In this document: piece after piece, positions 1 to 64,000 of the stretch
Numbering within the stretch: the first letter of the stretch is position 1
Layout of the letters: each line of letters opens with the position of its first letter
DNA from: Nibribacter ruber
GTDB taxonomy: Bacteria > Bacteroidota > Bacteroidia > Cytophagales > Hymenobacteraceae
NCBI RefSeq assembly: GCF_009913235.1
Contig: NZ_CP047897.1
Coordinates: forward strand, 2,251,501 to 2,315,500
Length of the DNA stretch: 64,000 bases
Direction: 5' to 3'
Translations under genes and position numbers: made by a program
Notes under the pieces: model-generated
Told to the model about the DNA's origin: nothing
The model's input: only the letters and a program-made list of their open reading frames with translations
The model's database searches: none

Positions 1-420
1 AAATGTTATCTGGGATAAAAGTTTACCCATATAAGGGCCTGCATTCAGGTAAAAACCCGTCCTAAACAAACGCACTCCTACTAACACAGGCAGTGTCAGG
101 TAATGAAAATGCCTACTATCCTTGAACTCTTGTCTGGTTTGAGCCTTATAGACGACGGCTTCTGCCTTATACCCTTTATTCTCATAGAGCGGTTCCGTCT
201 TAAGAAAGAACCAGTTTAGCTGATATTTAGAAGACAAACCTGCCGACCATCTAATAGCACTACTGATGGTAACATTACCATACGGGTATTCATCTCTATC
301 AAAATACACATGACTAGGTCCGCCAATAATGCCTATCTGCACACTGCCGGGCAACACCTGTGCTTGGCTGCAAATAAAGGATCCTGCTACCAGAAGAAGC
401 GTGAAGACTAAATTTTTCAT
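1..420 (-). CDS. outer-membrane beta-barrel protein, C-terminus cut by window edge
   Basis: This minus-strand gene starts at 420 (MKNLVFTLLL) and reads without a stop for 140 codons to the left edge, so its C-terminus is missing. The N-terminus is a clear signal peptide ending near CSQAQV. The mature part has alternating hydrophobic and aromatic residues typical of beta strands, for example around HFHYLTLPVLVGVRLF and FYLNAGPYMG. This pattern fits the PorT/OMP_b-brl_2 type of small outer-membrane barrel common in Bacteroidota. The family call rests on pattern only; the substrate is unknown. Confidence 0.6.
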   Translation of the reverse strand, partial: MKNLVFTLLLVAGSFICSQAQVLPGSVQIGIIGGPSHVYFDRDEYPYGNVTISSAIRWSAGLSSKYQLNWFFLKTEPLYENKGYKAEAVVYKAQTRQEFKDSRHFHYLTLPVLVGVRLFRTGFYLNAGPYMGKLLSQITF

Positions 421-536
421 AAAATTCGATAGAATGAAATCCTCAAAGAAAAGCCTCAAACACTAACCTGCAACAGCCTATAATTTACCTGCTCAGGTAA
501 ATATGCTTGAATTCTCCAGACACTGTCCCTCCATCG

Positions 537-574
537 CGTTTTTGCGCAATTTTCAGCAAAACAGGTCAAAAACG
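537..574. repeat. 38-bp GTTTTTGGCC palindrome, copy 1 (diverged)
   Basis: Left arm CGTTTTTGCGCAATTTTC, centre AG, right arm CAAAACAGGTCAAAAACG. The ends are conserved but the arms pair imperfectly. It lies between the start of the barrel gene (420) and the end of the next minus-strand gene (651). Confidence 0.7.
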
Positions 575-650
575 AGGTTTCTCCGGCCTAAAGGGACAAG
601 CAACTAGAGAAGCAGAATACTGATTAATGAGGCAAAGGCCACCAGCCCTA

Positions 651-1055
651 TTATCTGAACGGCCGCTTCACAAAACTCACCTGCCCCATGGCATCCTTTT
701 CAAACTTGGCCAGGCAGTATTTCTCAAACTGGGCGTCAAAGTTTTGCTGGCCGGGCGCTAAGGTTTCTGGCACGGGCTGGCCTTGCAGAAAGAAATAAAC
801 CTTGGTGTTGCCGTATTTGGTGTGGGGCATGAACTCGCCGTACTGCTGCATCTGGTCCCAGAGCGTGTCTTCTACGGTCACGGCGTAAATGCGCTGAATA
901 GGGCCGGTGTTGTTCTCGTTTCTATAAAAGGCTACCTCCATGAACTCGCCAGAGAGGTCATCAATGCTAGGCTGGGTAAAGGCATCTTTCACAAACCAGA
1001 CCACCAAAAGGGCGCCCAGGGCTATCAATAGGTACTTAACTTTCTTTCCGGACAT
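651..1055 (-). CDS. hypothetical protein with one N-terminal membrane segment
   Basis: The 134-residue product starts MSGKKVKYLLIALGALLVVW, a single hydrophobic segment at about residues 7-22 with a positive N-terminus. It probably acts as an inner-membrane anchor with the rest in the periplasm. The soluble part (residues 30-134) has no motif I recognise. A TACCTTTG box (Bacteroidota -7 element) lies on the same strand at 1111-1118, about 55 nt upstream of the ATG, which supports this start and independent transcription. Function unknown. Confidence 0.7.
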   Translation of the reverse strand: MSGKKVKYLLIALGALLVVWFVKDAFTQPSIDDLSGEFMEVAFYRNENNTGPIQRIYAVTVEDTLWDQMQQYGEFMPHTKYGNTKVYFFLQGQPVPETLAPGQQNFDAQFEKYCLAKFEKDAMGQVSFVKRPFR

Positions 1056-1110
1056 GGTGCTTGCGCTAAATAGAGATGGCGGCGGCTAGCGCCACTGCCT
1101 AAATGTAGGG

Positions 1111-1118
1111 CAAAGGTA
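1111..1118 (-). promoter_or_regulatory. TACCTTTG -7 box upstream of the 651-1055 gene
   Basis: The minus strand reads TACCTTTG here, matching the Bacteroidota TAnnTTTG -7 consensus. I do not see a clear -33 TTTG at the expected distance, so this is a half-supported promoter. Confidence 0.4.
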
Positions 1119-1168
1119 AGAAACCTATTTCATCTGGCCGGCCTGGTCACTTCTCTCCTAACGCAAAA

Positions 1169-1220
1169 AGTCCTCTGGCAGGGGCTACCGGTTGTACCAG
1201 TTGGCTCCTGCCAGAGGACT
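1169..1220 (-). terminator. intrinsic terminator after the 1241-1648 gene
   Basis: A 14-bp perfect stem (AGTCCTCTGGCAGG pairing with CCTGCCAGAGGACT) is followed on the minus strand by TTTTTGCG. It lies about 20 nt past the stop codon of the minus-strand gene at 1241. Confidence 0.8.
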
Positions 1221-1240
1221 ATCTTAGAAAGTAGAAGGAT

Positions 1241-1648
1241 TTATTTTACCTGTACAGGTGACTTGTCTGAAGAATTCTTCACCAGGGCCAGCACGTCTCC
1301 TTCCGGCGTGAGTTTGAACGCCGCGTAGCCTGCCATCTTCTCTTTCATGAGCGTGGCCGCCAGCTTGGCTTCAAAATCCTTTTCAATTTCGGCGCAGAGC
1401 GTTTCCTGCATGGCCATGTTGTTGCTGTATTGGTAGACCACCTCGCTGATCTTGGCAATGCGCGCCTGGTTGAGCTCCTTTACTTTAATATACTCCAACT
1501 CATTCAGTTTCAGATACTGCATCATTCTTCTAGACACCACATCTGACGTTTTACCAACCTCTGGATTACCTTGAGAAAAGGCGAGGCTTGCTTCTGTTGA
1601 GGCACTCAACAAGAAGACTCCAAGCAGAACAACCAAGATTTTTTTCAT
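1241..1648 (-). CDS. small secreted hypothetical protein
   Basis: The ATG at 1648 gives a protein of about 135 residues starting MKKILVVLLGVFLLSASTEA, a standard signal peptide. A GTG two codons upstream (1654) is possible but less likely. The mature part is mainly alpha-helical by composition, rich in Lys, Glu and Ala, with a central segment (LNELEYIKVKELNQARIAKI) that could form a coiled coil. I recognise no named domain. The gene is followed by its own strong hairpin terminator, so it is probably monocistronic. A periplasmic or secreted location is inferred from the signal peptide only. Confidence 0.7.
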   Translation of the reverse strand: MKKILVVLLGVFLLSASTEASLAFSQGNPEVGKTSDVVSRRMMQYLKLNELEYIKVKELNQARIAKISEVVYQYSNNMAMQETLCAEIEKDFEAKLAATLMKEKMAGYAAFKLTPEGDVLALVKNSSDKSPVQVK

Positions 1649-1947
1649 ACGCACATCTCTTTATAGAACAATAGTAATAAATATTTGCCTTAAAACATAG
1701 AACTAAAGCAATTTATTCTTTCATACTTCTAATAACACATTAAGGTTCTGCTATATCCTTATCTATGAATAAATAAATAGAGAGCACCTGGACCGGCGCA
1801 GAGACAAACATTTTCCGTAGGATTAAGTACACGCATTACCACCGGGCAAGAGTGCAGGGCCCTCCCCGCGCCTTTAGATAGCCTTTGGTGGCTCAGAAGC
1901 TTTTACCTAAAGGCTTATCCTTTTACTTTTCAGACCTTTAGAAAATT

Positions 1948-2688
1948 ATGGAACTAGATGACATGGCCCCCGAAGTGGCCAAAGAATTTTACCCGCAGGC
2001 TCTACAGATGCTGCACGAGAGCGGCTTACCCTTTTTGATGGGTGGCGGCTTCGCCCTTAGGCAGTATACCGGCATGCAGCGCGACATGAAAGACATGGAC
2101 GTTTTCTGCAAGGCCGGAGACTGCCCGCGCCTGCTCAAGATTTTCTCTGATGAAGGGTTCAAGACCGAACTGGTAGATGCGCGCTGGCTGGCCAAGGCGT
2201 TCAAGGACGGCAAATACGTAGACTTTATCTTCAACAACCCCGCCAGCAACATGCCCGTCAATGACGGCTGGTTCAGGAGAGCCCCAGAAGGCACCGAGTT
2301 TGGCGTGCCCGTCAAATACATCTCTGCCGAAGACCTCTTCAAATGCAAGATTTACGTGCAGAACCGCGAGCGTTACGACGGATCAGACCTGAATCATTTG
2401 ATTTTAAGACACGGCGATAAAATGGACTGGGAACGCATCCTGCAGACGCTGGAGCAACACTGGCAGCTCCTGCTCATGCAACTGCTCTCCTTCCAGTTTG
2501 TATACCCGTCAGAGCGAGACATCATTCCCAGAGATCTTTTTGATGAGTTACTGCTACGAGCCAAGGAACAGTTTGACATGCCACCGCCTACAGAAAGAGT
2601 GTGCCGCGGCCTGCTCATTGACCAGACCCAATATGCGCCAGCCGTCACGGAGTGGGGCTTTAAGGCCATGACCATCATGACTATTTAA
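1948..2688 (+). CDS. nucleotidyltransferase-like family protein
   Basis: The 246-residue soluble protein carries, at about residues 29-50, a GGGFALRQYTG segment followed by DMKDMDVF. This resembles the GG/GS plus DxD core of the MNT/pol-beta nucleotidyltransferase fold, where the two Asp residues bind metal and a later acidic residue (here perhaps in KYVDFIF) completes the site. The C-terminal half is helical and specific to this group. The next gene, a metallophosphoesterase 148 nt downstream on the same strand, may be co-transcribed. A nucleotidyltransferase fold is reasonably supported; the substrate, and whether it acts as an antitoxin-like enzyme, cannot be told. Confidence 0.6.
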   Translation: MELDDMAPEVAKEFYPQALQMLHESGLPFLMGGGFALRQYTGMQRDMKDMDVFCKAGDCPRLLKIFSDEGFKTELVDARWLAKAFKDGKYVDFIFNNPASNMPVNDGWFRRAPEGTEFGVPVKYISAEDLFKCKIYVQNRERYDGSDLNHLILRHGDKMDWERILQTLEQHWQLLLMQLLSFQFVYPSERDIIPRDLFDELLLRAKEQFDMPPPTERVCRGLLIDQTQYAPAVTEWGFKAMTIMTI

Positions 2689-2696
2689 CTGGATAG

Positions 2697-2807
2697 TAGA
2701 TGTTAGATACTAGACTTTGAGCAAGCAATACAGAAGGTAAAGCAGTTTTTCATTATCAGCTAATCTACGCACGTATTCTATAACTCAAATAGGGTATCTA
2801 ACATCTA
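2697..2807. repeat. 14-bp inverted repeat flanking the gap between the nucleotidyltransferase and phosphoesterase genes
   Basis: TAGATGTTAGATAC at 2697-2710 is exactly complementary to GTATCTAACATCTA at 2794-2807, with 83 nt between. The arms lie just after one gene and just before the next. It could fold in the mRNA or be the remnant of a small dispersed element. Confidence 0.6.
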
Positions 2808-2836
2808 ATGTCCAGCGTCTAAAATCTACTTTAGAA

Positions 2837-3664
2837 ATGGAGCAATCACCTATTATCCCCCAGCAAGAAACACCGCAACCGTCACAACCCTTGGCCCAGC
2901 AACCGCAGCCAGTGCCAGCGCCTACCGAACAGCCCCAGCGCCCCACCCGCATTGCCGCCGTGGGCGACATTCACGTGCGCGAGACAGACAAAGGCAAATG
3001 GGTGGAGTTCTTCAGGGCGGCTTCCAGCCAGGCAGACGTGCTCCTGCTCTGCGGCGATCTCACTGACCACGGCTACGCCCGCGAGGCCGAAGTGCTGGCC
3101 GAAGAAATGCGTGCCTGCACCATTCCGGTGGTGTGCGTGCTGGGCAACCATGACCATGATAAAAACGAGCAGGACGAGATCAGGAAGTGCCTCATCAAAG
3201 ACAACGTGCATTTTCTGGACGGTGAGGCCGTAGTGATCAAGAACGTGGGCTTTGCGGGCGTAAAAGGATTTGGCGGCGGCTTTGACCAGCACATGCTCTC
3301 CATGTTTGGCGAGACCCAGAACAAAGCCTTTGTGCAGGAAGCCGTAGACGAAGCCTTGAAACTGGAGGCCGGCCTCTCCAGACTAGACACCGAGTACCCT
3401 GAAGTGAAGAAGATTGCCCTGCTGCATTACTCTCCCATTCGGGCCACAGTAGAAGGCGAGCCTGAGGCCATTCATCCGTTCCTGGGCTGCTCCCGCCTGG
3501 CCGAACCTTTGAACCGGCAGAACGTGCTGGCCTGTTTTCACGGACACGCGCACGTGGGTACGCTGGAAGGCGCCACCTCACACGGCGTAAAAGTATTCAA
3601 CGTAGCCAAGCCCATCCTTCAGAAAGCCGGTTTTGCCATGCCGTTCTTCCTGTTTGACGTGTAG
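2837..3664 (+). CDS. calcineurin-like metallophosphoesterase
   Basis: The 275-residue protein has a Pro/Gln-rich N-terminus (residues 1-35) and then the metal-binding motifs of the calcineurin-like phosphoesterase family in order: GDIHV, GDLTDHG, GNHDHD, a lone His in LLHYSPI, and GHAHVG near the C-terminus. These bind two metal ions and hydrolyse phosphomonoesters or diesters; the natural substrate is unknown. There is no signal peptide, so it is probably cytoplasmic. The repeat palindrome 23 nt after the stop separates it from the convergent methyltransferase gene. Confidence 0.85.
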   Translation: MEQSPIIPQQETPQPSQPLAQQPQPVPAPTEQPQRPTRIAAVGDIHVRETDKGKWVEFFRAASSQADVLLLCGDLTDHGYAREAEVLAEEMRACTIPVVCVLGNHDHDKNEQDEIRKCLIKDNVHFLDGEAVVIKNVGFAGVKGFGGGFDQHMLSMFGETQNKAFVQEAVDEALKLEAGLSRLDTEYPEVKKIALLHYSPIRATVEGEPEAIHPFLGCSRLAEPLNRQNVLACFHGHAHVGTLEGATSHGVKVFNVAKPILQKAGFAMPFFLFDV

Positions 3665-3686
3665 CCTGCTGCTAATCCTATCCTAA

Positions 3687-3736
3687 AGCGTCCGTTTTTG
3701 GCCTGTTTCCCGGGAAAAAAGCCAAAAACGGACGCT
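3687..3736. repeat. 38-bp palindrome, copy 2, with 6-bp paired outer extension
   Basis: The core is 3693-3730. The outer arms AGCGTC and GACGCT also pair, giving a longer hairpin. It lies between convergent genes (ends at 3664 and 3752), so it may serve both as a 3' end structure. Confidence 0.85.
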
Positions 3737-3751
3737 CCTTTTTTTGCCTTC

Positions 3752-4501
3752 TTACTTGACAATTCTCCCTATCCTACTGAAGACCGGGAAACGCACGGAC
3801 AACTCCGCCTTCTCTCCCCACGCTTTTCTGATGTCTGCCATGCAGGCATCCACGGGATTTCCTTTGTGTTTCTGGATATATGCCTGTACGCTGGACCAGG
3901 TGTTTAAGTAACCTTCTAAATCTGATATGGTCCAGCTCTGCTCAATGGTTCCGGTAAATGGCGGCAATTCTTCTAACGGAAAAGGCAGAGAAGCATAGCT
4001 GGAGTCAATATGCTTTCGTTCTGCATCCCAGTATGGCCCAATGGTGTCTGTGTAAAAATGCTGGATGACCCTATCCAGCTCTGGCGAAATAGAAAGCAAA
4101 CCGTAGCCCCATAGCGCCAGAACGGCATTGGGTTTGGCCACGCGCGTCACTTCTGGGTAAAACTGATCAAAGTCAAACCAGTGCGCAGCCTGCCCTACCG
4201 TAATCAAGTCAAAGGAACTGGTAGCGAAATTTGTTTTCTCAGCAGGCTGAAGACTATATTCTATGTTGGCCTGAGCTGGTGCTTGTTGCAGTTGCTTTTC
4301 ACTTATGTCGGTTGCTTTGACGTGGGTGAAATGCTTGGCCAGTTCTACCGCCACTTGCCCGTTGCCAGTGCCGCAGTCCCAGGCGCATTCTCTGTTCGGC
4401 ACCAGTTTCAAAATAAACTCATACAAGGCTGGCGGATAGGTCGGCCTGAACTTCTTATACAGCGTTGCCTGTCGGGAGAAATTGTCTTTGGGAGCGCTCA
4501 T
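3752..4501 (-). CDS. class I SAM-dependent methyltransferase
   Basis: The 249-residue protein contains motif I of Rossmann methyltransferases, AWDCGTGNGQVAVEL at residues 40-54, and a motif around DLITVGQAAHWFD that matches the Methyltransf_11 / UbiE-like group. The N-terminal RQATLYKKFRPTYPPALYEF stretch is typical of trans-aconitate methyltransferase-like proteins. The acceptor substrate cannot be read from the sequence. The gene is convergent with the phosphoesterase and divergent from the gene at 4735, so it is probably transcribed alone. Confidence 0.85.
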   Translation of the reverse strand: MSAPKDNFSRQATLYKKFRPTYPPALYEFILKLVPNRECAWDCGTGNGQVAVELAKHFTHVKATDISEKQLQQAPAQANIEYSLQPAEKTNFATSSFDLITVGQAAHWFDFDQFYPEVTRVAKPNAVLALWGYGLLSISPELDRVIQHFYTDTIGPYWDAERKHIDSSYASLPFPLEELPPFTGTIEQSWTISDLEGYLNTWSSVQAYIQKHKGNPVDACMADIRKAWGEKAELSVRFPVFSRIGRIVK

Positions 4502-4734
4502 AGGAACAAGTTTGATGGAAATAAGGAAACTGAATTAAGACCGATACGCAGGTACTTCACATGCATTTACCGTGTTGCGCCCTCTGCTTGTTCTGTGGAC
4601 CAAGTATATTTACATTCATTTCAGAAAGGGGAATGCCCTTCCTGTAAGAATCCAGGTGACAACCAGATAAGAATTAGTAGTTTAAAGCTTTAAATTCAGC
4701 AACCTATCCAATATCGTTATTCCGCAACATTACC

Positions 4735-5277
4735 ATGAACGTAAATTCTTTTAACAGAAGACTCACTCTCCTTTTGATTGCCGGTAGCATTGCCCCGTTT
4801 CTGGCCTTTACACCACCGGTTACTGAGTGGCTTAGGCAGCACATAGACCAACGGCTCTCTGTTGAGTTTCCTGGTCAGCCTACCCAAAGCAGTGGGGGTG
4901 GCACAACTCTCTACTTTGTCAAATCAGGGGAGGCCGGTTTTATGGCCTCTGCCATTCATTATAACAAACAGCCCGGCCTCAGGCCCATCACCAATTCTTA
5001 CCTCTATTACGTAAGTTTAATGAGTTCCCAGATTAAAGACGCAAACGGAACATTGGTAGATTCTGCTTCTTTCACACTAGACGGTTACAAGGGATTGGAA
5101 TTCTCTTTTAGAGCAGCGCCTCCCCGAGGCACGTATCAGATTACCTTTAGCAAACGGGTTATTTTTGTGGATGGACGGGTGTACCAAGCCCAGTACACAC
5201 CCATTTCTCATCTGTCTAAACCAAATAAAGAAAGAATCCGGAAGTTTTTTGACTCTATGCGCCTTACCTTAATGTAG
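4735..5277 (+). CDS. hypothetical exported protein, PsbP/DUF1795-like in shape
   Basis: The 180-residue protein has a hydrophobic N-terminal segment at about residues 11-27 (a signal peptide or anchor). A single domain follows with a phenylalanine-proline motif (SVEFPGQPTQ), a central DGYKGLEFSF strand and a C-terminal helix (ERIRKFFDSMRL). This order resembles the protein at 33480-34028 and the general layout of PsbP/Mog1-type lipid- or cofactor-associated proteins. The resemblance is visual only. Function unknown. Confidence 0.6.
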   Translation: MNVNSFNRRLTLLLIAGSIAPFLAFTPPVTEWLRQHIDQRLSVEFPGQPTQSSGGGTTLYFVKSGEAGFMASAIHYNKQPGLRPITNSYLYYVSLMSSQIKDANGTLVDSASFTLDGYKGLEFSFRAAPPRGTYQITFSKRVIFVDGRVYQAQYTPISHLSKPNKERIRKFFDSMRLTLM

Positions 5278-5396
5278 GCGGGCTAGTACGTTACACGTAT
5301 ACAGCCTGCTTTACCCACTGAACGCAGTTGCGTTAGCCTTTTCCCCGTATATGCCCTACCTTTACACCATAACCAGAATCTAAAACTATAGTCAAT

Positions 5397-7049
5397 ATGG
5401 CCAACGGATTTTTCAATGTTCCCATTCCGGTGAACGAGCCTGTGAAGAGCTATGCTCCGGGCAGCAAAGAAAGAGAAGAACTTCTCAACACATACAATGA
5501 ACTGCGCGAGCAGCAACTGGACATTCCCATGTACATTGGCGGCGAAGAAGTGCGTAGCGGCAAGACCGGCACCATCGCGCCTCCGCATGATCACCAGCGC
5601 GTGATTGCCACCTATCATCAGGGAGATGCCAGCCACGTACAACAAGCCATTGATGCTGCTTTGGCCGCTCGTGAGCAATGGGCCAACATGCCTTGGGAAA
5701 GCCGCGCCGCCATCTTCTTGAAAGCCGCCGATCTTTTGGCAGGTCCTTTCAGAGCGCGCATGAACGCTGCCACCATGCTGGGGCAGTCCAAGAACGCGTT
5801 TCAGGCTGAGATTGATGCCGCCTGTGAGCTGATTGACTTCTTCAAGTTCAACGTGAAGTACATGACCGACATCTACAAGATGCAACCAGAGTCATTGCCC
5901 GGCATGTGGAACCGGTTGGAGCACCGCCCGCTAGAAGGCTTCGTGTTTGCTTTGACGCCGTTCAACTTTACCTCTATTGCCGCTAACCTGCCGGCCGCCC
6001 CTGCCTTGATGGGCAACGTGGTGGTTTGGAAACCAGCCAACACGCAGATCTATTCGGCTAAAGTGATCATGGACCTGTTCAAAGCCGCTGGCGTGCCAGA
6101 CGGCGTAATCAACCTAGTGTATGTAGACGGACCGGTTGCGGGTGACGTTATCTTCAAGCACCGTGATTTCTCTGGTATCCACTTCACCGGTAGTACTGGC
6201 GTATTCAACCACATCTGGAAAACCATCGGTGAGAACGTAGGCAACTACCGCAACTACCCACGCATTGTGGGGGAGACTGGTGGTAAAGACTTCATCGTGG
6301 CACATAAATCAGCGGATGCCAAAGAAGTAGCCGTGGCCATTACTCGTGGCGCCTTTGAGTACCAGGGCCAGAAATGTTCTGCCGCCTCTAGAGCGTACAT
6401 CCCTAGCAACATCTGGGAAGACGTGAAAGCCTACGTGATTGAAGACTTAGCATCACTGGAGATGGGTGACCCGCAGGACTTCGGGAATTTCATCAACGCC
6501 GTGATTGACGAGAAATCGTTTGACAAGTTGGCCAAGTACATTGACGCTGCCAAGAAAGACAAAGGGGTAGAGATCATTGCCGGTGGTAACTATGACAAGA
6601 GCAAAGGATACTTCATTGAGCCAACCATCATCGTTGCAGAAGATCCTTCTTATGTGACCATGTGCGAAGAGCTTTTCGGACCGGTGTTGACTTTGCACGT
6701 GTATGATGAAAACAAATTTGAGGAGACTTTGGAGATTGTAGACAAAACGTCTCCATACGCTTTGACAGGTGCCATCTTCTCTAATGACCGTTACGCCATT
6801 GAGGTAGCTTCTAAGAAACTTTCTCATGCGGCCGGTAACTTCTACATCAATGACAAGCCTACGGGTGCCGTGGTAGGCCAGCAGCCGTTCGGTGGATCGC
6901 GCGCCTCGGGCACCAATGACAAGGCCGGCTCCATGCTGAACCTGTTGCGTTGGACTACTGCCCGTACCATCAAAGAAACGTTTGTACCGCCGGTAGATTA
7001 CCGCTACCCGTTCTTACAGCGCGGAAGCGCCCCAGAAGGCGCTATCTAA
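5397..7049 (+). CDS. pruA: L-glutamate gamma-semialdehyde (1-pyrroline-5-carboxylate) dehydrogenase
   Basis: The 550-residue product is an aldehyde dehydrogenase that oxidises glutamate semialdehyde to glutamate with NAD+, the second step of proline catabolism. The catalytic Glu293 sits in VGETGGKDF and the nucleophile Cys327 in GQKCSAASRAY. The NAD-binding FTGSTG motif is near residue 262, and the C-terminal QQPFGGSRASGTNDKAG segment is typical of P5C dehydrogenases. It is a stand-alone enzyme, not fused to proline dehydrogenase, and no putA-like gene is adjacent. A dedicated terminator follows at once. Confidence 0.93.
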   Translation: MANGFFNVPIPVNEPVKSYAPGSKEREELLNTYNELREQQLDIPMYIGGEEVRSGKTGTIAPPHDHQRVIATYHQGDASHVQQAIDAALAAREQWANMPWESRAAIFLKAADLLAGPFRARMNAATMLGQSKNAFQAEIDAACELIDFFKFNVKYMTDIYKMQPESLPGMWNRLEHRPLEGFVFALTPFNFTSIAANLPAAPALMGNVVVWKPANTQIYSAKVIMDLFKAAGVPDGVINLVYVDGPVAGDVIFKHRDFSGIHFTGSTGVFNHIWKTIGENVGNYRNYPRIVGETGGKDFIVAHKSADAKEVAVAITRGAFEYQGQKCSAASRAYIPSNIWEDVKAYVIEDLASLEMGDPQDFGNFINAVIDEKSFDKLAKYIDAAKKDKGVEIIAGGNYDKSKGYFIEPTIIVAEDPSYVTMCEELFGPVLTLHVYDENKFEETLEIVDKTSPYALTGAIFSNDRYAIEVASKKLSHAAGNFYINDKPTGAVVGQQPFGGSRASGTNDKAGSMLNLLRWTTARTIKETFVPPVDYRYPFLQRGSAPEGAI

Positions 7050-7050
7050 G

Positions 7051-7088
7051 CGTTTTTCATCTAATTTCCAGAAAACAGCCCAAAAACG
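7051..7088. repeat. 38-bp palindrome, copy 3, merged with the pruA terminator
   Basis: Left arm CGTTTTTCATCTAATTTC is weak. The right arm GAAAACAGCCCAAAAACG is intact and pairs instead with a second complementary segment downstream to form the pruA terminator. It begins 2 nt after the stop codon. Confidence 0.75.
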
Positions 7089-7116
7089 GTCTCCCGTTCT
7101 TGGGCTGTTTTGTTTT
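7072..7116 (+). terminator. pruA intrinsic terminator built on a palindrome arm
   Basis: AAAACAGCCCAA (7072-7083) pairs with TTGGGCTGTTTT (7100-7111). The stem continues inward for five more pairs after one mismatch, and a T-rich tail follows. The left arm of this hairpin is the right arm of repeat copy 3. Confidence 0.85.
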
Positions 7117-7276
7117 ATTAGCAGGATTTGCTGGATTGAAGCAGAATTTGCTGGATTGTTTGATTTATCAGGATTAGGGACGCTTGAAGCAAGCCATTGG
7201 CTCAGGTTTGGCATCTAAGCAAACAGCAGAATACCTTCCTTCATCCTGACCTTCCCTCTCCCTTGAGAAAGAATTG

Positions 7277-7314
7277 CGATTTTAGCCTGTTTCCTGGAAA
7301 TTAGGCGAAAAACG
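7277..7314. repeat. 38-bp palindrome, copy 4
   Basis: Left arm CGATTTTAGCCTGTTTCC, centre TG, right arm GAAATTAGGCGAAAAACG. The match is moderately diverged. It lies in the repeat-rich gap after pruA. Confidence 0.75.
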
Positions 7315-7324
7315 AGTAAAGACA

Positions 7325-7350
7325 CTCGTAGGAGCTGCGCATACTACGAG
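7325..7350. repeat. small hairpin
   Basis: CTCGTAG pairs with CTACGAG around a 12-nt loop. It may be a member of a dispersed hairpin family related in style to those at 35458 and 35748. Confidence 0.45.
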
Positions 7351-7738
7351 GTCATAAAGAGTCCTGAGTCTTGAGTCACAGTAGATTTCCGCCGGTAGGG
7401 CGATGAAGGCATTGCAACCCCTCTTCCATCAAATAGTCAGCCGACCGACCTTGCGCAGGGCAGCCTTGGCTGTGCGCCCGGAGCATGGGTAGGGAGTGAG
7501 CAGCGGCCTATCTTACAGCAGAGGCGTAAGCTCACGATGAAACGAGTCACGCCAGCCAGGTGCACACTCCGAAGAAAAGACTGTCTGAGCGGCAGCGAGT
7601 TTCTTTTCTTCTTGATTCTTTTGGTTACTTTTCTCATCAAGGAGAAAAGTGACAAACCTGAGCAGAAAGGAAGAAAGAGGGAAGTTTGGCAAGAAGGAAT
7701 TGGGCAGTAGAGGCAGGAATTATGCCCAACTGATGCAA

Positions 7739-7770
7739 ACACCCCTCTACGCTCCCCTCAAGGGGAGAAT
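7739..7770 (+). repeat. CCCCTCAAGGGG-type repeat, copy A
   Basis: The 32-bp core reads ACACCCCTCTACGCTCCC and then CTCAAGGGGAGAAT. The 3' half contains the self-complementary CTCCCCTCAAGGGGAG. The same core recurs at 14061, 14194 and 35520. Confidence 0.85.
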
Positions 7771-7785
7771 CCTCATCTAGCGATT

Positions 7786-7809
7786 GTTGTTGGTGATAAC
7801 ACCAACAAC
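7786..7809. repeat. perfect 10-bp hairpin
   Basis: GTTGTTGGTG pairs exactly with CACCAACAAC around an ATAA loop, between copies A and B of the CCCCTCAAGGGG-type repeat. Confidence 0.6.
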
Positions 7810-7835
7810 GGCGGGAGAATAAGATCAGTTGATGT

Positions 7836-7907
7836 AAACACCCTTCTACTGAGCTGCCGCTCGCTGCCTCAAACTCTCGTTTGGGCAATCCTCAAAGGGA
7901 GAATCCT
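7836..7907 (+). repeat. CCCCTCAAGGGG-type repeat, copy B, interrupted
   Basis: The segment starts AAACACCCTTCTAC, like copy A, and ends CCTCAAAGGGAGAATCCTC, like copy A. About 35 extra bases (TGAGCTGCCGCTCGCTGCCT onward) lie between the two halves, as if something had inserted. Confidence 0.55.
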
Positions 7908-8173
7908 CGTTTTACACCAATATCCTGAGAGGTAAAAATCAAGGAAAGAGCCGTGAGTGTGGAAGTTCCCTTCATCATACGTCACGGTTCCAAAGCCCCA
8001 CGCCAGACGAAAGGAAGGTGACAGTAGCTCAAGGCACAGAACTCTCCCATCATCCCTACCCTCTTCACAGGGAACTGGGCACCTTAATCTTTGGACTAAG
8101 GAAACGCATCAACAACGGTTGAATGGCCCTTTCAGGCTTTAATAGCCACTAGGGAAGGAGCTTCGTAAACACA

Positions 8174-8203
8174 AAAAACCCTTCCTCAATAAGAGAAAGG
8201 GCC
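8174..8203 (-). terminator. terminator of the 8237-8899 gene
   Basis: On the minus strand CCCTTTCTC pairs with GAGGAAGGG (one mismatch) and runs into TTTTTTGTG. It lies 34 nt past the stop codon at 8237. Confidence 0.8.
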
Positions 8204-8236
8204 GTTGTTTGTATAGTTTGGGAAAATACCTGCAGA

Positions 8237-8899
8237 CTAAATAAAATTCTCCACTTGTTCCTTGAACGAGGCGCGGGCAGAAGAGCGCTTGCGCTGTTTC
8301 TGGTTCCGGACATCCTCAAAGGCTTCGGCCACTTTGGGATTGCCTGAGATGTAATTGATGGTGAGGTGGAACGCATGGGTAAACTCAATGCGGTTGCGCT
8401 CCATGTCAATGACGGGCAGTTGTTCCTCCAGCTCAGAAACGGCAAGGCCTTTAGCCGGAAAGAGGTCATACTTGTCCAATACCTTCTCCAAAAACGCCTT
8501 GTATTGCTCCTGGGTAGGTCTTCTCACAATGGTCTGACCCAGAAAGAAACCGTTGTCCTTAAAGTGAAGGCACTGCGTTACCCGTACAGATCCTATAGAA
8601 GACGTGTAAAACAGAATCTCGTGCCCTTCTACCTCCATGTCACGGTTAGCGTGTAAATCTGGCTTTCCCAGGGCTTGCTTTGCATCCTTGAGCGAAGTAC
8701 CAAACTCAACACCTCTAAAGTTGATTCGAAGGTCAGTGTTCTCCACTACTTCCTTTGAATCTGTGATCATATTCAACAAGCTTGCAGCCGTGCGGGGGTA
8801 GTTCAATCTATCAAAATATTCCTCTTTTGTTGAGGAACTAGTCTCATATCGCTTTTTAGACTTTCCCGATGTGGACTTATGCCATAACAGACCAAACAT
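8237..8899 (-). CDS. hypothetical cytoplasmic protein
   Basis: The 220-residue protein has a basic, Ser-rich N-terminus (KSTSGKSKKRYETSSS), no signal peptide or membrane segment, and a basic C-terminus (RNQKQRKRSSARASFKEQ). The middle contains FRGVEFGTSLKDAKQALGKP, which resembles the start of SmpA/OmlA-like or DUF-type domains where a G-x-S-x-x-x-A-x-x-x-L-G-x-P motif is common. I do not recognise the family with confidence. It has its own terminator and is isolated by repeat-rich gaps on the 3' side. Confidence 0.65.
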   Translation of the reverse strand: MFGLLWHKSTSGKSKKRYETSSSTKEEYFDRLNYPRTAASLLNMITDSKEVVENTDLRINFRGVEFGTSLKDAKQALGKPDLHANRDMEVEGHEILFYTSSIGSVRVTQCLHFKDNGFFLGQTIVRRPTQEQYKAFLEKVLDKYDLFPAKGLAVSELEEQLPVIDMERNRIEFTHAFHLTINYISGNPKVAEAFEDVRNQKQRKRSSARASFKEQVENFI

Positions 8900-9255
8900 T
8901 GATAATATATTAAGTAAATGCTGAATTTAACTTTCCTTTTCTCTGAAGAGAAGGCCCTTTACAACAGATAGACCGCGCAACCTGCTATTTCTCCAGAATA
9001 CATTTAAAGCTAGTTACTATTGCGGGTGCTCTCTTCAAAGAAAATCTTTTAAGATTATAAAAAGTTCTTTCTATTATTAAACTAACCGATTCCACCTACA
9101 AGAGAAGGCAAAAATACACAAATTTCTCCCAAAACCCTATTGCAGGTCAGATAGTTCGGAGGCAGGTTAGCGTTGCGCAAAGGCCGCACTGCATCTCTGC
9201 TTCACCTTCTTGCAGATAAAGGATAAGACAACCAGCGCAGCACATATACCAAAAG
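8900..9255. other. gap between the hypothetical gene and the TonB receptor; nothing recognised
   Basis: AT-rich near 8900-9080 (probably the promoter side of the 8237-8899 gene), more mixed beyond. I see no open frame worth calling, no palindrome of the main family and no RNA gene. Confidence 0.5.
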
Positions 9256-9292
9256 AAGAGGCCGGCGTTAGGGATGCTAACGCCGGCCTCTT
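9256..9292 (-). terminator. 15-bp perfect hairpin after the TonB-dependent receptor gene
   Basis: AAGAGGCCGGCGTTA (9256-9270) is exactly complementary to TAACGCCGGCCTCTT (9278-9292). It lies about 36 nt past the receptor stop codon. The T-tract on the minus strand is short (CTTTTGG), so strength is uncertain. Confidence 0.65.
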
Positions 9293-9327
9293 GCAAGCCC
9301 ATGCTTTTCTGCCGGTGCAGAGTTTAT

Positions 9328-11805
9328 TTACCCGGCACGGCGTTTCTCTTCTTCGGCGCCGCCGGTGCGTCTGCGTGAAGGCGCCACCTGGCTCTTGCCA
9401 AACCTATAGGTGAAGCTCAAGGTAGCCACGCGGGTGTCTCTGCGTTGGTAGAAGCGTTCTGCGTACCCGGTGAGCTCTGTGGTGGCGCGGGTCTTGTTGG
9501 AATAGAAAACGTCAGACACGTTCAGTTTAAGGCTGGCTTTCTTGTCTAGGAACTGTTTTTGCACGCCCACAGAAACAAACTTGACCGGGTTCACATCCAG
9601 GAAGCCGTAAATCTCGCGGGCGCGGTAAACGCCTATCAGTTCAGCCGACCAGTTGTTGGGCAGCAGGAAGGAGTTGTTGGAGTTGAGGTTAAACGTAGGA
9701 CGGCCGTTGCGTAGGTTGGTGTTGGCCAGATTGCCTTGGTACAGACCGTAATAGATTTCTAGGTTGTTGGTACTGGTGAACCAGCGTGCCACCGTGATGG
9801 GCAAGGAAAGGGTGGCTCCATAATAGTCTAGTTGGGCCAGGTTCTGATCCTGCTGCTTTACAATGGGCTTGCCGTCTTCAGTGGTTTCGTCTGTGGGAGA
9901 CAGCACGCTCACCATCACGTCTGTGGTGCGGCTGTAGCTCAGCTTGGTCACAAATTTCTGCAGAAGCGTGTGCGTGAACTCAAACGAATAGGTGAGCTGC
10001 GGTTTAAGCGCCGGATTGCCTTGCGAGTAGGTGGTATGGTCCAGCAGGAATCTGAACGGGTTGAGCTGGTTGTAAGTAGGGCGGTCAATGCGCCTGCTCA
10101 AGGATAAACCTACATCATGCTTTTCGCTCACGGTGTAGCCCACGTACGCGCTGGGGAACAACTGCGTGTAGCTGCGGTCAAAGTCATCATGGGTGATGAG
10201 CTGCTTTCCTTCGGCTTGAGTATTCTCCAACCGAAGCCCCAGTTGCAGGCTTAGTTTGGTCCACTTCTTATTCAGGTTCAGGTAGGCCGCGTTGATGTTC
10301 TCTGAATACAGGAAGTGGTTGCTTTTGTCGTCCAGGTAATCATTGCGGCCCTCTGAGCGGTCAAAGAACTGCAGGTTGTTGTCTGCCTTCACCAGGCTGC
10401 TTTTCACACCGGCTTCTAAATTAGCGTTCATTGCTTTCAAGGGCTGGGCATAATCTACTTTGGCCGAGTAGATGGACAGTTCTCCGTCCAAGTCACTAAA
10501 CAGCGTGGAGTCTGACTGCGGCTTGGCTGCGTTCACAAAAGAAATGTTGATGTTTTGCAGGTCACGGGTCTGGAAGGCGGCATAGTCCACATCCGCCGAA
10601 ATCTCACGGCCGGTAGTGTCTATGGTATGCTTCAAGTTGAGGTTGAGGGCCTGGTTATTGCGGTTGGTGCCCGTAAAGCCATTGGTCAGGAAGGAACTTT
10701 GGTAAGCTTTGTTGCCATCCAACACATCGGCGCGATTATTAACGGTGCGGTTAATGTCTGTGAACGCGCCACTGCCCACTATGCCCACAATAGTCTTAGG
10801 CGAAATGGTGTAGTCTGCCCCTACTCTGCCGTTATGCCCATTGATGATGTGGCCGAACACGTTTTTCTGGTCATAAATACCCAGCAGGCTGCTAGACTTA
10901 GGGCCTTCCGTATCTGTTTCCTCTACTTCATAAAACTGCCGGTACAAGTCCAGCTTATTAATGTCATTGCGGTGTACGTAGTTGTAAGAACCAAACACGT
11001 TCACGTTTCGGTTGCGGTGGTTCAGTTGCAGGCCCTGGTTGGCCTTGGGGTACATGCCCATGCCAAAAGAAGAGGAAAGCGTGCCGTTGGTGCCCACGCG
11101 GTTGTCTTTCTTCAGCCTGATGTCAATGATCCCGGCGTTACCCGCCGCATCATACTTCGCAGAGGGGTTGGTGATCAAGTCGATCTTGGCCACGGTGTTG
11201 GCGCCCATGCCGCGCAGCATGTTGGCTAGTTCAGCCCCAGACATGGGCACGGGCTTGCCGTCTACCATCACAATCACGCCGCCTTTGCCGCGCATGCTTA
11301 TGTTGTCGTTCTGGTCAATGTTCACGCCGGGGGCTTTCTCCAGTACTTCCAGCACGGTGCTGCCCGTAGAAGCAATGCTGTTCTCTACGTTGAGCACCGT
11401 CTTGTCAAAATGCTGTTCCACCAAGGGCTTCTGCTGCTCAATCTTTATCTCCTTCAAGGCCACGGCGCGCTCTGGCATGACCAGATCGCCTAGGTTGAGG
11501 TTGTTGTCCAGCTTGATCACGCCAGATTGGTAGGTGGCATAGTCATAATGCGTGGCCATGAGTTTGTAGGTGCCGGCCGGCAGATTGCTGAAAATGAAAG
11601 AGCCATCCTCGGCAGAAACCTCCACTTTTACCAGTTCCATGGAAGGGTCTTTCACCAGCTGAATATTGGCGGCCAGCAGGGGCTCAGCCTTGGTGCCTTG
11701 TAGTTTTCCCTTCAGTTCATAGCGGCTGGTCTCCTGCGCCCAGGCAGGCACGGTAGCCAAAAGTAAGAAGAAGAGCAGGGTGAACAGTTTGTCTTGGTGT
11801 TTCAT
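9328..11805 (-). CDS. TonB-dependent receptor, outer-membrane beta-barrel family
   Basis: The product of about 825 residues starts MKHQDKLFTLLFFLLLATVP, a signal peptide cleaved near WAQETS. An alternative ATG three codons upstream (11814) is possible. A CarboxypepD_reg-like domain follows (about 30-110, with GTYKLMATHYDY). Next is a plug domain (about 125-230, with STVLEVLEKAPGV, GKGGVIVMVDGKP and SAKYDAAGNAGIIDI), then a large barrel. The plug and barrel match the OMP_b-brl_3 subgroup, related to siderophore- or peptide-type receptors. No SusD-like partner is adjacent, so glycan uptake is unlikely. The basic C-terminal tail (RRRTGGAEEEKRRAG) is unusual, since such barrels usually end in an aromatic residue. 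Confidence 0.85.
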   Translation of the reverse strand: MKHQDKLFTLLFFLLLATVPAWAQETSRYELKGKLQGTKAEPLLAANIQLVKDPSMELVKVEVSAEDGSFIFSNLPAGTYKLMATHYDYATYQSGVIKLDNNLNLGDLVMPERAVALKEIKIEQQKPLVEQHFDKTVLNVENSIASTGSTVLEVLEKAPGVNIDQNDNISMRGKGGVIVMVDGKPVPMSGAELANMLRGMGANTVAKIDLITNPSAKYDAAGNAGIIDIRLKKDNRVGTNGTLSSSFGMGMYPKANQGLQLNHRNRNVNVFGSYNYVHRNDINKLDLYRQFYEVEETDTEGPKSSSLLGIYDQKNVFGHIINGHNGRVGADYTISPKTIVGIVGSGAFTDINRTVNNRADVLDGNKAYQSSFLTNGFTGTNRNNQALNLNLKHTIDTTGREISADVDYAAFQTRDLQNINISFVNAAKPQSDSTLFSDLDGELSIYSAKVDYAQPLKAMNANLEAGVKSSLVKADNNLQFFDRSEGRNDYLDDKSNHFLYSENINAAYLNLNKKWTKLSLQLGLRLENTQAEGKQLITHDDFDRSYTQLFPSAYVGYTVSEKHDVGLSLSRRIDRPTYNQLNPFRFLLDHTTYSQGNPALKPQLTYSFEFTHTLLQKFVTKLSYSRTTDVMVSVLSPTDETTEDGKPIVKQQDQNLAQLDYYGATLSLPITVARWFTSTNNLEIYYGLYQGNLANTNLRNGRPTFNLNSNNSFLLPNNWSAELIGVYRAREIYGFLDVNPVKFVSVGVQKQFLDKKASLKLNVSDVFYSNKTRATTELTGYAERFYQRRDTRVATLSFTYRFGKSQVAPSRRRTGGAEEEKRRAG

Positions 11806-12048
11806 AGTAGGCATTGTTTGGTAAGTACTTAGTTAAGGCAAAGGACACGCCGTAGAACTGTTCACGTCTGGCACAGCCCTTCCTGTGACACGTCTTGGCA
11901 AGGGGTGTGCCAATATTTTAATTGTCTATTTATCAGATATTTACAAATAACCCATCAGACCCAGGTGTATAAAAATGAACACTTTTAGCCTGTTACCGAA
12001 CACCAGACCATAAGCAGAACAGGGGTAAACGCTTCCAAGAAAAATTTC

Positions 12049-12086
12049 CGTTTTTAGCCTGTTTCCTGGAAAATACCCCAAAAACG
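12049..12086. repeat. 38-bp palindrome, copy 5
   Basis: Left arm CGTTTTTAGCCTGTTTCC, centre TG, right arm GAAAATACCCCAAAAACG. It sits between divergent genes, just upstream of the aspS promoter box, so it cannot be a 3' end structure for either neighbour. Confidence 0.85.
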
Positions 12087-12113
12087 GCTTTCAAAAGAAC
12101 AGAGGAGATTGTG

Positions 12114-12121
12114 TACCTTTG
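12114..12121 (+). promoter_or_regulatory. TACCTTTG -7 box for aspS
   Basis: A perfect TAnnTTTG match 35 nt before the aspS ATG. No clear -33 TTTG is seen. It lies inside the frame upstream of the ATG, which argues against a longer N-terminus. Confidence 0.5.
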
Positions 12122-12155
12122 CCCATTGTTTTTGCGAATTAGAAAGAGAGATACC

Positions 12156-13907
12156 ATGCTTCGTTCACACACCTGCGGCGAATTGCGCTTAGAGAATGTA
12201 GGCCAGGAAGTTGTCCTGACCGGTTGGGTACAGAAATCACGCGACAAAGGCGGCATGCTGTGGGTAGACCTGCGCGACCGCTACGGCATCACGCAGTTGA
12301 TGCTGGAGGAAGGCGTTTCTAGCCCAGAGGCCCTCACCCTGGCGCGTACCTTGGGCCGCGAGTTTGTGATAAAAGCCACCGGCACCGTGATTGAGCGCGT
12401 GGCCAAGAATGACAAAATTGCCACCGGCGATATTGAGATAAAAGTAACCGCGCTGGAGATCCTGAACCCCGCCAAACTACCTCCTTTCTTAATTGAGGAC
12501 GAAACCGACGGCGGCGATGACCTGCGCATGAAGTACCGGTATCTGGACCTGCGCCGTAACCCGGTACGCAAGAGCCTGGAGCTGCGTCACCGCATCGGTC
12601 AGCAGACGCGTTCGTATCTGGACGGCCAGGGCTTTATTGAGGTAGAGACGCCGGTCCTAATCAAATCCACCCCAGAAGGTGCCCGTGACTTTGTAGTGCC
12701 TAGCCGCATGAACCCCGGTGAGTTTTACGCCCTGCCACAATCGCCGCAGACGTTTAAGCAGTTGTTGATGGTGTCGGGCTTTGACAAATACTTCCAGATT
12801 GTGAAGTGCTTTAGAGACGAAGACTTGCGCGCCGACCGTCAGCCAGAATTCACCCAGATTGACTGCGAAATGTCTTTTGTGACGCAGGAAGACATCCTGA
12901 ACACATTTGAAGGCTTGGTGAAGCAACTGTTCCGTGCCGTGAAAGGCATTGAACTGCCAGACTTCCCGCGCATGACGTACGCAGATGCGATGCGTCTGTA
13001 CGGCTCAGACAAGCCAGACACCCGTTTCGGGATGCAGTTTGTAGAGCTGAATGACGTGGTGAAAAACAAAGGCTTTAAGGTATTTGATGATGCCGAGTTA
13101 GTGGTGGGCATCAATGCCTCTGGCAGCGCCCATTTCACCCGCAAGCAATTGGATGAGCTCACAGACTTCGTGAAGCGTCCACAGGTAGGTGCCACCGGTT
13201 TGGTGTATGCCCGCGTGCAGGAAGACGGAAGCGTAAAATCAAGCGTGGACAAATTCTACTCGCCAGAAGACCTGCAACTATGGGCGCAGGCCTTCAATGC
13301 GCAGCCGGGAGATTTACTGTTAGTCTTGGCCGGAGGCGCTGATAAAACCAGAAAAGCGTTGAACGAATTGCGCTTAGAGATGGGCACCCGATTAGGCATG
13401 CGCGACAAAGACACATTTTCTACGTTGTGGGTACTGGACTTCCCGCTCTTGGAGTGGGACGAGGAAAGCAACCGCTACCACGCCATGCACCACCCGTTCA
13501 CCTCGCCTAAGCCCGAGGATATGGACCTGATTGACACCAACCCGGGCGCCGTGCGTGCCAATGCCTATGACATGGTGATTAACGGTGTAGAAGTAGGCGG
13601 TGGTTCTATCCGTATCCATGACCGTGCCGTGCAGTCACGCATGTTCAACCTGTTAGGTTTCACGCCCGAGGAAGCTCAAGCCCAGTTCGGCTTCTTACTA
13701 GATGCCTTTGAGTACGGTGCGCCTCCGCACGGTGGCATCGCCTTCGGGTTTGACCGCCTGTGCTCTCTGTTCGGTGGCGCAGACTCTATCCGGGATTTCA
13801 TTGCTTTCCCTAAAAACAACTCGGGTCGTGACGTCATGATTGACGCACCGTCGCCAATCGCGCAAGCGCAATTGGATGAGTTGCAGATAGACACGAGATT
13901 GAAATAA
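12156..13907 (+). CDS. aspS: aspartate--tRNA ligase
   Basis: The 583-residue cytoplasmic class II synthetase attaches aspartate to tRNA-Asp. The N-terminal OB fold (residues 1-110, starting [16 protein letters not shown]) binds the anticodon. Motif 2 is [17 protein letters not shown] at about 217-233, the bacterial GAD insertion lies near 280-420, and motif 3 is GIAFGFDRL at about 527. Length and the GAD insert are those of the bacterial type. The ATG at 12156 is chosen because it matches the family N-terminus and is preceded by AGAAAGAGAG. Confidence 0.96.
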
Positions 13908-13940
13908 TTGCTGATTGTCAATTATTGATTGTTATAAAAA

Positions 13941-13980
13941 GAGCCTGCGGAGTTGCTACTTCGCAGGCTCTTTCGTTTTT
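13941..13980 (+). terminator. aspS intrinsic terminator
   Basis: GAGCCTGCG pairs with CGCAGGCTC around a 12-nt loop and is followed by TTTCGTTTTT. The T-rich tail overlaps the left edge of palindrome copy 6. Confidence 0.85.
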
Positions 13981-14011
13981 GGCCTGTTTTGGTGAAAACG
14001 GACCAAAAACG
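13974..14011. repeat. 38-bp palindrome, copy 6
   Basis: Left arm CGTTTTTGGCCTGTTTTG, centre GT, right arm GAAAACGGACCAAAAACG. It directly abuts the aspS terminator and shares its T tract. Confidence 0.85.
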
Positions 14012-14060
14012 AAATCGTAGCATCACTTTCTAATCACACGATACAGTTTACTACAAGCAG

Positions 14061-14092
14061 ATTCTCCCCTTGAGGGGAGCGAAGAGGGGTGT
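14061..14092 (-). repeat. CCCCTCAAGGGG-type repeat, copy C
   Basis: Reverse orientation of the 32-bp core (ATTCTCCCCTTGAGGGGAGC then GAAGAGGGGTGT). It forms an inverted pair with copy D about 100 nt away. Confidence 0.85.
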
Positions 14093-14193
14093 CTGCTTTG
14101 CTGGGAATTGCGTCCCCAATCTTAATAGATCAAAACCACTTACACGATGTATAAAATCACATAAGACTTCAGAAGGAGTACTCTCCTGTATAA

Positions 14194-14225
14194 ACACCCC
14201 TCTACGCTCCCCTCAAGGGGAGAAT
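14194..14225 (+). repeat. CCCCTCAAGGGG-type repeat, copy D
   Basis: Forward orientation, identical in its 32-bp core to copy A at 7739. With copy C it forms long inverted arms around 101 nt, including matching CTGCTTTG flanks. Confidence 0.85.
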
Positions 14226-14303
14226 CTGCTTTGAGCAAGCGACAATGGTAGTGAGTAGGAACAATCCCCAAACAATCAGCAATTGGCAATTAGCAATCAC
14301 TTT

Positions 14304-14341
14304 CGTTTTTGGCCTAATTTCCAGAAAACAACCCAAAAACG
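14304..14341. repeat. 38-bp palindrome, copy 7
   Basis: Left arm CGTTTTTGGCCTAATTTC, centre CA, right arm GAAAACAACCCAAAAACG. It lies about 145 nt upstream of the hydrolase gene. Confidence 0.85.
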
Positions 14342-14485
14342 GCTTCACTTATCAAGCAAAATAAGCGCCTCTGCCGTTCACCCCTTCCATCAACCGCTCA
14401 TCATATTTCCCTTCCCAAGCATGAACACTTCCTCCATATTTGTATCAATCAATCGCACTTAATAACATTTAACCAATACAAAACC

Positions 14486-15352
14486 ATGAAAACAAAACTA
14501 ACCTCTCTCCTAGCACTTCTGTTGTTCATCACGATTACAGCCCAAGCCAAAGTCCCTTCTTTCAAAGTAGTAAAGACCGGCAAAGGCCCCGCTATGATTT
14601 TGATTCCAGGTTTAAACTCCGATGGTGAGGTTTGGGACGAGACGGTGAAGCACTACCAGAAGAGCTATACTTGCTACGTGCTGACCTTACCGGGTTTCGC
14701 GGGACAGCCGGCCATCCAAACAGACCACTTCCTGAACACCGTACGCGACGAGATTATCACGTATGTGCAAGAGAACAAGCTTAAGAAACCAGTATTGGTG
14801 GGTCACAGCTTGGGCGGGTATATGACTCTAGCGCTGAGTGTGAAAGCGCCTGATTTGTTCGGGAAAGTGGTGGTGGTTGACGGTTTGCCGTACATTGGTG
14901 CCGCTCAGAATCCTGGAGCGACTGTAGAAACCATCAAGCCCATGGCCGAGCAAATGAAGAACTCCATGGCCAAGATGAGCCCTGAGATGCAGAAACAACA
15001 GGAAGCCAGCTACGGAGTGACCATGGCCACCGACTCTGCGCACATCAAAAAAGTAATTGACTGGGGCAGAAAGTCTGATTATAAAACCACCGGCCAGGCC
15101 ATGTATGAAATGTATACCACTGACTTGCGCAAAGACATCGCCTCTATCAAATCTCCGGTGCTAGTGTTGGGTGCCTGGTACGGGTACAAAAATTACGGCG
15201 TGACCAAAGAGTTAACCACCAACATGTATAAAGGGCAATTTGCTAACTTGCCTACCGCCGAAGTTAAGATAGCAGACACCGCCCGCCACTTCATCATGTA
15301 TGATGAGCCCACCTGGATGTTTGCACAGATGGACGCCTTCCTGCAGAAATAA
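14486..15352 (+). CDS. secreted alpha/beta hydrolase
   Basis: The 288-residue protein has a signal peptide (MKTKLTSLLALLLFITITAQ) and an alpha/beta-hydrolase fold. The oxyanion region is ILIPGLNSDGEVW, the nucleophile Ser108 lies in VGHSLGG, and the likely catalytic His268 is in TARHFIMYDEP. It probably acts in the periplasm or outside on an ester or amide; the substrate is unknown. The LytS-like kinase gene starts only 9 nt after the stop, so hydrolase, kinase and regulator form one transcription unit. Confidence 0.85.
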   Translation: MKTKLTSLLALLLFITITAQAKVPSFKVVKTGKGPAMILIPGLNSDGEVWDETVKHYQKSYTCYVLTLPGFAGQPAIQTDHFLNTVRDEIITYVQENKLKKPVLVGHSLGGYMTLALSVKAPDLFGKVVVVDGLPYIGAAQNPGATVETIKPMAEQMKNSMAKMSPEMQKQQEASYGVTMATDSAHIKKVIDWGRKSDYKTTGQAMYEMYTTDLRKDIASIKSPVLVLGAWYGYKNYGVTKELTTNMYKGQFANLPTAEVKIADTARHFIMYDEPTWMFAQMDAFLQK

Positions 15353-15361
15353 GCACGGTTC

Positions 15362-16420
15362 ATGTCAAACACACGTCAACAAAAATGGTATTGGGTCTGC
15401 CAGGGTATTGGCTGGACCCTTTACTTTTTAACGGGTCTGTTCATCAGTTACAAGTTTTTTAAGGGCTCCAGTACCATGTACGGCATCCAGTTCACCGGTG
15501 CTTTCTTGTTTCTGATGGCTACGCACCTGCAACGCTTCCTTTCCAAGAAATACCACTGGCAGAAACTGTCCATCCCCAGGCTGGCCCTTTTGATACTGCT
15601 CTACAATGCCGTCAGCTCTGTGCTGGTGCAATTGATTACCTATGCCCAGATGGTATTTAGCGGGGCTTACACGTGGAATCAGATGGAATTCTTGATTTTG
15701 CTCCTGTATTCCATCAACGGCACTTTGGTACTCACCGCGTGGTCGTCCTTTTATTTCGGGTTTCAATCCATCCAGCGTTGGAAAGCCAAAGAAGTAGAAA
15801 CACTCAAACTGCAACTATCTTTGAAAGAAGCCGAGTTGGAGGCCATCCGGTCTCAACTTAATCCGCACTTTCTGTTCAACAGCCTCAACAACATCCGGTC
15901 TTTGGTCTTAGAAGATCCGTCTAAAGCCCGCGAGATGATAACGCGCCTGTCTGCCATGATGCGCTACGTGATTGGCTACAACCGCAACAACCTGGTGAGC
16001 GTGGCCGAGGAGCTGGAGTTTCTGGACCATTACGTGGCCCTGGAGAAAATCCATTTCGAGGACAAGCTGGCATTTTCTTCTGAGGTCTCTGATGATTTAA
16101 AATCAGCCGCCATTCCGCCGCTGGGCATTCAATTGCTGGTGGAGAACGCCATCAAACATGGCATTGGTACGCAGGCCAAAGGAGGGCACATTGCGCTTTC
16201 CCTACACCGATTGAATGGCCATTTACAAGTACAGGTAGAGAATACGGGTAAGCTAAGCACATCTTCTGCTCCTTCAGGCATTGGTATTCAGCGGTTGCTG
16301 GAGCGCGTAAACCATTCCCTGGACCAGCCCGGCACTTTTCAATTGCACCAATCCACAGACACCAGCGTGACCGCCACACTCACGCTTCCTTTTAAAGAAT
16401 ATGAGAATCTGCATCGTTGA
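15362..16420 (+). CDS. LytS-type sensor histidine kinase
   Basis: The 352-residue protein has four hydrophobic N-terminal segments (about residues 14-35, 40-60, 75-98 and 115-140). A helical linker follows, then the His_kinase (PF06580) region with phospho-acceptor His169 in LNPHFLFNSLNNIRSL and an HATPase_c domain whose N-box is LLVENAIKHGIG. It lacks a large periplasmic sensor domain, so the signal is probably sensed in or at the membrane. The stop overlaps the start of the response regulator by 20 nt, so the two are translationally coupled. Confidence 0.92.
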   Translation: MSNTRQQKWYWVCQGIGWTLYFLTGLFISYKFFKGSSTMYGIQFTGAFLFLMATHLQRFLSKKYHWQKLSIPRLALLILLYNAVSSVLVQLITYAQMVFSGAYTWNQMEFLILLLYSINGTLVLTAWSSFYFGFQSIQRWKAKEVETLKLQLSLKEAELEAIRSQLNPHFLFNSLNNIRSLVLEDPSKAREMITRLSAMMRYVIGYNRNNLVSVAEELEFLDHYVALEKIHFEDKLAFSSEVSDDLKSAAIPPLGIQLLVENAIKHGIGTQAKGGHIALSLHRLNGHLQVQVENTGKLSTSSAPSGIGIQRLLERVNHSLDQPGTFQLHQSTDTSVTATLTLPFKEYENLHR

Positions 16421-17117
16421 AGACTCGCGGCTGGCGCGCCTGGAGCTGAAGCATTTACTTACCAAATTTCCGGAACTAGACCTGGTAGGCGAAGCCGAAA
16501 ATGCCGAAGAAGGCATTGCCTTAGTAGAGGAACTTCGGCCGGACCTGCTTTTCCTAGACATTCACCTGCCCCAGAAGAACGGCTTTGAGTTATTGGAGTC
16601 CCTAGAGCATGTGCCGCAAGTTATCTTCACCACCGCCTATGACCAGTATGCTTTGCAGGCCTTCGAGCGGAATGCGCTGGACTACCTCATGAAGCCCATT
16701 GAGGAGAGCCGCCTGCGCCAAGCCGTGGAGAAAGCGCTGGCCAAACAGGAAGCGGTGAAGCCTGCCCTTGCCCCTTCTCAATTAAGTGAAGAAGACCGGG
16801 TGTTTGTGAAAGACGGCGAGCGCTGTTGGTTTGTGGCCTTAAAGCAGGTGCGCCTCATAGAATCCAACGGAAACTACGCCTTGCTCTCCTTCAACAATGA
16901 ACGCCCCTGCATCCTCAAAACCCTAAATTACCTGGAAAGCCGCTTAGACCCCAAGGTATTCTTCCGGGCCAACCGCCAGCAGATTATCAATGTGAACTAC
17001 ATTGAACAAATCAACCCGTGGTTCAGCGGCAGCATCAAGATTCAACTGAGAGGTGGCGAGGAAGTAGAAGTATCCCGCAGGCAGACGCAGGTGTTCAAGG
17101 ATCTGATGAGTTTGTAA
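16401..17117 (+). CDS. LytTR-family response regulator
   Basis: The 238-residue protein has a receiver domain (about 1-120) with the acidic pair Glu7-Asp8, phospho-acceptor Asp53 in LFLDIHLPQKNG, Thr77/Thr78 and Lys98 in DYLMKPI. A LytTR DNA-binding domain follows (about 132-236). It is the cognate partner of the overlapping kinase. Targets cannot be read from the sequence; autoregulation of the hydrolase-kinase-regulator operon is plausible. Confidence 0.94.
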   Translation: MRICIVEDSRLARLELKHLLTKFPELDLVGEAENAEEGIALVEELRPDLLFLDIHLPQKNGFELLESLEHVPQVIFTTAYDQYALQAFERNALDYLMKPIEESRLRQAVEKALAKQEAVKPALAPSQLSEEDRVFVKDGERCWFVALKQVRLIESNGNYALLSFNNERPCILKTLNYLESRLDPKVFFRANRQQIINVNYIEQINPWFSGSIKIQLRGGEEVEVSRRQTQVFKDLMSL

Positions 17118-17165
17118 AGCTTCGTTTTTGGCCTGTTTCCTGGAAAACAAGCCAAAAACGAAGCT
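17118..17165. repeat. 38-bp palindrome, copy 8, with paired outer extension
   Basis: The core is 17123-17160. The outer AGCTT and AAGCT also pair. It begins at the stop codon of the response regulator gene, in a convergent gap with the ClC gene. Confidence 0.88.
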
Positions 17166-17177
17166 CAGATACACCCA

Positions 17178-17213
17178 CGCGTCTCAATTTGAGATTCAGC
17201 CCAGAGACGCGCG
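17178..17213. terminator. hairpin between the response regulator and ClC genes
   Basis: CGCGTCTC pairs with GAGACGCG around a spacer of about 20 nt. It is placed 12 nt before the ClC stop codon in a convergent gap. A clear T-tract is missing, so termination is uncertain. Confidence 0.45.
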
Positions 17214-17225
17214 GGCTTGCTATTT

Positions 17226-19094
17226 TTAAGAGCGCTTGTTGATGCTCATCAGCTTTTGCCCCCTCAGCAATATTTTAAGGCCGTGCCGCTTCAGGGAAAT
17301 GTGCGGGTCTTTCTGTTCGTGCTCCTCTACCCCCTGCTTGTACGCCGAAATAATGTCTCTGTAAGACAGCACGCCCATGACATGGTTGTCTTGGGCCACC
17401 ACGGGCAGCATGTCCAGATTTTCCTTGGCCATCATCTCTACGGCGGTGCGCAGACTGTTTTCGGCGGCTACAGAGATATTCCGGCGCTTGATGAGGCTGC
17501 CTACTTTGTTGGTGCCCACATGGTGGTGGCTAAACAAGTTGGACGAGCTCACAATGCCCCTGAACTCATTCTCATTGCTGGCAATGATGAAGTAATTGCG
17601 CTGGTAGTCGGTTTCTTGGGAGAGCCAGGCGCGTACCTCGGCAATAGTGTTGTCTTCGCTTAGCACCAAGCCGTTCTCTTCTATCACTTGGGCCACAGTT
17701 ACCTTCTCCAATAAATCTGGCTCATAGCTGTGCGGGGTTTTTACGCCTCGGCGGGCAATCTTCTCGGTCATGATGGTATTCTCCATCAAGAAGAAAGACA
17801 CAAAGTAGGAACCCGTGCAGGCTGCCAGCAAAGGAAGCAGCGCATTTGACTGCATGGTCGTCTCCAGGGCAAACACAATGGAGGTAAGCAGCGCGCGCGA
17901 GGCTCCGGCAAACATAGCCGACATGCCCACCAAGGCCGCCAACGTAAGCGTGACGCCAGATGCCGGGAAAAAGTACAGAATCACGCTGCCTAATAAAGCA
18001 CCAGTTGCCGCACCAATGGTCAACAAAGGAGCCAGCGTTCCGCCCGATGTTCCGCTGCCCAAGGCAATGGCCCAGGACAGGAACTTAAACAGGCACAAGG
18101 ACAATATAATCTGCAGCGGCATGGACCCAGAGAGTATATCTGTGATGTTCTCATAGCCTACGCCCAGAGTACGCGGCGCAAAGTATCCTATTACCCCAAC
18201 GCCTACTCCGCCCAGGGCCGGCCACCACATCCAATGGATGGGTAGTTTCTCAAAGCTGTCTTCCACAAAATACACGATCTTGGTCACTAGCACAGACAGC
18301 AGCCCCATGGCAATGCCAATGGTACTATAACCCGCCAGCGCCGTGTTGGACGGCACCCCAATGATTTGCTCAATAGGAAAGACCGGACCTTGCTCAAACA
18401 GAAGATGATGCCCGGCCGCCCCGGTAATACAGGCCAGCGCCACCGGGATAATAGACCGCGGCGAAAACTCAAACAAGAGCAGTTCAATGGCCAGGAAAAT
18501 AGCTGCTATGGGACTCCCGAAGATAGCCGACATACCCGCCGTAGCGCCGGCAGCCAGCAAGATCTTCCGCTCATTGTGCGTGATTTTCAAAAGCTGCCCC
18601 AGCGTAGAACCTAAGGCCCCGCCTGTGGCAATAATCGGGCCCTCAGCGCCAAACGGGCCACCGGTGCCAATGGAGATGGCCGCAGAAATAGGTTTGAGGT
18701 AGGTGATGGTAGGCTTAATGCGGCTTTGGTTGGTTAGGATCTGCTCCATGGCCTCTGGTATTCCGTGCCCTCTAATCGCCTTGGAACCATACAACGCCAT
18801 GAGTCCTACAATCGCGCCGCCAATCACGGGTACCACAATCACCCACAAGCCTAGTGTATTATTGGCAGGACTCATGTATTCAGTGGAAAGCACCCCGAAA
18901 AAGGAGATATTGGTGACCAGGTCAATCAGGTAGACCAAAAGCTTGGCGATGAAACTGATGACCACTGCCACCCCCACAGCCAAAGCGGCCATGAGTAAGA
19001 GGCGTTTCTTGTTATGCGAAGGGGGTGATTGTACGTGTTCTGCTTCTAAGGTTGGACGGAGAGAGAGGGCAATAGGAATACCTTGGTCTGTCAT
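17226..19094 (-). CDS. ClC-family chloride channel/transporter with CBS domains
   Basis: The 622-residue membrane protein shows the three ClC pore motifs: GHGIP at 109-113, GAEGP at 149-153 (Glu151 at the gating position, Ala where many have Lys or Arg) and GGTLAP at 351-356. The membrane part ends near residue 440. Two CBS domains follow (about 470-525 and 540-600, e.g. NLDMLPVVAQDNHVMGVLSY), which usually bind adenine nucleotides and regulate transport. Whether it is a channel or a proton-coupled exchanger cannot be decided here. It is monocistronic, between a convergent regulator gene and the end of the nuo operon. Confidence 0.92.
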   Translation of the reverse strand: MTDQGIPIALSLRPTLEAEHVQSPPSHNKKRLLLMAALAVGVAVVISFIAKLLVYLIDLVTNISFFGVLSTEYMSPANNTLGLWVIVVPVIGGAIVGLMALYGSKAIRGHGIPEAMEQILTNQSRIKPTITYLKPISAAISIGTGGPFGAEGPIIATGGALGSTLGQLLKITHNERKILLAAGATAGMSAIFGSPIAAIFLAIELLLFEFSPRSIIPVALACITGAAGHHLLFEQGPVFPIEQIIGVPSNTALAGYSTIGIAMGLLSVLVTKIVYFVEDSFEKLPIHWMWWPALGGVGVGVIGYFAPRTLGVGYENITDILSGSMPLQIILSLCLFKFLSWAIALGSGTSGGTLAPLLTIGAATGALLGSVILYFFPASGVTLTLAALVGMSAMFAGASRALLTSIVFALETTMQSNALLPLLAACTGSYFVSFFLMENTIMTEKIARRGVKTPHSYEPDLLEKVTVAQVIEENGLVLSEDNTIAEVRAWLSQETDYQRNYFIIASNENEFRGIVSSSNLFSHHHVGTNKVGSLIKRRNISVAAENSLRTAVEMMAKENLDMLPVVAQDNHVMGVLSYRDIISAYKQGVEEHEQKDPHISLKRHGLKILLRGQKLMSINKRS

Positions 19095-19199
19095 TTATCA
19101 ATCAATTAAGTTTAAAAATCTTCGGGGGCAGATTCAACTTGCTCAATTCCTGTAAAAGGAGAGAGAAGCTAAACTTTAAAACGGCGAAACACCGGGTTC

Positions 19200-19237
19200 C
19201 GTTTTTAGCTTGTTTTCCAGGAAATAGGCCAAAAACG
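19200..19237. repeat. 38-bp palindrome, copy 9
   Basis: Left arm CGTTTTTAGCTTGTTTTC, centre CA, right arm GGAAATAGGCCAAAAACG. It lies 6 nt beyond the nuo operon terminator and about 105 nt upstream of the ClC start codon. Confidence 0.85.
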
Positions 19238-19279
19238 AGTAAAAACAGAAGAGGCGCTTTGTAGGCGCCTCTTCTGTTT
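19238..19279 (-). terminator. terminator of the nuo operon
   Basis: AAACAGAAGAGGCGC (19243-19257) pairs perfectly with GCGCCTCTTCTGTTT (19265-19279), a 15-bp stem with a 7-nt loop. On the minus strand it runs into TTTTTACTCG. It lies 20 nt past the nuoN stop codon. Confidence 0.92.
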
Positions 19280-19298
19280 GGTTGTATATGCTCATAGA

Positions 19299-20675
19299 TT
19301 ATAGCAAGTCGTTGAACAAGCCTGGCACAAGACCCATTAGCACGGTAAGCACCACTAAGGAAATCAAAGTAAAGCTGGCTAGGGCGTCTACGGTGATTCG
19401 CTCGCCGGCCGGGTCTTTCATGTACATGGCAATAATCACTCTGAAGTAGTAATAGATACCTACGGCAGACATCAAGATGGCCACCACAATCAGCCACAGC
19501 ATGTCTTGCTCCAGGGCGGCAGAGAATAAGAACAGCTTACCGAAGAAACCACCCGTCAACGGAATACCCGCCAATGACAACATCGCCACAGTCATCACAA
19601 ACGCCAGCAACGGATTGGTTTTGCCCAAGCCGTTGAACGCCTCATACGCATCTGACTTGCGCTCATCTGCCACATACTTCAAAATACCGAATGCCGCGAT
19701 GGTAGCCACTGAATAGGCCAAGGAATAGAACAGGATAGCATTCTCAGAACGGTCATTGAAAGACGTCAAGGCAATCATCAAATACCCCGCGTGCGAGATA
19801 CTGGAGTAGGCCAGCATACGCTTCATGCTGGTCTGGGCCACGGCACCAATGTTACCAATCAATAAGGTCAAGACGGTAATGGCCACTACGGTTGGGAACC
19901 ACTGCTCATACACGCCGCCAAACGCCGCCGACATCAATTTGTAGAAAGCCGCAATACCAGCGGTCTTCACTACGGTAGACATGTAGCTAGTGAACACGGT
20001 AGGCGTACCTTCATACACGTCTGGCGTCCAGAAGTGGAAAGGCGCGGCACCTACTTTAAAGGTGATTCCTACCAATACCAACAGAAGTCCCATCAAAAGC
20101 AATGGGGCGTTGCCAGCGTCAATGTTTCTGGCAGCGTCAGAAATAATGGTCAGGTCAAAAGAGCCGGTGGCACCGTACAACAAAGCTACCCCAAACAAGA
20201 TAATGCCTGTAAAGAAAGAACCCATCAAGAAGTACTTCATGGAAGCCTCATTGGACAGGATGTTGCGCTTGTCAGAACCAGCCAGAATGTACATGCTGAT
20301 GGACATAATCTCAATGCCAATGAACAGCATCAAGAGGTTCTCATAGCCCACCATCATGATACCGCCCACCAAAGAGAAGAGCATCAGCGAGTAATATTCC
20401 GCCAGGTTCCCGTCTTCATCGCGGCCGTATTTGCTGGAGAACGGCAAGATGAACAGCGTGGACAGAATCATCACGGCGGCAAAGCCAATGGAGAAATTGT
20501 CCATGGTGAACATGTTGTTGAAATAGGTCTGGGGATTGTTCCAGTCCAGTAACGTAGCACCTAAGGAAACTGCCAAGAACAGCATTACCATAGGCATGAG
20601 TACCTTCTTAGATTTCATGAACCCTAAGAACAGGTTCACAATACCAAAAATAGAGAGTAGAATTAATGAGGTCAT
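19299..20675 (-). CDS. nuoN: NADH-quinone oxidoreductase subunit N
   Basis: The 458-residue hydrophobic protein is one of three antiporter-like proton-pumping subunits in the complex I membrane arm. The proton_antipo_M core is evident, with a conserved Lys in TFKVGAAPFHFWTPDVYEG and MLAYSSISHAGYLMIAL. It is the last gene of the operon and is followed by the operon terminator. It starts 42 nt after nuoM. Confidence 0.96.
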   Translation of the reverse strand: MTSLILLSIFGIVNLFLGFMKSKKVLMPMVMLFLAVSLGATLLDWNNPQTYFNNMFTMDNFSIGFAAVMILSTLFILPFSSKYGRDEDGNLAEYYSLMLFSLVGGIMMVGYENLLMLFIGIEIMSISMYILAGSDKRNILSNEASMKYFLMGSFFTGIILFGVALLYGATGSFDLTIISDAARNIDAGNAPLLLMGLLLVLVGITFKVGAAPFHFWTPDVYEGTPTVFTSYMSTVVKTAGIAAFYKLMSAAFGGVYEQWFPTVVAITVLTLLIGNIGAVAQTSMKRMLAYSSISHAGYLMIALTSFNDRSENAILFYSLAYSVATIAAFGILKYVADERKSDAYEAFNGLGKTNPLLAFVMTVAMLSLAGIPLTGGFFGKLFLFSAALEQDMLWLIVVAILMSAVGIYYYFRVIIAMYMKDPAGERITVDALASFTLISLVVLTVLMGLVPGLFNDLL

Positions 20676-20717
20676 GTGCAGGTAATTTCTCCTGTGTATA
20701 TAATATCGTCGCTAAAC

Positions 20718-22169
20718 TTAGCGGTTAATCACGTTCAGCAACTGCCCAATGGCCGGTTCAGAGATGTTCAAAAACGTATTGGGGTTCAAGCCAATCCAGA
20801 ACACCATTATCACCAAGGGCACCAACACGGCTTTCTCGGTAAAGGTCAGGTCTGTGAAAACATCCGTAATATGGTTGGTCTCGCCAAACATCACGCGCTG
20901 GAACATGCGCAACATGTACACGGCTCCTAAGATGATGGTCAAGCCGGCGATTGCTCCCATCCAGGCATTGTACTGGTACACGCCCATCAAGAGCAGGAAC
21001 TCACCCACAAACCCATTGGTCAACGGCAAGGCCACCGCGCCCAGCATCAAGACCATAAAGCACACTGTCAGGAACGGGGCCTTCTGCGTGATTCCCCCCA
21101 TGGCGGCAATCTCGCGGGTACCGGTGCGCTGTTGAATGATGTCAATGATGAAGAACAAGCCCACCACGTTGATGCCGTGGCTCAGCATCTGCACCATCAC
21201 GCCTTGCAAGCCCTGCTCTGTCAACGTGAACAAACCAGCGGCAATCAGACCCACGTGCGAGATGGAAGAAAACGCAATCAGGCGCTTCATGTCATGCTGA
21301 CGGATGGCGATGATGGCTCCGTAGACAATCCCGATGATGGCTAGAACGATGGCTACCGTAGACCATTGGCTTACGCCTAATGGTACTATTGGCAACAACC
21401 AGCGCAATACGCCATAGATACCCATCTTCAGCATTATACCAGAAAGCAACATGGTACCGGCGGCCGGAGCCTCGGCGTACGTGTCTGGTTGCCAGGTATG
21501 GAACGGGAACACCGGCATTTTAATAGCGAAGGCAATAAACAGGAACCAGAACAACCAGCTCTGCGTGCCCGCATCCAATACTAATTGATAGAAAGCCGAA
21601 AGCTCAGAGGTGTGCGTGCCCGGCGTCTGGAAATACAGATACACAAACGCGGCCAGCATAAACAAAGATCCGAAGACCGTGTACAAGAAGAACTTGAACG
21701 TCACCCGTATTCTGTTCTCCCCGCCCCAAAGGCCGGCAATAAAGTAGATTGGAATCAAGGCTACCTCCCAGAAGAAGTAGAACAAGAACGCATCCAAGGC
21801 AGTGAACACGCCAATCAGACCGGTCTGCATAAACAGAATCAAGGCATAGAATGACGACGGACGCTCATAGTTGTGCTTGAACGTGGACAGGATGATTAAC
21901 GGCAATAAGAACACCGTCAACAACACCAGCAGTAAGCTGATGCCGTCCATGCCTACTTTGAACACAATGCCCGCAGACTCAATCCACGGAAGGTTAATCA
22001 AGTACTGGGCAGAGCTATCAGTCGGGTTGAAACCAACCCATGCCCAGATTCCCAAAAGCAATTCTACCAAGGCTGCGCCAAATGCTACTTTCTTGGCTCC
22101 CTGTCCTTTTACCAACAGTACCAGCAGTGCGGCCACAGCAGGCCATAAGATTAATAATGCGGTTAACAT
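20718..22169 (-). CDS. nuoM: NADH-quinone oxidoreductase subunit M
   Basis: The 483-residue membrane protein is an antiporter-like proton-pumping subunit. It carries the NuoM signature with the essential Glu in FYFFWEVALIPIYF (about 133), the Lys-bearing IKMPVFPFHTWQPD segment and LIAFSSISHVGLI. The start lies 10 nt after the nuoL stop, so the two are likely translated together. Confidence 0.97.
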   Translation of the reverse strand: MLTALLILWPAVAALLVLLVKGQGAKKVAFGAALVELLLGIWAWVGFNPTDSSAQYLINLPWIESAGIVFKVGMDGISLLLVLLTVFLLPLIILSTFKHNYERPSSFYALILFMQTGLIGVFTALDAFLFYFFWEVALIPIYFIAGLWGGENRIRVTFKFFLYTVFGSLFMLAAFVYLYFQTPGTHTSELSAFYQLVLDAGTQSWLFWFLFIAFAIKMPVFPFHTWQPDTYAEAPAAGTMLLSGIMLKMGIYGVLRWLLPIVPLGVSQWSTVAIVLAIIGIVYGAIIAIRQHDMKRLIAFSSISHVGLIAAGLFTLTEQGLQGVMVQMLSHGINVVGLFFIIDIIQQRTGTREIAAMGGITQKAPFLTVCFMVLMLGAVALPLTNGFVGEFLLLMGVYQYNAWMGAIAGLTIILGAVYMLRMFQRVMFGETNHITDVFTDLTFTEKAVLVPLVIMVFWIGLNPNTFLNISEPAIGQLLNVINR

Positions 22170-22179
22170 GTGTGGCCTA

Positions 22180-24135
22180 TCAGATAATAAAGTTCAGCAA
22201 TAAAATTAACGCGATGCCCAGCACCATCATCAGAATGTAAGAACCGGTGGCTCCGCTCTGGACAAAGCGCAAGGTGCGTCCGCCACCCAAAGTAGCTTTC
22301 CCGAAACCGTTCACGATTGGGTCAATCAGACCTTTCTCAACAAAGCGGTGCAAACCGGTAGACAGAGCCATAACAGGTTTTACAATGATGGCGTTGTACA
22401 GTTCATCCACGTAGTATTTGTTGTACACCAGCTTATGCAACGGCGACAAAGGGGCACCTTCTTCAGCAGGAACAGATTTCTTCTTGCCATAGATGACATA
22501 AGCCAAGATAATGGCAACTACTGCTACTGCCACCGACACGCCCATGAGCATGTATTCCGTCTCATGTGACAGGTGCTGTGCCTCAAACGCGCTTGGCACG
22601 GCTCTTCTGGCCAGTTCATAGATAGGCGACAAGAAGTTACCCAGCATGTGGTTCTGGCTGAATACCGCCGGCAAGCCCATGAATCCACCAATGGTAGAAA
22701 GAATGGCCAGGATAATCAAAGGAATGGTCATCACGGCGGGTGACTCATGCAAGTGCTTGCGTTGCTCCTCGGTGCCTCTGAACTCCCCGAAGAAAGCCAG
22801 ATACAACAGTCTGAACATGTAGAAGGCCGTCATGAACGAAGTCAACAGACCAAATGCCCACATCACCTTGCTGTGCACAAATACGTGCGCCAACAACTCA
22901 TCTTTAGAGAAGAAACCGGCAAACGGCGGAATACCAGAAATGGCCAACGTCCCGATTAAGAAAGTCAGGAAGGTGATAGGCAATACTTTTTTCAGGCCGC
23001 CCATTCTGCGCAAATCCTGCTCACCCGACATGGCGTGAATTACGCTACCCGCGCCCAAGAACAGAAGGGCTTTGAAGAAGGCGTGCGTCAACACGTGGAA
23101 CAAAGAAGACGAATATGCCATCACGCCCAGCGCCAGGAACATATAGCCTAGCTGACTCACCGTAGAGTATGCCAATACTTTTTTGATGTCGTTTTGGAAA
23201 AGGCCAATGGTAGCGGCAAACAGAGCCGTAGCCAAACCAATGATGGCCACAAACTCAAGCGTGTCCGGCGCCAGGGTATAGAGCACGTTGGAACGTATCA
23301 CCATGTAGATACCCGCCGTCACCATGGTAGCGGCGTGAATTAAGGCAGACACTGGTGTTGGACCCGCCATCGCGTCTGGCAACCACGTATAAAGCGGCAA
23401 CTGAGCGGACTTACCCATAGCACCCACGAACAGCAAAAAGGTAATGGCAATCACTACGGCATCGTTTACCTGGTTCAGTTGTGAGGCTTGGTTGAACACC
23501 TCGCCGTAGCTCACGCTACCGTAGGTGATGAAGATTAAGAAGATACCCAGCAAGAAGCCTAAGTCACCAATACGGTTAATGATGAAGGCTTTCTTAGCGG
23601 CGTTGTTATAAGGTGTTACCTTGTTCCAGAACCCGATGAGCAGGTACGAGCAAAGGCCCACGCCTTCCCAGCCCACAAACATCATCACGTAGTTCGCACC
23701 CATCACCAGCAGAAGCATGGAGAACACAAACAGGTTAAGGAAGGAGAAGAATTTACCGAAGTTCTCATCATGGCTCATGTAGCCCGCTGAGTAGATATGA
23801 ATCACAGAACCCACGCCCGTCACCAATAACAGCATCACCAGCGACAACTGGTCAATCTGGAAGGCGAACGGGATCTGGAGGTTGGCGACGTTAATCCAGT
23901 CAAAGATTTGCGTGGTGTACGGACGGTTGCCATAGCCCTCAAACCCAAAGAACAGGTACAAAGACAGCAGGAACGAGCCCAGGACAGAGGCACAGCCAAT
24001 GAGTCCCGCCAGCCCTTTCGGCAATTTCCGGTTGCCAATACCGTTAATCAGAAACCCGATGAACGGCAGGAGCGGAATCAGCAACGTAATGAGACGCATC
24101 TCAGAATTGTTTGCCGGCAAAATAAATTCTTGCAT
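22180..24135 (-). CDS. nuoL: NADH-quinone oxidoreductase subunit L
   Basis: The 651-residue protein is the distal antiporter-like subunit, with the proton channel core (MFVGWEGVGLCSYLLIGFW, SAQLPLYTWLPDAM, VLAYSTVSQLGYMFLAL) and the long C-terminal lateral helix that runs along the membrane arm. The first ATG (24135) gives MQEFILPANNSEM. A second ATG at 24099 (MRLITLLIPLLPF) would start directly at the first membrane helix and is a real alternative. It follows nuoK by 60 nt. Confidence 0.96.
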   Translation of the reverse strand: MQEFILPANNSEMRLITLLIPLLPFIGFLINGIGNRKLPKGLAGLIGCASVLGSFLLSLYLFFGFEGYGNRPYTTQIFDWINVANLQIPFAFQIDQLSLVMLLLVTGVGSVIHIYSAGYMSHDENFGKFFSFLNLFVFSMLLLVMGANYVMMFVGWEGVGLCSYLLIGFWNKVTPYNNAAKKAFIINRIGDLGFLLGIFLIFITYGSVSYGEVFNQASQLNQVNDAVVIAITFLLFVGAMGKSAQLPLYTWLPDAMAGPTPVSALIHAATMVTAGIYMVIRSNVLYTLAPDTLEFVAIIGLATALFAATIGLFQNDIKKVLAYSTVSQLGYMFLALGVMAYSSSLFHVLTHAFFKALLFLGAGSVIHAMSGEQDLRRMGGLKKVLPITFLTFLIGTLAISGIPPFAGFFSKDELLAHVFVHSKVMWAFGLLTSFMTAFYMFRLLYLAFFGEFRGTEEQRKHLHESPAVMTIPLIILAILSTIGGFMGLPAVFSQNHMLGNFLSPIYELARRAVPSAFEAQHLSHETEYMLMGVSVAVAVVAIILAYVIYGKKKSVPAEEGAPLSPLHKLVYNKYYVDELYNAIIVKPVMALSTGLHRFVEKGLIDPIVNGFGKATLGGGRTLRFVQSGATGSYILMMVLGIALILLLNFII

Positions 24136-24195
24136 TTGGTAAAGCGTATATGAAACGGTATGCTTAACAGATTCAGGCAGAGACTACACGTCTGT

Positions 24196-24525
24196 CTACC
24201 ACTTCAATTTGTTCAGGAAATGTATGTCTGTGGTGCGCAGGTTGCGGTAGATCATCACAATGATGGCCAACCCCACGGCCACCTCGGCGGCAGCCACGGC
24301 CATGATGAAGAACACAAAAATCTGCCCGTTGGGATCTGAGCGGTACGCTGAGAACGCCGTGAGCAACAGGTTCACAGAGTTCAGCATGAGCTCCACGCAC
24401 ATAAAGATGATGATGGCATTACGACGGGTCAGAACTCCAATGATGCCAATACAAAACAGGGCGGTGCTGAAGAACAGATAGTAGTTCAGCGGGATGGTTC
24501 TGATTACCTCAGGTATCTCATTCAT
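24196..24525 (-). CDS. nuoK: NADH-quinone oxidoreductase subunit K
   Basis: The 109-residue, three-helix membrane subunit carries the conserved glutamate of the quinone-to-pump proton path in FMCVELMLNSVNLLL and the second in AAAEVAVGLAIIV. The frame is open to an ATG at 24564, but the family N-terminus matches MNEIPEVIRTIPLNYYL, so the ATG at 24525 is chosen. A 344-bp gap with two palindromes and a possible promoter box separates it from nuoJ, which is unusual for this operon. Confidence 0.93.
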   Translation of the reverse strand: MNEIPEVIRTIPLNYYLFFSTALFCIGIIGVLTRRNAIIIFMCVELMLNSVNLLLTAFSAYRSDPNGQIFVFFIMAVAAAEVAVGLAIIVMIYRNLRTTDIHFLNKLKW

Positions 24526-24574
24526 GGTCTTTGTATTCTCAGGAATTGCCTTGCCCGGGCGCATAAACGGCGGC

Positions 24575-24582
24575 CAAAGTTA
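24575..24582 (-). promoter_or_regulatory. possible internal promoter (-7 box TAACTTTG) for nuoKLMN
   Basis: The minus strand reads TAACTTTG, fitting TAnnTTTG, with a start site predicted about 40 nt before the chosen nuoK ATG. No good -33 element is visible. Confidence 0.4.
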
Positions 24583-24662
24583 TTCCCATTTTTTGGTAAA
24601 TCCACATTAAATTAAACCCTCTCCCCAGTTCCTGTTCTTAGGAGCCGGAGTACCTTCTCTGC

Positions 24663-24700
24663 CGTTTTTGGGCTCTTTTCAAGAAAATAGGCGAAAAACG
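24663..24700. repeat. 38-bp palindrome, copy 10 (inside nuo operon)
   Basis: Left arm CGTTTTTGGGCTCTTTTC, centre AA, right arm GAAAATAGGCGAAAAACG, in the nuoJ-nuoK gap. Confidence 0.85.
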
Positions 24701-24764
24701 CCTTTAATTGAAAATGCCTGTCTTTGGCTTTGAAGCCTGGAGGGGCTGCCTCCTCCTACCCACC

Positions 24765-24802
24765 CGTTTTTGGCTTGTTTTCTGGAAATCAGGCTAAAAA
24801 CG
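24765..24802. repeat. 38-bp palindrome, copy 11 (inside nuo operon)
   Basis: Left arm CGTTTTTGGCTTGTTTTC, centre TG, right arm GAAATCAGGCTAAAAACG, in the nuoJ-nuoK gap, 68 nt past the nuoJ stop. Confidence 0.85.
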
Positions 24803-24869
24803 AAGGAGCGGTCTGACAAGAAAAAAAGACAACATGCACAGCTGTCCTTTTCTGGCGCTTGTCTGCGCC

Positions 24870-25385
24870 TTAGAATCTGTTTTGCTCGCCCGGTTCGCGC
24901 TTGCCCAGCATGACGGCACCCGCCATGGCAGCCAGGAACAACACAGACGCCAGCTCAAACGGCAACAGGTAGTCCTTGAAAAGCACCTTGCCCAGGTTTT
25001 CTACCAGGCCAATCTGCGAATTGAAAGAAGCAGGGTCATAGGCTCCCGTGTTCACATCCTTCAGGGCGGCAATCATCACTACCAGCAAGATTCCGCCGGC
25101 AATGGCAGCGGCAAACTTACTCAGGTTGGACTTGTGCACCTCGGTGTCTTCGCGCATGTTCAGAAACATGATCACAAACAGGAACAACACCATGATGGCC
25201 CCCATGTACACAATAAAGTTCACAGCCGCCACAAACTGGGCATTGAGCATGATGTAATGGCCCGTCAAAGAGAAGAAGGTCAGGATCATGAACAAGATGC
25301 TGTACACTGGGTTCTTGGACACCACTACCCCAATGGCAGCAAACAAGGTCAAGAAGGTTAAGAAATAGAATAAATTACCCGTCAT
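24870..25385 (-). CDS. nuoJ: NADH-quinone oxidoreductase subunit J
   Basis: The 171-residue membrane subunit (ND6-like) has five hydrophobic segments. The conserved region FIVYMGAIMVLFLFVIMFLN corresponds to the helix with the pi-bulge that changes shape during coupling. The start is 36 nt after nuoI. It is the last gene of the upstream half of the operon before the long repeat-bearing gap. Confidence 0.95.
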   Translation of the reverse strand: MTGNLFYFLTFLTLFAAIGVVVSKNPVYSILFMILTFFSLTGHYIMLNAQFVAAVNFIVYMGAIMVLFLFVIMFLNMREDTEVHKSNLSKFAAAIAGGILLVVMIAALKDVNTGAYDPASFNSQIGLVENLGKVLFKDYLLPFELASVLFLAAMAGAVMLGKREPGEQNRF

Positions 25386-25421
25386 ATCAATGGTTGGTGA
25401 TGATCGCGTGTTGGTGAGAGA

Positions 25422-25931
25422 TTAGTTAGGGGCAGAAGTAGGCATGGGCTCCACCAAACGGTCTTTGCCGTAGATGAACTCGTCGCGCTCGTATCTGGCC
25501 GGGGCCGTCTTGTCGTTCTGCAGGAAGATGGCCGCCTTGGGGCAGGCTTCTTCACACAGGCCGCAGAAGATGCAGCGCAGCATGTTAATCTCATAGCTCA
25601 CCGCGTATTTCTCTTCGCGGTACAAGCCTTCCTCCCCTCTCTTGCGCTCACCGGCTACCATGGTAATGGCCTCGGCCGGACAGGCTACGGCACAAAGACC
25701 ACAGGCCGTGCAACGCTCTCTGCCCTGCTCGTCACGTTTTAAGACGTGCAAGCCCCTCCACACCGCACTCATAGGGCGGGTTTCTTCTGGGTACTTAATA
25801 GTCGCCTTCTTTTTAAAGAAGTGGCGCATGGTGATAGAAAGACCCTGGAAAATGGCGGGGAGATACATTCTCTCCGAAAAATTCATGGGTTTCTTCTCCA
25901 GCTTCTTTGCTCTATTACTTAATGATTGCAT
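25422..25931 (-). CDS. nuoI: NADH-quinone oxidoreductase subunit I
   Basis: The 169-residue peripheral-arm subunit carries clusters N6a and N6b. The two ferredoxin motifs are C74xxC77xxC80xxxC84P and C120xxC123xxC126xxxC130P. The amphipathic N-terminus (residues 20-45) anchors it near the membrane. The C-terminal tail (KDRLVEPMPTSAPN) is short. It lies 75 nt after nuoH. Confidence 0.96.
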   Translation of the reverse strand: MQSLSNRAKKLEKKPMNFSERMYLPAIFQGLSITMRHFFKKKATIKYPEETRPMSAVWRGLHVLKRDEQGRERCTACGLCAVACPAEAITMVAGERKRGEEGLYREEKYAVSYEINMLRCIFCGLCEEACPKAAIFLQNDKTAPARYERDEFIYGKDRLVEPMPTSAPN

Positions 25932-26006
25932 ATCAATCTGGTCTTTAAATAGTAGGTAAGGCTTTTCTCAAATAGAAAGAAGCATCACAATGGTGCAGGC
26001 AATCGT

Positions 26007-27065
26007 TTATCTGAAGTATTCTTCCTTCAGTAAAATGGCACCCGCTGTCAAGATCACGTTCAGGATGGACAACGGAATCAAGATTTTCCAGCCCAGGTTC
26101 ATCAATTGGTCATACCGGAAGCGCGGCAAGGTCCAGCGCACCCACATGAAGAAGAAGATGAAGAAGAAAATCTTGCCAAACAAGGCCACCGTACCCAGGA
26201 TGGTCACCACGTTGTGCGGCAAGCCCAGGTCATACATGAATGGGAAGTTATAGCCGCCAAAGTACAGCGTAGACATCACGGCAGAGGCCACAAAGATGTT
26301 CACGTACTCCGCAAACAGGTACAAGCCCATGCCCATAGAACTGTACTCCGTGTGGTACCCGCCAATCAGCTCGGTCTCGCACTCAGGCAAGTCAAACGGA
26401 ACGCGGTTGGTCTCAGCAAAGGCACAGGTAATGAAGATGATGAAGCCTACCGGCTGGTAGAAGATGTTCCAGTTGAAGCCAGAGATCCCGAACAGGTCTG
26501 CTCCCTGCTGCTCAGCTATGCCGCGCATGGAAAGCGTTCCAGACAGCAACAGCAACGCAATGATGGACATACCCATGGCCAGCTCATAGCTGATGTTCTG
26601 CGAAGCCGCTCTAATGGCACCCAGCAATGAGAACTTGTTGTTAGACGCCCAGCCACCAATCATGATGCCGTACACGCCCAAGGCCACTACCCCGAAGATG
26701 TAGAGAATGCCGATGTTCACCTCAATGGCCTGCAACGGAATGACCATGTCCCCAATGATGAGGGTATTGCCAAACGGAATCACGGCGCTGGCCATACAGG
26801 CCGTCAACATGGCCAGTGATGGACCAGCCACAAACAGGAACTTATTGGCATTGGCCGGCACGAACTCCTCTTTGAAGAAAAGCTTAACGGCATCTGCCAG
26901 AGGCTGCGCCAACCCAAACGGACCCGCCCGGTTGGGTCCCACGCGGTCCTGGATGAACGCCGCCACCTTGCGCTCTGCGTAGGTAGAGTACGTGGCAATC
27001 AGCAGGGTAATGCCAAAAATGGCGAAGATGATGGCTGCCTTGATCAATAATAGGGTTAGCTCCAT
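26007..27065 (-). CDS. nuoH: NADH-quinone oxidoreductase subunit H
   Basis: The 352-residue membrane subunit (ND1) helps form the quinone chamber. Family signatures include AFIQDRVGPNRAGPFGLAQP (about 36-55), the acidic loop in CAFAETNRVPFDLPECETEL and GGYHTEYSSMGMGL. Its ATG shares one base with the nuoG stop codon (TAATG), so translation is coupled. Confidence 0.97.
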   Translation of the reverse strand: MELTLLLIKAAIIFAIFGITLLIATYSTYAERKVAAFIQDRVGPNRAGPFGLAQPLADAVKLFFKEEFVPANANKFLFVAGPSLAMLTACMASAVIPFGNTLIIGDMVIPLQAIEVNIGILYIFGVVALGVYGIMIGGWASNNKFSLLGAIRAASQNISYELAMGMSIIALLLLSGTLSMRGIAEQQGADLFGISGFNWNIFYQPVGFIIFITCAFAETNRVPFDLPECETELIGGYHTEYSSMGMGLYLFAEYVNIFVASAVMSTLYFGGYNFPFMYDLGLPHNVVTILGTVALFGKIFFFIFFFMWVRWTLPRFRYDQLMNLGWKILIPLSILNVILTAGAILLKEEYFR

Positions 27066-28069
27066 TATACTTGTCTTCCTAGGTTAAAAGGAGTGGATTT
27101 TAAATCTTCTTCGGTTGATCCTGGCAAGTTAGGCACCACCGGTACGTTCAACACCGGCAACTCATAGTGGTTGGCAGAGATCACAGAACCCTGGTCAATG
27201 TGACGAGGCCCTTCAATGGTCCAGTCCTGCGGATCTTTGTGGTCAAAGCGGCATTCGTTGCAGATGAACTCCTGCACCTCGCCGTACTTGTCTTTCCGGC
27301 CCGTAACACGCAATACGTCATTGCCGCGCATCCACAGCACCACTTTACCAGAGCAGGTAGGGCAGTCGCGGTGGGCATCCATGGGTTTGGTGAACCACAC
27401 GCGGTTTTTGAAACGGAACGTCTTGTCAGTCAAGGCGCCTACCGGGCACACGTCAATCACGTTCCCAGAGAACTCGTTGTCAATCACGTTTTCAATGTAG
27501 GTACCAATCTCGGCGGCATCGCCTCTACCCAACACGCCGTGCACGCGCTTGTCCGTAATCTGGTCAGCGGTGTATACGCAGCGGTAGCACAGGATGCAAC
27601 GCGTCATGTGCAGTTGAATCAATGGGCCTATGTCCTTTTTCTCAAACGTGCGGCGCTCTTCTTCATACCGCGTAGCCGATGTGCCGTGCTCATAAGAGAA
27701 GTTCTGCAAATCGCACTCACCGGCCTGGTCGCAGATTGGGCAATCCAGTGGGTGGTTAATCAACAGCATTTCCACCACGCCTTTGCGGGCGGCCAGTACG
27801 TCTGGATTGGTAGTGTTCTCCACCACCATGCCGTCTTGTACCGGGGTAATGCAGGAAGCCACCAGCTTAGGCATAGGGCGCGGGTCTTTGGCAGAACCAG
27901 CCGCTACCTTAACCAGGCAAGCCCGGCACTTTCCGCCGCTTCCTTTCAAAGGAGTATAATAGCACATGGCCGGAGGAACCACATCGCCGCCTATTTTACG
28001 GGCTGCGTTGAGGATGGTAGTTCCCTCTTCTACCTCCACCTCTATGCCATCAAAAGTTATCTTTACCAT
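27065..28069 (-). CDS. nuoG: NADH-quinone oxidoreductase subunit G, short form without molybdopterin domain
   Basis: The 334-residue product (ATG at 28069; a GTG ten codons upstream is less likely) has the N-terminal NuoG modules only. These are a 2Fe-2S ferredoxin domain (Cys36, 48, 51, 73), a His-ligated cluster motif (His106, Cys110, 113, 119) and a 4Fe-4S motif (Cys158, 161, 164, 208). A final Cys quartet follows (236, 239, 270, 273) in CPTCSGK and FICNEC, recalling the N7-type site. The molybdopterin-oxidoreductase-like domain of longer NuoG proteins (usually more than 700 residues) is absent, yet the next gene starts normally. A short form is known in this phylum. Confidence 0.92.
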   Translation of the reverse strand: MVKITFDGIEVEVEEGTTILNAARKIGGDVVPPAMCYYTPLKGSGGKCRACLVKVAAGSAKDPRPMPKLVASCITPVQDGMVVENTTNPDVLAARKGVVEMLLINHPLDCPICDQAGECDLQNFSYEHGTSATRYEEERRTFEKKDIGPLIQLHMTRCILCYRCVYTADQITDKRVHGVLGRGDAAEIGTYIENVIDNEFSGNVIDVCPVGALTDKTFRFKNRVWFTKPMDAHRDCPTCSGKVVLWMRGNDVLRVTGRKDKYGEVQEFICNECRFDHKDPQDWTIEGPRHIDQGSVISANHYELPVLNVPVVPNLPGSTEEDLKSTPFNLGRQV

Positions 28070-28140
28070 TTCACTATCTTGTTGATTGCTGGTTGTCACC
28101 TGTAGGTGAACATCAGCAAATGGCTATTTAATCTATTGCT

Positions 28141-28178
28141 CGTTTTTGGCTTCTTTTCTGCAAAACAGGCCAAAAACG
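28141..28178. repeat. 38-bp palindrome, copy 12 (between nuoF and nuoG)
   Basis: Left arm CGTTTTTGGCTTCTTTTC, centre TG, right arm CAAAACAGGCCAAAAACG. It lies 8 nt after the nuoF stop and 71 nt before the nuoG ATG, within one operon. Confidence 0.88.
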
Positions 28179-28186
28179 AAATTCTT

Positions 28187-29530
28187 TTAGGCTAACACCG
28201 AAGCATTCTTGTTGAACACCGCACCCGGAGAAGTTGCCTGCTCTGGATGTTTCACGTGCCACTCAAACTCTTCCCTAAAGTGACGAACCGCAGCCGCTAC
28301 CGGCCAGGCTGCCGCATCACCCAACGGGCAGATGGTATTCCCTTCAATCTGCTTAGCAACGCTCACCAGCAAGTCTATGTCATGCATGTGGCCATGGCCG
28401 TATTCAATGCGGTGCAAGACTTTCTCTAACCAACCGGTTCCTTCACGGCATGGGCTACACTGTCCGCACGACTCATGGTGGTAGAAACGGGCCAGGGTCC
28501 AGGTATGGCGCACAATACAGGTCTGGTCATCCATCACGAAGAAACCGCCCGAACCCAACATGGTACCCGTGGCAAAACCACCATCAGAAAGCGACTCATA
28601 CGTCATCAATCTATCCTCGCCAGCGGCGGTTTTCAAGATTAAATCCTTTGGCAGAATTGGAACTGAAGAACCACCGGCAATGACGGCTTTCATGTCACGG
28701 CCTTTCCAGATGCCACCGCAGTATTCATCTGAGTAGATGAATTCTTCAACCGGCACGCCCAGCTCAATCTCGTACACGCCCGGCTTATTGATGTTACCAC
28801 CAGCGGAAATCAATTTGGTACCTGTGCTGCGTCCTACACCAATCTTGGCGTATTCAGCGGCAGTGTTGGTGATAATCCAGGGAACAGTTGCAATGGACTC
28901 CACGTTATTCACCACCGTTGGCGAGCCGTAAAGGCCCCACACCGCCGGGAAAGGTGGCTTGTTACGCGGGTTACCGCGCTTGCCTTCCAAAGATTCTAGT
29001 AAAGCCGTCTCTTCGCCGCAGATGTACGCGCCACCGCCTGGGTGCACGTGTAAATCCAGAGAGTAACCGCTTCCTAAGATGTTCTCACCCAAGAAACCGT
29101 TGGCATAGGCTTCGGCAATGGCTTTCTCCAGAATGCGTAGGATGTACATTAACTCCCCGCGTATGTAGATGTAAGAGGTGCGGCAACCCAAGGCGTAGCT
29201 AGACGTGATCATGCCTTCCACCAAAAGGTGCGGCAGTTTTTCCATCAGGTAGCGGTCCTTGAAGGTGCCTGGCTCAGACTCATCTGCGTTGCACACCAGG
29301 TAACGTGGTTTGCCTTCTGGCTTAGCCAAAAAGCTCCACTTCATTCCCGTAGGGAAACCGGCGCCACCACGGCCTCTCAAGCCAGACGTTTTCACTTCTT
29401 CCACCACTTCCTCTGGGGACATGGTCTTCAACGCTTTCTCTACAGAGGCGTAGCCACCGTGCTTGCGGTACACGTCAAAGGTTTCAATGCCTTCAACGTT
29501 GATATGTTCCGTTAATAATTTTCTTCCCAT
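28187..29530 (-). CDS. nuoF: NADH-quinone oxidoreductase subunit F
   Basis: The 447-residue subunit binds NADH and FMN and carries cluster N3, so electrons enter here. Visible motifs are the NADH/FMN loop [12 protein letters not shown] (51-62), [21 protein letters not shown], and the 4Fe-4S ligands Cys355, 358, 361 ([11 protein letters not shown]) and Cys401 (NTICPLG). The start overlaps the nuoE 3' end by 19 nt. Confidence 0.97.
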
Positions 29531-30051
29531 GGTTTCTTCACCGTTGAAGCTTTCAGGTCTTCCAGCAACTGATCTGCGCTGGCAGCGTCCAAATTCTCAT
29601 AATACTGCTCTCTCACCTGCAACATTGGGCCGGTACCGCAAGAGGCAAGGCACTCCACGGTCTTCAAAGTAAAGTTTCCGTCTGCGCTGGTCTCACCCAC
29701 GGCACAACCCAACTTGTTCTCCAAGTGCTGAATCAACTGATCTGAGCCGCGCAGCATGCAGGGCCCCGTTCGGCAAACCTCCAACACGTGCTTGCCCACC
29801 GGTTTCAGGTTGAACATGGTATAAAAGGTGGCCACCTCATACACCTCTATTGGCTGAATGTTCAGGATTTCGGCTACCTTGTCCATCGCCTCTGGGCTTA
29901 TCCAGCCGCCAAACTCGGCCTGCGCAATGTGCAGGATGGGCAACAACGCTGACTTCTGACGGTCTGCCGGGTAATGGGACATGTAACGCCGAATCTCGGC
30001 TAGGGCCCCCTCTGAGAACTGTACTTCTTTCTTTTCTGCTGGTTGATCCAT
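29512..30051 (-). CDS. nuoE: NADH-quinone oxidoreductase subunit E
   Basis: The 179-residue thioredoxin-like subunit carries the off-path 2Fe-2S cluster N1a. Its ligands Cys93, 98, 134 and 138 lie in EVCRTGPCMLRG and ECLASCGTGP. The frame is open further upstream, but MDQPAEKKEVQF from the ATG at 30051 fits the family. A 142-bp gap to nuoD contains short AT-rich near-repeats (e.g. ACTGTTACCTGTTAACTGT). Confidence 0.95.
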   Translation of the reverse strand: MDQPAEKKEVQFSEGALAEIRRYMSHYPADRQKSALLPILHIAQAEFGGWISPEAMDKVAEILNIQPIEVYEVATFYTMFNLKPVGKHVLEVCRTGPCMLRGSDQLIQHLENKLGCAVGETSADGNFTLKTVECLASCGTGPMLQVREQYYENLDAASADQLLEDLKASTVKKPWEENY

Positions 30052-30193
30052 TGTGGTCAGTGAACAGGATCCAGTAAACAATAAGCAGTTGTATCTGCTA
30101 ACTGTGCTTCCCTATTCCTTTATATATAACAGGATGCAATGTATTCTTGTGCTCTGCTAACTGATAACTATTTACTGTTACCTGTTAACTGTC

Positions 30194-31411
30194 TTAAGCG
30201 TCTAGCTCACCGGCAATCACATTCATAGAAGAAAGGATCACAATGGCATCTGACAACTGCGTGCCCACCACCATTTCTGGGTAGGCTTGGTAGTAAATGA
30301 AGCAAGGTCTTCTGAAGTGCAAACGGTACGGCGTGCGGCCGCCGTCAGACACCAGGTAGAAACCTAGTTCGCCGTTACCGCCTTCTACTGAATGGTAGAC
30401 TTCACCGGCTGGTGCGTCAATCTCGCCCATTACAATCTTGAAGTGGTAAATCAAGGCTTCCATGTTGCGGTACACCTCTTGCTTTGGCGGCAGGAAGAAC
30501 TCTGGCGCATCTGCATGGTAAGGACCTTCTGGCAAGTTGTCAATGGCCTGCTGAATGATGCGCAAGCTCTGCCAGATTTCCTCATTCCGCACCATGAAGC
30601 GGTCATAAGTATCGCCCTTGGTGCCTACCGGAATGTCAAACTCAAAGTCTTGGTAAGAAGAGTAAGGATTCATAACGCGCACGTCATAGTCCACGCCGGC
30701 AGCTCTCAGATTAGGACCTGTGAAGCCGTAGTTCAAGGCACGCTCTGCGGTAATAGGACCCACGCCTTCCACACGGTCCACAAAGATGCGGTTGCGGTTG
30801 AACATGGTCTCAAACTCCCGCATCACAGCCGGGAACTCAGCTAAGAATTTTCTGATTTTTTCAATGGCCAACGGCGAAAGGTCACGCTCCATGCCGCCAA
30901 TTCTACCCATGTTGGTCGTCAGACGGGCACCGCAGATCTCCTCGTAGATCTCATAGATTTTCTCACGCTCCTGGAACACGTACAAGAAGCCCGAGAAGGC
31001 GCCCGTGTCCACACCCAGAATAGAGTTACAGATCAAGTGGTCCGCAATACGGGCCAGCTCCATCACAATCACTCTAATGTATTCGGCACGTTTTGGAACC
31101 GTCACGCCTAACAGCTTCTCCACTGTCATCCACCAACCCATGTTGTTGATAGGTGAGGAGCAGTAGTTCATGCGGTCAGTGAGCGGTGTAATCTGGTAGA
31201 AGGCGCGGCGTTCGGCAATCTTCTCAAAGGCGCGGTGAATGTAGCCAATGGTAGGAACGCCAGAAACGATCTTCTCACCATTCATCTGTAGAATGTTCTG
31301 GAAGATGCCGTGCGTGGCCGGGTGCGTAGGACCTAAGTTGAGAGTGGTTAACTCCTGTACGTAGGTGTCCGTGGTGTTAATCTCTGTAGTAGTTGTTTTG
31401 TCTAACTCCAT
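30194..31411 (-). CDS. nuoD: NADH-quinone oxidoreductase subunit D
   Basis: The 405-residue 49-kDa-type subunit forms the quinone site with NuoB. Signatures are LNLGPTHPATHG (27-38), IGYIHRAFEKIAE and the C-terminal CFIYYQAYPEMVVGTQLSD segment. It is separate from nuoC, not the fused CD form. The 68-nt gap to nuoC carries a GC-rich segment that looks like degraded intergenic sequence. Confidence 0.96.
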   Translation of the reverse strand: MELDKTTTTEINTTDTYVQELTTLNLGPTHPATHGIFQNILQMNGEKIVSGVPTIGYIHRAFEKIAERRAFYQITPLTDRMNYCSSPINNMGWWMTVEKLLGVTVPKRAEYIRVIVMELARIADHLICNSILGVDTGAFSGFLYVFQEREKIYEIYEEICGARLTTNMGRIGGMERDLSPLAIEKIRKFLAEFPAVMREFETMFNRNRIFVDRVEGVGPITAERALNYGFTGPNLRAAGVDYDVRVMNPYSSYQDFEFDIPVGTKGDTYDRFMVRNEEIWQSLRIIQQAIDNLPEGPYHADAPEFFLPPKQEVYRNMEALIYHFKIVMGEIDAPAGEVYHSVEGGNGELGFYLVSDGGRTPYRLHFRRPCFIYYQAYPEMVVGTQLSDAIVILSSMNVIAGELDA

Positions 31412-31479
31412 GATGGCTGTTAGGGTATGCGGCTAAAGCCGATGACCGCCTTTATGGGCAATCCTCGGCTGGGGCCATT

Positions 31480-31986
31480 TTATCTTCCGAAGAAGGTATT
31501 AATCTTGTCTTCGCGGGTTTGGTCTTCCAGCGGGAACTCCTTGCGCATGGGGAACACTTCCATCTCTTCCACATTTAGAATGCGGATCAAGTTGGGGTGG
31601 CCCTCAAACCGGACGCCGTAGAAATCCCAGGTCTCGCGCTCCATCCAGTTGGCGGTGGCGTACAGGTTGGTAGCAGTAGGCACCACGGCATCATCCTCAG
31701 AGAAGAAGATTTTAATGCGCAGGCGCACATTGTGCACCAGGCTGTGCACATGGTAGATCACGCCCAGCTCCTGCCCCTTGTTGTCTGGGTAATGGATGCC
31801 GCACATGGTGGTGAGGAACTGGAACTGCATCATCTCATCATCATACAGCGCCTGCAGCATGGGAATGATATTTTCACGGGTAGTGGTCACGGTGACCAGA
31901 CCGTACGGCTCCTGGATATCAAACACCTGGTCCCCAAACTTCGCTTGAAGGTTCTGGATGAGGAGTTCGTTGGTAAGTTCGGACAT
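31480..31986 (-). CDS. nuoC: NADH-quinone oxidoreductase subunit C
   Basis: The 168-residue 30-kDa-type subunit of the peripheral arm carries the family signature ANWMERETWDFYGVRFEGHP followed by LIRILNVEEMEVFPMRKEFP. It starts 2 nt after nuoB, so the two are co-translated. Confidence 0.95.
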   Translation of the reverse strand: MSELTNELLIQNLQAKFGDQVFDIQEPYGLVTVTTTRENIIPMLQALYDDEMMQFQFLTTMCGIHYPDNKGQELGVIYHVHSLVHNVRLRIKIFFSEDDAVVPTATNLYATANWMERETWDFYGVRFEGHPNLIRILNVEEMEVFPMRKEFPLEDQTREDKINTFFGR

Positions 31987-31988
31987 GC

Positions 31989-32543
31989 CTATTTAATGTT
32001 GTAAGAAGCTAGTAATGCTTGATATTCTGGTGAGTTACGGCGGCGCAGGGACTCATTGGCAGCCAAATCCTGGATGCGCATGAGGCCGTCCAAAATCTGC
32101 TCTGGGCGCGGCGGGCAGCCCGGCACGTACACGTCTACCGGTACCACGCGGTCAATACCTTGCAATACGCTGTAAGAGTCAAAGATACCTCCGCTGGTAG
32201 CGCACGCGCCCACGGCAATCACCCAACGGGGCTCGGCCATCTGCTCATACACCTGCTTTACCACTGGCGCCATTTTCTTGGCAATGGTCCCCATCACCAT
32301 GAGCAAGTCTGCCTGCCGCGGAGAGAAGCTGGGACGCTCAGACCCGAAACGGGAAATGTCATAGTGAGAACCCATGGTGGCCATGTACTCAATACCGCAG
32401 CAAGACGTCGCAAACGGCAAAGGCCACAAAGAGTGCTTGCGGGCCAGGCCCACCACCTTCTCAAAAGAGGTGGCAAAGAAACCAGAACCCTCCATGCCCT
32501 CAGGGGCATTCACCATGGTAATATCGCTTTTGTTATCGCTCAT
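31989..32543 (-). CDS. nuoB: NADH-quinone oxidoreductase subunit B
   Basis: The 184-residue subunit carries cluster N2, the last electron carrier before quinone. The ligands are the tandem Cys48-Cys49 (TSCCGIEYM), Cys114 (GACATSGG) and Cys143 (PGCPPRPEQ). The frame stays open upstream to 32588, but those extra 15 codons are the palindromic repeat read as protein, so the ATG at 32543 (MSDNKSD) is the real start. The repeat ends 2 nt before that ATG, replacing any normal ribosome-binding region. Confidence 0.96.
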   Translation of the reverse strand: MSDNKSDITMVNAPEGMEGSGFFATSFEKVVGLARKHSLWPLPFATSCCGIEYMATMGSHYDISRFGSERPSFSPRQADLLMVMGTIAKKMAPVVKQVYEQMAEPRWVIAVGACATSGGIFDSYSVLQGIDRVVPVDVYVPGCPPRPEQILDGLMRIQDLAANESLRRRNSPEYQALLASYNIK

Positions 32544-32545
32544 GT

Positions 32546-32583
32546 TAGTTTTCGCTTGTTTTCTGGAAAAGAGGCCAAAAACG
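32546..32583. repeat. 38-bp palindrome, copy 13, abutting the nuoB start codon
   Basis: Right arm (plus strand) GAAAAGAGGCCAAAAACG is intact. The left arm TAGTTTTCGCTTGTTTTC is diverged at its outer end, where it reaches nuoB. In the mRNA the hairpin would end 2 nt before the AUG. Confidence 0.82.
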
Positions 32584-32645
32584 CCCATACCCAGAACACG
32601 AGTAAGCTTATAATAGTTTGTTGCCAGCGGCGGTAAAATGCAATT

Positions 32646-33029
32646 CTACTCCCACTTAAGGACGCCTTTCTTGAGAACGTAGTAGAAACCGGTCAAAAGT
32701 AATCCCATGAACAGAATCATCCACACAAAGCCGTCCACGCCCAGCGCCCTGAAGTTCACGGCCCATGGATACAAGAAAATCACCTCCACGTCAAAAAGTA
32801 CAAAGAGGATGGCAATCAGGAAATATTTGATGGAGATGGGGGCACGGGCATCACCCTTGGACTCTATGCCGCACTCCCAGGAGGCGTCTTTCACCTTGCT
32901 GTGGCGCTTGGGACCAATGAGGTGGGTGACCACCATGGCAAAAACCACAAAGCCCAAAGCAGCCGCGAACTGAATCACAATGGGCAGGTAATCGCCGGGT
33001 AAATATTGCGCAGTTGTTGTAGGTTCCAT
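32646..33029 (-). CDS. nuoA: NADH-quinone oxidoreductase subunit A
   Basis: The 127-residue three-helix membrane subunit (ND3) is the first gene of the operon. Signatures are the conserved loop SWECGIESKGDARAPISIKYF with its Cys-Gly core, followed by LFVLFDVEVIFLYPWAVNF. A strong promoter lies 20-50 nt upstream. Confidence 0.96.
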   Translation of the reverse strand: MEPTTTAQYLPGDYLPIVIQFAAALGFVVFAMVVTHLIGPKRHSKVKDASWECGIESKGDARAPISIKYFLIAILFVLFDVEVIFLYPWAVNFRALGVDGFVWMILFMGLLLTGFYYVLKKGVLKWE

Positions 33030-33048
33030 AATAAAGCAAATTAGGTGG

Positions 33049-33079
33049 CAAAATTAGGTACTATTACCTAAGATTCAAA
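33049..33079 (-). promoter_or_regulatory. nuo operon promoter
   Basis: On the minus strand TTTG (33079-33076), 19 nt, then TAATTTTG (33056-33049). Both elements and spacing match the Bacteroidota consensus TTTG-N(17-23)-TAnnTTTG. The predicted start site leaves a 5' leader of roughly 15-20 nt before the nuoA ATG. Confidence 0.72.
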
Positions 33080-33327
33080 GGAAAATACAGAATGGTACAG
33101 GATCCTGAGGATACTATCGATTGGACTTGGCTTTTTCTAAAATCTTCTTGGTCAAACGATATTCCTTTTAGAAAAAATCAAATAAAACCGGGCACTTCTG
33201 TTATTATTCTCAAAAAAATTCTTTCTTTACATAGCAGAACAGAAATGTTCGCTTCAGGTTTAGCGGTCTCCCCCTCAGACGCTAGGCCTTCCTTGTTTGA
33301 ATTATTCAAGCTTTCTTCAAACATGGC

Positions 33328-33356
33328 AAAAGCCCGGTTATTTTAGCCGGGCTTTT
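33328..33356 (+). terminator. intrinsic terminator without an assigned upstream gene
   Basis: AAAAGCCCGG pairs with CCGGGCTTTT around an 8-nt TTATTTTA-type loop and ends in TTTTTC on the plus strand. The nuoA gene upstream is on the other strand, so what this terminates is unclear. Confidence 0.75.
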
Positions 33357-33373
33357 TCTCTGCCCGCTCAGCA

Positions 33374-33406
33374 TTTGAAAAGCTCCTCTTTTCTCCCCTA
33401 CCTTTG
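33374..33406 (+). promoter_or_regulatory. promoter of the 33480-34028 gene
   Basis: TTTG (33374-33377), 21 nt, TACCTTTG (33399-33406). This matches the Bacteroidota consensus and gives a leader of about 70 nt before the ATG. Confidence 0.65.
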
Positions 33407-33479
33407 CGCCACCTTCTGCCGGAACTTACCGGCCCGGTATTTGCTTTTAGCCGCTAAGGCACCAACACCCTTATATAGT

Positions 33480-34028
33480 ATGAACAGAAAATATCTGATA
33501 GCGCTCCTTCTCCCGTTTTTGCTGGCCTTTGCCGGTCCTAAGCTGAAGAAGGTAGCCATTACCAAGACTGTGAGCTTATCCGTTCCAGAGACGTTTACCG
33601 TGATGCCTGATGATGGCATTGCCAAGGAATATCCGGCGGCGCGCAAACCAGTGGGCGTTTTTACCAGCCCAGACGGCCAGATTGACATCAGCGTAAACCA
33701 GCGCCCCAGCACGTTCCCAGAGGGAGACGTGGAAATGATGCAGGCGTTTTACAAGGCGTCCATCCAGCGCATGTTCTCTGAGGTGAAATTCATTAAAGAG
33801 GAAAGCCAGAAGATCAACGGCCGCGATTTTTTAGTGTTTGAGTTTGTCTCTACCGTTAAAGACGAGCGCAAGACCGTGCAATTGGCCCCGGTGAGAAAGT
33901 ACACCATCATTCAGTACACCTTCTTAAAAGACCAGATGCTCATCTTCAGCTTTAACGCCCCGGCACAATTGCAGCCGCAGTGGCAGGAAACGGCCAGGGA
34001 GATCATGGCGAGCGCCCAAGTCAAGTAA
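33480..34028 (+). CDS. hypothetical exported protein, PsbP/DUF1795-like in shape
   Basis: The 182-residue protein starts MNRKYLIALLLPFLLAFAGP, a signal peptide. The mature domain has KTVSLSVPETFTVMPDD at its start, an NGRDFLVFEFVS strand and a C-terminal helix (QPQWQETAREIMASAQ). The layout parallels the protein at 4735-5277 and general PsbP/Mog1-like proteins, but the identity is low by eye and this is only a shape-based suggestion. It has its own promoter and terminator. Confidence 0.65.
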   Translation: MNRKYLIALLLPFLLAFAGPKLKKVAITKTVSLSVPETFTVMPDDGIAKEYPAARKPVGVFTSPDGQIDISVNQRPSTFPEGDVEMMQAFYKASIQRMFSEVKFIKEESQKINGRDFLVFEFVSTVKDERKTVQLAPVRKYTIIQYTFLKDQMLIFSFNAPAQLQPQWQETAREIMASAQVK

Positions 34029-34035
34029 TTTTTAT

Positions 34036-34073
34036 CGTTTTTGGCCTCTTTTCCAGAAAACAGGCCAAAAACG
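34036..34073. repeat. 38-bp palindrome, copy 14
   Basis: Left arm CGTTTTTGGCCTCTTTTC, centre CA, right arm GAAAACAGGCCAAAAACG. It lies between the stop codon (34028) and the true terminator (34091-34123). Confidence 0.9.
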
Positions 34074-34090
34074 CTTTTGTAACATAGCAG

Positions 34091-34123
34091 AACGGGTAGC
34101 GGTAAACAGAGCTACCCGTTTTT
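34091..34123 (+). terminator. intrinsic terminator of the 33480-34028 gene
   Basis: AACGGGTAGC pairs perfectly with GCTACCCGTT around a 10-nt loop, then TTTCATTT. The palindrome copy lies upstream of it, so the palindrome is not the terminator here. Confidence 0.85.
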
Positions 34124-34143
34124 CATTTAACCCAAACCCAGCC

Positions 34144-34590
34144 GTGCTCAGCATACACTCAGACGAACATTTCATGCGCGAAGCCTACAAGCAAGCGCAA
34201 TACGCCTTAGAGGAAGGCGAAATCCCAATCGGCGCCGTCATTGTCTGCCAGAACAAGATCATTGCCCGCGCCTACAACCAGACTGAGAAGCTGAACGACG
34301 TCACCGCGCACGCCGAGATGCTGGCCTTTACCGCCGCCGCCAACCATTTGGGCAACAAGTACCTGCATGACTGCACCTTGTATGTGACCGTAGAACCCTG
34401 CGTGATGTGCGCTGGCGCCAGCTACTGGTCACAGTTAAAGCGCGTAGTCTATGCCGCCGCAGATGAGAAGCGCGGTTATAGAAGAACCGGCGTGAACCTG
34501 TTGCACCCCAAGACCGAACTGGTGGCGGGCATACTGGCGAACGAGTGCAGCCAGCTCATGTCTGATTTTTTTAGAGCGAAAAGAATTTAG
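34144..34590 (+). CDS. tadA: tRNA-specific adenosine deaminase
   Basis: The 148-residue zinc-dependent deaminase converts A34 to inosine in the anticodon of tRNA-Arg(ACG). Zinc and catalytic residues are His56 and Glu58 (THAEM-like AHAEM) and Cys86/Cys89 in PCVMCAG. A GTG at 34144 gives MLSIHSDEHFMREA, which fits family N-termini. The ATG at 34174 would remove that helix. A related guanine deaminase role is less likely given the length and C-terminus. Confidence 0.88.
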   Translation: MLSIHSDEHFMREAYKQAQYALEEGEIPIGAVIVCQNKIIARAYNQTEKLNDVTAHAEMLAFTAAANHLGNKYLHDCTLYVTVEPCVMCAGASYWSQLKRVVYAAADEKRGYRRTGVNLLHPKTELVAGILANECSQLMSDFFRAKRI

Positions 34591-34592
34591 AT

Positions 34593-34600
34593 TATCTTTG
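34593..34600 (+). promoter_or_regulatory. TATCTTTG -7 box for sodA
   Basis: A TAnnTTTG match just after the tadA stop and about 60 nt before the sodA ATG. Upstream is a T-run rather than a clean -33 TTTG. Confidence 0.45.
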
Positions 34601-34659
34601 GCGCAGTCCGTATGTCTATACAGACATCACTTATTGTAAAACCTTAACCTCAGAAAACT

Positions 34660-35271
34660 ATGGCATTTGAACTTCCGCAACTTCCGTATGCGTACGATGC
34701 GCTTGAACCGCACATTGACCGTCAGACCATGGAAATCCACCATACCAAGCACCACCAGGCCTACACTACCAACTTGAACAACGCCATTCAAGGCACTGAC
34801 AAAGAAGGTCAGTCTATTGAAGAGTTGTTGCGTGATGCGGTAAAAACCCCTGCTATTAGAAACAACGGCGGTGGCTATTACAACCACAACCTGTTCTGGA
34901 CCATCTTGAGCCCGAACGGCGGCGGTAACCCAACCGGCCCGGTAGCCGAGGCGATAGACAAGGCCTTCGGGTCTTATGACGCGTTCAAAGAAGAGTTTAC
35001 TAAGGCTGCTACTACGCGTTTCGGGTCTGGCTGGGCTTGGCTGTGCGCTGTTGAAGGCGGCGGTGTGCAAATCTGCTCTACCGCTAACCAAGACAACCCC
35101 TTAATGGAAGGCGTTGAATCTTGCGGCGGTCTGCCTATCCTTGGCCTGGATGTTTGGGAGCACGCCTATTACCTGAAATACCAGAACCGCAGACCAGAGT
35201 ACATCACAGCATTCTTCAACCTCATCAACTGGGACGAAGTAAACCAGCGCTACGCCCAAGCCAACGGCTAA
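34660..35271 (+). CDS. sodA: superoxide dismutase (Fe/Mn type)
   Basis: The 203-residue enzyme converts superoxide to peroxide and oxygen in the cytoplasm. Metal ligands are His27 (MEIHHTKHH), His76 (YYNHNLFW), Asp164 and His168 ([20 protein letters not shown]). Whether it uses iron or manganese cannot be decided safely by eye. It has a candidate promoter and a strong terminator, so it is likely expressed alone. Confidence 0.95.
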
Positions 35272-35292
35272 GCGATTCTGCGCTTCATGCAA

Positions 35293-35331
35293 TAAAAAAA
35301 GTCCCACTGTTTACAGTGGGGCTTTTTTTAT
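35293..35331 (+). terminator. sodA intrinsic terminator
   Basis: GTCCCACTG pairs with CAGTGGGGC (one mismatch) in a hairpin flanked by A7 on the left and T7 on the right, 22 nt after the stop. Confidence 0.92.
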
Positions 35332-35367
35332 GTAGCTATTGGTTTCAAGTCACGATTACTGCAAAAC

Positions 35368-35405
35368 CGTTTTTGGCCTATTTCCCAGAAAACAGCCCAA
35401 AAACG
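35368..35405. repeat. 38-bp palindrome, copy 15
   Basis: Left arm CGTTTTTGGCCTATTTCC, centre CA, right arm GAAAACAGCCCAAAAACG. It lies downstream of the sodA terminator. Confidence 0.88.
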
Positions 35406-35407
35406 AA

Positions 35408-35442
35408 GAGACCTATAAAGTTTTGAAAACCTCACAGGTCTC
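35408..35442. repeat. GAGACCT hairpin
   Basis: GAGACCT pairs with AGGTCTC, with an inner GTTTT/AAAAC pairing. It follows palindrome copy 15 by 2 nt. Confidence 0.6.
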
Positions 35443-35457
35443 ATGCGCCAACTCAAA

Positions 35458-35494
35458 AGACGCTCGCAGCGTCCGGCAGGACCTGCGAGCGTCT
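35458..35494. repeat. GC-rich perfect hairpin
   Basis: AGACGCTCGCAG pairs exactly with CTGCGAGCGTCT. An inner GTCC/GGAC stem continues it after a one-base bulge, closing on a GGCA loop. Confidence 0.75.
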
Positions 35495-35519
35495 GCGCCA
35501 ATGCCATCTCAAACCGCAG

Positions 35520-35551
35520 ATTCCCCCCTTGAGGGGAGCGTAGAGGGGTGT
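35520..35551 (-). repeat. CCCCTCAAGGGG-type repeat, copy E
   Basis: Reverse orientation; differs from the consensus by one base (ATTCCCCCCTTGAGGGGAGC). It shares flanking GCAGATTC and GTTTACACC words with the other copies. Confidence 0.85.
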
Positions 35552-35747
35552 TTACACCAGCGAGCATAACTCTGAAGAAGCGTGTTTACAGCTGTAGAAA
35601 AATCAGCAACGAAGGCAATGCGTTAGAGAAAAGGCAATGCCGTTGTCTCTACATGACCTTCTGCGCATTTCGTCTTGGGGGATGACTTACTCGTGCAGGA
35701 TAGCCTCAGCAAAAGAAGACATTACCCAATGGTTTCGCGGTACCCGC

Positions 35748-35771
35748 GAGGGTAGTCTGGAGACTACCCTC
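35748..35771. repeat. perfect 10-bp hairpin
   Basis: GAGGGTAGTC pairs exactly with GACTACCCTC around TGGA. A related CGCGTCTGGAGACTCGCG-like segment follows at about 35783-35802. Confidence 0.6.
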
Positions 35772-35880
35772 CATATGTAGGCACGCGTCTGGAGACTCGC
35801 GCTAGTCATTTGCCGCCTCTCCAACGCCAATCTCCTCGGCCCAGCCTTTTCTCCCTCAGGGAGAAGGGACGGTGCTTATT

Positions 35881-35919
35881 CGTTTTTGGGCTGATTTCTA
35901 AAAAAAAAAGGCCAAAAAC
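35881..35919. repeat. 38-bp palindrome, copy 16 (A-run variant)
   Basis: Left arm CGTTTTTGGGCTGATTTC. The right arm has expanded to a long A-run before GGCCAAAAAC. About 100 nt upstream of the DUF2339 gene. Confidence 0.72.
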
Positions 35920-36019
35920 ACTTTTTACACAAGTAAGCACTTCTAATTGCCAACCTTCACACACATGATTTTACAAGATAAAGTTGTAATATAGTCTTCT
36001 ATACATGTGATGGGGTTCT

Positions 36020-38431
36020 ATGGAAATTTTATTGCTCATCGTCTTACTGGTACTGCTTTTGGTGACTGGCAGCCGTTTGATGACACGGTTAGAACAGCAA
36101 AACCACACGCTTGAAAGATTGCAGGACGAGGTACGACTTCTTAGAGAACAGCAAGCCCAACGACCCAAGGTATCTCCCCTAGACGCTGCGGCTCTTGCTA
36201 CTCAACGAGACACTGCTTCTACCGCTTCGCCAGTAAGAGAACCTGCGCCTGCGCCCGTCCCTTTACCTGCACCGCCTCCAAGACCTGCTCCTAAACCTCC
36301 CGTATTTGAGCCCTACGTACCTGAACGGCAAGCCACGGCGGCCTTCACGCCAGCACAAGAAAAATCTCCTCGCAAAAATGTCTTCACTTCCTTCACGGAG
36401 AACCTTGACTGGGAGAAATTCATTGGCGAGAACCTCATCAACAAGCTGGGAATTGCCATTCTGGTGCTGGGCATTGGGTTCTTTGTGAAGTATGCCATTG
36501 ACCAGGACTGGATAAATGAGATTGGCCGCGTGGCCATTGGATTGCTGGCGGGTGGCGCGCTCATTGCGGTAGCGCACAAGCTTAGAATAGAATACAAGGC
36601 GTTCAGCTCTGTGCTGGTGGGTGGCGGTATGGCCATTCTGTATTTCACCATTGCCATTGCCTTTCATGAATACCAGCTGTTCAGTCAGACTGCGGCGTTT
36701 TTGTTGATGGTGGCTATTACGGGTTTTACCATCTTCCTGTCCATTGCCTATGACAGAATTGAGCTGGCGGTGCTGGCTTTGATTGGCGGGTTTGGCAGTC
36801 CGTTCATGCTCAGCACCGGCGAGGGCAACTACGTGGTGCTCTTCAGCTTTATTCTGGTGTTGAACGTGGGCATTCTGGTGCTGGCGTATTTTAAGAAATG
36901 GAACCTGCTCAACCTCATTGCCTATGCCTTCACCATCATTCTGTACGGTGGTTGGCTAGGCACTAAGGTAGTGGCAGAACCGGGAGCGCCTCATGCCGGC
37001 GCCTTGTTGTTTGCGACGCTCTTTTACCTGGTGTTCTTCCTGATGAACATCGTTTACAACCTCAAAGAAAGCAGACGCTTCACCGCCCCCGAAATTCTGG
37101 TCCTGCTCAGCAACACCTTCTTGTATTACGCCTCGGGCATGTATATTTTGTCGTTTCTGGGGCAAGGGCAGTACCAAGGACTCTTCACAATTTTGTTGGC
37201 GGTGTTCAACTTTGCCTTCGCGTTTGGCTTGTACCGCCGCCGGCAGGTGGACCGAAACCTGGTGTACCTGCTCATTGGCCTGGTGCTCACGTTTGTGAGT
37301 TTAACGGCTCCGGTTCAACTGGAGGGCAATTACATTACGCTGTTCTGGGCCTTGGAGGCAGTTATGCTTTTATGGTTGTTCCAGCGATCAGGTATTCAGT
37401 TGCTTAAATCTGCGTCGGTGCTGGTGTTGGGCTTGATGGTGGTGAGTTTGGGAATGGACTGGATGGGCTATACAATTACTAGAACGCAATTACCTCCGCT
37501 TGTCAATAAACTATTTGTAACCGGCATAGTAGCTGTGGTCGGATTGGCGGGTACTTGGTGGTTGCTGGGCAAAGAGGAAGTGACTATGTATCACACTCGG
37601 TTTTGGCGAGGATATCGACAGTTGGTAGGTGTAGCCTTGGTCATTTGCCTGTACTTGGTATTGGTGCTGGAACTGGACCACCAATTAGGATTCTCCATGC
37701 TCAGCGCCAATGCCCAGATGCTGGTCTTAGGCCTGTTCCATTATCTGTACTTGCTGGGGTTGGTTTGGTGGGGACAGCGCCGCGGAAATCCTGTTTACCA
37801 ATGGGGCGCATTGGCCTTTTCTTTGGCGGCCATTCTCTCTTATCTGGTCATTCTCCACCCCATTGTCACAGATACCCGCAATGCCTATTTGCTAGGGCAA
37901 GGCGAAACCTTCGGGTCCTTCCTGCTCCATTATCTGCCGTTTTTGTTGATTCCGGCCTTACTTTTTGGCATGGTGAAGTTGCTTCAAAGAATGGTGGGGC
38001 TGCACAGTAGGTTAGGCAAGATTGGTCTGTGGGTGGTGAGTTTTGTAGCTGTTTTCTTAGCTTCCACTGAATTGGAGCACTGGTGGATGATTTTCTTCTT
38101 CGACGCCAAGACTGGCATCTACGCCTTGCAGGAACATATTAGAAAGATTGGCTTCCCGATTCTTTGGGGCGTGGCTTCCTTTATTTTGATGGCCTTGGGC
38201 ATGTCTAAAAAGCTGAAGACCTTACGCATCATTTCACTCTCCTTGTTCTTCCTGACCTTGGTGAAGCTGTTCCTGTTTGACATCAGGGGTATTTCTGAAG
38301 GCGGAAAGATTGCGGCCTTCATCTGCTTGGGCGTTATCTTGCTGGTGGTGTCCTTTATGTACCAAAAACTCAAAAACCTCATTCTTGTTGATGATGCCCA
38401 AGCGCCCGACACTTCCGTTACAGATGCGTAG
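36020..38431 (+). CDS. DUF2339 multi-pass membrane protein
   Basis: The 803-residue protein starts with one hydrophobic segment, then a coiled-coil-like stretch (RLEQQNHTLERLQDEVRLLR at about 25-44) and a Pro-rich linker (65-100). Many membrane segments follow from about residue 145 to the end. The region NLINKLGIAILVLGIGFFVK after a conserved WEKFIGEN is the hallmark of DUF2339 (PF10101). The biochemical role is unknown. Its stop overlaps the DUF3999 start by 8 nt, a pairing that suggests a joint function. Confidence 0.88.
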   Translation: MEILLLIVLLVLLLVTGSRLMTRLEQQNHTLERLQDEVRLLREQQAQRPKVSPLDAAALATQRDTASTASPVREPAPAPVPLPAPPPRPAPKPPVFEPYVPERQATAAFTPAQEKSPRKNVFTSFTENLDWEKFIGENLINKLGIAILVLGIGFFVKYAIDQDWINEIGRVAIGLLAGGALIAVAHKLRIEYKAFSSVLVGGGMAILYFTIAIAFHEYQLFSQTAAFLLMVAITGFTIFLSIAYDRIELAVLALIGGFGSPFMLSTGEGNYVVLFSFILVLNVGILVLAYFKKWNLLNLIAYAFTIILYGGWLGTKVVAEPGAPHAGALLFATLFYLVFFLMNIVYNLKESRRFTAPEILVLLSNTFLYYASGMYILSFLGQGQYQGLFTILLAVFNFAFAFGLYRRRQVDRNLVYLLIGLVLTFVSLTAPVQLEGNYITLFWALEAVMLLWLFQRSGIQLLKSASVLVLGLMVVSLGMDWMGYTITRTQLPPLVNKLFVTGIVAVVGLAGTWWLLGKEEVTMYHTRFWRGYRQLVGVALVICLYLVLVLELDHQLGFSMLSANAQMLVLGLFHYLYLLGLVWWGQRRGNPVYQWGALAFSLAAILSYLVILHPIVTDTRNAYLLGQGETFGSFLLHYLPFLLIPALLFGMVKLLQRMVGLHSRLGKIGLWVVSFVAVFLASTELEHWWMIFFFDAKTGIYALQEHIRKIGFPILWGVASFILMALGMSKKLKTLRIISLSLFFLTLVKLFLFDIRGISEGGKIAAFICLGVILLVVSFMYQKLKNLILVDDAQAPDTSVTDA

Positions 38432-39659
38432 CCTCTTCTTGCTGGCCTTGTGCCTGGGCATGCACACCGCCTTCGGGCAGGACTTCGGGTGGCAGGCTGC
38501 GCTGGCCCCGGTACCGGCTTCGGGATGGCACAAGGTTTTGTTGCCGGCAAGTGTGACAGGGCGCCTGCAACCGGGCATGGAAGATTTACGCCTGTATGGT
38601 TCAGACGGCAAAGCAGTGCCGTACCTCTTGCAAATAGAACAGCCCGTCCAATACAAAACGCTCTTCAAGCCCTACCAGATTCTGCGCTATACCCGTCGGC
38701 CTGGGGGTTTGTCTGAACTGCTCATCCATAACCCAGAACAACGGAGCATCAACAACATCAGCCTGCTCATTGGCAATGCCGAAGTACGAAAAACCGTGGC
38801 CCTGAGCGGCAGTGACAACCAGCAGGATTGGTACGTGCTCAAAGAGCAGGACGTGCTTTACGCCATCAGAAATGAGAAGCAGACCGCCGAGGTCAAGTTG
38901 CTGGACTTCCCGCTGAGCAAGTACCGCTACTTCAGGCTACAACTCAACGACTCTGCCAGCGCGCCGCTCAACATCTTAAAAGCCGGCTACTATGACACCT
39001 ATTCTGAGGCCGGCAAGTACACCCGCATTCCCATTCAGCACTCCTCCCGCAAAGACAGCTCCGACAAGATTACGTACTTGCGTCTGGACTTCGGGCAACC
39101 CGTGTATCCAGAACAGTTGGTCTTCTATGTCTCTTCTCCTCAACTGTACTACCGCGAGGGAAAGGTGGTTCTAGGAAAACGCACGGGAGGAACCAGACGA
39201 GAGAGAAAGCGGCGTCAACGCACTAACAGGCACCTCATTTTTGAACCGTTCATCCTCCACTCCAACGCGCCTGCACAGGTCTATCTACCCCGAAGAAAAG
39301 TAGAGCAATTGGTCATCCAGCTCCAAAACGAAGACAACGCGCCGCTTACCATTGACTCGGTGCAGGTGCTGCAACTTAACCGCTACCTGTTGGCCCAACT
39401 GCAACCCAACCAAGCCTACACCCTGCGCTACGGAGACAAAGACCTAGACGCCCCGCACTATGACCTCCACCATTTTCAGGACAGCATTCCGGCCACGCTG
39501 CCATTGGTCTCTATCCAAAAGATCACCTCACTGAAAAAGGAGAAAAAAGCCAACACAGGCTCTAAAATCATTCTTTGGGCGGCCCTTGGCATTGTAGCCG
39601 TGGGGCTGGGCTATATGACAGTTCGGCTGTTGAAGGATATGGATAAGAAGAAATTGTAA
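38424..39659 (+). CDS. DUF3999-like exported protein
   Basis: The 411-residue protein has a signal peptide (MRSLFLLALCLGMHTAFG) and a large extracytoplasmic beta-rich region that begins with a QAALAPVPASGWHKVLLPAS-type segment. A single C-terminal membrane helix (IILWAALGIVAVGLGYMTVR) precedes a short basic tail. This matches the DUF3999 layout and its usual partnership with DUF2339. The ATG at 38424 is chosen because it gives a signal peptide and overlaps the upstream stop; the open frame before it is a shadow of DUF2339. Confidence 0.8.
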   Translation: MRSLFLLALCLGMHTAFGQDFGWQAALAPVPASGWHKVLLPASVTGRLQPGMEDLRLYGSDGKAVPYLLQIEQPVQYKTLFKPYQILRYTRRPGGLSELLIHNPEQRSINNISLLIGNAEVRKTVALSGSDNQQDWYVLKEQDVLYAIRNEKQTAEVKLLDFPLSKYRYFRLQLNDSASAPLNILKAGYYDTYSEAGKYTRIPIQHSSRKDSSDKITYLRLDFGQPVYPEQLVFYVSSPQLYYREGKVVLGKRTGGTRRERKRRQRTNRHLIFEPFILHSNAPAQVYLPRRKVEQLVIQLQNEDNAPLTIDSVQVLQLNRYLLAQLQPNQAYTLRYGDKDLDAPHYDLHHFQDSIPATLPLVSIQKITSLKKEKKANTGSKIILWAALGIVAVGLGYMTVRLLKDMDKKKL

Positions 39660-39665
39660 TACAAT

Positions 39666-39703
39666 CGTTTTTGGCCACTTTCCCAGAAAACAGGCCAAAA
39701 ACG
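39666..39703. repeat. 38-bp palindrome, copy 17
   Basis: Left arm CGTTTTTGGCCACTTTCC, centre CA, right arm GAAAACAGGCCAAAAACG. It begins 6 nt after the DUF3999 stop codon. Confidence 0.88.
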
Positions 39704-39786
39704 CCTACCTTCTATCCAAGCAAAGGCTTTTTTGCTTAGCTTCAGACACTCAATCCTATACACTACCTAACAAACCAGAATCTCCC

Positions 39787-42700
39787 ATGAAGAACCCTTT
39801 CCCGCAGCGGTTCCTGCGTCAGTCCGTGCCCGTGTTATTAGGCGGATTGCTCTTGTTGCCTGCCTTGCCCAGTGAGGCGCAACAGAAACCTGCTACTTCA
39901 AAATCCTCCAAGGCCAAAGCCAGCAAAGAAGGCTACGACGAGAAACTATACAATGCCCTGACGTGGCGCTCCATCGGGCCATACCGAGGCGGACGCTCAG
40001 GGACAGCGGTAGGCGTGCCGGGCCAGCCTAACCTATTTTATTTTGGCAGCACGGGCGGTGGTGTTTGGCGCACCAAAGACGGCGGATCAAGCTGGGAGAA
40101 TATCTCTGACAAGTTCTTCGGGGGTTCTATTGGCGCAGTGGCCGTAGCCGAGTCTGACCCGAACGTGATGTATGTGGGCGAAGGTGAGAAAACGGTGCGC
40201 GGCAACGTGTCCTCGGGCTTCGGTATGTGGAAGTCGGAAGATGCCGGCCTTACCTGGAAACACATCGGGCTGAAGGATTCTAAGCACATTCCACGCGTGC
40301 GCATTCACCCTAAAAACCCAGACTTAGTCTATGCAGCGGTTCTGGGGAATATTTATGCACCCAATGAACAGCGCGGCGTGTACCGTTCCAAAGACGGTGG
40401 CAAAAACTGGGAGCGCGTGCTGTTTGTGAATAAAGAAGTAGGCGCTTTTGACCTGACCATTGACCCCGTGAACCCGCGCAACCTATATGCCACCACCTGG
40501 CGCATGCAACGCACGCCGTACAGCCTGTCTTCGGGTGGACCAGGTTCTGGTATCTGGAAAAGCACAGACGGCGGTGACACATGGAAAGAACTGTCTAAAA
40601 ATACCGGCTTACCGAAAGGTACTTTGGGCATCATCGGCGTAGCCGTTTCTCCGGTGAACAACCAGCGCGTATGGGCAATGGTAGAAGCCGAGGACGGCGG
40701 ACTGTTTAGATCAGATGACGGCGGGCAGAACTGGACCAAGCTCAATGATGACCGCAACCTGCGCCAGCGCGCCTGGTACTATACCCGCGTGACCGCAGAC
40801 CCTAAAAACGAAGACGGCGTGTACGTGATGAACGTAAGCTATCATCATTCTACAGACGGCGGCCGCACGTTCAAAAGCTACAATGCCCCACACGGTGACC
40901 ACCATGATTTATGGATTGCCCCCGAAGATCCCAAGCGCATGATCATAGCAGACGACGGCGGCGCGCAGGTGAGCTTTGACGGCGGTCAGAACTGGAGTTC
41001 CATGGACAATCAGCCTACCGGGCAGTTTTACCGCGTGGTCACAGACAACCATTTCCCGTACCGCATCTACGGTGCGCAGCAGGACAATTCTACCGTGCGC
41101 ATTGCCCACCGCACCACCGGCCGTAGCATTGGCATGCATGATTGGGAAGAAACCGCGGGTGCCGAGAGTGCCCACATTGCCGTTGACCCTACCAACCCAG
41201 AGGTGGTGTACGGCGGTAACTATGGTGGTTTCTTAGCACGTGTAGACCATTCTACCGGCTTTGAGCGCACCATCAACGTGTGGCCAGACAACCCCATGGG
41301 CCACGGCGCCGAAGACTTGAAATACCGCTTCCAGTGGAACTTCCCTATCTTCTTCTCGCCGCACAACCCTAAGAAGATGTATACCACGTCCAACTATTTG
41401 CACGTGACCACTAATGAAGGACAAAGCTGGCAGGACATCAGCCCAGATTTGACGCGCAATGAGAAGTCTACTTTAGGACCATCGGGGGGCCCTATTACCA
41501 AGGACAACACCAGCGTGGAGTACTACGGCACCATCTTCGCGGCAGCCGAGTCACCGGCCGAGGAAAACGTGATTTGGACCGGCTCTGACGACGGCCTGGT
41601 GCACGTAACCCGCGACGGCGGCAAGACCTGGAAGAACGTGACGCCCAAAAACCTGCCCGAATGGAGCATGGTGAACAGCGTAGAACCGCATCCCACCCAG
41701 AAAGGCGTGATGTATTTTGCCGCCACGCTCTACAAAAAAGGCGATTTCCAGCCGCTGTTGTTCAAAACGGATGACTACGGAAAGTCCTGGACCAAAATCA
41801 CCAAAGGCATTGCAGAGAACCACTTCACCCGCGTAGTGCGCGTTGACCCTAAACGCGCTGGCTTGTTGTACGTCGGTACGGAATATGGCATGTACGTGTC
41901 CTTTGACGATGGCAAGAACTGGCAACCGTTCCAACTGAACCTGCCAATTGTGCCCATCACCGATTTGACCATTAAAAACGACAACCTCATTGCCGCCACC
42001 CAGGGTCGAAGCTTCTGGATTATTGATGACTTGACGCCCTTGCACCAGCTCAACAGCACCGTGGCCAGCAGCAAAGTGCACTTGTACAAGCCCATGCCCA
42101 GCTACCGCATGAATGGCGGCAACGCCGCTAATCCTAAGTTAGAGGGCCAGAACCATCCGGGTGGAGTAATGATTCACTACTACTTGGCGCAGAAACCAGA
42201 CTCGGCTACTACGGTGACTTTAGAATTGCTACAGAAAGACGGAAAGCTGATTAAGAAATACGCCAGCAATGCCAAAGACCGCACCTCTAAACTGGACGTG
42301 AAAGACGGCATGAACCGCTTCGTCTGGAACATGCTCTACCCAGAGGCCTCTAAGTTTGAAGGCATGATTCTGTGGGGAGGCGGCACGCAAGGACCAAGGG
42401 CCATTCCGGGCACCTACACTGCACGCCTCACGGTGAACGGCCAGAAGCAGGAAACCGACTTTGAGATTGTACAGGACCCACGCAGTAAAACCGCCCCAGC
42501 CGACCTGAAAGCGCAGTTTGACTTCTTGCTTTCGGTGCGTGACAAGCTCACCGAAACCAACGATGCCATCAGTAAAATACGGGAGGCGCGTACGCAGATT
42601 AACAGCGTGACGTCTAAGTTCCAGGGACGTGAGGACATGAAAGATGTGCTGGCCACCGCTAAGGACCTGAACAAGCGCATGACCGAGGTAGAAGAGGCCC

Positions 42701-42981
42701 TGTACCAAACTAAGAACCGTTCGGGCCAGGACCCGTTGAACTATCCTATCAAGCTGAACAACCGTCTGGCCAACGTAGCCTCGCAGGCATCACAGGGAGA
42801 TTATAAGCCTACAGAGCAACAGTACGCATTCCAGAAGGAAATCACTGCTGAGATTGACAAGGAGTTGCAGAAGCTGAACCAGGTGTTCACCAAAGAGCTT
42901 CCGGCCTTGAACCAGCTCATCAGGAACAAGAACGTAGACGCCATCATCATCAAAGACACCACTAAGAAAGAAGGCCTGTAA
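39787..42981 (+). CDS. secreted BNR/sortilin-like beta-propeller protein
   Basis: The 1064-residue protein has a signal peptide (ending near LPSEAQQK) and at least ten Asp-box/BNR-type motifs of the form S-x-D-G-G-x-x-W between residues 95 and 720 (e.g. RTKDGGSSWENI, SKDGGKNW, STDGGDTW, SFDGGQNW). This fits the large 'WD40/YVTN/BNR-like' or Sortilin_N secreted family. After residue 760 comes a FlgD-like/Ig-type domain (MNRFVWNMLYPEAS, PGTYTARLTVNGQ) and then a helical C-terminus (about 900-1064). It is often labelled glycosyl hydrolase, but no catalytic residues can be assigned. It probably acts outside the cell or in the periplasm. Confidence 0.82.
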   Translation: MKNPFPQRFLRQSVPVLLGGLLLLPALPSEAQQKPATSKSSKAKASKEGYDEKLYNALTWRSIGPYRGGRSGTAVGVPGQPNLFYFGSTGGGVWRTKDGGSSWENISDKFFGGSIGAVAVAESDPNVMYVGEGEKTVRGNVSSGFGMWKSEDAGLTWKHIGLKDSKHIPRVRIHPKNPDLVYAAVLGNIYAPNEQRGVYRSKDGGKNWERVLFVNKEVGAFDLTIDPVNPRNLYATTWRMQRTPYSLSSGGPGSGIWKSTDGGDTWKELSKNTGLPKGTLGIIGVAVSPVNNQRVWAMVEAEDGGLFRSDDGGQNWTKLNDDRNLRQRAWYYTRVTADPKNEDGVYVMNVSYHHSTDGGRTFKSYNAPHGDHHDLWIAPEDPKRMIIADDGGAQVSFDGGQNWSSMDNQPTGQFYRVVTDNHFPYRIYGAQQDNSTVRIAHRTTGRSIGMHDWEETAGAESAHIAVDPTNPEVVYGGNYGGFLARVDHSTGFERTINVWPDNPMGHGAEDLKYRFQWNFPIFFSPHNPKKMYTTSNYLHVTTNEGQSWQDISPDLTRNEKSTLGPSGGPITKDNTSVEYYGTIFAAAESPAEENVIWTGSDDGLVHVTRDGGKTWKNVTPKNLPEWSMVNSVEPHPTQKGVMYFAATLYKKGDFQPLLFKTDDYGKSWTKITKGIAENHFTRVVRVDPKRAGLLYVGTEYGMYVSFDDGKNWQPFQLNLPIVPITDLTIKNDNLIAATQGRSFWIIDDLTPLHQLNSTVASSKVHLYKPMPSYRMNGGNAANPKLEGQNHPGGVMIHYYLAQKPDSATTVTLELLQKDGKLIKKYASNAKDRTSKLDVKDGMNRFVWNMLYPEASKFEGMILWGGGTQGPRAIPGTYTARLTVNGQKQETDFEIVQDPRSKTAPADLKAQFDFLLSVRDKLTETNDAISKIREARTQINSVTSKFQGREDMKDVLATAKDLNKRMTEVEEALYQTKNRSGQDPLNYPIKLNNRLANVASQASQGDYKPTEQQYAFQKEITAEIDKELQKLNQVFTKELPALNQLIRNKNVDAIIIKDTTKKEGL

Positions 42982-43007
42982 GCACGTCGCTCTTTCTAAT
43001 TCTTCGC

Positions 43008-43045
43008 AAAGCCGATGCCTCACCCGCATCGGCTTTGTCGTTTTT
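43008..43045 (+). terminator. terminator of the sortilin-like gene
   Basis: AAAGCCGATGC pairs perfectly with GCATCGGCTTT, then TGTCGTTTTTG. Its T-rich tail merges with palindrome copy 18. Confidence 0.88.
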
Positions 43046-43076
43046 GGGCTGTTTTCTGTGAAAGAGGCTAGAAACG
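43039..43076. repeat. 38-bp palindrome, copy 18
   Basis: Left arm CGTTTTTGGGCTGTTTTC, centre TG, right arm TGAAAGAGGCTAGAAACG (diverged). It abuts the terminator. Confidence 0.8.
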
Positions 43077-43250
43077 ATTTGTTTGCAATTGCGGGAAATA
43101 CGCATATATTGCATTAAGCTAATGCTTTGCCTGAGGGAGATGTACACATTGTAACTCGCCGTTAATCATTCCTTCCGGCACCCTTACTATTTCAATGTAT
43201 TGTTTAACCCGAGGCTTATTCAACCAAGCTTCACATACCAAATTAGGAAT

Positions 43251-43679
43251 ATGTCTATGATGAAGGAATTCAAAGAGTTTGCCATGCGAGGTAACGTGGT
43301 AGACCTGGCAGTGGGGGTTGTGATTGGCGCGGCCTTCGGGAAGGTGGTCACGTCATTTGTGGATGATGTCTTGATGCCCCCGCTAGGTGTTCTTTTGGGC
43401 GGCGTGGACTTCACTGATCTTAAAATCATCTTGAAAAGAGGCGTACAAGACGCCGAAGGCAAGTTCACAGACGTGACCTTGAACTACGGTAACTTCATCC
43501 AGAGCCTGATTGACTTCATGATTATCGCCTTCGCCATTTTCATGGTGGTCAAGCTGATGAACTCTCTCAAACGCAAAAAAGCAGATTCGCCGGGCGTACC
43601 GCCGGCTCCTACTAAAGAAGAAGTATTGCTTACTGAGATTAGAGACGCCTTGCGCGCACCTAACAAGCCTACTTTGTAG
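43251..43679 (+). CDS. mscL: large-conductance mechanosensitive channel
   Basis: The 142-residue inner-membrane channel opens under high membrane tension to release solutes on hypo-osmotic shock. The N-terminal [20 protein letters not shown] and the first helix [17 protein letters not shown] are family hallmarks, and the second helix is [19 protein letters not shown]. The C-terminal cytoplasmic helix ([14 protein letters not shown]) is present. The ATG at 43251 matches family N-termini; one at 43257 has better spacing from AGGA and is possible. Confidence 0.95.
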
Positions 43680-43760
43680 AAATACCAGTGTACAGAATGA
43701 AGGACTAAAGTGGGAATAATTGCCTTCATTCTGTTCACAATTCTCCTGCTCCACCCTCTT

Positions 43761-43852
43761 TTGTCATCCAGAAAGGATCTTGGTTGCGAACTAAAAAAGC
43801 GTTTAATCAAACGTCATTACAGTTCGCTCACAAGGTCCTTTCAGGATGACAA
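43761..43852. repeat. 92-bp long imperfect inverted repeat (GTCATCC element)
   Basis: The left arm TTGTCATCCAGAAAGGATCT continues to 43792. The right arm 43821-43852 ends CAGGATGACAA. About 27 of 32 positions pair, around a 28-nt spacer that is itself AT-rich. There is no coding capacity. This looks like a MITE-sized or REP-type dispersed element. Confidence 0.78.
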
Positions 43853-43890
43853 TTGGGGTGAGTTGTGTCATTGATTTTCTAAACAGTAGT

Positions 43891-43928
43891 CGTTTTTAGG
43901 CTATTTCCCAGAAAACAGACCAAAAACA
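43891..43928. repeat. 38-bp palindrome, copy 19
   Basis: Left arm CGTTTTTAGGCTATTTCC, centre CA, right arm GAAAACAGACCAAAAACA. Its right arm overlaps the A-tract of the following terminator. Confidence 0.82.
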
Positions 43929-43962
43929 GAAAGCGCTACTCAAGGGTAGCGCTTTCTGTTTT
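43923..43962. terminator. bidirectional terminator between mscL and rlmN
   Basis: CAGAAAGCGCTAC pairs perfectly with GTAGCGCTTTCTG, extended by A/T pairs, around a 6-nt loop. T-tracts occur in both directions (GTTTTAT on plus, GTTTTTGG on minus). It lies 18 nt past the rlmN stop. Confidence 0.88.
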
Positions 43963-43980
43963 ATATCATCACAAGAACGC

Positions 43981-45063
43981 TTAGGCTTCTTGTTGTTGGT
44001 CTTTGATGGCGAGCTGTCCGCAGGCGGCGTCAATGTCTTTGCCACGGCTACGGCGTACGTTCACTTGCACGCCTCTATCGGCCAGGTAGCGCATGAACGG
44101 CTCTAAACGAGCATCCTCAGACTTCTGGAATAGACCGTCACCAATAGGATTGTATTCAATGATGTTCACCTTGCACGGGATGAGCTTAGAGAACTCCAGC
44201 AATTCCTTGGCGTCTTCAATGTTGTCATTGAAGTGGCTAAGCAAGATGTATTCATAGGTGACCTTGCGGCCAGATTTATTGTGGTAATACACCAGCGCTT
44301 CTTTTAGGGCCTCCAGTGAGTTGGTCTCATTGATAGGCATGATTTCGTTGCGCTTTACGTCATTGGCGGCGTGCAAAGAAAGCGCGAGGTTGGCCTTAAT
44401 ACCGTCATCGGCCATCTTCTTAATCATCTTGGCAATGCCGGCGGTAGAGACTGTGATTCTACGGGCGGCCATATTCAAGCCGTCTGCCGCCGTGATGCGC
44501 TCAATAGACTTCATGACGTTGGCGTAGTTCAAGAGAGGCTCGCCCATGCCCATGTACACAATGTTGGTGAGGGGACGATTGTAATTGCCTTCGGTTTGTT
44601 CTTTGATGCGCACCACCTGGTCATAAATCTCATCAGCGTTGAGGTTTCTAATCCGGTCCATCTTGCCGGTCGCGCAGAAAGAGCAGGTTAAGGAGCAACC
44701 CACCTGGCTAGACACGCAGGCGGTCATGCGCTTAGGGTGCGGAATGAGTACGCCCTCTACAATGTTGCCGTCATACAGCCTGAAGGTAGATTTGATGGTG
44801 TAGTCTTCGCTCAGCTGGCTGGTGTTCACGGCCACGCTGTTGATGGTGAAATGGCGTTCCAGTTTCTCACGGAGAGGCAGGGCAATGTTGTTCATCTCCG
44901 CGAACGACGTAGCTGTCAGCTTCCAAATCCACTCATACACTTGTTTGGCCCTGAAAGGCTTTTCGCCCTGCTCGGTCATCCATGCCTTGAGTTGGTCTAA
45001 GGAAAGCTTTCTAATGTCCTGGCGGTTCAGAATCTCTATGTCTGGAATCAATGTGGTACTCAT
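43981..45063 (-). CDS. rlmN: dual-specificity 23S rRNA/tRNA adenine-C2 methyltransferase
   Basis: The 360-residue radical-SAM enzyme methylates C2 of A2503 in 23S rRNA and A37 in some tRNAs. The cluster motif is Cys123-x3-Cys127-x2-Cys130 (GCSLTCSFCATGK). The mechanistic cysteines are Cys116 (TACVSSQ) and the C-terminal one in AACGQLA. A TACCTTTG box lies 4 nt before the ATG at 45063, so the mRNA may be leaderless, although the thioesterase gene 21 nt upstream also suggests co-transcription. Confidence 0.94.
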   Translation of the reverse strand: MSTTLIPDIEILNRQDIRKLSLDQLKAWMTEQGEKPFRAKQVYEWIWKLTATSFAEMNNIALPLREKLERHFTINSVAVNTSQLSEDYTIKSTFRLYDGNIVEGVLIPHPKRMTACVSSQVGCSLTCSFCATGKMDRIRNLNADEIYDQVVRIKEQTEGNYNRPLTNIVYMGMGEPLLNYANVMKSIERITAADGLNMAARRITVSTAGIAKMIKKMADDGIKANLALSLHAANDVKRNEIMPINETNSLEALKEALVYYHNKSGRKVTYEYILLSHFNDNIEDAKELLEFSKLIPCKVNIIEYNPIGDGLFQKSEDARLEPFMRYLADRGVQVNVRRSRGKDIDAACGQLAIKDQQQEA

Positions 45064-45067
45064 ACCA

Positions 45068-45075
45068 CAAAGGTA
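45068..45075 (-). promoter_or_regulatory. TACCTTTG box directly before rlmN
   Basis: The minus strand reads TACCTTTG, ending 4 nt before the rlmN ATG. A start site at the usual distance would fall on or next to the ATG. No -33 element at the right spacing is clear. Confidence 0.4.
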
Positions 45076-45084
45076 CAAAATATC

Positions 45085-45513
45085 TTACGCTTTAGTTTCC
45101 AGGCGCTCCCGGGCTTCTTGGGGTACTGATTTTAATTTCCGGATGCTGTAATCAAAGCACAGCATGCCCGTTTTGGCGTTGGCCACTTCTTTTCCGTTCT
45201 GGTTGGTGAGCAGGTACACTAGGTCAAAGCCGTACTTGTTAAAGTCAGTGGCCGCCACTTGTACCGTGAGCGTGTCGCCGTAGAAGCCTTCGCCTTTGTA
45301 GACGATGGCCACATCACTCATAATCAAGCCCGCACCCGCCAAGTCCAGCTCTGAGTAGCCGTGCACTTTCAAGAACTGCACCCGTGCCTCATGCAACAGA
45401 CTCAATAGTGCGTCATTGCCCAAATGCCCACCATAATTGAGGTCTGTGATTCTGATAGGCAGTTGCGTCTTGAAGGAATAGCTGGCAGGAAGGTCAATCT
45501 GGATACGGGCCAC
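45085..45513 (-). CDS. acyl-CoA thioesterase, hotdog fold
   Basis: The 142-residue protein matches the YbgC/4HBT-like thioesterase group: ITDLNYGGHLGNDALLSLLHEAR near the N-terminus (the Asp-x-x-x-x-G-H region with an active-site acidic residue) and VYKGEGFYGDTLTVQV in the second strand. It would hydrolyse acyl-CoA, but the acyl chain is unknown. It lies 21 nt upstream of rlmN on the same strand. The last residues (PQEARERLETKA) are charged. Confidence 0.82.
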   Translation of the reverse strand: MARIQIDLPASYSFKTQLPIRITDLNYGGHLGNDALLSLLHEARVQFLKVHGYSELDLAGAGLIMSDVAIVYKGEGFYGDTLTVQVAATDFNKYGFDLVYLLTNQNGKEVANAKTGMLCFDYSIRKLKSVPQEARERLETKA

Positions 45514-45641
45514 GTTTTGGTAATTAGTAATTAGTAATTAATAATTGATAATCAGAACTGGGAAGATACGGGACGCTTTGGTGAATTACGAATTAGAAAT
45601 TACGAATTGAGGGAAAGTGATTTTGAAGTAGGAATAAGAAA
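45514..45641. repeat. AT-rich short tandem words
   Basis: Words such as TAATTAGTAATTAGTAATTA and AATTACGAATTAGAAATTAC repeat here with small changes. Similar words occur at about 13905-13935 and 14268-14300. They appear to be simple intergenic filler upstream of the thioesterase gene. Confidence 0.55.
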
Positions 45642-45670
45642 GTGGAGGTGAAAGTGCTAGAACTGTTGAC

Positions 45671-45708
45671 CGTTTTTGGGCTGTTTTCCGGGAAATGGGC
45701 CAAAAACG
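45671..45708. repeat. 38-bp palindrome, copy 20
   Basis: Left arm CGTTTTTGGGCTGTTTTC, centre CG, right arm GGAAATGGGCCAAAAACG. It lies immediately beyond the terminator of the T9SS protein gene. Confidence 0.85.
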
Positions 45709-45740
45709 AAGCCTCGGCTCTGCCAGTGAGAACCGAGGCT
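45704..45740 (-). terminator. terminator of the T9SS-sorted protein gene
   Basis: On the minus strand AGCCTCGG pairs with CCGAGGCT and runs into TCGTTTTTGG, the T-run being that of palindrome copy 20. It lies 26 nt past the stop codon. Confidence 0.75.
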
Positions 45741-45766
45741 GTCTGTAGGAAAAAGGAAGGAACCGG

Positions 45767-47179
45767 TTACAGCTTTACAATTTTTTTGGTGCGCACGTTT
45801 CCTCCTGAATGGATTTGCAGAATGTAATTACCGGCAGGCAGCTGGTCTACCTGTATCTCCTGCGAGGCTACGGTTTTGTTTAGTTGGGCGCTCAGCATTT
45901 TCTGGCCGGTCAGGCTCAGGACGTGCAAGGTGCCGCCGGCCGTGTTGTCCAGCTTGATGGTGATTCTGTCCTGCACCGGGTTAGGGTACACTACGTGAGC
46001 CAATTCCAGCTCTTTTCTGGCAGCCAGCACCGTCTGGAAGTTGCTGTACACGTACCGCTCAGAATTCTGGTAGGTCTTGTAAGTGGAGCTTGATTCATCT
46101 GTGTCATACCGCTGCACAATGGTCTCGGTGATGTCATTGGTGGTATTGTAGGTATGCTGGAACTTCATTCCCCAGGTGATGACCCAGGCATTGTTTTCCC
46201 ATTCCTCAGACTGGTTGGAGATTTCATTTCCTTTGGCGTCAAATACCACTACGTCACGGTCAGAAGCCACCCAGGCGTTGTTCACCCACTCAGACCAGGT
46301 CTCTATATAGCTGCCGTTCTCCTGGAACACCGTGGCCCGCTTGTCTACATTGACCCAGGCTCCTTCTACAAATTCCTGGTATTCCCCGCCTATGTCATTC
46401 CAGTCTCTCCAGTTGGTGGTGCTCAGTTTAGAGGCGTCATCCCATACAATGTTGATTTCGCGCTCGTCGTTCACCCAGGTAGTTCCATTGTATTCCTGCT
46501 CGGTGACGGTGGTGGGCAAGGCGCTGCCGCCCGCGTATTCTGCCAGTGTTTTGTCTTCGGGCACCCAGCTGCCGTCAACCATTTCATAATACACAATCTC
46601 CACAGGCTTTCCGGCAGAATTGTAGGCATAGGTTTCCTTTTCTAAATTCTTCCAGGTGCCCTCCTCGTAGCTTTGATAAATCTCCTGGGTAACTCTGTTA
46701 TTGGTAATGGTGAGCACATGCTTGTTGCCGTACTGCAGTGCCCAGGCCCCATTCTCCCAGTAGTAGAACATATACTCGGTTAGCTGCTTGGTGGCAGGGT
46801 CATAGGCAAACGTGGTTTTGGTCTGGTTGGTGTTGCTGGACCCGTCTGTGGTGATTAATTGCGTCACCTGGCCATTGGCATTGTACGTGTAGGTAGATTT
46901 ATAGCTTGCATTCCAACCATTGGATCCCCAGGAATACGTTTGGACATTCACGGGTAGCCTGGCGGGGTCACCAGTACGGCGGCTTGACAGGTTGCTCAAA
47001 CCCACCCGCTGAGCGGCATCCTTTTTAAGCGGTGCCGCCTTCTTAGCCGATTGATGGGTAACGGCCGGCTTCTTGCCTTGCGCAAGACTGGTCAAGGCGA
47101 GGGCCAGGAACAGGAAGCCCAGCACTAGAATCTTTTGCAAATAGTCGCGTGCCTCGTCTTTTTTGTAGTAGTTTTCCAT
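45767..47179 (-). CDS. secreted repeat protein with T9SS type A sorting domain
   Basis: The 470-residue protein has a signal peptide (hydrophobic 15-33, cut near LAQG) and a basic linker (36-60). A series of about 30-residue repeats follows, each centred on a Gly/Asn-x-x-Trp motif (Trp89, 146, 176, 205, 235, 275, 303, 332; e.g. WENGAWALQYGNK, YEEGTWKNLEKE, FVEGAWVNVDKR). The C-terminus (about 395-470) is a classic T9SS CTD: VVYPNPVQDRITIKL, LHVLSLTGQKML, LPAGNYILQIHSGG and a basic KKIVKL end. It is therefore exported by the type IX system. Function unknown, perhaps surface binding. Confidence 0.85.
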   Translation of the reverse strand: MENYYKKDEARDYLQKILVLGFLFLALALTSLAQGKKPAVTHQSAKKAAPLKKDAAQRVGLSNLSSRRTGDPARLPVNVQTYSWGSNGWNASYKSTYTYNANGQVTQLITTDGSSNTNQTKTTFAYDPATKQLTEYMFYYWENGAWALQYGNKHVLTITNNRVTQEIYQSYEEGTWKNLEKETYAYNSAGKPVEIVYYEMVDGSWVPEDKTLAEYAGGSALPTTVTEQEYNGTTWVNDEREINIVWDDASKLSTTNWRDWNDIGGEYQEFVEGAWVNVDKRATVFQENGSYIETWSEWVNNAWVASDRDVVVFDAKGNEISNQSEEWENNAWVITWGMKFQHTYNTTNDITETIVQRYDTDESSSTYKTYQNSERYVYSNFQTVLAARKELELAHVVYPNPVQDRITIKLDNTAGGTLHVLSLTGQKMLSAQLNKTVASQEIQVDQLPAGNYILQIHSGGNVRTKKIVKL

Positions 47180-47350
47180 GTTTTATGATTTATGAGAGAG
47201 GTATAGTATTATCAGTTAACTTGTTAGCAAATATAGACATCTCCTATTATCAAAAACACTACCTACTTTTCAGTATTATCCTCCTTTCTGGGTTTATAAT
47301 TTTTCAATCTACCATCCAACAAATAGCTTATTCTAGCCCTTGAAACAAGC

Positions 47351-47394
47351 AGCCGTTGTTAGCCTGTTTTCCAGAAAATACGCCAAAAACGGCT
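47351..47394. repeat. 38-bp palindrome, copy 21, with 3-bp outer pairing
   Basis: The core is 47354-47391 (CGTTGTTAGCCTGTTTTC, CA, GAAAATACGCCAAAAACG) with outer AGC/GCT. It lies between divergent genes, about 55 nt upstream of the LD-carboxypeptidase start. Confidence 0.82.
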
Positions 47395-47446
47395 CCTCTT
47401 TTGTGGGCTTTTGCTACTTTCAAGATTCAATAGCTCTAAGAAAACC

Positions 47447-48355
47447 GTGAACATACCCGCCCTGCAGAAAGGAGACACCGTTGGCATTGTTTGTTTGGCC
47501 AGAAAAGTAAGCCTGGAGGATGTTGCCCTGGGCGTACAGCTGCTGGAGAGCTGGGGTCTGAACGTACTCCTAGGCCAGACCATTGGCGCCCAGGACCATT
47601 ACTTTGGCGGCACAGACGCGCTCCGTACCCAAGACTTCCAGGAGATGCTGGACAACCATGAGGTGAAGGCCATCTTCTCGGCCCGCGGCGGGTACGGCAC
47701 CACCCGCATTCTGGACGCCTTGGATTTTAGTCTTCTCAAGAAGCACCCCAAATGGATAGTAGGTTTTAGTGACATCACCTCACTGCACTGCCACTTGCAC
47801 GCGCTGGGCCTGGAGAGCATACACGGCACCATGCCCCTGCTCATGGGCCAGCCCGACACCCAGGAAGCGGATGAAACCCTGCGCCAGGCCTTGTTTGGCG
47901 AGCCCCTCGCCTACTCGGTTCCGGCACACGCGCGCAACCTGGAAGGCACCGCCGTAGGTAAAGTAGTGGGCGGCAACCTCATCCTGCTCAACAACATCAT
48001 TGGCACCGCCTCAGACATAGACTACGCTGGCAAGATCCTGTTCTTAGAAGACGTGGGCGAATATTTCTACAACGTAGACCGCGTCTTGGTGCACCTCAAG
48101 CGCCTGGGCCGTTTGCAGCAGTTGGCCGGCCTGGTGGTGGGGCAGTTCTCAGACATGCAAGACACGGCAGTCCCCTTCGGGAGAGATGTAACTGAAATGA
48201 TCTTGGAACATTGCTCAGATTTTGGCTATCCTATCTGCTTTGATTTTCCGGTGGGCCACGTTCCCAGAAACCTGGCCCTGCTGGTTGGTCGCGAGGCTAC
48301 GTTAGACGTGACCGCAGCCGGCACCTCGCTTACGTTTACCGTGGAGCAGGCTTAA
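47447..48355 (+). CDS. LD-carboxypeptidase, family S66
   Basis: The 302-residue enzyme cleaves the terminal D-alanine from tetrapeptide stems in peptidoglycan recycling. The family signature FSARGGYGTTRIL (77-89) is followed by the nucleophile Ser108 in GFSDITSLHC; the later Glu/His pair lies in LFLEDVGEYFYNVDRVL and the C-terminal FPVGHVPRN. The GTG at 47447 (MNIPALQKGDTVGIV) fits the family; an upstream TTG at 47411 adds 12 unrelated residues. Confidence 0.88.
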   Translation: MNIPALQKGDTVGIVCLARKVSLEDVALGVQLLESWGLNVLLGQTIGAQDHYFGGTDALRTQDFQEMLDNHEVKAIFSARGGYGTTRILDALDFSLLKKHPKWIVGFSDITSLHCHLHALGLESIHGTMPLLMGQPDTQEADETLRQALFGEPLAYSVPAHARNLEGTAVGKVVGGNLILLNNIIGTASDIDYAGKILFLEDVGEYFYNVDRVLVHLKRLGRLQQLAGLVVGQFSDMQDTAVPFGRDVTEMILEHCSDFGYPICFDFPVGHVPRNLALLVGREATLDVTAAGTSLTFTVEQA

Positions 48356-48357
48356 AT

Positions 48358-48413
48358 ATGAAACCCCGTTTTTGGGCTGTTTTCTGGAAAACAGCCCAAA
48401 AACGGGGTTTCAT
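48358..48413. repeat. 38-bp palindrome, copy 22, with perfect 27-bp stem
   Basis: The core is 48367-48404. The nine outer bases ATGAAACCC also pair exactly with GGGTTTCAT, so the whole 56-bp element is a flawless 27-bp inverted repeat around TG. It starts 2 nt after the stop of the LD-carboxypeptidase gene, in a convergent gap. Confidence 0.95.
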
Positions 48414-48430
48414 TTGTTCTTAGTTGATGC

Positions 48431-49438
48431 TTACTTCTCTGACTTTACTACCTGCAACACCGTCTGACCAACCACTTTCAACGTGTTCTTGTCAATTACC
48501 TGTAGGTTGTCTGAATGCCGATGATGGTACGGTCCAAAGTAGCCGTCCGGACTGGTAGAATCATAGGCAATAATATCAGCCATTGGGATTTCTGCGTTTT
48601 GGATGACGTAGTAGTGGTCATCTGTGATGCTTGGGCTATTCTGGTACGGGAAGTAGTCTGAGAAGCCCATGCTATGTGCCGTCTTCCAGATGTTGTCCAC
48701 CACGTTTTTGGCATAGGTCCTGCTGATCTCTTCCTGCGCGAAGCGGGCTCCTTTGGCGCCTACCATGTCTAACAAAATTCCATACTGCGCCTTGTAGCCA
48801 ATGGGCATCAGGTTCTTGGACCAGTGCTGCGAGCCCAGGCAATAGGTATCCGGGATGTAGTCACCGGCATCATCGGGTTGGCCGTAGTCTTCGCCGTCAA
48901 AGAGCATGATATCTACGCCTATTCCTTCGCTTAAAGGATTGGCTTGTAGTTGACGAGCAATTTCTAGCAGAACGCCCACGCCGCTGGCGCCGTCATTGGC
49001 CCCGTCAATGGGTTTGTCGCGGTTTTGGGTGTCTTTGTCGGCTACATGGCGGGTGTCCCAGTGGGCGGCCAGCAGGATTCTGCGGGCGGCTTTAGGATTG
49101 ATTTGCCCCATGAAGTTACGCAGTTCCAAGGTTTTGCCGTCATAGGCTTTGGCCGTGAAGCTCTGCACCTGCACCGTGGTCCCGAAGCCTTTCAGCTTAC
49201 CAATCAGATAATCGCCGCAGGCGCGGTGCGCTGGCGTGTTGGGCACCCTCGGCCCGAAGGCCACTTGCGCGGCCACGTACTGGTACGCCGAGTCTTCGCT
49301 GAAGGCGGGAGGGGTCACTTTCACGGTCTCTGTGGTAGGTTCAGAGGATTCTGTGCTGGCGGTGTTCTTGTCTTTGCAGGCAAACAGGTTGGCCGCCACT
49401 AACAAGGTGAGCGCCGCTACTTTCATGTTATTCTTCAT
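48431..49438 (-). CDS. M28-family lipoprotein (glutaminyl-cyclase-like)
   Basis: The 335-residue protein has a lipoprotein signal with Cys21 in NLFAC, then a Ser/Thr-rich linker and an M28 metallopeptidase-like domain. Zinc-binding motifs are [26 protein letters not shown] and [11 protein letters not shown]. The DGANDGASG and SQHWSKN segments resemble glutaminyl-peptide cyclotransferases more than aminopeptidases. It is likely tethered to a membrane facing the periplasm or cell surface. It overlaps the cysS 3' end by 11 nt. Confidence 0.83.
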
Positions 49439-50921
49439 AAGCCCAGTCTATACCGGTTTTCATATCTTTAATGACAATGCCTTGTCCTTTCAACTGCGCC
49501 CTGATTAAATCCACCTTGGCGTAGTCTTTCGCTTCCTTGGCTTCTTTGTAAAAACTGAGCACCAGTTGCAGCATATCCATGGCGTTGGCGGTCTGCTCTT
49601 CTTTTAAGCCCAGAATGTCTTTCACCATGGTCTGGTAGGCGGTACGCATCTGCTCAAACACTTCTTTAGAAATGGTCTCCAGTTTAAAGCCGCCCGTGAA
49701 CATGCTGTTGATTTTCTTGAGCAGATTGAACAGCGCCGCAATCACTTTGGCCGTGTTCAAGTCATCGTTCAAGCTAGTAAATAATTCGGCTACTTGTTTC
49801 TTGATTTCCTCTTCGGCTTTGGCGTCAATGTCACCGGTGGTTTCTGGGTACTGCAACTGCTCCAGAATGCGGAGCCCGTTCATCACCTTCAAGAAGCCTT
49901 TGCGCGCGGCCTGCAAGCCTTCATTGCTGAAGTCCAGCGTGCTACGGTAATGGGCCTGCAAGATGAAGAACCTAATGGTCATGGGGCTGTAGGCCTGCTG
50001 CAACACCTCATGCTTCCCGGTGAACAGCTCGCCCAGCGTAATGAAGTTGCCCAAGGATTTACCCATCTTCTTGCCGTTGATGGTGATGAGGTTATTGTGC
50101 ATCCAGAAACGGGCGGCGTCTGTGTGGTTGTCGCTGGCCTGGCTTTGGGCAATCTCGCATTCATGGTGCGGGAACATCAAGTCCAGTCCGCCGCCGTGGA
50201 TGTCAAACTGCGTGCCCAGGTATTTTCTACTCATGGCCGAGCACTCCAAATGCCAACCCGGAAATCCTTCTGACCACGGCGAATTCCAGCGCATGATATG
50301 ACTAGGCGAGGCTTTCTTCCAGAGCGCAAAGTCCAGCGGCGAGCGCTTCTCTTCCTGCCCTTCCAGGTTGTCGCGGGTATTGGACAGCAAATCTTCTATC
50401 ACGCGGCCAGAAAGCTTGCCGTAGTTATGCTCCTTATTATAAGCGGGTACATCAAAATACACCGACCCGTTGGACTCATACGCCAAACCGTTGGCCAGAA
50501 TCTCCTGAATCATCTCTATCTGCTCAATGATGTGGCCCGAGGCGCGCGGTTCAATGTCTGGGGGCAGCACGTTCAAGCTAGCCATATCTGCGTGGAAGCT
50601 GTTGGTGTATTTTTCCACTACTTCCATGGGCTCCAGATGCGCGGCCTTGGCTAGTTTCTGAATCTTGTCTTCGCCGAAGTCTGCGTCGTTCTGCAAGTGA
50701 CCCACGTCTGTGATATTGCGCACGTAGCGCACTTTGTATCCCAGGTACTGCATGTAGCGGCGTAGCACATCAAAGGTGATGTACGGTCGGGCGTGGCCTA
50801 AATGGGCGTCGCCGTAGACGGTAGGTCCGCAAACGTAAAGCCCCACGAACGGACTGTGCAAGGGTTCAAAGGATGACTTCTGCCGCGTGAGCGTATTATA
50901 TAATGACAATGGGTGTTGCAT
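49428..50921 (-). CDS. cysS: cysteine--tRNA ligase
   Basis: The 497-residue class I synthetase charges tRNA-Cys. The zinc-binding [18 protein letters not shown] (30-47) carries the HIGH-equivalent HLGH. The KMSKS equivalent is [10 protein letters not shown], and [10 protein letters not shown] with [18 protein letters not shown] forms the cysteine and zinc pocket. A TAATTTTG box ends 4 nt before the ATG, which suggests a nearly leaderless mRNA. The M28 lipoprotein overlaps its end and is probably co-transcribed. Confidence 0.96.
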
Positions 50922-50925
50922 GGGG

Positions 50926-50958
50926 CAAAATTATAAAACTTACTGGTACTTCTGGCAA
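50926..50958 (-). promoter_or_regulatory. cysS promoter, near-leaderless
   Basis: On the minus strand TTG (50958-50956), 22 nt, TAATTTTG (50933-50926), then CCCC and the ATG. Transcription at the usual distance from the -7 box would begin on or next to the start codon. Confidence 0.6.
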
Positions 50959-51005
50959 GACTGCCTCCACAGGAAATACGCAGTTGATGTAGGTTGAGAT
51001 AACGG

Positions 51006-51043
51006 CCGTTTTTGGGCTCTTTTCTGGAAAACAAGCCAAAAAC
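51006..51043. repeat. 38-bp palindrome, copy 23
   Basis: Left arm CGTTTTTGGGCTCTTTTC, centre TG, right arm GAAAACAAGCCAAAAACG. It lies between the 3' end of the EEP-protein gene and the cysS promoter. Confidence 0.88.
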
Positions 51044-51054
51044 GGAGGTTGATT

Positions 51055-52200
51055 CTATTCTGCTACTTCTTGTTCGGGGCGTTTCTCCATCACATACGTG
51101 CTTTCCAGCGGAAAATGGTCTGAATACGGAATATGCTCCAGCACGTCAAACCGAAGCAGTTGCATGCTGGGGCTGAAGAACTGGTTGTCTATGCGCAGGG
51201 GCAGCTTTCCGTTATACGTGAACCCAAACCCGCTGCCGCCTGCTTCAAACGCATTGTCCAGGTGCCGGCGCAGTTGCTGGTACGTGTAAGAACTGGGTAC
51301 GTCATTGAGGTCTCCGCAGATTAAAACCGGGTACGGACTTTCCTGCAAGTGTTCTATGAGGCGCTGCACCTGGTGGCTACGGGCAATAAAACCACCTTTG
51401 AGCCGCCGGGCAATGCCCCGGCCCTTGGTTTTGAACGCGGCCTCGCTTTCTACAGCGGCTTCTACTTCCTTCTCCTCAATGCTCATGGACTCCAGGTGCA
51501 TGTTGTACACCCGCAGCGTGTCTTTGTTGGGAAGCTTCACGTCCACAAAAATGACTTGGTTCTTGGTAGGCCGGTCAAATTCAACGTGTCCTTTGTTCAC
51601 AATGGGAAAGCGGGAGAAGATGGCCAGGCCAAACTCGGCGCCTATTCTATTGGTGAGGGCCTTGCCCAAAAACATCTCGCGCCCCTGGCTGGTGCCTATG
51701 CGCTTCTTGCTGTTGTACTGCTTGTGCTTTTTGTCATAGTAGAACTCCTGCAGGCAGAGGATATCTGCCGGATGACTGGCCACCCATTGCATTTCCTTTT
51801 CTGGAAGGCCTGGGTCTGCGGCGTGCAGGTGCTTGTAGACGTTAAACACGCGCACGTTGTAACTTAAGACCGTGACGCGTTGTTGTTCTGGGAGAGGCTG
51901 CGCGTCTGGCGTGTTTAGGGTAAAGTAACGCGTATGTTGGCTCCAGAACAGGACAATGAGCCCCAGCGGCAGCAAGGCCCACAACGGTTTTTTCCAGAGC
52001 CAGAGCAGGCCCATGACAAAATTAAACAGCAGCGCCCCGGGCAGGGACATGGCAATGAAGCCAGCCGGCCAAAACACGTGCGGGGGAACATACTGGCAAA
52101 GAACCCCCACCAGCAGCCACCCAGTAGACAACATGGTCAGGAAAGAAAGAAGCGTCTTCAGCACAAAAAAAGAATTTCTAGCAGGAGTAAACCTACGCAA
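51055..52200 (-). CDS. membrane-anchored endonuclease/exonuclease/phosphatase-family protein
   Basis: The 381-residue protein has three hydrophobic N-terminal segments (about 12-35, 42-62 and 68-88) and then an EEP domain with its motifs in order: VLSYNVRVFN, CLQEFYYDKK, the central NMHLESM, ICGDLNDVPSSYTYQ and YSDHFPLES at the end. The family cuts phosphodiesters or phosphomonoesters with metal. The exposed domain probably faces the periplasm. The substrate may be DNA, nucleotide or lipid. Confidence 0.83.
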   Translation of the reverse strand: MRRFTPARNSFFVLKTLLSFLTMLSTGWLLVGVLCQYVPPHVFWPAGFIAMSLPGALLFNFVMGLLWLWKKPLWALLPLGLIVLFWSQHTRYFTLNTPDAQPLPEQQRVTVLSYNVRVFNVYKHLHAADPGLPEKEMQWVASHPADILCLQEFYYDKKHKQYNSKKRIGTSQGREMFLGKALTNRIGAEFGLAIFSRFPIVNKGHVEFDRPTKNQVIFVDVKLPNKDTLRVYNMHLESMSIEEKEVEAAVESEAAFKTKGRGIARRLKGGFIARSHQVQRLIEHLQESPYPVLICGDLNDVPSSYTYQQLRRHLDNAFEAGGSGFGFTYNGKLPLRIDNQFFSPSMQLLRFDVLEHIPYSDHFPLESTYVMEKRPEQEVAE

Positions 52201-52237
52201 AAAATCCGGAGAGGGCTTGCCCCTCGTAGATGAGAAG

Positions 52238-52275
52238 CGTTTTTAGCCCGGTTTAGGGAAAACACCTCCAAAACA
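52238..52275. repeat. 38-bp palindrome, copy 24 (degenerate)
   Basis: Left arm CGTTTTTAGCCCGGTTTA, centre GG, right arm GAAAACACCTCCAAAACA. The ends are recognisable but pairing is poor. Between divergent genes. Confidence 0.6.
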
Positions 52276-52346
52276 GAAGCTGCCTTTGGACCCCTCACGC
52301 ATACCAGCCAGAACGCACCATCGTTTTAAACTTGGTGATAGTTACC

Positions 52347-52374
52347 TTGTTTTGGAAATTATCCCCTAATTTTG
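52347..52374 (+). promoter_or_regulatory. promoter of the tatA-gatA-transglycosylase cluster
   Basis: TTG (52347-52349), 17 nt, TAATTTTG (52367-52374), leaving a leader of roughly 20 nt before the ATG at 52402. The box overlaps the open frame upstream of that ATG, which rules out the longer start. Confidence 0.6.
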
Positions 52375-52401
52375 CAATCTAACACTTTTAACAGTACAGC
52401 T

Positions 52402-52782
52402 ATGATGCTATCTAACGTTTTGGCATTTATCGGTAACCTGGGCACAGGCGAGATGATTTTGATCGTGCTTGTGATTCTTCTCCTTTTCGGGGCGAAGCGT
52501 ATTCCAGATCTGGCCCGCGGCTTAGGAAAAGGTATCCGCGAGTTCAAGGATGCCACTAATGAGATCAAGTCAGACATTGAGAAGTCTGCCAACAACAACG
52601 ACCGCTACAACAACAACCAAGGCCATAACAACCAAGGTGGGTACAACAACGGCCCGTATAACCCAAATCCTAACGCGGGTTACAACCAACAGCCTGGCAT
52701 GAACAACCCAGCCCCTGGTGCCTACAACAACGACCCAGCGGTTAATCCTAACCCAAATAATACTACCAACCCCAACGTTTAA
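52402..52782 (+). CDS. tatA: Sec-independent protein translocase, TatA family, with Asn/Pro-rich tail
   Basis: The 126-residue protein has the single TatA membrane helix (about 14-30), the FGAKRIPDLARGLGKGIREF hinge and amphipathic helix, and a short acidic segment. From about residue 68 to the end the tail is almost only Asn, Gly, Pro, Tyr and Gln (NNDRYNNNQ, GYNQQPGMNNP, NPNPNNTTNPN), probably disordered. TatA forms the size-adaptable pore for folded twin-arginine proteins. No tatC is in the window. The gatA gene starts 2 nt downstream. Confidence 0.88.
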   Translation: MMLSNVLAFIGNLGTGEMILIVLVILLLFGAKRIPDLARGLGKGIREFKDATNEIKSDIEKSANNNDRYNNNQGHNNQGGYNNGPYNPNPNAGYNQQPGMNNPAPGAYNNDPAVNPNPNNTTNPNV

Positions 52783-52784
52783 GC

Positions 52785-54221
52785 ATGCGCTACACATCCC
52801 TTGACGCTATCCGTGAGGAGATAGGCCGAGGCTCGCTCACCTGTAAACAACTGGTGGAGCAGTACTTGCAGAACATATCAGAAAAGCGCCACCTCAATGC
52901 TTTTTTAGAAGTGTTTGAGGCCGAAGCCTTACAGAAGGCCGAGGAGGTGGATGCTAAAATAAAAGCCGGCACCGCCGGTAAACTGGCCGGCATGGTCATT
53001 GGCCTGAAGGACGTATTAGCCTATGAGGGCCATGCGTTGCAAGCCTCCAGCCAGATCCTGAACGGATTCAAATCTCTCTACACGGGTACTGCTGTGCAGC
53101 GCTTGTTGCAGGAAGACGCCATTCTCATTGGCCGTCAGAACTGTGACGAGTTTGCCATGGGTGCCTCTAATGAGAACTCTTCTTTTGGCCCCGTGCTCAA
53201 TGACGCCGACAACACCCGCGTACCGGGTGGTTCGTCTGGCGGATCAGCGGTGGCCGTGCAGGCGCATCTGTGTTTAGCCTCCATTGGCTCAGACACGGGT
53301 GGTTCTGTGCGTCAGCCGGGTGCGTTCTGCGGCGTGATTGGCATGAAACCCACGTATTCCCGCATTTCGCGCTACGGTCTTATTGCCTATGCTTCTTCTT
53401 TTGACCAGATTGGGGTCTTGACGCACAGCGTAGAAGATGCCGCTCTTTTATTAGAGGTTATGGCCGGGCCCGATGAGTTTGACGCCACCGTAAGCCAGCG
53501 CCCCGTACCGGCCTACAGCCAGAACCTGACCTATGACCGTCCCGCGCGCATTGGGTACATCAAAGACTCCATTGAAAGTCCAGGCTTGCAGCCCGAGGTG
53601 AAGGATGCCGTGATGGGCGTCCTTGACAGGCTGCAGGAAGAAGGCCACACGGTAGAGGCCGTGGACTTCCCGTACCTGGACTACATGGTGCCTACCTACT
53701 ACATCCTGACCACCGCTGAGGCCAGCTCTAACCTGGGTCGCTATGACGGCGTCAAGTACGGCTACCGCAGCGAGAACGTCACCGATTTAACGTCGCTTTA
53801 CAAAAAGACTCGGTCAGAAGGTTTTGGCCCAGAAGTGCAGCGTCGTATCATTTTGGGCACTTTTGTCTTGAGTGCAGATTACTATGACGCCTACTATACC
53901 AAGGCCCAGCAAGTAAGACGCCTTATCAAAGACAAGACAGATGAGTTGCTCAAGCAATATGATTTCTTGATATTGCCTACCGCTCCTACTACGGCCTTTA
54001 AGCTAGGCGAGAACACCAAAGACCCGTTGGCCATGTATCTGGCAGACATCTTTACGGTGCAGGCTTCGTTGGCGGGCGTTCCGGCTATTTCGTTACCAAT
54101 TGGAGAAGACGCAGCAGGTCTGCCTATTGGGGTGCAACTGATGACCAAAGCGTTTGGCGAAGAGCAATTGTTTGCATTCTCTAAGCAACTGATGGACCAC
54201 CAAAAAACCGTTTCTGCTTAA
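52785..54221 (+). CDS. gatA: aspartyl/glutamyl-tRNA(Asn/Gln) amidotransferase subunit A
   Basis: The 478-residue amidase makes ammonia from glutamine for Glu-tRNA(Gln) or Asp-tRNA(Asn) amidation. The Ser-cisSer-Lys triad is visible: Lys75 (GLKDV), Ser150 (VPGGSSGGSAVAV) and nucleophile Ser174 (GSDTGGSVRQPGAF). gatB and gatC are not nearby. It starts 2 nt after tatA, and its stop overlaps the next ATG (TAATG), so all three genes are coupled. Confidence 0.95.
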   Translation: MRYTSLDAIREEIGRGSLTCKQLVEQYLQNISEKRHLNAFLEVFEAEALQKAEEVDAKIKAGTAGKLAGMVIGLKDVLAYEGHALQASSQILNGFKSLYTGTAVQRLLQEDAILIGRQNCDEFAMGASNENSSFGPVLNDADNTRVPGGSSGGSAVAVQAHLCLASIGSDTGGSVRQPGAFCGVIGMKPTYSRISRYGLIAYASSFDQIGVLTHSVEDAALLLEVMAGPDEFDATVSQRPVPAYSQNLTYDRPARIGYIKDSIESPGLQPEVKDAVMGVLDRLQEEGHTVEAVDFPYLDYMVPTYYILTTAEASSNLGRYDGVKYGYRSENVTDLTSLYKKTRSEGFGPEVQRRIILGTFVLSADYYDAYYTKAQQVRRLIKDKTDELLKQYDFLILPTAPTTAFKLGENTKDPLAMYLADIFTVQASLAGVPAISLPIGEDAAGLPIGVQLMTKAFGEEQLFAFSKQLMDHQKTVSA

Positions 54222-55780
54222 TGCGCATTTCTACCTTTCTCACAGGCGTTGTATTGGCATTAGGACTGGGCTTTACGGCTCAAGCCCAAAGACTCACCGT
54301 TCCAGAGCTACCTATTGCAGGGTTGAAAGACTCTACTAAACTAGCAATGGACAGCGTGGAGTTTATTCCAGTAGAATCCAATGAGCTCATCCAGGACCGC
54401 CTGAGCTGTCTTGAAAGTGAGATTCCGTTGGAGTTCAACAAGCACGTGAGAGGGTTGATAGACTATTTCACTATAAGAAACCGCAAGTATACCCGCCGCA
54501 TTCTAGAGCGCGAGCAGCTGTACTTCCCTATGTTTGAGAAATACCTGGCCAAGCACAACATGCCAGATGAACTCAAGTATTTGGCGGTGGTGGAGTCTGC
54601 CCTATTACCAAAAGCAGTTTCTTCTGCCAAGGCAGTAGGTCTGTGGCAGTTCATGACGCCTACGGCCAATGACTTCAGGCTGGTGCAAAACTCGTATCTG
54701 GATGAGCGCATGGACCCTGAGAAGTCTACCGAGGCCGCCTGTAAATTCCTGAAGCAGTTGCACAAAATGTTTGGCTCCTGGGAGATGGCCTTGGCGGCGT
54801 ATAACTGCGGACCGGGCAACGTGAAGAAAGCCATTGCGCGGTCTGGCGGCAAACGTACTTTCTGGGAGATTTATCCGTACCTGCCCAAAGAGACCCGCAG
54901 TTATGTACCGTCGTTCACCGCCATTGTGTACGCCATGAACCACGCGCCGGATCATAACATCAAGCCAGATTCCATCAGGAAGCCTGTAGCAGTAGATACC
55001 GTTCTCATCAACAATGGCATTGACTTGAAACTGCTGGCCAAGCAATTGAACCTGCCTGAGAACCAGTTGGTGGAGTTGAACCCGGCCTTACGCAAGCCTT
55101 TTGTACCCGAGACAGTTCAGAATTTTGCCCTGCGCATTCCGGTAACGGCACGCCCGGCACTGGACATGAATAGAATGGCTATTTTAGATTCAGCCAGATA
55201 CAGAGCGCCTGTGCAGTTGAAACTTCCTGCTTCTTCTACCATGGTAGCCAAGGCAGAACCCGCCGTTCCGGTAGACAGCGCCACCAAGAAAACCTATTAC
55301 ACCGTCAGGCGCGGTGACAACTTGGACAAGATTGCCAAAGCCCACGACGTAACCATTTCTGACCTGAAAACCTGGAACAAACTGAAAGGCTCCACCCTTT
55401 TGGCCAGTCAGAAACTTATTGTGGCCCAGCCAGCCGTTCTGAAGCCAGAGGCCGAACCAAAGTCTGAAGCAGCCTTATTGGCTTCAGCAGAGGTGGTGGC
55501 CGCTGAGAAAGACGTCAAGGTAGCGGGTCCTAACGCAGAAAATACACCAAAAGAGAATGCCGCCACTGCCCTGGTAGCCGAGAAAAAGTCTTCTGTGAAG
55601 ACATCTGCGGGAGACCAGAAGGAAATCTTGAAAAGAGGCACCGTGCACCACGTTCAGCCCGGCGACACGCTCTGGAACATTTCTAAGCGCTACAACAACG
55701 TGAGCGTGGACCAGTTGAAGAAGGCCAACAATTTAAAAGACAATGAGATTAAGCCCGGCATGAAATTGATTGTAGGCTAA
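54221..55780 (+). CDS. lytic transglycosylase with two LysM domains (MltD-like)
   Basis: The 519-residue protein has a signal peptide (MRISTFLTGVVLALGLGFTA) and an SLT domain (about 95-260) with catalytic Glu125 in VVESALLPKAVSSAKAVGLW and the typical MALAAYNCGPGNVKKAI motif. Two LysM peptidoglycan-binding domains follow, at about 357-400 (YTVRRGDNLDKIAKAHDVT) and 475-519 (HHVQPGDTLWNISKRYNNV). It cleaves the MurNAc-GlcNAc bond, making anhydromuropeptides. It is translationally coupled to gatA and followed by a terminator. Confidence 0.93.
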   Translation: MRISTFLTGVVLALGLGFTAQAQRLTVPELPIAGLKDSTKLAMDSVEFIPVESNELIQDRLSCLESEIPLEFNKHVRGLIDYFTIRNRKYTRRILEREQLYFPMFEKYLAKHNMPDELKYLAVVESALLPKAVSSAKAVGLWQFMTPTANDFRLVQNSYLDERMDPEKSTEAACKFLKQLHKMFGSWEMALAAYNCGPGNVKKAIARSGGKRTFWEIYPYLPKETRSYVPSFTAIVYAMNHAPDHNIKPDSIRKPVAVDTVLINNGIDLKLLAKQLNLPENQLVELNPALRKPFVPETVQNFALRIPVTARPALDMNRMAILDSARYRAPVQLKLPASSTMVAKAEPAVPVDSATKKTYYTVRRGDNLDKIAKAHDVTISDLKTWNKLKGSTLLASQKLIVAQPAVLKPEAEPKSEAALLASAEVVAAEKDVKVAGPNAENTPKENAATALVAEKKSSVKTSAGDQKEILKRGTVHHVQPGDTLWNISKRYNNVSVDQLKKANNLKDNEIKPGMKLIVG

Positions 55781-55800
55781 TCATTCTATAGGAGTAGGAA

Positions 55801-55837
55801 AAGCATCTCGGGCTGTTGGTCTGAGATGCTTTTTTTT
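55801..55837 (+). terminator. terminator of the tatA-gatA-transglycosylase cluster
   Basis: AAGCATCTC pairs with GAGATGCTT around a 13-nt loop, then T7. The T-run merges with the left end of palindrome copy 25. Confidence 0.9.
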
Positions 55838-55867
55838 GCCCCTTTTCAGAAAAACAGCCCAAAAACG
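55830..55867. repeat. 38-bp palindrome, copy 25
   Basis: The left arm (TTTTTTTTGCCCCTTTTC) has lost the leading CG; centre AG; right arm AAAAACAGCCCAAAAACG. It shares its T-run with the terminator. Confidence 0.8.
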
Positions 55868-55888
55868 GAAAGCAGACAAAACCGGGTT

Positions 55889-55896
55889 TACCTTTG
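55889..55896 (+). promoter_or_regulatory. TACCTTTG -7 box for maeB
   Basis: A perfect TAnnTTTG match 100 nt before the maeB ATG. No -33 TTTG at the normal spacing is visible. Confidence 0.45.
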
Positions 55897-55996
55897 CGAA
55901 ACCAAAAAATCTTAACAATTTACGCTTTACACCAGCGCCTGCCCCTTCACAGGCAGTACCGCTGATTTTTACACATTACCACAGGAGAAGAAGGAT

Positions 55997-58267
55997 ATGA
56001 TCAAAATCAACAAGGAAGACGCTCTTAACTATCACAGCCAAGGGCAGCCCGGGAAGATTGAAGTGGTTCCTACAAAGATGGTGAGCACGCAGATGGACTT
56101 AGCCCTGGCTTATTCGCCGGGCGTGGCTGAGCCTTGCAAAGAAATTGCCGCCAACCCAGAAGACGTTTACAAATATACCGCCAAGGGCAACCTGGTAGGC
56201 GTAATTTCTAACGGTACCGCCGTTTTAGGCTTAGGAAACATTGGCCCAGAGGCTTCTAAGCCCGTGATGGAGGGAAAAGGCGTTCTCTTCAAGAAGTTTG
56301 CCGGCATAGACGTTTTTGACATCGAGATCAACGAGACCGACCCTGATAAATTCATTCAGATAGTAAAGTCCCTGGAGCCTACGTTTGGCGGCATTAACCT
56401 GGAGGACATCAAAGCCCCAGAAAGCTTCAAGATAGAAAATGCCCTGCGGGAGCAGATGAACATTCCGCTCATGCATGATGACCAGCACGGCACGGCCATC
56501 ATCTCCAGCGCTGCCCTGTTGAACGCACTGGAGCTGGTAGGCAAAAAGATACGGGACATCCAGGTGGTGATCAATGGCGCAGGTGCGGCCGCCATTGCCT
56601 GTACCAAGTTATATGTAGCCCTGGGCGTGAAGCTGGACAACATTGTCATGTTTGACAAGGACGGCATCATCAACCCGCACCGCAACGACCTGGACATTTA
56701 CCGGGCGCAGTTTGTGACCATGCGGAAGATCACCACGCTGGCAGAAGCTATGAAGAACGCAGACGTGTTCATTGGCTTAAGCGCCGGCAACGTCTTGAGC
56801 CCAGACCTGGTGAAACTGATGGCCAAAGACCCCATCATCTTTGCCCTGGCCAACCCAGACCCTGAGATTCCTTATGACGTGGCCATGGCTACCCGCAAGG
56901 ATTTGATTATGGCCACCGGCCGCTCTGACCATCCTAACCAGGTAAACAACGTGCTGGGTTTCCCTTATATCTTTAGAGGAGCCTTGGACGTACGCGCCAC
57001 CGAAATTAACGAAGCCATGAAACTGGCGGCGGTAAAAGCCTTGGCAGAACTAGCCAAAGAACCCGTTCCAGACCTGGTGCACAAAGCCTACAGTGACAAT
57101 ACCATTTCCTTCGGACGGGAGTACCTGATTCCCAAGCCGTTGGATCCTCGCTTGATTACAGTGGTGAGTCCGGCCGTGGCCAAAGCGGCCATGGATTCTG
57201 GCGTGGCCAAACACCCCATTACCAACTGGGAGCGCTACCATCATGAGTTACAGGCCCGCATTGGCATCAACCAGAAGCTGATGAACCGCGTCATGAGCCA
57301 GGCCAAGCAGAACCCTAAAACGGTCATCTTTGCGGAGGCGGATCATTACAAGATTCTGAAAGCGGCCCAGATTGTCTTAGACCAGGGCATTGCTACGCCT
57401 ATTCTATTGGGCAACAGAGTGCGCATTGCCGAGCTGATGGAAGAGTACAAGCTGGATCTTCAGGGAGTACGCATAGTAGACCCACTGGAAGAAGACGCCA
57501 AATGTGAGAAGTACGCACACATGTTCTATGAGAAGCGCAAACGCAAAGGCGTGAGCCTGTTTGACGCCCGCCGCCTCATGCGCTACCGCAATTATTTTGG
57601 CTGTATGATGGTGGAGACCGGCGAGGCAGACGCTTTGATTTCTGGCTTGACCCGTGACTACTCCAAGACCATTCTTCCGGCCTTGCAAGTGATTGGCGTA
57701 GAGGAAGGCGTGAACAAAGTGGCCGGCATGTACATCATCCTCAGCAAAAAAGAACCGTTCTTCTTTGCAGACACCACTGTAAACCTAAACCCTACCGCAG
57801 AGGAAATGGTGGACATCATTGGGTTGACGGCCCGCTATGTACGCTTCTTTGACACAGACCCACGGGTGGCTGTTCTTTCTTACTCCAACTTCGGGTCTAG
57901 CAGCGGCGTCATTCCGGCCAAAACCAGTGAAGCCACGCGTCTGGCCAAGTTGAAATACCCAGACTTGCTGATTGACGGCGAGATGCAGGCCAACACCGCT
58001 TTGAACGCTGATCTATTGCGCGAGCATTATCCGTTCAGTGAGCTGGCCAAGGAAGGTGCCAACACCTTGATCTTCCCTACGCTGGAGTCTGGCAACATTG
58101 CCTACAAGCTTTTGCAGGAGATGGGCCACGCCGAGGCCATCGGTCCGGTATTGATGGGTATGCGCAAACCAGTGCACATTTTACAATTAGGCAGCTCGGT
58201 GCGCGAAATCGTGAATATGGTGGCCATTTCTGTGGTAGATGCCCAGACGTCCAATGGGAAACTATAA
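55997..58267 (+). CDS. maeB: NADP-dependent malic enzyme with phosphotransacetylase-like domain
   Basis: The 756-residue protein joins an N-terminal malic enzyme (about 1-420: [13 protein letters not shown] at 39-51, [12 protein letters not shown](P)-binding [15 protein letters not shown] near 190) with a C-terminal PTA_PTB domain (about 430-756). It oxidatively decarboxylates malate to pyruvate and CO2. The PTA part in this family is usually regulatory, binding acetyl-CoA or acetyl phosphate, and not catalytic. It links the TCA cycle to pyruvate and NADPH supply. Confidence 0.94.
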
Positions 58268-58330
58268 ATTGTACCAAACGTACTGCGTTAGTTAGCAGAG
58301 CCACCTATCTGCGCAGAACAATGGTTTTTC

Positions 58331-58378
58331 ATCTGCGTTTTTGGCCTGTTTTGGTGAAAACAGGCCAAAAACGCAGAT
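58331..58378. repeat. 38-bp palindrome, copy 26, with paired outer extension
   Basis: The core is 58336-58373. The outer ATCTG pairs with CAGAT, so a perfect 22-bp stem closes on GGTG. It lies between the tandem genes maeB and ruvA. Confidence 0.92.
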
Positions 58379-58429
58379 CTTTATTAACAGCAATACCTAT
58401 TCCAGACCCTTACCTGTCAACCCAACCAT

Positions 58430-59020
58430 ATGATTGCTTATATAGACGGCCGTCTTGCCCACAAAGATCCCACGTATGTCATCATTGACGTGGGCGGTGT
58501 TGGGTATGAGTTACGCATCTCCTTGAACACCTACGGAGCCTTGCCCGAGGGAGAGCGCTGTCGGTTGTTCACGCACCTGGCCATCAAAGAAGACTCCCAT
58601 ACCTTATATGGATTTGCCGATTCTGCGGAGAAAAACGCGTTTCTGCACCTTATCTCTATTTCGGGCGTGGGGCCTAACACGGGCCTCATGATCCTTTCTT
58701 ACCTAACGGTGCCTGAGTTGCAGCAAGCCATTGTGCGGGAAGACGTACGCACCATTCAGAAGGTGAAAGGCATTGGCGCCAAGACGGCCCAGCGCATCAT
58801 TCTGGAGCTGCGTGACAAGTTCAGAAAAGGACTGGGCGCCGAAGGTCTGCACGTCTCCTTTGAGGCACACAATACGTCCAGAGAGGAGGCGTTATCTGCA
58901 TTGGTAACCCTGGGCTTTGCCAAGAACATGGCAGAGAAAACCCTGGACAACATCATCAAGCGCGAGGGTGCTGGTTTGAGTGTAGAAGACATGATCAAGC
59001 TTGCCCTGAAATCATCATAG
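58430..59020 (+). CDS. ruvA: Holliday junction branch migration protein RuvA
   Basis: The 196-residue protein binds four-way junctions as a tetramer and loads the RuvB motor. The N-terminal OB fold (MIAYIDGRLAHKDPTYVIID), two helix-hairpin-helix motifs (LISISGVGPNTGLMIL and IQKVKGIGAKTAQRIILEL) and the C-terminal RuvB-contact domain (SREEALSALVTLGFAKNMAE) are all present. It is 18 nt upstream of sprA on the same strand. Confidence 0.96.
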   Translation: MIAYIDGRLAHKDPTYVIIDVGGVGYELRISLNTYGALPEGERCRLFTHLAIKEDSHTLYGFADSAEKNAFLHLISISGVGPNTGLMILSYLTVPELQQAIVREDVRTIQKVKGIGAKTAQRIILELRDKFRKGLGAEGLHVSFEAHNTSREEALSALVTLGFAKNMAEKTLDNIIKREGAGLSVEDMIKLALKSS

Positions 59021-59038
59021 GCCACCTTATTTGCATTT

Positions 59039-62000
59039 GTGTTTACTAGAAGAAGAAAGCCTTTCATTCTTGCCTCTGCCGTAGGATTGGTGTCTTTGAC
59101 AGCATGGCTGTCTCAAGCCGAGCCTCACAAAAACATGTCCCTGCGCGACTGGAGAAGTCGCTTACACACCATCACCAACCTCACAGAGCAGCTTGAAAAT
59201 GAACCTCAACAGGATACTACACAAATAAAATACATTCCGTCGCGTAGGCCCAAGCTTCAGTTCAAGGACCGCGCTGGCGACCCTTTTTCCAATACCTTCT
59301 CCACCACCCCGCTCATTCTGCCGCCGCCCTCTAATTTAAAGATAGACGTGGTGCCAGATGACAGCCTCAAGCGCTATCAGATAAGGGAGCAGCTGGGAGA
59401 TCTGGATTACCGCACACCCAGTACCATGACCTTTGAGGAGTACTCACGGTACCAGCAGCGCGAATCCATTAGGAACTACTGGCGCACCAAATCAGCGACT
59501 TTAGACGAGCAAAACCCCGCCGCGCCCAGTCGTAGGCTAGTGCCGCGCATAGATGTAGGCGGCCGCACGTTTGACCGTCTCTTTGGCGGCAGCTTTGTGG
59601 ACATCAGGCCCAATGGTTTGGCCACGCTTAAGTTTGGGGCGCTCTTCAACAAGAATGAAAACCCGGCCATTCCCCTGCGCCAGCAGAGCGTGGGCGATTT
59701 TGAGTTTGACCAAAGCATTGCCCTCAACATTGACGGGCGCATTGGCGAAAAACTACGCATTACCGCCAACTGGGACACCAAGGCCAATTTTGACTTTGAG
59801 AACAACCTAAAGCTGGAGTACACTGGCTACCCAGAAGAGATCATCAGAAAGATTGAGGCCGGTAACGTGAGCATGCCCCTCAACAGCTCTTTGATTACCG
59901 GCGGGCAAAATCTATTCGGGTTAAAGACGCAACTGCAACTGGGTAAACTGTCCGTTACTGCCATTGCCGCCAACCAGCGGGGGAGCATTGACCAAGTCAA
60001 CATCCAGAACGGTGCCCAGAACCGCAATTTTGAGATACGGGCAGATGAATATGACGCCGACCGTCACTTCTTCCTGGCCCAGTTCTTTAGAGGCAAGTAT
60101 GACCAGTCGCTGCGGAATCTGCCTCTGGTGAACTCAGGCATTGTGATACGCCGTCTGGAGGTGTACATCACCAATGACAACCGCACCACTGAGAACCTGC
60201 GCAACATTGTGGCCCTCATGGACATTGGCGAGGCAGACCCGTTCAGGGATAGGTTTGATACCAACCAGCCTACCGGAGCCGCTGCAGGCAATAACCAGAA
60301 CGGCCTTTTTAACGCCATCAAAGGCCAACGCAACAACAACCAGGTAGAAAACTCTCTGGAGGCGCAGGGACTGCAGAAGGCGGTAGATTACGAACACGTG
60401 CGCGCCCGCCGCCTTGACCAACGCGAATACAAGTTCAACCCGCAGTTGGGCTACATCTCCTTGAACTCGGCGTTGCTGCCAGAGCAGGTGCTGGCCGTGG
60501 CATTTGAATACACCTTGAACGGTCGTACCTACAAAGTGGGCGAACTGCAGGATGATTACCAGAACGTAGCCGAAGACCAGGTAATTTTCCTGAAGATGCT
60601 GCGGGCCACCAATCCCAGCTTGCAGTTTCCTACCTGGGACCTGATGATGAAGAACGTGTACTCGCTCAACGCCAATCAGATTGAACGCCAAAACTTCCAA
60701 TTGAACATTGTCTACAAAGATGACCAGACCGGCGCTGACTTGACCAGTTTGCAGGAGGAATCCCGCATTAAAGGCATTCCATTGGTGCGCGTGTTCAATG
60801 TAGACAACGTGAATACCAACAATGACAAACCCGCCGACGGTAACTTTGACTTTTTAACCGGCATCACTATTGATCCCGAAAGCGGGCGCATTTACTTTCC
60901 TGAGGTAGAGCCCTTTGGCTCTTACCTGCAGAACAAGCTAGGCACAGGTCCAGAAGATCCGCTCACTGATAAATACGTTTTTCAGGCGCTGTATGACTCC
61001 ATTCAGACAGATGCGCAGCAGTTTTCCTCCAAAAACAAATTCTTTTTACGCGGCCGCTACCAAGCCTCCAGCACAGATGAAATTACCCTGCCCGGCATTA
61101 GAATAGCCGAAGGTTCTGTGGCCGTATACTCAGGTGGCACCCGTTTGGTGGAAGGCCAGGATTACCAGGTATTCTATGATTTAGGTCGCGTAAAAATATT
61201 GAATCCCAGCTACCTCAACAACGCCAACAACCTGCGCGTGACCTATGAGAAAGCCGACATTCTGAACGTGCAGCCGCGTACCCTCCTGGGCGCACGGTTT
61301 GACTATAAGGTAGACAATGACTTGATTATTGGCGCCACGGTCATGCACCAAGGAGAGCAGCCGTTTGTGAACCGCGTGAGCATTGGCGATGAGCCTACCA
61401 ACAACACCATCTACGGCTTTGACGTCAACTACCGCCGCGACTCGCGTCTCCTGACCAAACTCACCGATAAGCTTCCGTTCCTGACCACCAAAGCGCCTTC
61501 TACCGTGACGCTGGGTGCAGAATTTGCGCGTTTGGTGCCCAATACCACTAAGTTTGATGGCGAAGATGGCGTCTCTTACATTGATGACTTTGAGAACGCA
61601 GAGACGCCTTATTCTTTAGGAGGCTTCAATACTAACATCTGGCGGCTGGCGGCCACCCCTGCTCCCATCGCCAACGGGACATCTGGCTTAGAAACGGCCT
61701 TTAAGCGGGCTAAGATTGCCTGGTATACCATTGATCAGATTTACTACACCGCCAACGATCTGCGTCCTTCTAACATTACCAAGGAAGAACTGGAAAACCA
61801 TTACACGCGGGGCGTACAACGCAGAGAACTTTTCCCTAACCGGGACCCCGAAGCCAGCAACACCTTTGAGTATACCTTTGACCTGGCGTATTTCCCTTCT
61901 GAGCGGGGCCAGTACAACTACAACCCTGGTTTGATTGGCAACAACCGCCTGCCCGGTGACCCGCGTCAGAACTGGGGCGGCATTAGCCGTGAGATTTCCT

Positions 62001-64000
62001 TTGACAACAACTTTGACAACGCCAACATTGAGTATCTGGAGTTCTGGATGCTGGACCCGTTCATTGGCGGTGACCGCGGCAAAGTAAATGACAGCGAAGG
62101 CAACAACACCAACAACACCACCGGCGGCGAACTAATCTTCAACCTGGGCAACGTTTCTGAAGACCTGCTCAAAGACCAGCGCTATGAGTTTGAGAACGGC
62201 CTACCCACAGATCCTTCGCAGGCCACGACAGACCCAACCATCTGGGGCCGCGTAACCCGCAACCAGTTCCTGACGGATGCCTTTGACAACAACCCAGGCT
62301 CCAGACCATTCCAGGACATTGGCCTGGACGGCCTGAACAACGCAGAGGAGCGCAACTTCTTCACGGGCGTGTATGCCAACCTGCCAGACCCTTCTGGTGA
62401 TGATTTCCGCCACCACTTAGACGCTGACTATGATGCCCGCAATATTGGCATTCTGGGCCGTTACAAGAACTTCAACGGCATGGAAGGCAACTCACCAGTC
62501 AACAGCAACCAGTCTTCTTACGCCTTCCCAGACAAGGAAGACCTAAACCGAGACAACGTGATCAGTGACCTGGAGCAGTACTATGAATACAAGCTGAACC
62601 TGCGCCCTTCTACCATGAACGTGGGCCAGAACTACATTGTAGACAGAGTAGACACCTTGATCAATGGCAGTACCGTGAGCTGGTACCAGTTCAGGATTCC
62701 GGTGCGCAAGCCTACAGGCTCTGTAGGCGGCATTCAGGGATTCAAGTCCATCAGGTTCATGCGCATGTACATGACGCAGTTTGAGCAGCCGGTGGTGTTG
62801 CGCTTTGTGCAAATGCAGTTTGTGGCCAACCAATGGAGAACCTATAACTCTTTGCTGACCAACGGAGCGCCTTGCCAAGACTGTGACGCAGATGCAGACA
62901 ACTTTACGGTATCTACCGTCAATATTGAAGAAAACGGCGAAGTAGACGCGGGGACCATTCCGTATGTGCTGCCTCCGGGCGTAGAGCGCCAGCGGGATTA
63001 TTCTTCGGCCAACAACCGCCGCCAGAATGAGCAATCCTTGCAGTTGTGCGTGGAGAATTTGAGAGACAGCTTCAGTAAGGCGGTGTACAAGAACGTGTCT
63101 CAGGACATGCTCATTTACAAGCGCTTGAAGATGTACCTGCATGCCCAGAGCTCTACGGGCACGCAAAATGGTGAGATGGTGGCGTTCCTGCGCATAGGTT
63201 CTGACTTTACCCAGAACTACTATGAGTACGCCATCCCGCTGCAGATAACGCCAGAAGGCACCCGTGACCCTAACGCCATCTGGAACGAGGCCAACTTCAT
63301 TGACGTAGCCTTTGACGAGTTCGTGCGCGTGAAATCAGAACGGAACCGCGCCGGCTTTGACCTCACCAAACCATACTCTGTCACAGTGAACGGCAAAACC
63401 CTGACCGTAGTGGGGAACCCAGATTTCTCAGATGTGCAGAGTTTGATGATAGGCTTGCAGAACCCAACCACGGCAGACAGAGCCTCGCATTCGGTTTGTC
63501 TGTGGCTGAATGAACTGCGCGTCTCTGACTTTGACCGCAAAGCCGGTTGGGCCGCCACTGCCAGAGCTAACGTGAAACTCGCTGATTTTGCCAACATCAC
63601 GGCCACTGGTTCTTACACCACCGTGGGTTTTGGAGGCATACAGGAAAGAGCCGCCCAGCGCTCCAGAGAGAACACCGGCCAGTTTGACATCAACGCCAAC
63701 ATTGCCGCCGAAAAACTTCTGCCTGCCGGTACCGGCCTGGTGGTGCCTTTGTCTGTGCAATATGGAACCACCGTAGCAGAACCACGCTATGACCCGCTGG
63801 ACCGAGACACACCGCTAGACCTCTCCCTGGACAAGTTTGAAGAAGGGAATGAACGAGATGCCTACCGCAAGGAAGTCGTCAGTCAGACCACCACCAAGAG
63901 CATTAACCTGTTGAACGTGCGCAAGGAGAAGACTGATCCGGAGGCCAAGTCACGCCTGTATGACATTGAGAACCTCTCCTTCTCTTATGCTTACAGCGAG
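59039..64000 (+). CDS. sprA: T9SS outer-membrane translocon protein SprA, N-terminal 1654 codons
   Basis: An uninterrupted frame runs from a GTG at 59039 to the right edge, so the C-terminus is missing. The start follows the ruvA stop by 18 nt and gives a signal peptide (MFTRRRKPFILASAVGLVSL). Family features include NYWRTKSATLDEQNPAAP near residue 145, IDVGGRTFDRLFGGSFVDIR at about 170-190, repeated barrel strands, the DGVSYIDDFENAETPYSLGG segment (about 840-860) and SSANNRRQNEQSLQLCVENL. SprA forms the giant barrel through which T9SS substrates leave the periplasm; the CTD-bearing protein at 45767-47179 is a likely client. Confidence 0.93.
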   Translation, partial: MFTRRRKPFILASAVGLVSLTAWLSQAEPHKNMSLRDWRSRLHTITNLTEQLENEPQQDTTQIKYIPSRRPKLQFKDRAGDPFSNTFSTTPLILPPPSNLKIDVVPDDSLKRYQIREQLGDLDYRTPSTMTFEEYSRYQQRESIRNYWRTKSATLDEQNPAAPSRRLVPRIDVGGRTFDRLFGGSFVDIRPNGLATLKFGALFNKNENPAIPLRQQSVGDFEFDQSIALNIDGRIGEKLRITANWDTKANFDFENNLKLEYTGYPEEIIRKIEAGNVSMPLNSSLITGGQNLFGLKTQLQLGKLSVTAIAANQRGSIDQVNIQNGAQNRNFEIRADEYDADRHFFLAQFFRGKYDQSLRNLPLVNSGIVIRRLEVYITNDNRTTENLRNIVALMDIGEADPFRDRFDTNQPTGAAAGNNQNGLFNAIKGQRNNNQVENSLEAQGLQKAVDYEHVRARRLDQREYKFNPQLGYISLNSALLPEQVLAVAFEYTLNGRTYKVGELQDDYQNVAEDQVIFLKMLRATNPSLQFPTWDLMMKNVYSLNANQIERQNFQLNIVYKDDQTGADLTSLQEESRIKGIPLVRVFNVDNVNTNNDKPADGNFDFLTGITIDPESGRIYFPEVEPFGSYLQNKLGTGPEDPLTDKYVFQALYDSIQTDAQQFSSKNKFFLRGRYQASSTDEITLPGIRIAEGSVAVYSGGTRLVEGQDYQVFYDLGRVKILNPSYLNNANNLRVTYEKADILNVQPRTLLGARFDYKVDNDLIIGATVMHQGEQPFVNRVSIGDEPTNNTIYGFDVNYRRDSRLLTKLTDKLPFLTTKAPSTVTLGAEFARLVPNTTKFDGEDGVSYIDDFENAETPYSLGGFNTNIWRLAATPAPIANGTSGLETAFKRAKIAWYTIDQIYYTANDLRPSNITKEELENHYTRGVQRRELFPNRDPEASNTFEYTFDLAYFPSERGQYNYNPGLIGNNRLPGDPRQNWGGISREISFDNNFDNANIEYLEFWMLDPFIGGDRGKVNDSEGNNTNNTTGGELIFNLGNVSEDLLKDQRYEFENGLPTDPSQATTDPTIWGRVTRNQFLTDAFDNNPGSRPFQDIGLDGLNNAEERNFFTGVYANLPDPSGDDFRHHLDADYDARNIGILGRYKNFNGMEGNSPVNSNQSSYAFPDKEDLNRDNVISDLEQYYEYKLNLRPSTMNVGQNYIVDRVDTLINGSTVSWYQFRIPVRKPTGSVGGIQGFKSIRFMRMYMTQFEQPVVLRFVQMQFVANQWRTYNSLLTNGAPCQDCDADADNFTVSTVNIEENGEVDAGTIPYVLPPGVERQRDYSSANNRRQNEQSLQLCVENLRDSFSKAVYKNVSQDMLIYKRLKMYLHAQSSTGTQNGEMVAFLRIGSDFTQNYYEYAIPLQITPEGTRDPNAIWNEANFIDVAFDEFVRVKSERNRAGFDLTKPYSVTVNGKTLTVVGNPDFSDVQSLMIGLQNPTTADRASHSVCLWLNELRVSDFDRKAGWAATARANVKLADFANITATGSYTTVGFGGIQERAAQRSRENTGQFDINANIAAEKLLPAGTGLVVPLSVQYGTTVAEPRYDPLDRDTPLDLSLDKFEEGNERDAYRKEVVSQTTTKSINLLNVRKEKTDPEAKSRLYDIENLSFSYAYSE

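Follow-up and report, generated by a model that had tools for sequence, protein, structure and literature searches.

A minority of the copies of a 38-bp palindromic repeat in Nibribacter ruber are very probably intrinsic (Rho-independent) terminators, built on a repeat that is found across the genus and completed at each locus by matched outer arms that selection would keep paired. At a minority of gene 3' ends (66 of 455 copies with at least 4 paired bases beyond the repeat, 43 with at least 6) the repeat would be the upper stem of the terminator; the transcript leaving the gene would fold into a hairpin of 22-36 bp, composed of the shared core and the locus-specific outer arms and followed by a T-rich tail, and between convergent genes one such copy could serve both strands. 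The outer arms would drift like other intergenic DNA, with changes retained only when pairing is restored, so that their sequence would be local and their complementarity general. The remaining copies are imperfect palindromes and would have another role. Actual termination at the extended copies, and selection as the keeper of their arms, are what we infer from the sequence comparisons presented below.

The family core reads CGTTTTTGGCCTGTTTTC-NN-GAAAACAGGCCAAAAACG, the unit being a 38-bp palindrome. Copies were collected from the window, that is the whole 64-kb stretch of DNA analyzed here, and from 60 stretches of 20 kb (1,264,000 bp altogether) of a genome of 4.35 Mb in a single contig, with at most 8 mismatches to the two arms. 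The genome is Rufibacter-like: for one protein of the window the closest named relatives are in Rufibacter (three records, 71-73% identity) and Sabulibacter ruber (69%), and three more matches have 46-49%. The collection yielded 466 copies, or about 1,600 per genome by extrapolation; 11 copies with another centre length were dropped and the 455 with a 4-nt centre were analyzed. Copies were found in 358 of 706 gaps between genes, and when they were oriented by their CA/TG centre no asymmetry between the arms was found. A generic motif pattern was present in the 20-kb samples of all 14 other genomes of the genus that were sampled, with 1 to 10 matches each, and in both scanned samples of the relative G007, while it was absent from three other genera of the family (one 20-kb sample each). 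The repeat is best explained as a genus-wide, positionally stable intergenic palindrome. Its consensus varies by species, for example CGTTTAGGGGCTcTTTTT in G005 and CGTTTTCGGCTTCgTTTc in G013 (few copies each), in what seem to be dialects, and matched outer arms were also seen on some copies in other genomes of the genus (L145-L158). A literature search, with most subscription papers beyond its reach, found no description of the 38-bp repeat.

Copy 22 of the window consists of 27 paired bases on each side with no mismatches around a 2-nt TG centre, nine more per side than the repeat itself provides, exactly as an earlier reading made from the sequence alone had described it. Its folding energy is -48.1 kcal/mol on the + strand and -44.0 kcal/mol on the - strand (z of -9.7 and -9.0 against shuffled sequences), and a terminator-like score was obtained on both strands alike; copy 22 is best read as a predicted bidirectional intrinsic terminator. 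The outer arms at this locus are GAAACCC/GGGTTTC in the genome under study (G000) and GAAATC/GATTTC in G007. Among the 14 other genomes of the genus, 9 have a palindrome scoring at least 9 within 500 bp of the aligned end of the M28 peptidase gene, at 22-37 bp from it in seven (G001, G002, G003, G008, G013, G014 and G015) and at 84 and 190 bp in the remaining two; by the same score and distance no palindrome was found in the other 5.

Table 1. Repeat copies and neighboring genes in the 64-kb window.
Feature	Position	Strand	Description
Copy 2	3687..3736	.	repeat with 6-bp outer arms AGCGTC/GACGCT; convergent genes
Copy 8	17118..17165	.	repeat with 5-bp outer arms AGCTT/AAGCT; convergent genes
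Copy 21	47351..47394 (core 47354-47391)	.	3 paired flank bases AGC/GCT; divergent genes
LD-carboxypeptidase (Peptidase_S66) gene	47411..48355	+	ORF and Pfam; ends 2 bp before copy 22
Copy 22	48358..48413	.	38-bp repeat 48367-48404 with 9-bp outer arms ATGAAACCC/GGGTTTCAT
Peptidase family M28 gene	48431..49438	-	ORF and Pfam; convergent, ends 17 bp from copy 22
Copy 26	58331..58378	+	repeat with 5-bp outer arms ATCTG/CAGAT; tandem + genes

The scan of the window detected 26 copies, 25 of them with the usual 4-nt centre, its numbering running one lower than that of the sequence-only reading from about copy 20 on. That reading had listed copies 2, 8, 21 and 26 as extended, each with different bases, and about 20 copies as lacking any extension. 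The latter estimate agrees with our count, 19 of the 25 copies with a 4-nt centre having 0-1 paired flank bases, and copies 2, 8 and 26 do extend (6, 5 and 5 bp). In G007 copy 2 has the arms GAATCC/GGATTC, other bases that again form 6 pairs, and at copy 26, with its terminator-like score on the + strand only, the innermost outer pair changes from G-C to T-A. The pairing described for copy 21 is present, but 3 bp alone are indistinguishable from chance (about 3% of copies), and this copy is grouped with the non-extended class; the copy with its core at 13974-14011 likewise has 3 paired flank bases, TTT/AAA. An Rfam search of the window gave no match at the gathering score. Two further structures were observed in it: at 7051-7111 a copy of the repeat is directly followed by another half-site, the two facing half-sites making an inside-out palindrome, and at 43923-43962 there is a second, ordinary type of terminator with the ends AAACAGAAAG...CTTTCTGTTT, which recurs within the genus in L147, L150, L151, L153, L154 and L158.

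Pairing of the flanks was far more frequent than expected by chance. The extension of a copy was defined as the run of paired flank bases beyond the core, and as a control the flanks were swapped between the 455 copies 1,000 times. Extensions of at least 3 bases were found in 86 copies against 15.5 expected, of at least 5 in 53 copies against 1.4 expected (swap maximum 6), and of at least 9 in 13 copies against 0.04, the longest being 18 bases and the total stem of extended copies reaching up to 36 bp. At flank positions 2 to 6 pairing clearly exceeds the control (z 3.8 to 6.2), and this surplus wanes beyond about 6-10. Besides the 66 and 43 copies given above for the longer classes, 341 copies have extensions of 0-1 and 48 of 2-3. 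Of 33 copies whose flanks form a stem of at least 7 bp, 28 have that stem directly adjoining the core, and the remaining 5 are symmetric. An alignment of many copies, with a covariation analysis of their flanks by R-scape, had been proposed in the sequence-only reading; the swaps on 455 copies, used here instead, gave a strongly positive answer.

The copies can be sorted into two classes: extended copies, about 10-15% of the total, with long hairpins, and non-extended copies, which are the majority and have unpaired flanks and imperfect cores. This split is not sharp, given the 48 copies with 2-3 paired bases and a slight excess of flank pairing at positions 3-10 in convergent copies with extensions of 0-1 (191 vs 165, sd 11). 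No covariation was seen when all the cores were pooled; once the copies are divided by extension, it appears in the extended ones and in these only. Cores with extensions of at least 6 have a mean of 1.67 mismatches in 18 pairs, and 239 paired cells against 203 obtained by swapping (maximum 222 in 2,000 swaps), whereas non-extended cores have a mean of 4.0 mismatches, their approximately 14 of 18 core pairs being no more than two half-site consensuses give. Pair 10/29, for example, is paired in 0.98 of the former against 0.57 expected, and in 0.44 of the copies with extensions of 0-1 against 0.50 expected. The median MFE is -39 kcal/mol for extensions of at least 6 and -18 for those of 0-1. 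As to the kind of mismatch, cores of tandem extended copies have 14 G.U and 18 A.C, so the wobble pair specific to RNA is not clearly preferred; where the extension ends, and only there, G.U outnumbers A.C (17 vs 7).

The 341 cores with extensions of at most 1 pair slightly below their own column frequencies, with a z of -5.9 over the seven variable pairs, and the flanks of these copies at positions 3-10 pair at about the swapped rate (725 of 2,728 paired vs 703.5 swapped, sd 23). The deficit is most marked at core pair 13/26, which is paired in 0.23 of the copies with extensions of 0-1 against 0.38 expected, and in divergent gaps in 0.12 against 0.37. The mismatch cut-off is no explanation for it, because the consensus combination itself is depleted there, with 124 G-C pairs seen and about 148 expected from the column frequencies. 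That non-extended copies shun this pair and yet keep both half-sites suggests a reader at the DNA level together with selection against perfect hairpins.

Long extensions are confined to gene ends, as befits the stable hairpin of an intrinsic terminator. Using gene contexts from a simple, and therefore rough, ORF and codon-usage caller, extensions of at least 6 were found in 28 of 123 convergent and 15 of 229 tandem copies, and in none of the 50 divergent, 39 "genic" and 14 contig-edge ones (gene-end contexts vs divergent plus genic, p=7e-5). For extensions of at least 4 the counts are 34/123 convergent, 27/229 tandem, 0/50 divergent and 5/39 genic, these five being copies with extensions of 4-5 inside ORFs of the rough gene caller. 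Moreover, over the first 8 nt outside the stem, tandem copies with extensions of at least 4 have 112 T out of 216 nt (52%) downstream against a fraction of 0.29 A on the mirror side, while those with extensions of at most 1 have 0.31 T downstream and 0.28 A on the mirror side. In convergent gaps the T content is 0.42 for extended and 0.30 for non-extended copies, each copy being counted in both directions so that the two sides are equal by construction. Extended copies thus carry, on average, the T-tract of intrinsic terminators, although many single tails are weak.

Where an extended copy occupies a gap, it also tends to take the place of an ordinary terminator. We considered gaps of 30-600 bp and a strict terminator rule of 6 T out of 8. 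An ordinary terminator outside the copy was present in 2 of the 28 convergent gaps with an extension of at least 5, in 17 of 55 with an extension of at most 1 and in 18 of 32 with no copy; the corresponding values for tandem gaps were 0 of 25, 30 of 170 and 27 of 221. Extended and non-extended gaps differ in this respect in both contexts (Fisher, 0.015 convergent and 0.017 tandem), the difference between tandem gaps with extended copies and those without a copy not being significant (p=0.09); gaps with intermediate copies held another terminator in 3 of 7 convergent and 4 of 35 tandem cases. Even with the copy included, no more than 14 of the 28 convergent and 9 of the 25 tandem gaps with extended copies passed the strict rule, thus the tails of these copies are often weaker than canonical ones. 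The sequence-only reading had offered selection on the hairpin as one of two causes of the matched arms; the location at gene 3' ends, the T-tract on the gene-end side and the absence of ordinary terminators all speak in its favor.

A contiguous 440-kb piece of G000 is collinear with G007, and repeats were masked before the two were aligned. By this procedure 101 of 163 copies were anchored, and 95 of them were present at the same place in G007; of the 6 scored absent, 3 were degraded on inspection. The reverse test, from G007 to G000, gave 93 present, 2 absent and 50 without anchors. In a looser and wider rescan, 133 of 208 copies were present and 10 absent, and 65 lacked anchors; one stretch on the minus strand was skipped, and stretches without synteny to the compared part of G007 were left uncounted. 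At region A 20886 (G000:C1:2120887) all that G007 retains of the copy is its right half; among the losses, this one alone has clean alignments on both sides, and it looks like a deletion, with no clean empty site. In the other species of the genus a copy was found in 25 of 86 shared gaps by a strict motif rule, a figure that supports no conclusion, because every compared G000 gap contained one and none could serve as a control.

The state of a copy is largely shared between the two genomes. Among 106 one-to-one pairs, extensions of at least 4 occur in 18 copies of G000 and 17 of G007, and in both at 14 loci against 2.9 expected; at 4 of the 18 loci extended in G000 the pairing is below 4 pairs in G007, and conversely 3 of the 17 extended in G007 are not so in G000. 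The sequence-only reading had stated that the outer sequence differs between loci but stays complementary, and had suggested looking in a close relative for extensions that change in a compensatory way; the statement holds by the swaps as well as by the comparison with G007, which also gave a strongly positive answer. With loci classed by their state in G000 only, pairing in G007 persisted for 38 of 42 changed left-arm bases where extensions are at least 4, against 4 of 26 for extensions of 2-3 and 61 of 222 for those of at most 1; gaps were ignored, so indels inflate the number of changed positions. Read from G007, the same count gives 34 of 41. This is the compensatory change expected of intrinsic terminators, and it occurs while the arms of extended copies diverge about as fast as the flanks of non-extended ones. 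The left-right similarity correlation (0.98 for extended and 0.20 for non-extended copies) follows from pairing in both species and is no separate evidence.

At several loci (A380133, A422038 and L086:17420) the arms are almost wholly different between the two species and still paired, ACCCGGT/ACCGGGT in G000 and AGGAGCC/GGCTCCT in G007 in the case of L086:17420. Such replacement could come from inverted copying, in which, through template switching at the replication fork (quasipalindrome correction), one arm with its flank becomes the template for the other, so that extensions are made and kept perfect without any selection for termination. We consider this unlikely as the full account. Inverted copying would be expected in any context, yet there are no divergent or genic copies with extensions of at least 6, and it predicts no T-tract on the gene-end side of tandem copies; moreover, non-extended copies have fewer core pairs than swapping gives and flanks that pair at the swapped rate. 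A general process of this kind is therefore improbable, since it left no trace in the core or flank of non-extended copies, and the other cause considered in the sequence-only reading, a mechanism that duplicates flanking DNA in inverted form, is to that extent not supported. Near-complete arm replacement was also considered as a signature of template switching and rejected as not specific to extended loci, because the flanks of non-extended copies diverge as much. Template switching confined to hairpins that are already perfect may nevertheless supply paired mutations at extended loci, and in the available text of PMC8794818 it is proposed as the source of paired changes in other RNA hairpins.

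The long hairpins could also be protectors of mRNA 3' ends or RNase III sites instead of terminators, a quite improbable alternative: stems of 22-36 bp, with the median energy given above for the longest extensions, exceed what termination needs, and roles in mRNA stability are named for other palindromic repeats in the part of PMC2267715 available, but termination is what the T-tract, and the scarcity of ordinary terminators in these gaps, directly point to. Protection and termination are, in any case, compatible with each other. Least probable is that a mobile element inserted into the loops of pre-existing terminators, whose stems became the outer arms: although extended copies do sit at terminator positions and their outer arms, with T-rich tails, resemble the stems of terminators, unpaired loop bases between core and arm, often in unequal numbers, would be expected after such an insertion, whereas the flank stems start flush with the core or are symmetric, positions are stable in both directions of the comparison, the only cleanly aligned loss keeps half a palindrome as a deletion would, and presence-absence differences with clean target sites, the mark of a MITE or other mobile element, were not found between the relatives.

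Tentatively, the 38-bp palindrome might be the site of a putative genus-specific DNA-binding system, which would recognize two half-sites at some 1,600 positions, most of them intergenic, and in species dialects; copies that are not terminators would be kept from forming perfect hairpins, and those at gene ends would have been made into terminators by growing matched outer arms. We regard this as possible, though short of probable; if true, one motif would face contrary requirements for pairing, depending on its gene context. Independently of this, the analysis exposes an abundant genus-wide intergenic motif, only a minority of whose copies are terminator-like. Extrapolating from 43-66 of 455 copies, the genome would hold a natural set of about 150-230 terminators with a common upper stem and differing outer arms, and more than 1,000 copies of the same core without arms provide the contrast for what turns a repeated palindrome into a terminator. 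The same contrast can be used to ask if the two arms evolve together through stepwise selection or through template switching.

Like REP/BIME elements, the repeat is a small, abundant and mostly intergenic palindrome found mainly where genes are convergent or tandem. Three RAYT genes (NF047646; L008:1429-1974, L009:1426-1962 and L010:1402-1953) are present in the genome; however, the palindromes closest to them belong, as judged by eye, to different other families, one beside each gene. The L010 gene lies between two 38-bp copies (L010:1325 and 2074) and the other two have copies downstream only; one doubly flanked RAYT among three is unremarkable, since about half of all gaps hold a copy. With other families closest to the three genes, ownership of the repeat by a RAYT is not supported, although the L010 gene might still be a candidate owner. 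According to the available part of PMC3733652, REPs of the CGTC type have no transposase of their own. No unpaired tag of the GTAG or CGTC type was apparent in the base composition of the flanks of the 455 copies, where the terminal CG is part of the stem, and a place of the repeat among REP elements is not supported. The stem is also of 18 bp or more, compared with 5-13 bp in the portion of that survey available, and, unlike REP/BIME elements, the positions of the repeat are stable between two species.

With quasipalindrome or template-switch hairpins, as far as the accessible text of PMC8794818 describes them, the extended copies share perfect stems and arms that change together; they differ from these in that extensions of at least 6 are confined to gene 3' ends, with the T-tract on the gene-end side. 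Ordinary intrinsic terminators likewise have a stable stem and a T-rich tail on the transcribed side and are bidirectional between convergent genes, but here the apical 38 bp are a genus-wide repeat and the stems are unusually long. The nearest known parallel would be, by analogy, the uptake-sequence terminators. According to the available parts of PMC1852404 and PMC2397512, paired DUS/USS uptake sequences form the stems of intrinsic terminators at gene ends in Neisseria and Pasteurellaceae. The half-site CGTTTTTGG is seldom alone in our genome, 201 of its 220 occurrences in the 440-kb region lying inside detected palindromes (one third-order Markov simulation gave 9, compared with the 19 found elsewhere), and thus the repeat does not qualify as an uptake sequence; its unit is a 38-bp palindrome, most of its copies are not terminator-like, and the outer arms covary by locus. 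What the systems have in common, on the same partial sources (PMC1852404, PMC2397512), is a short repeat present in about 1,000 or more copies per genome, an inverted pair of which makes the stem of a terminator.
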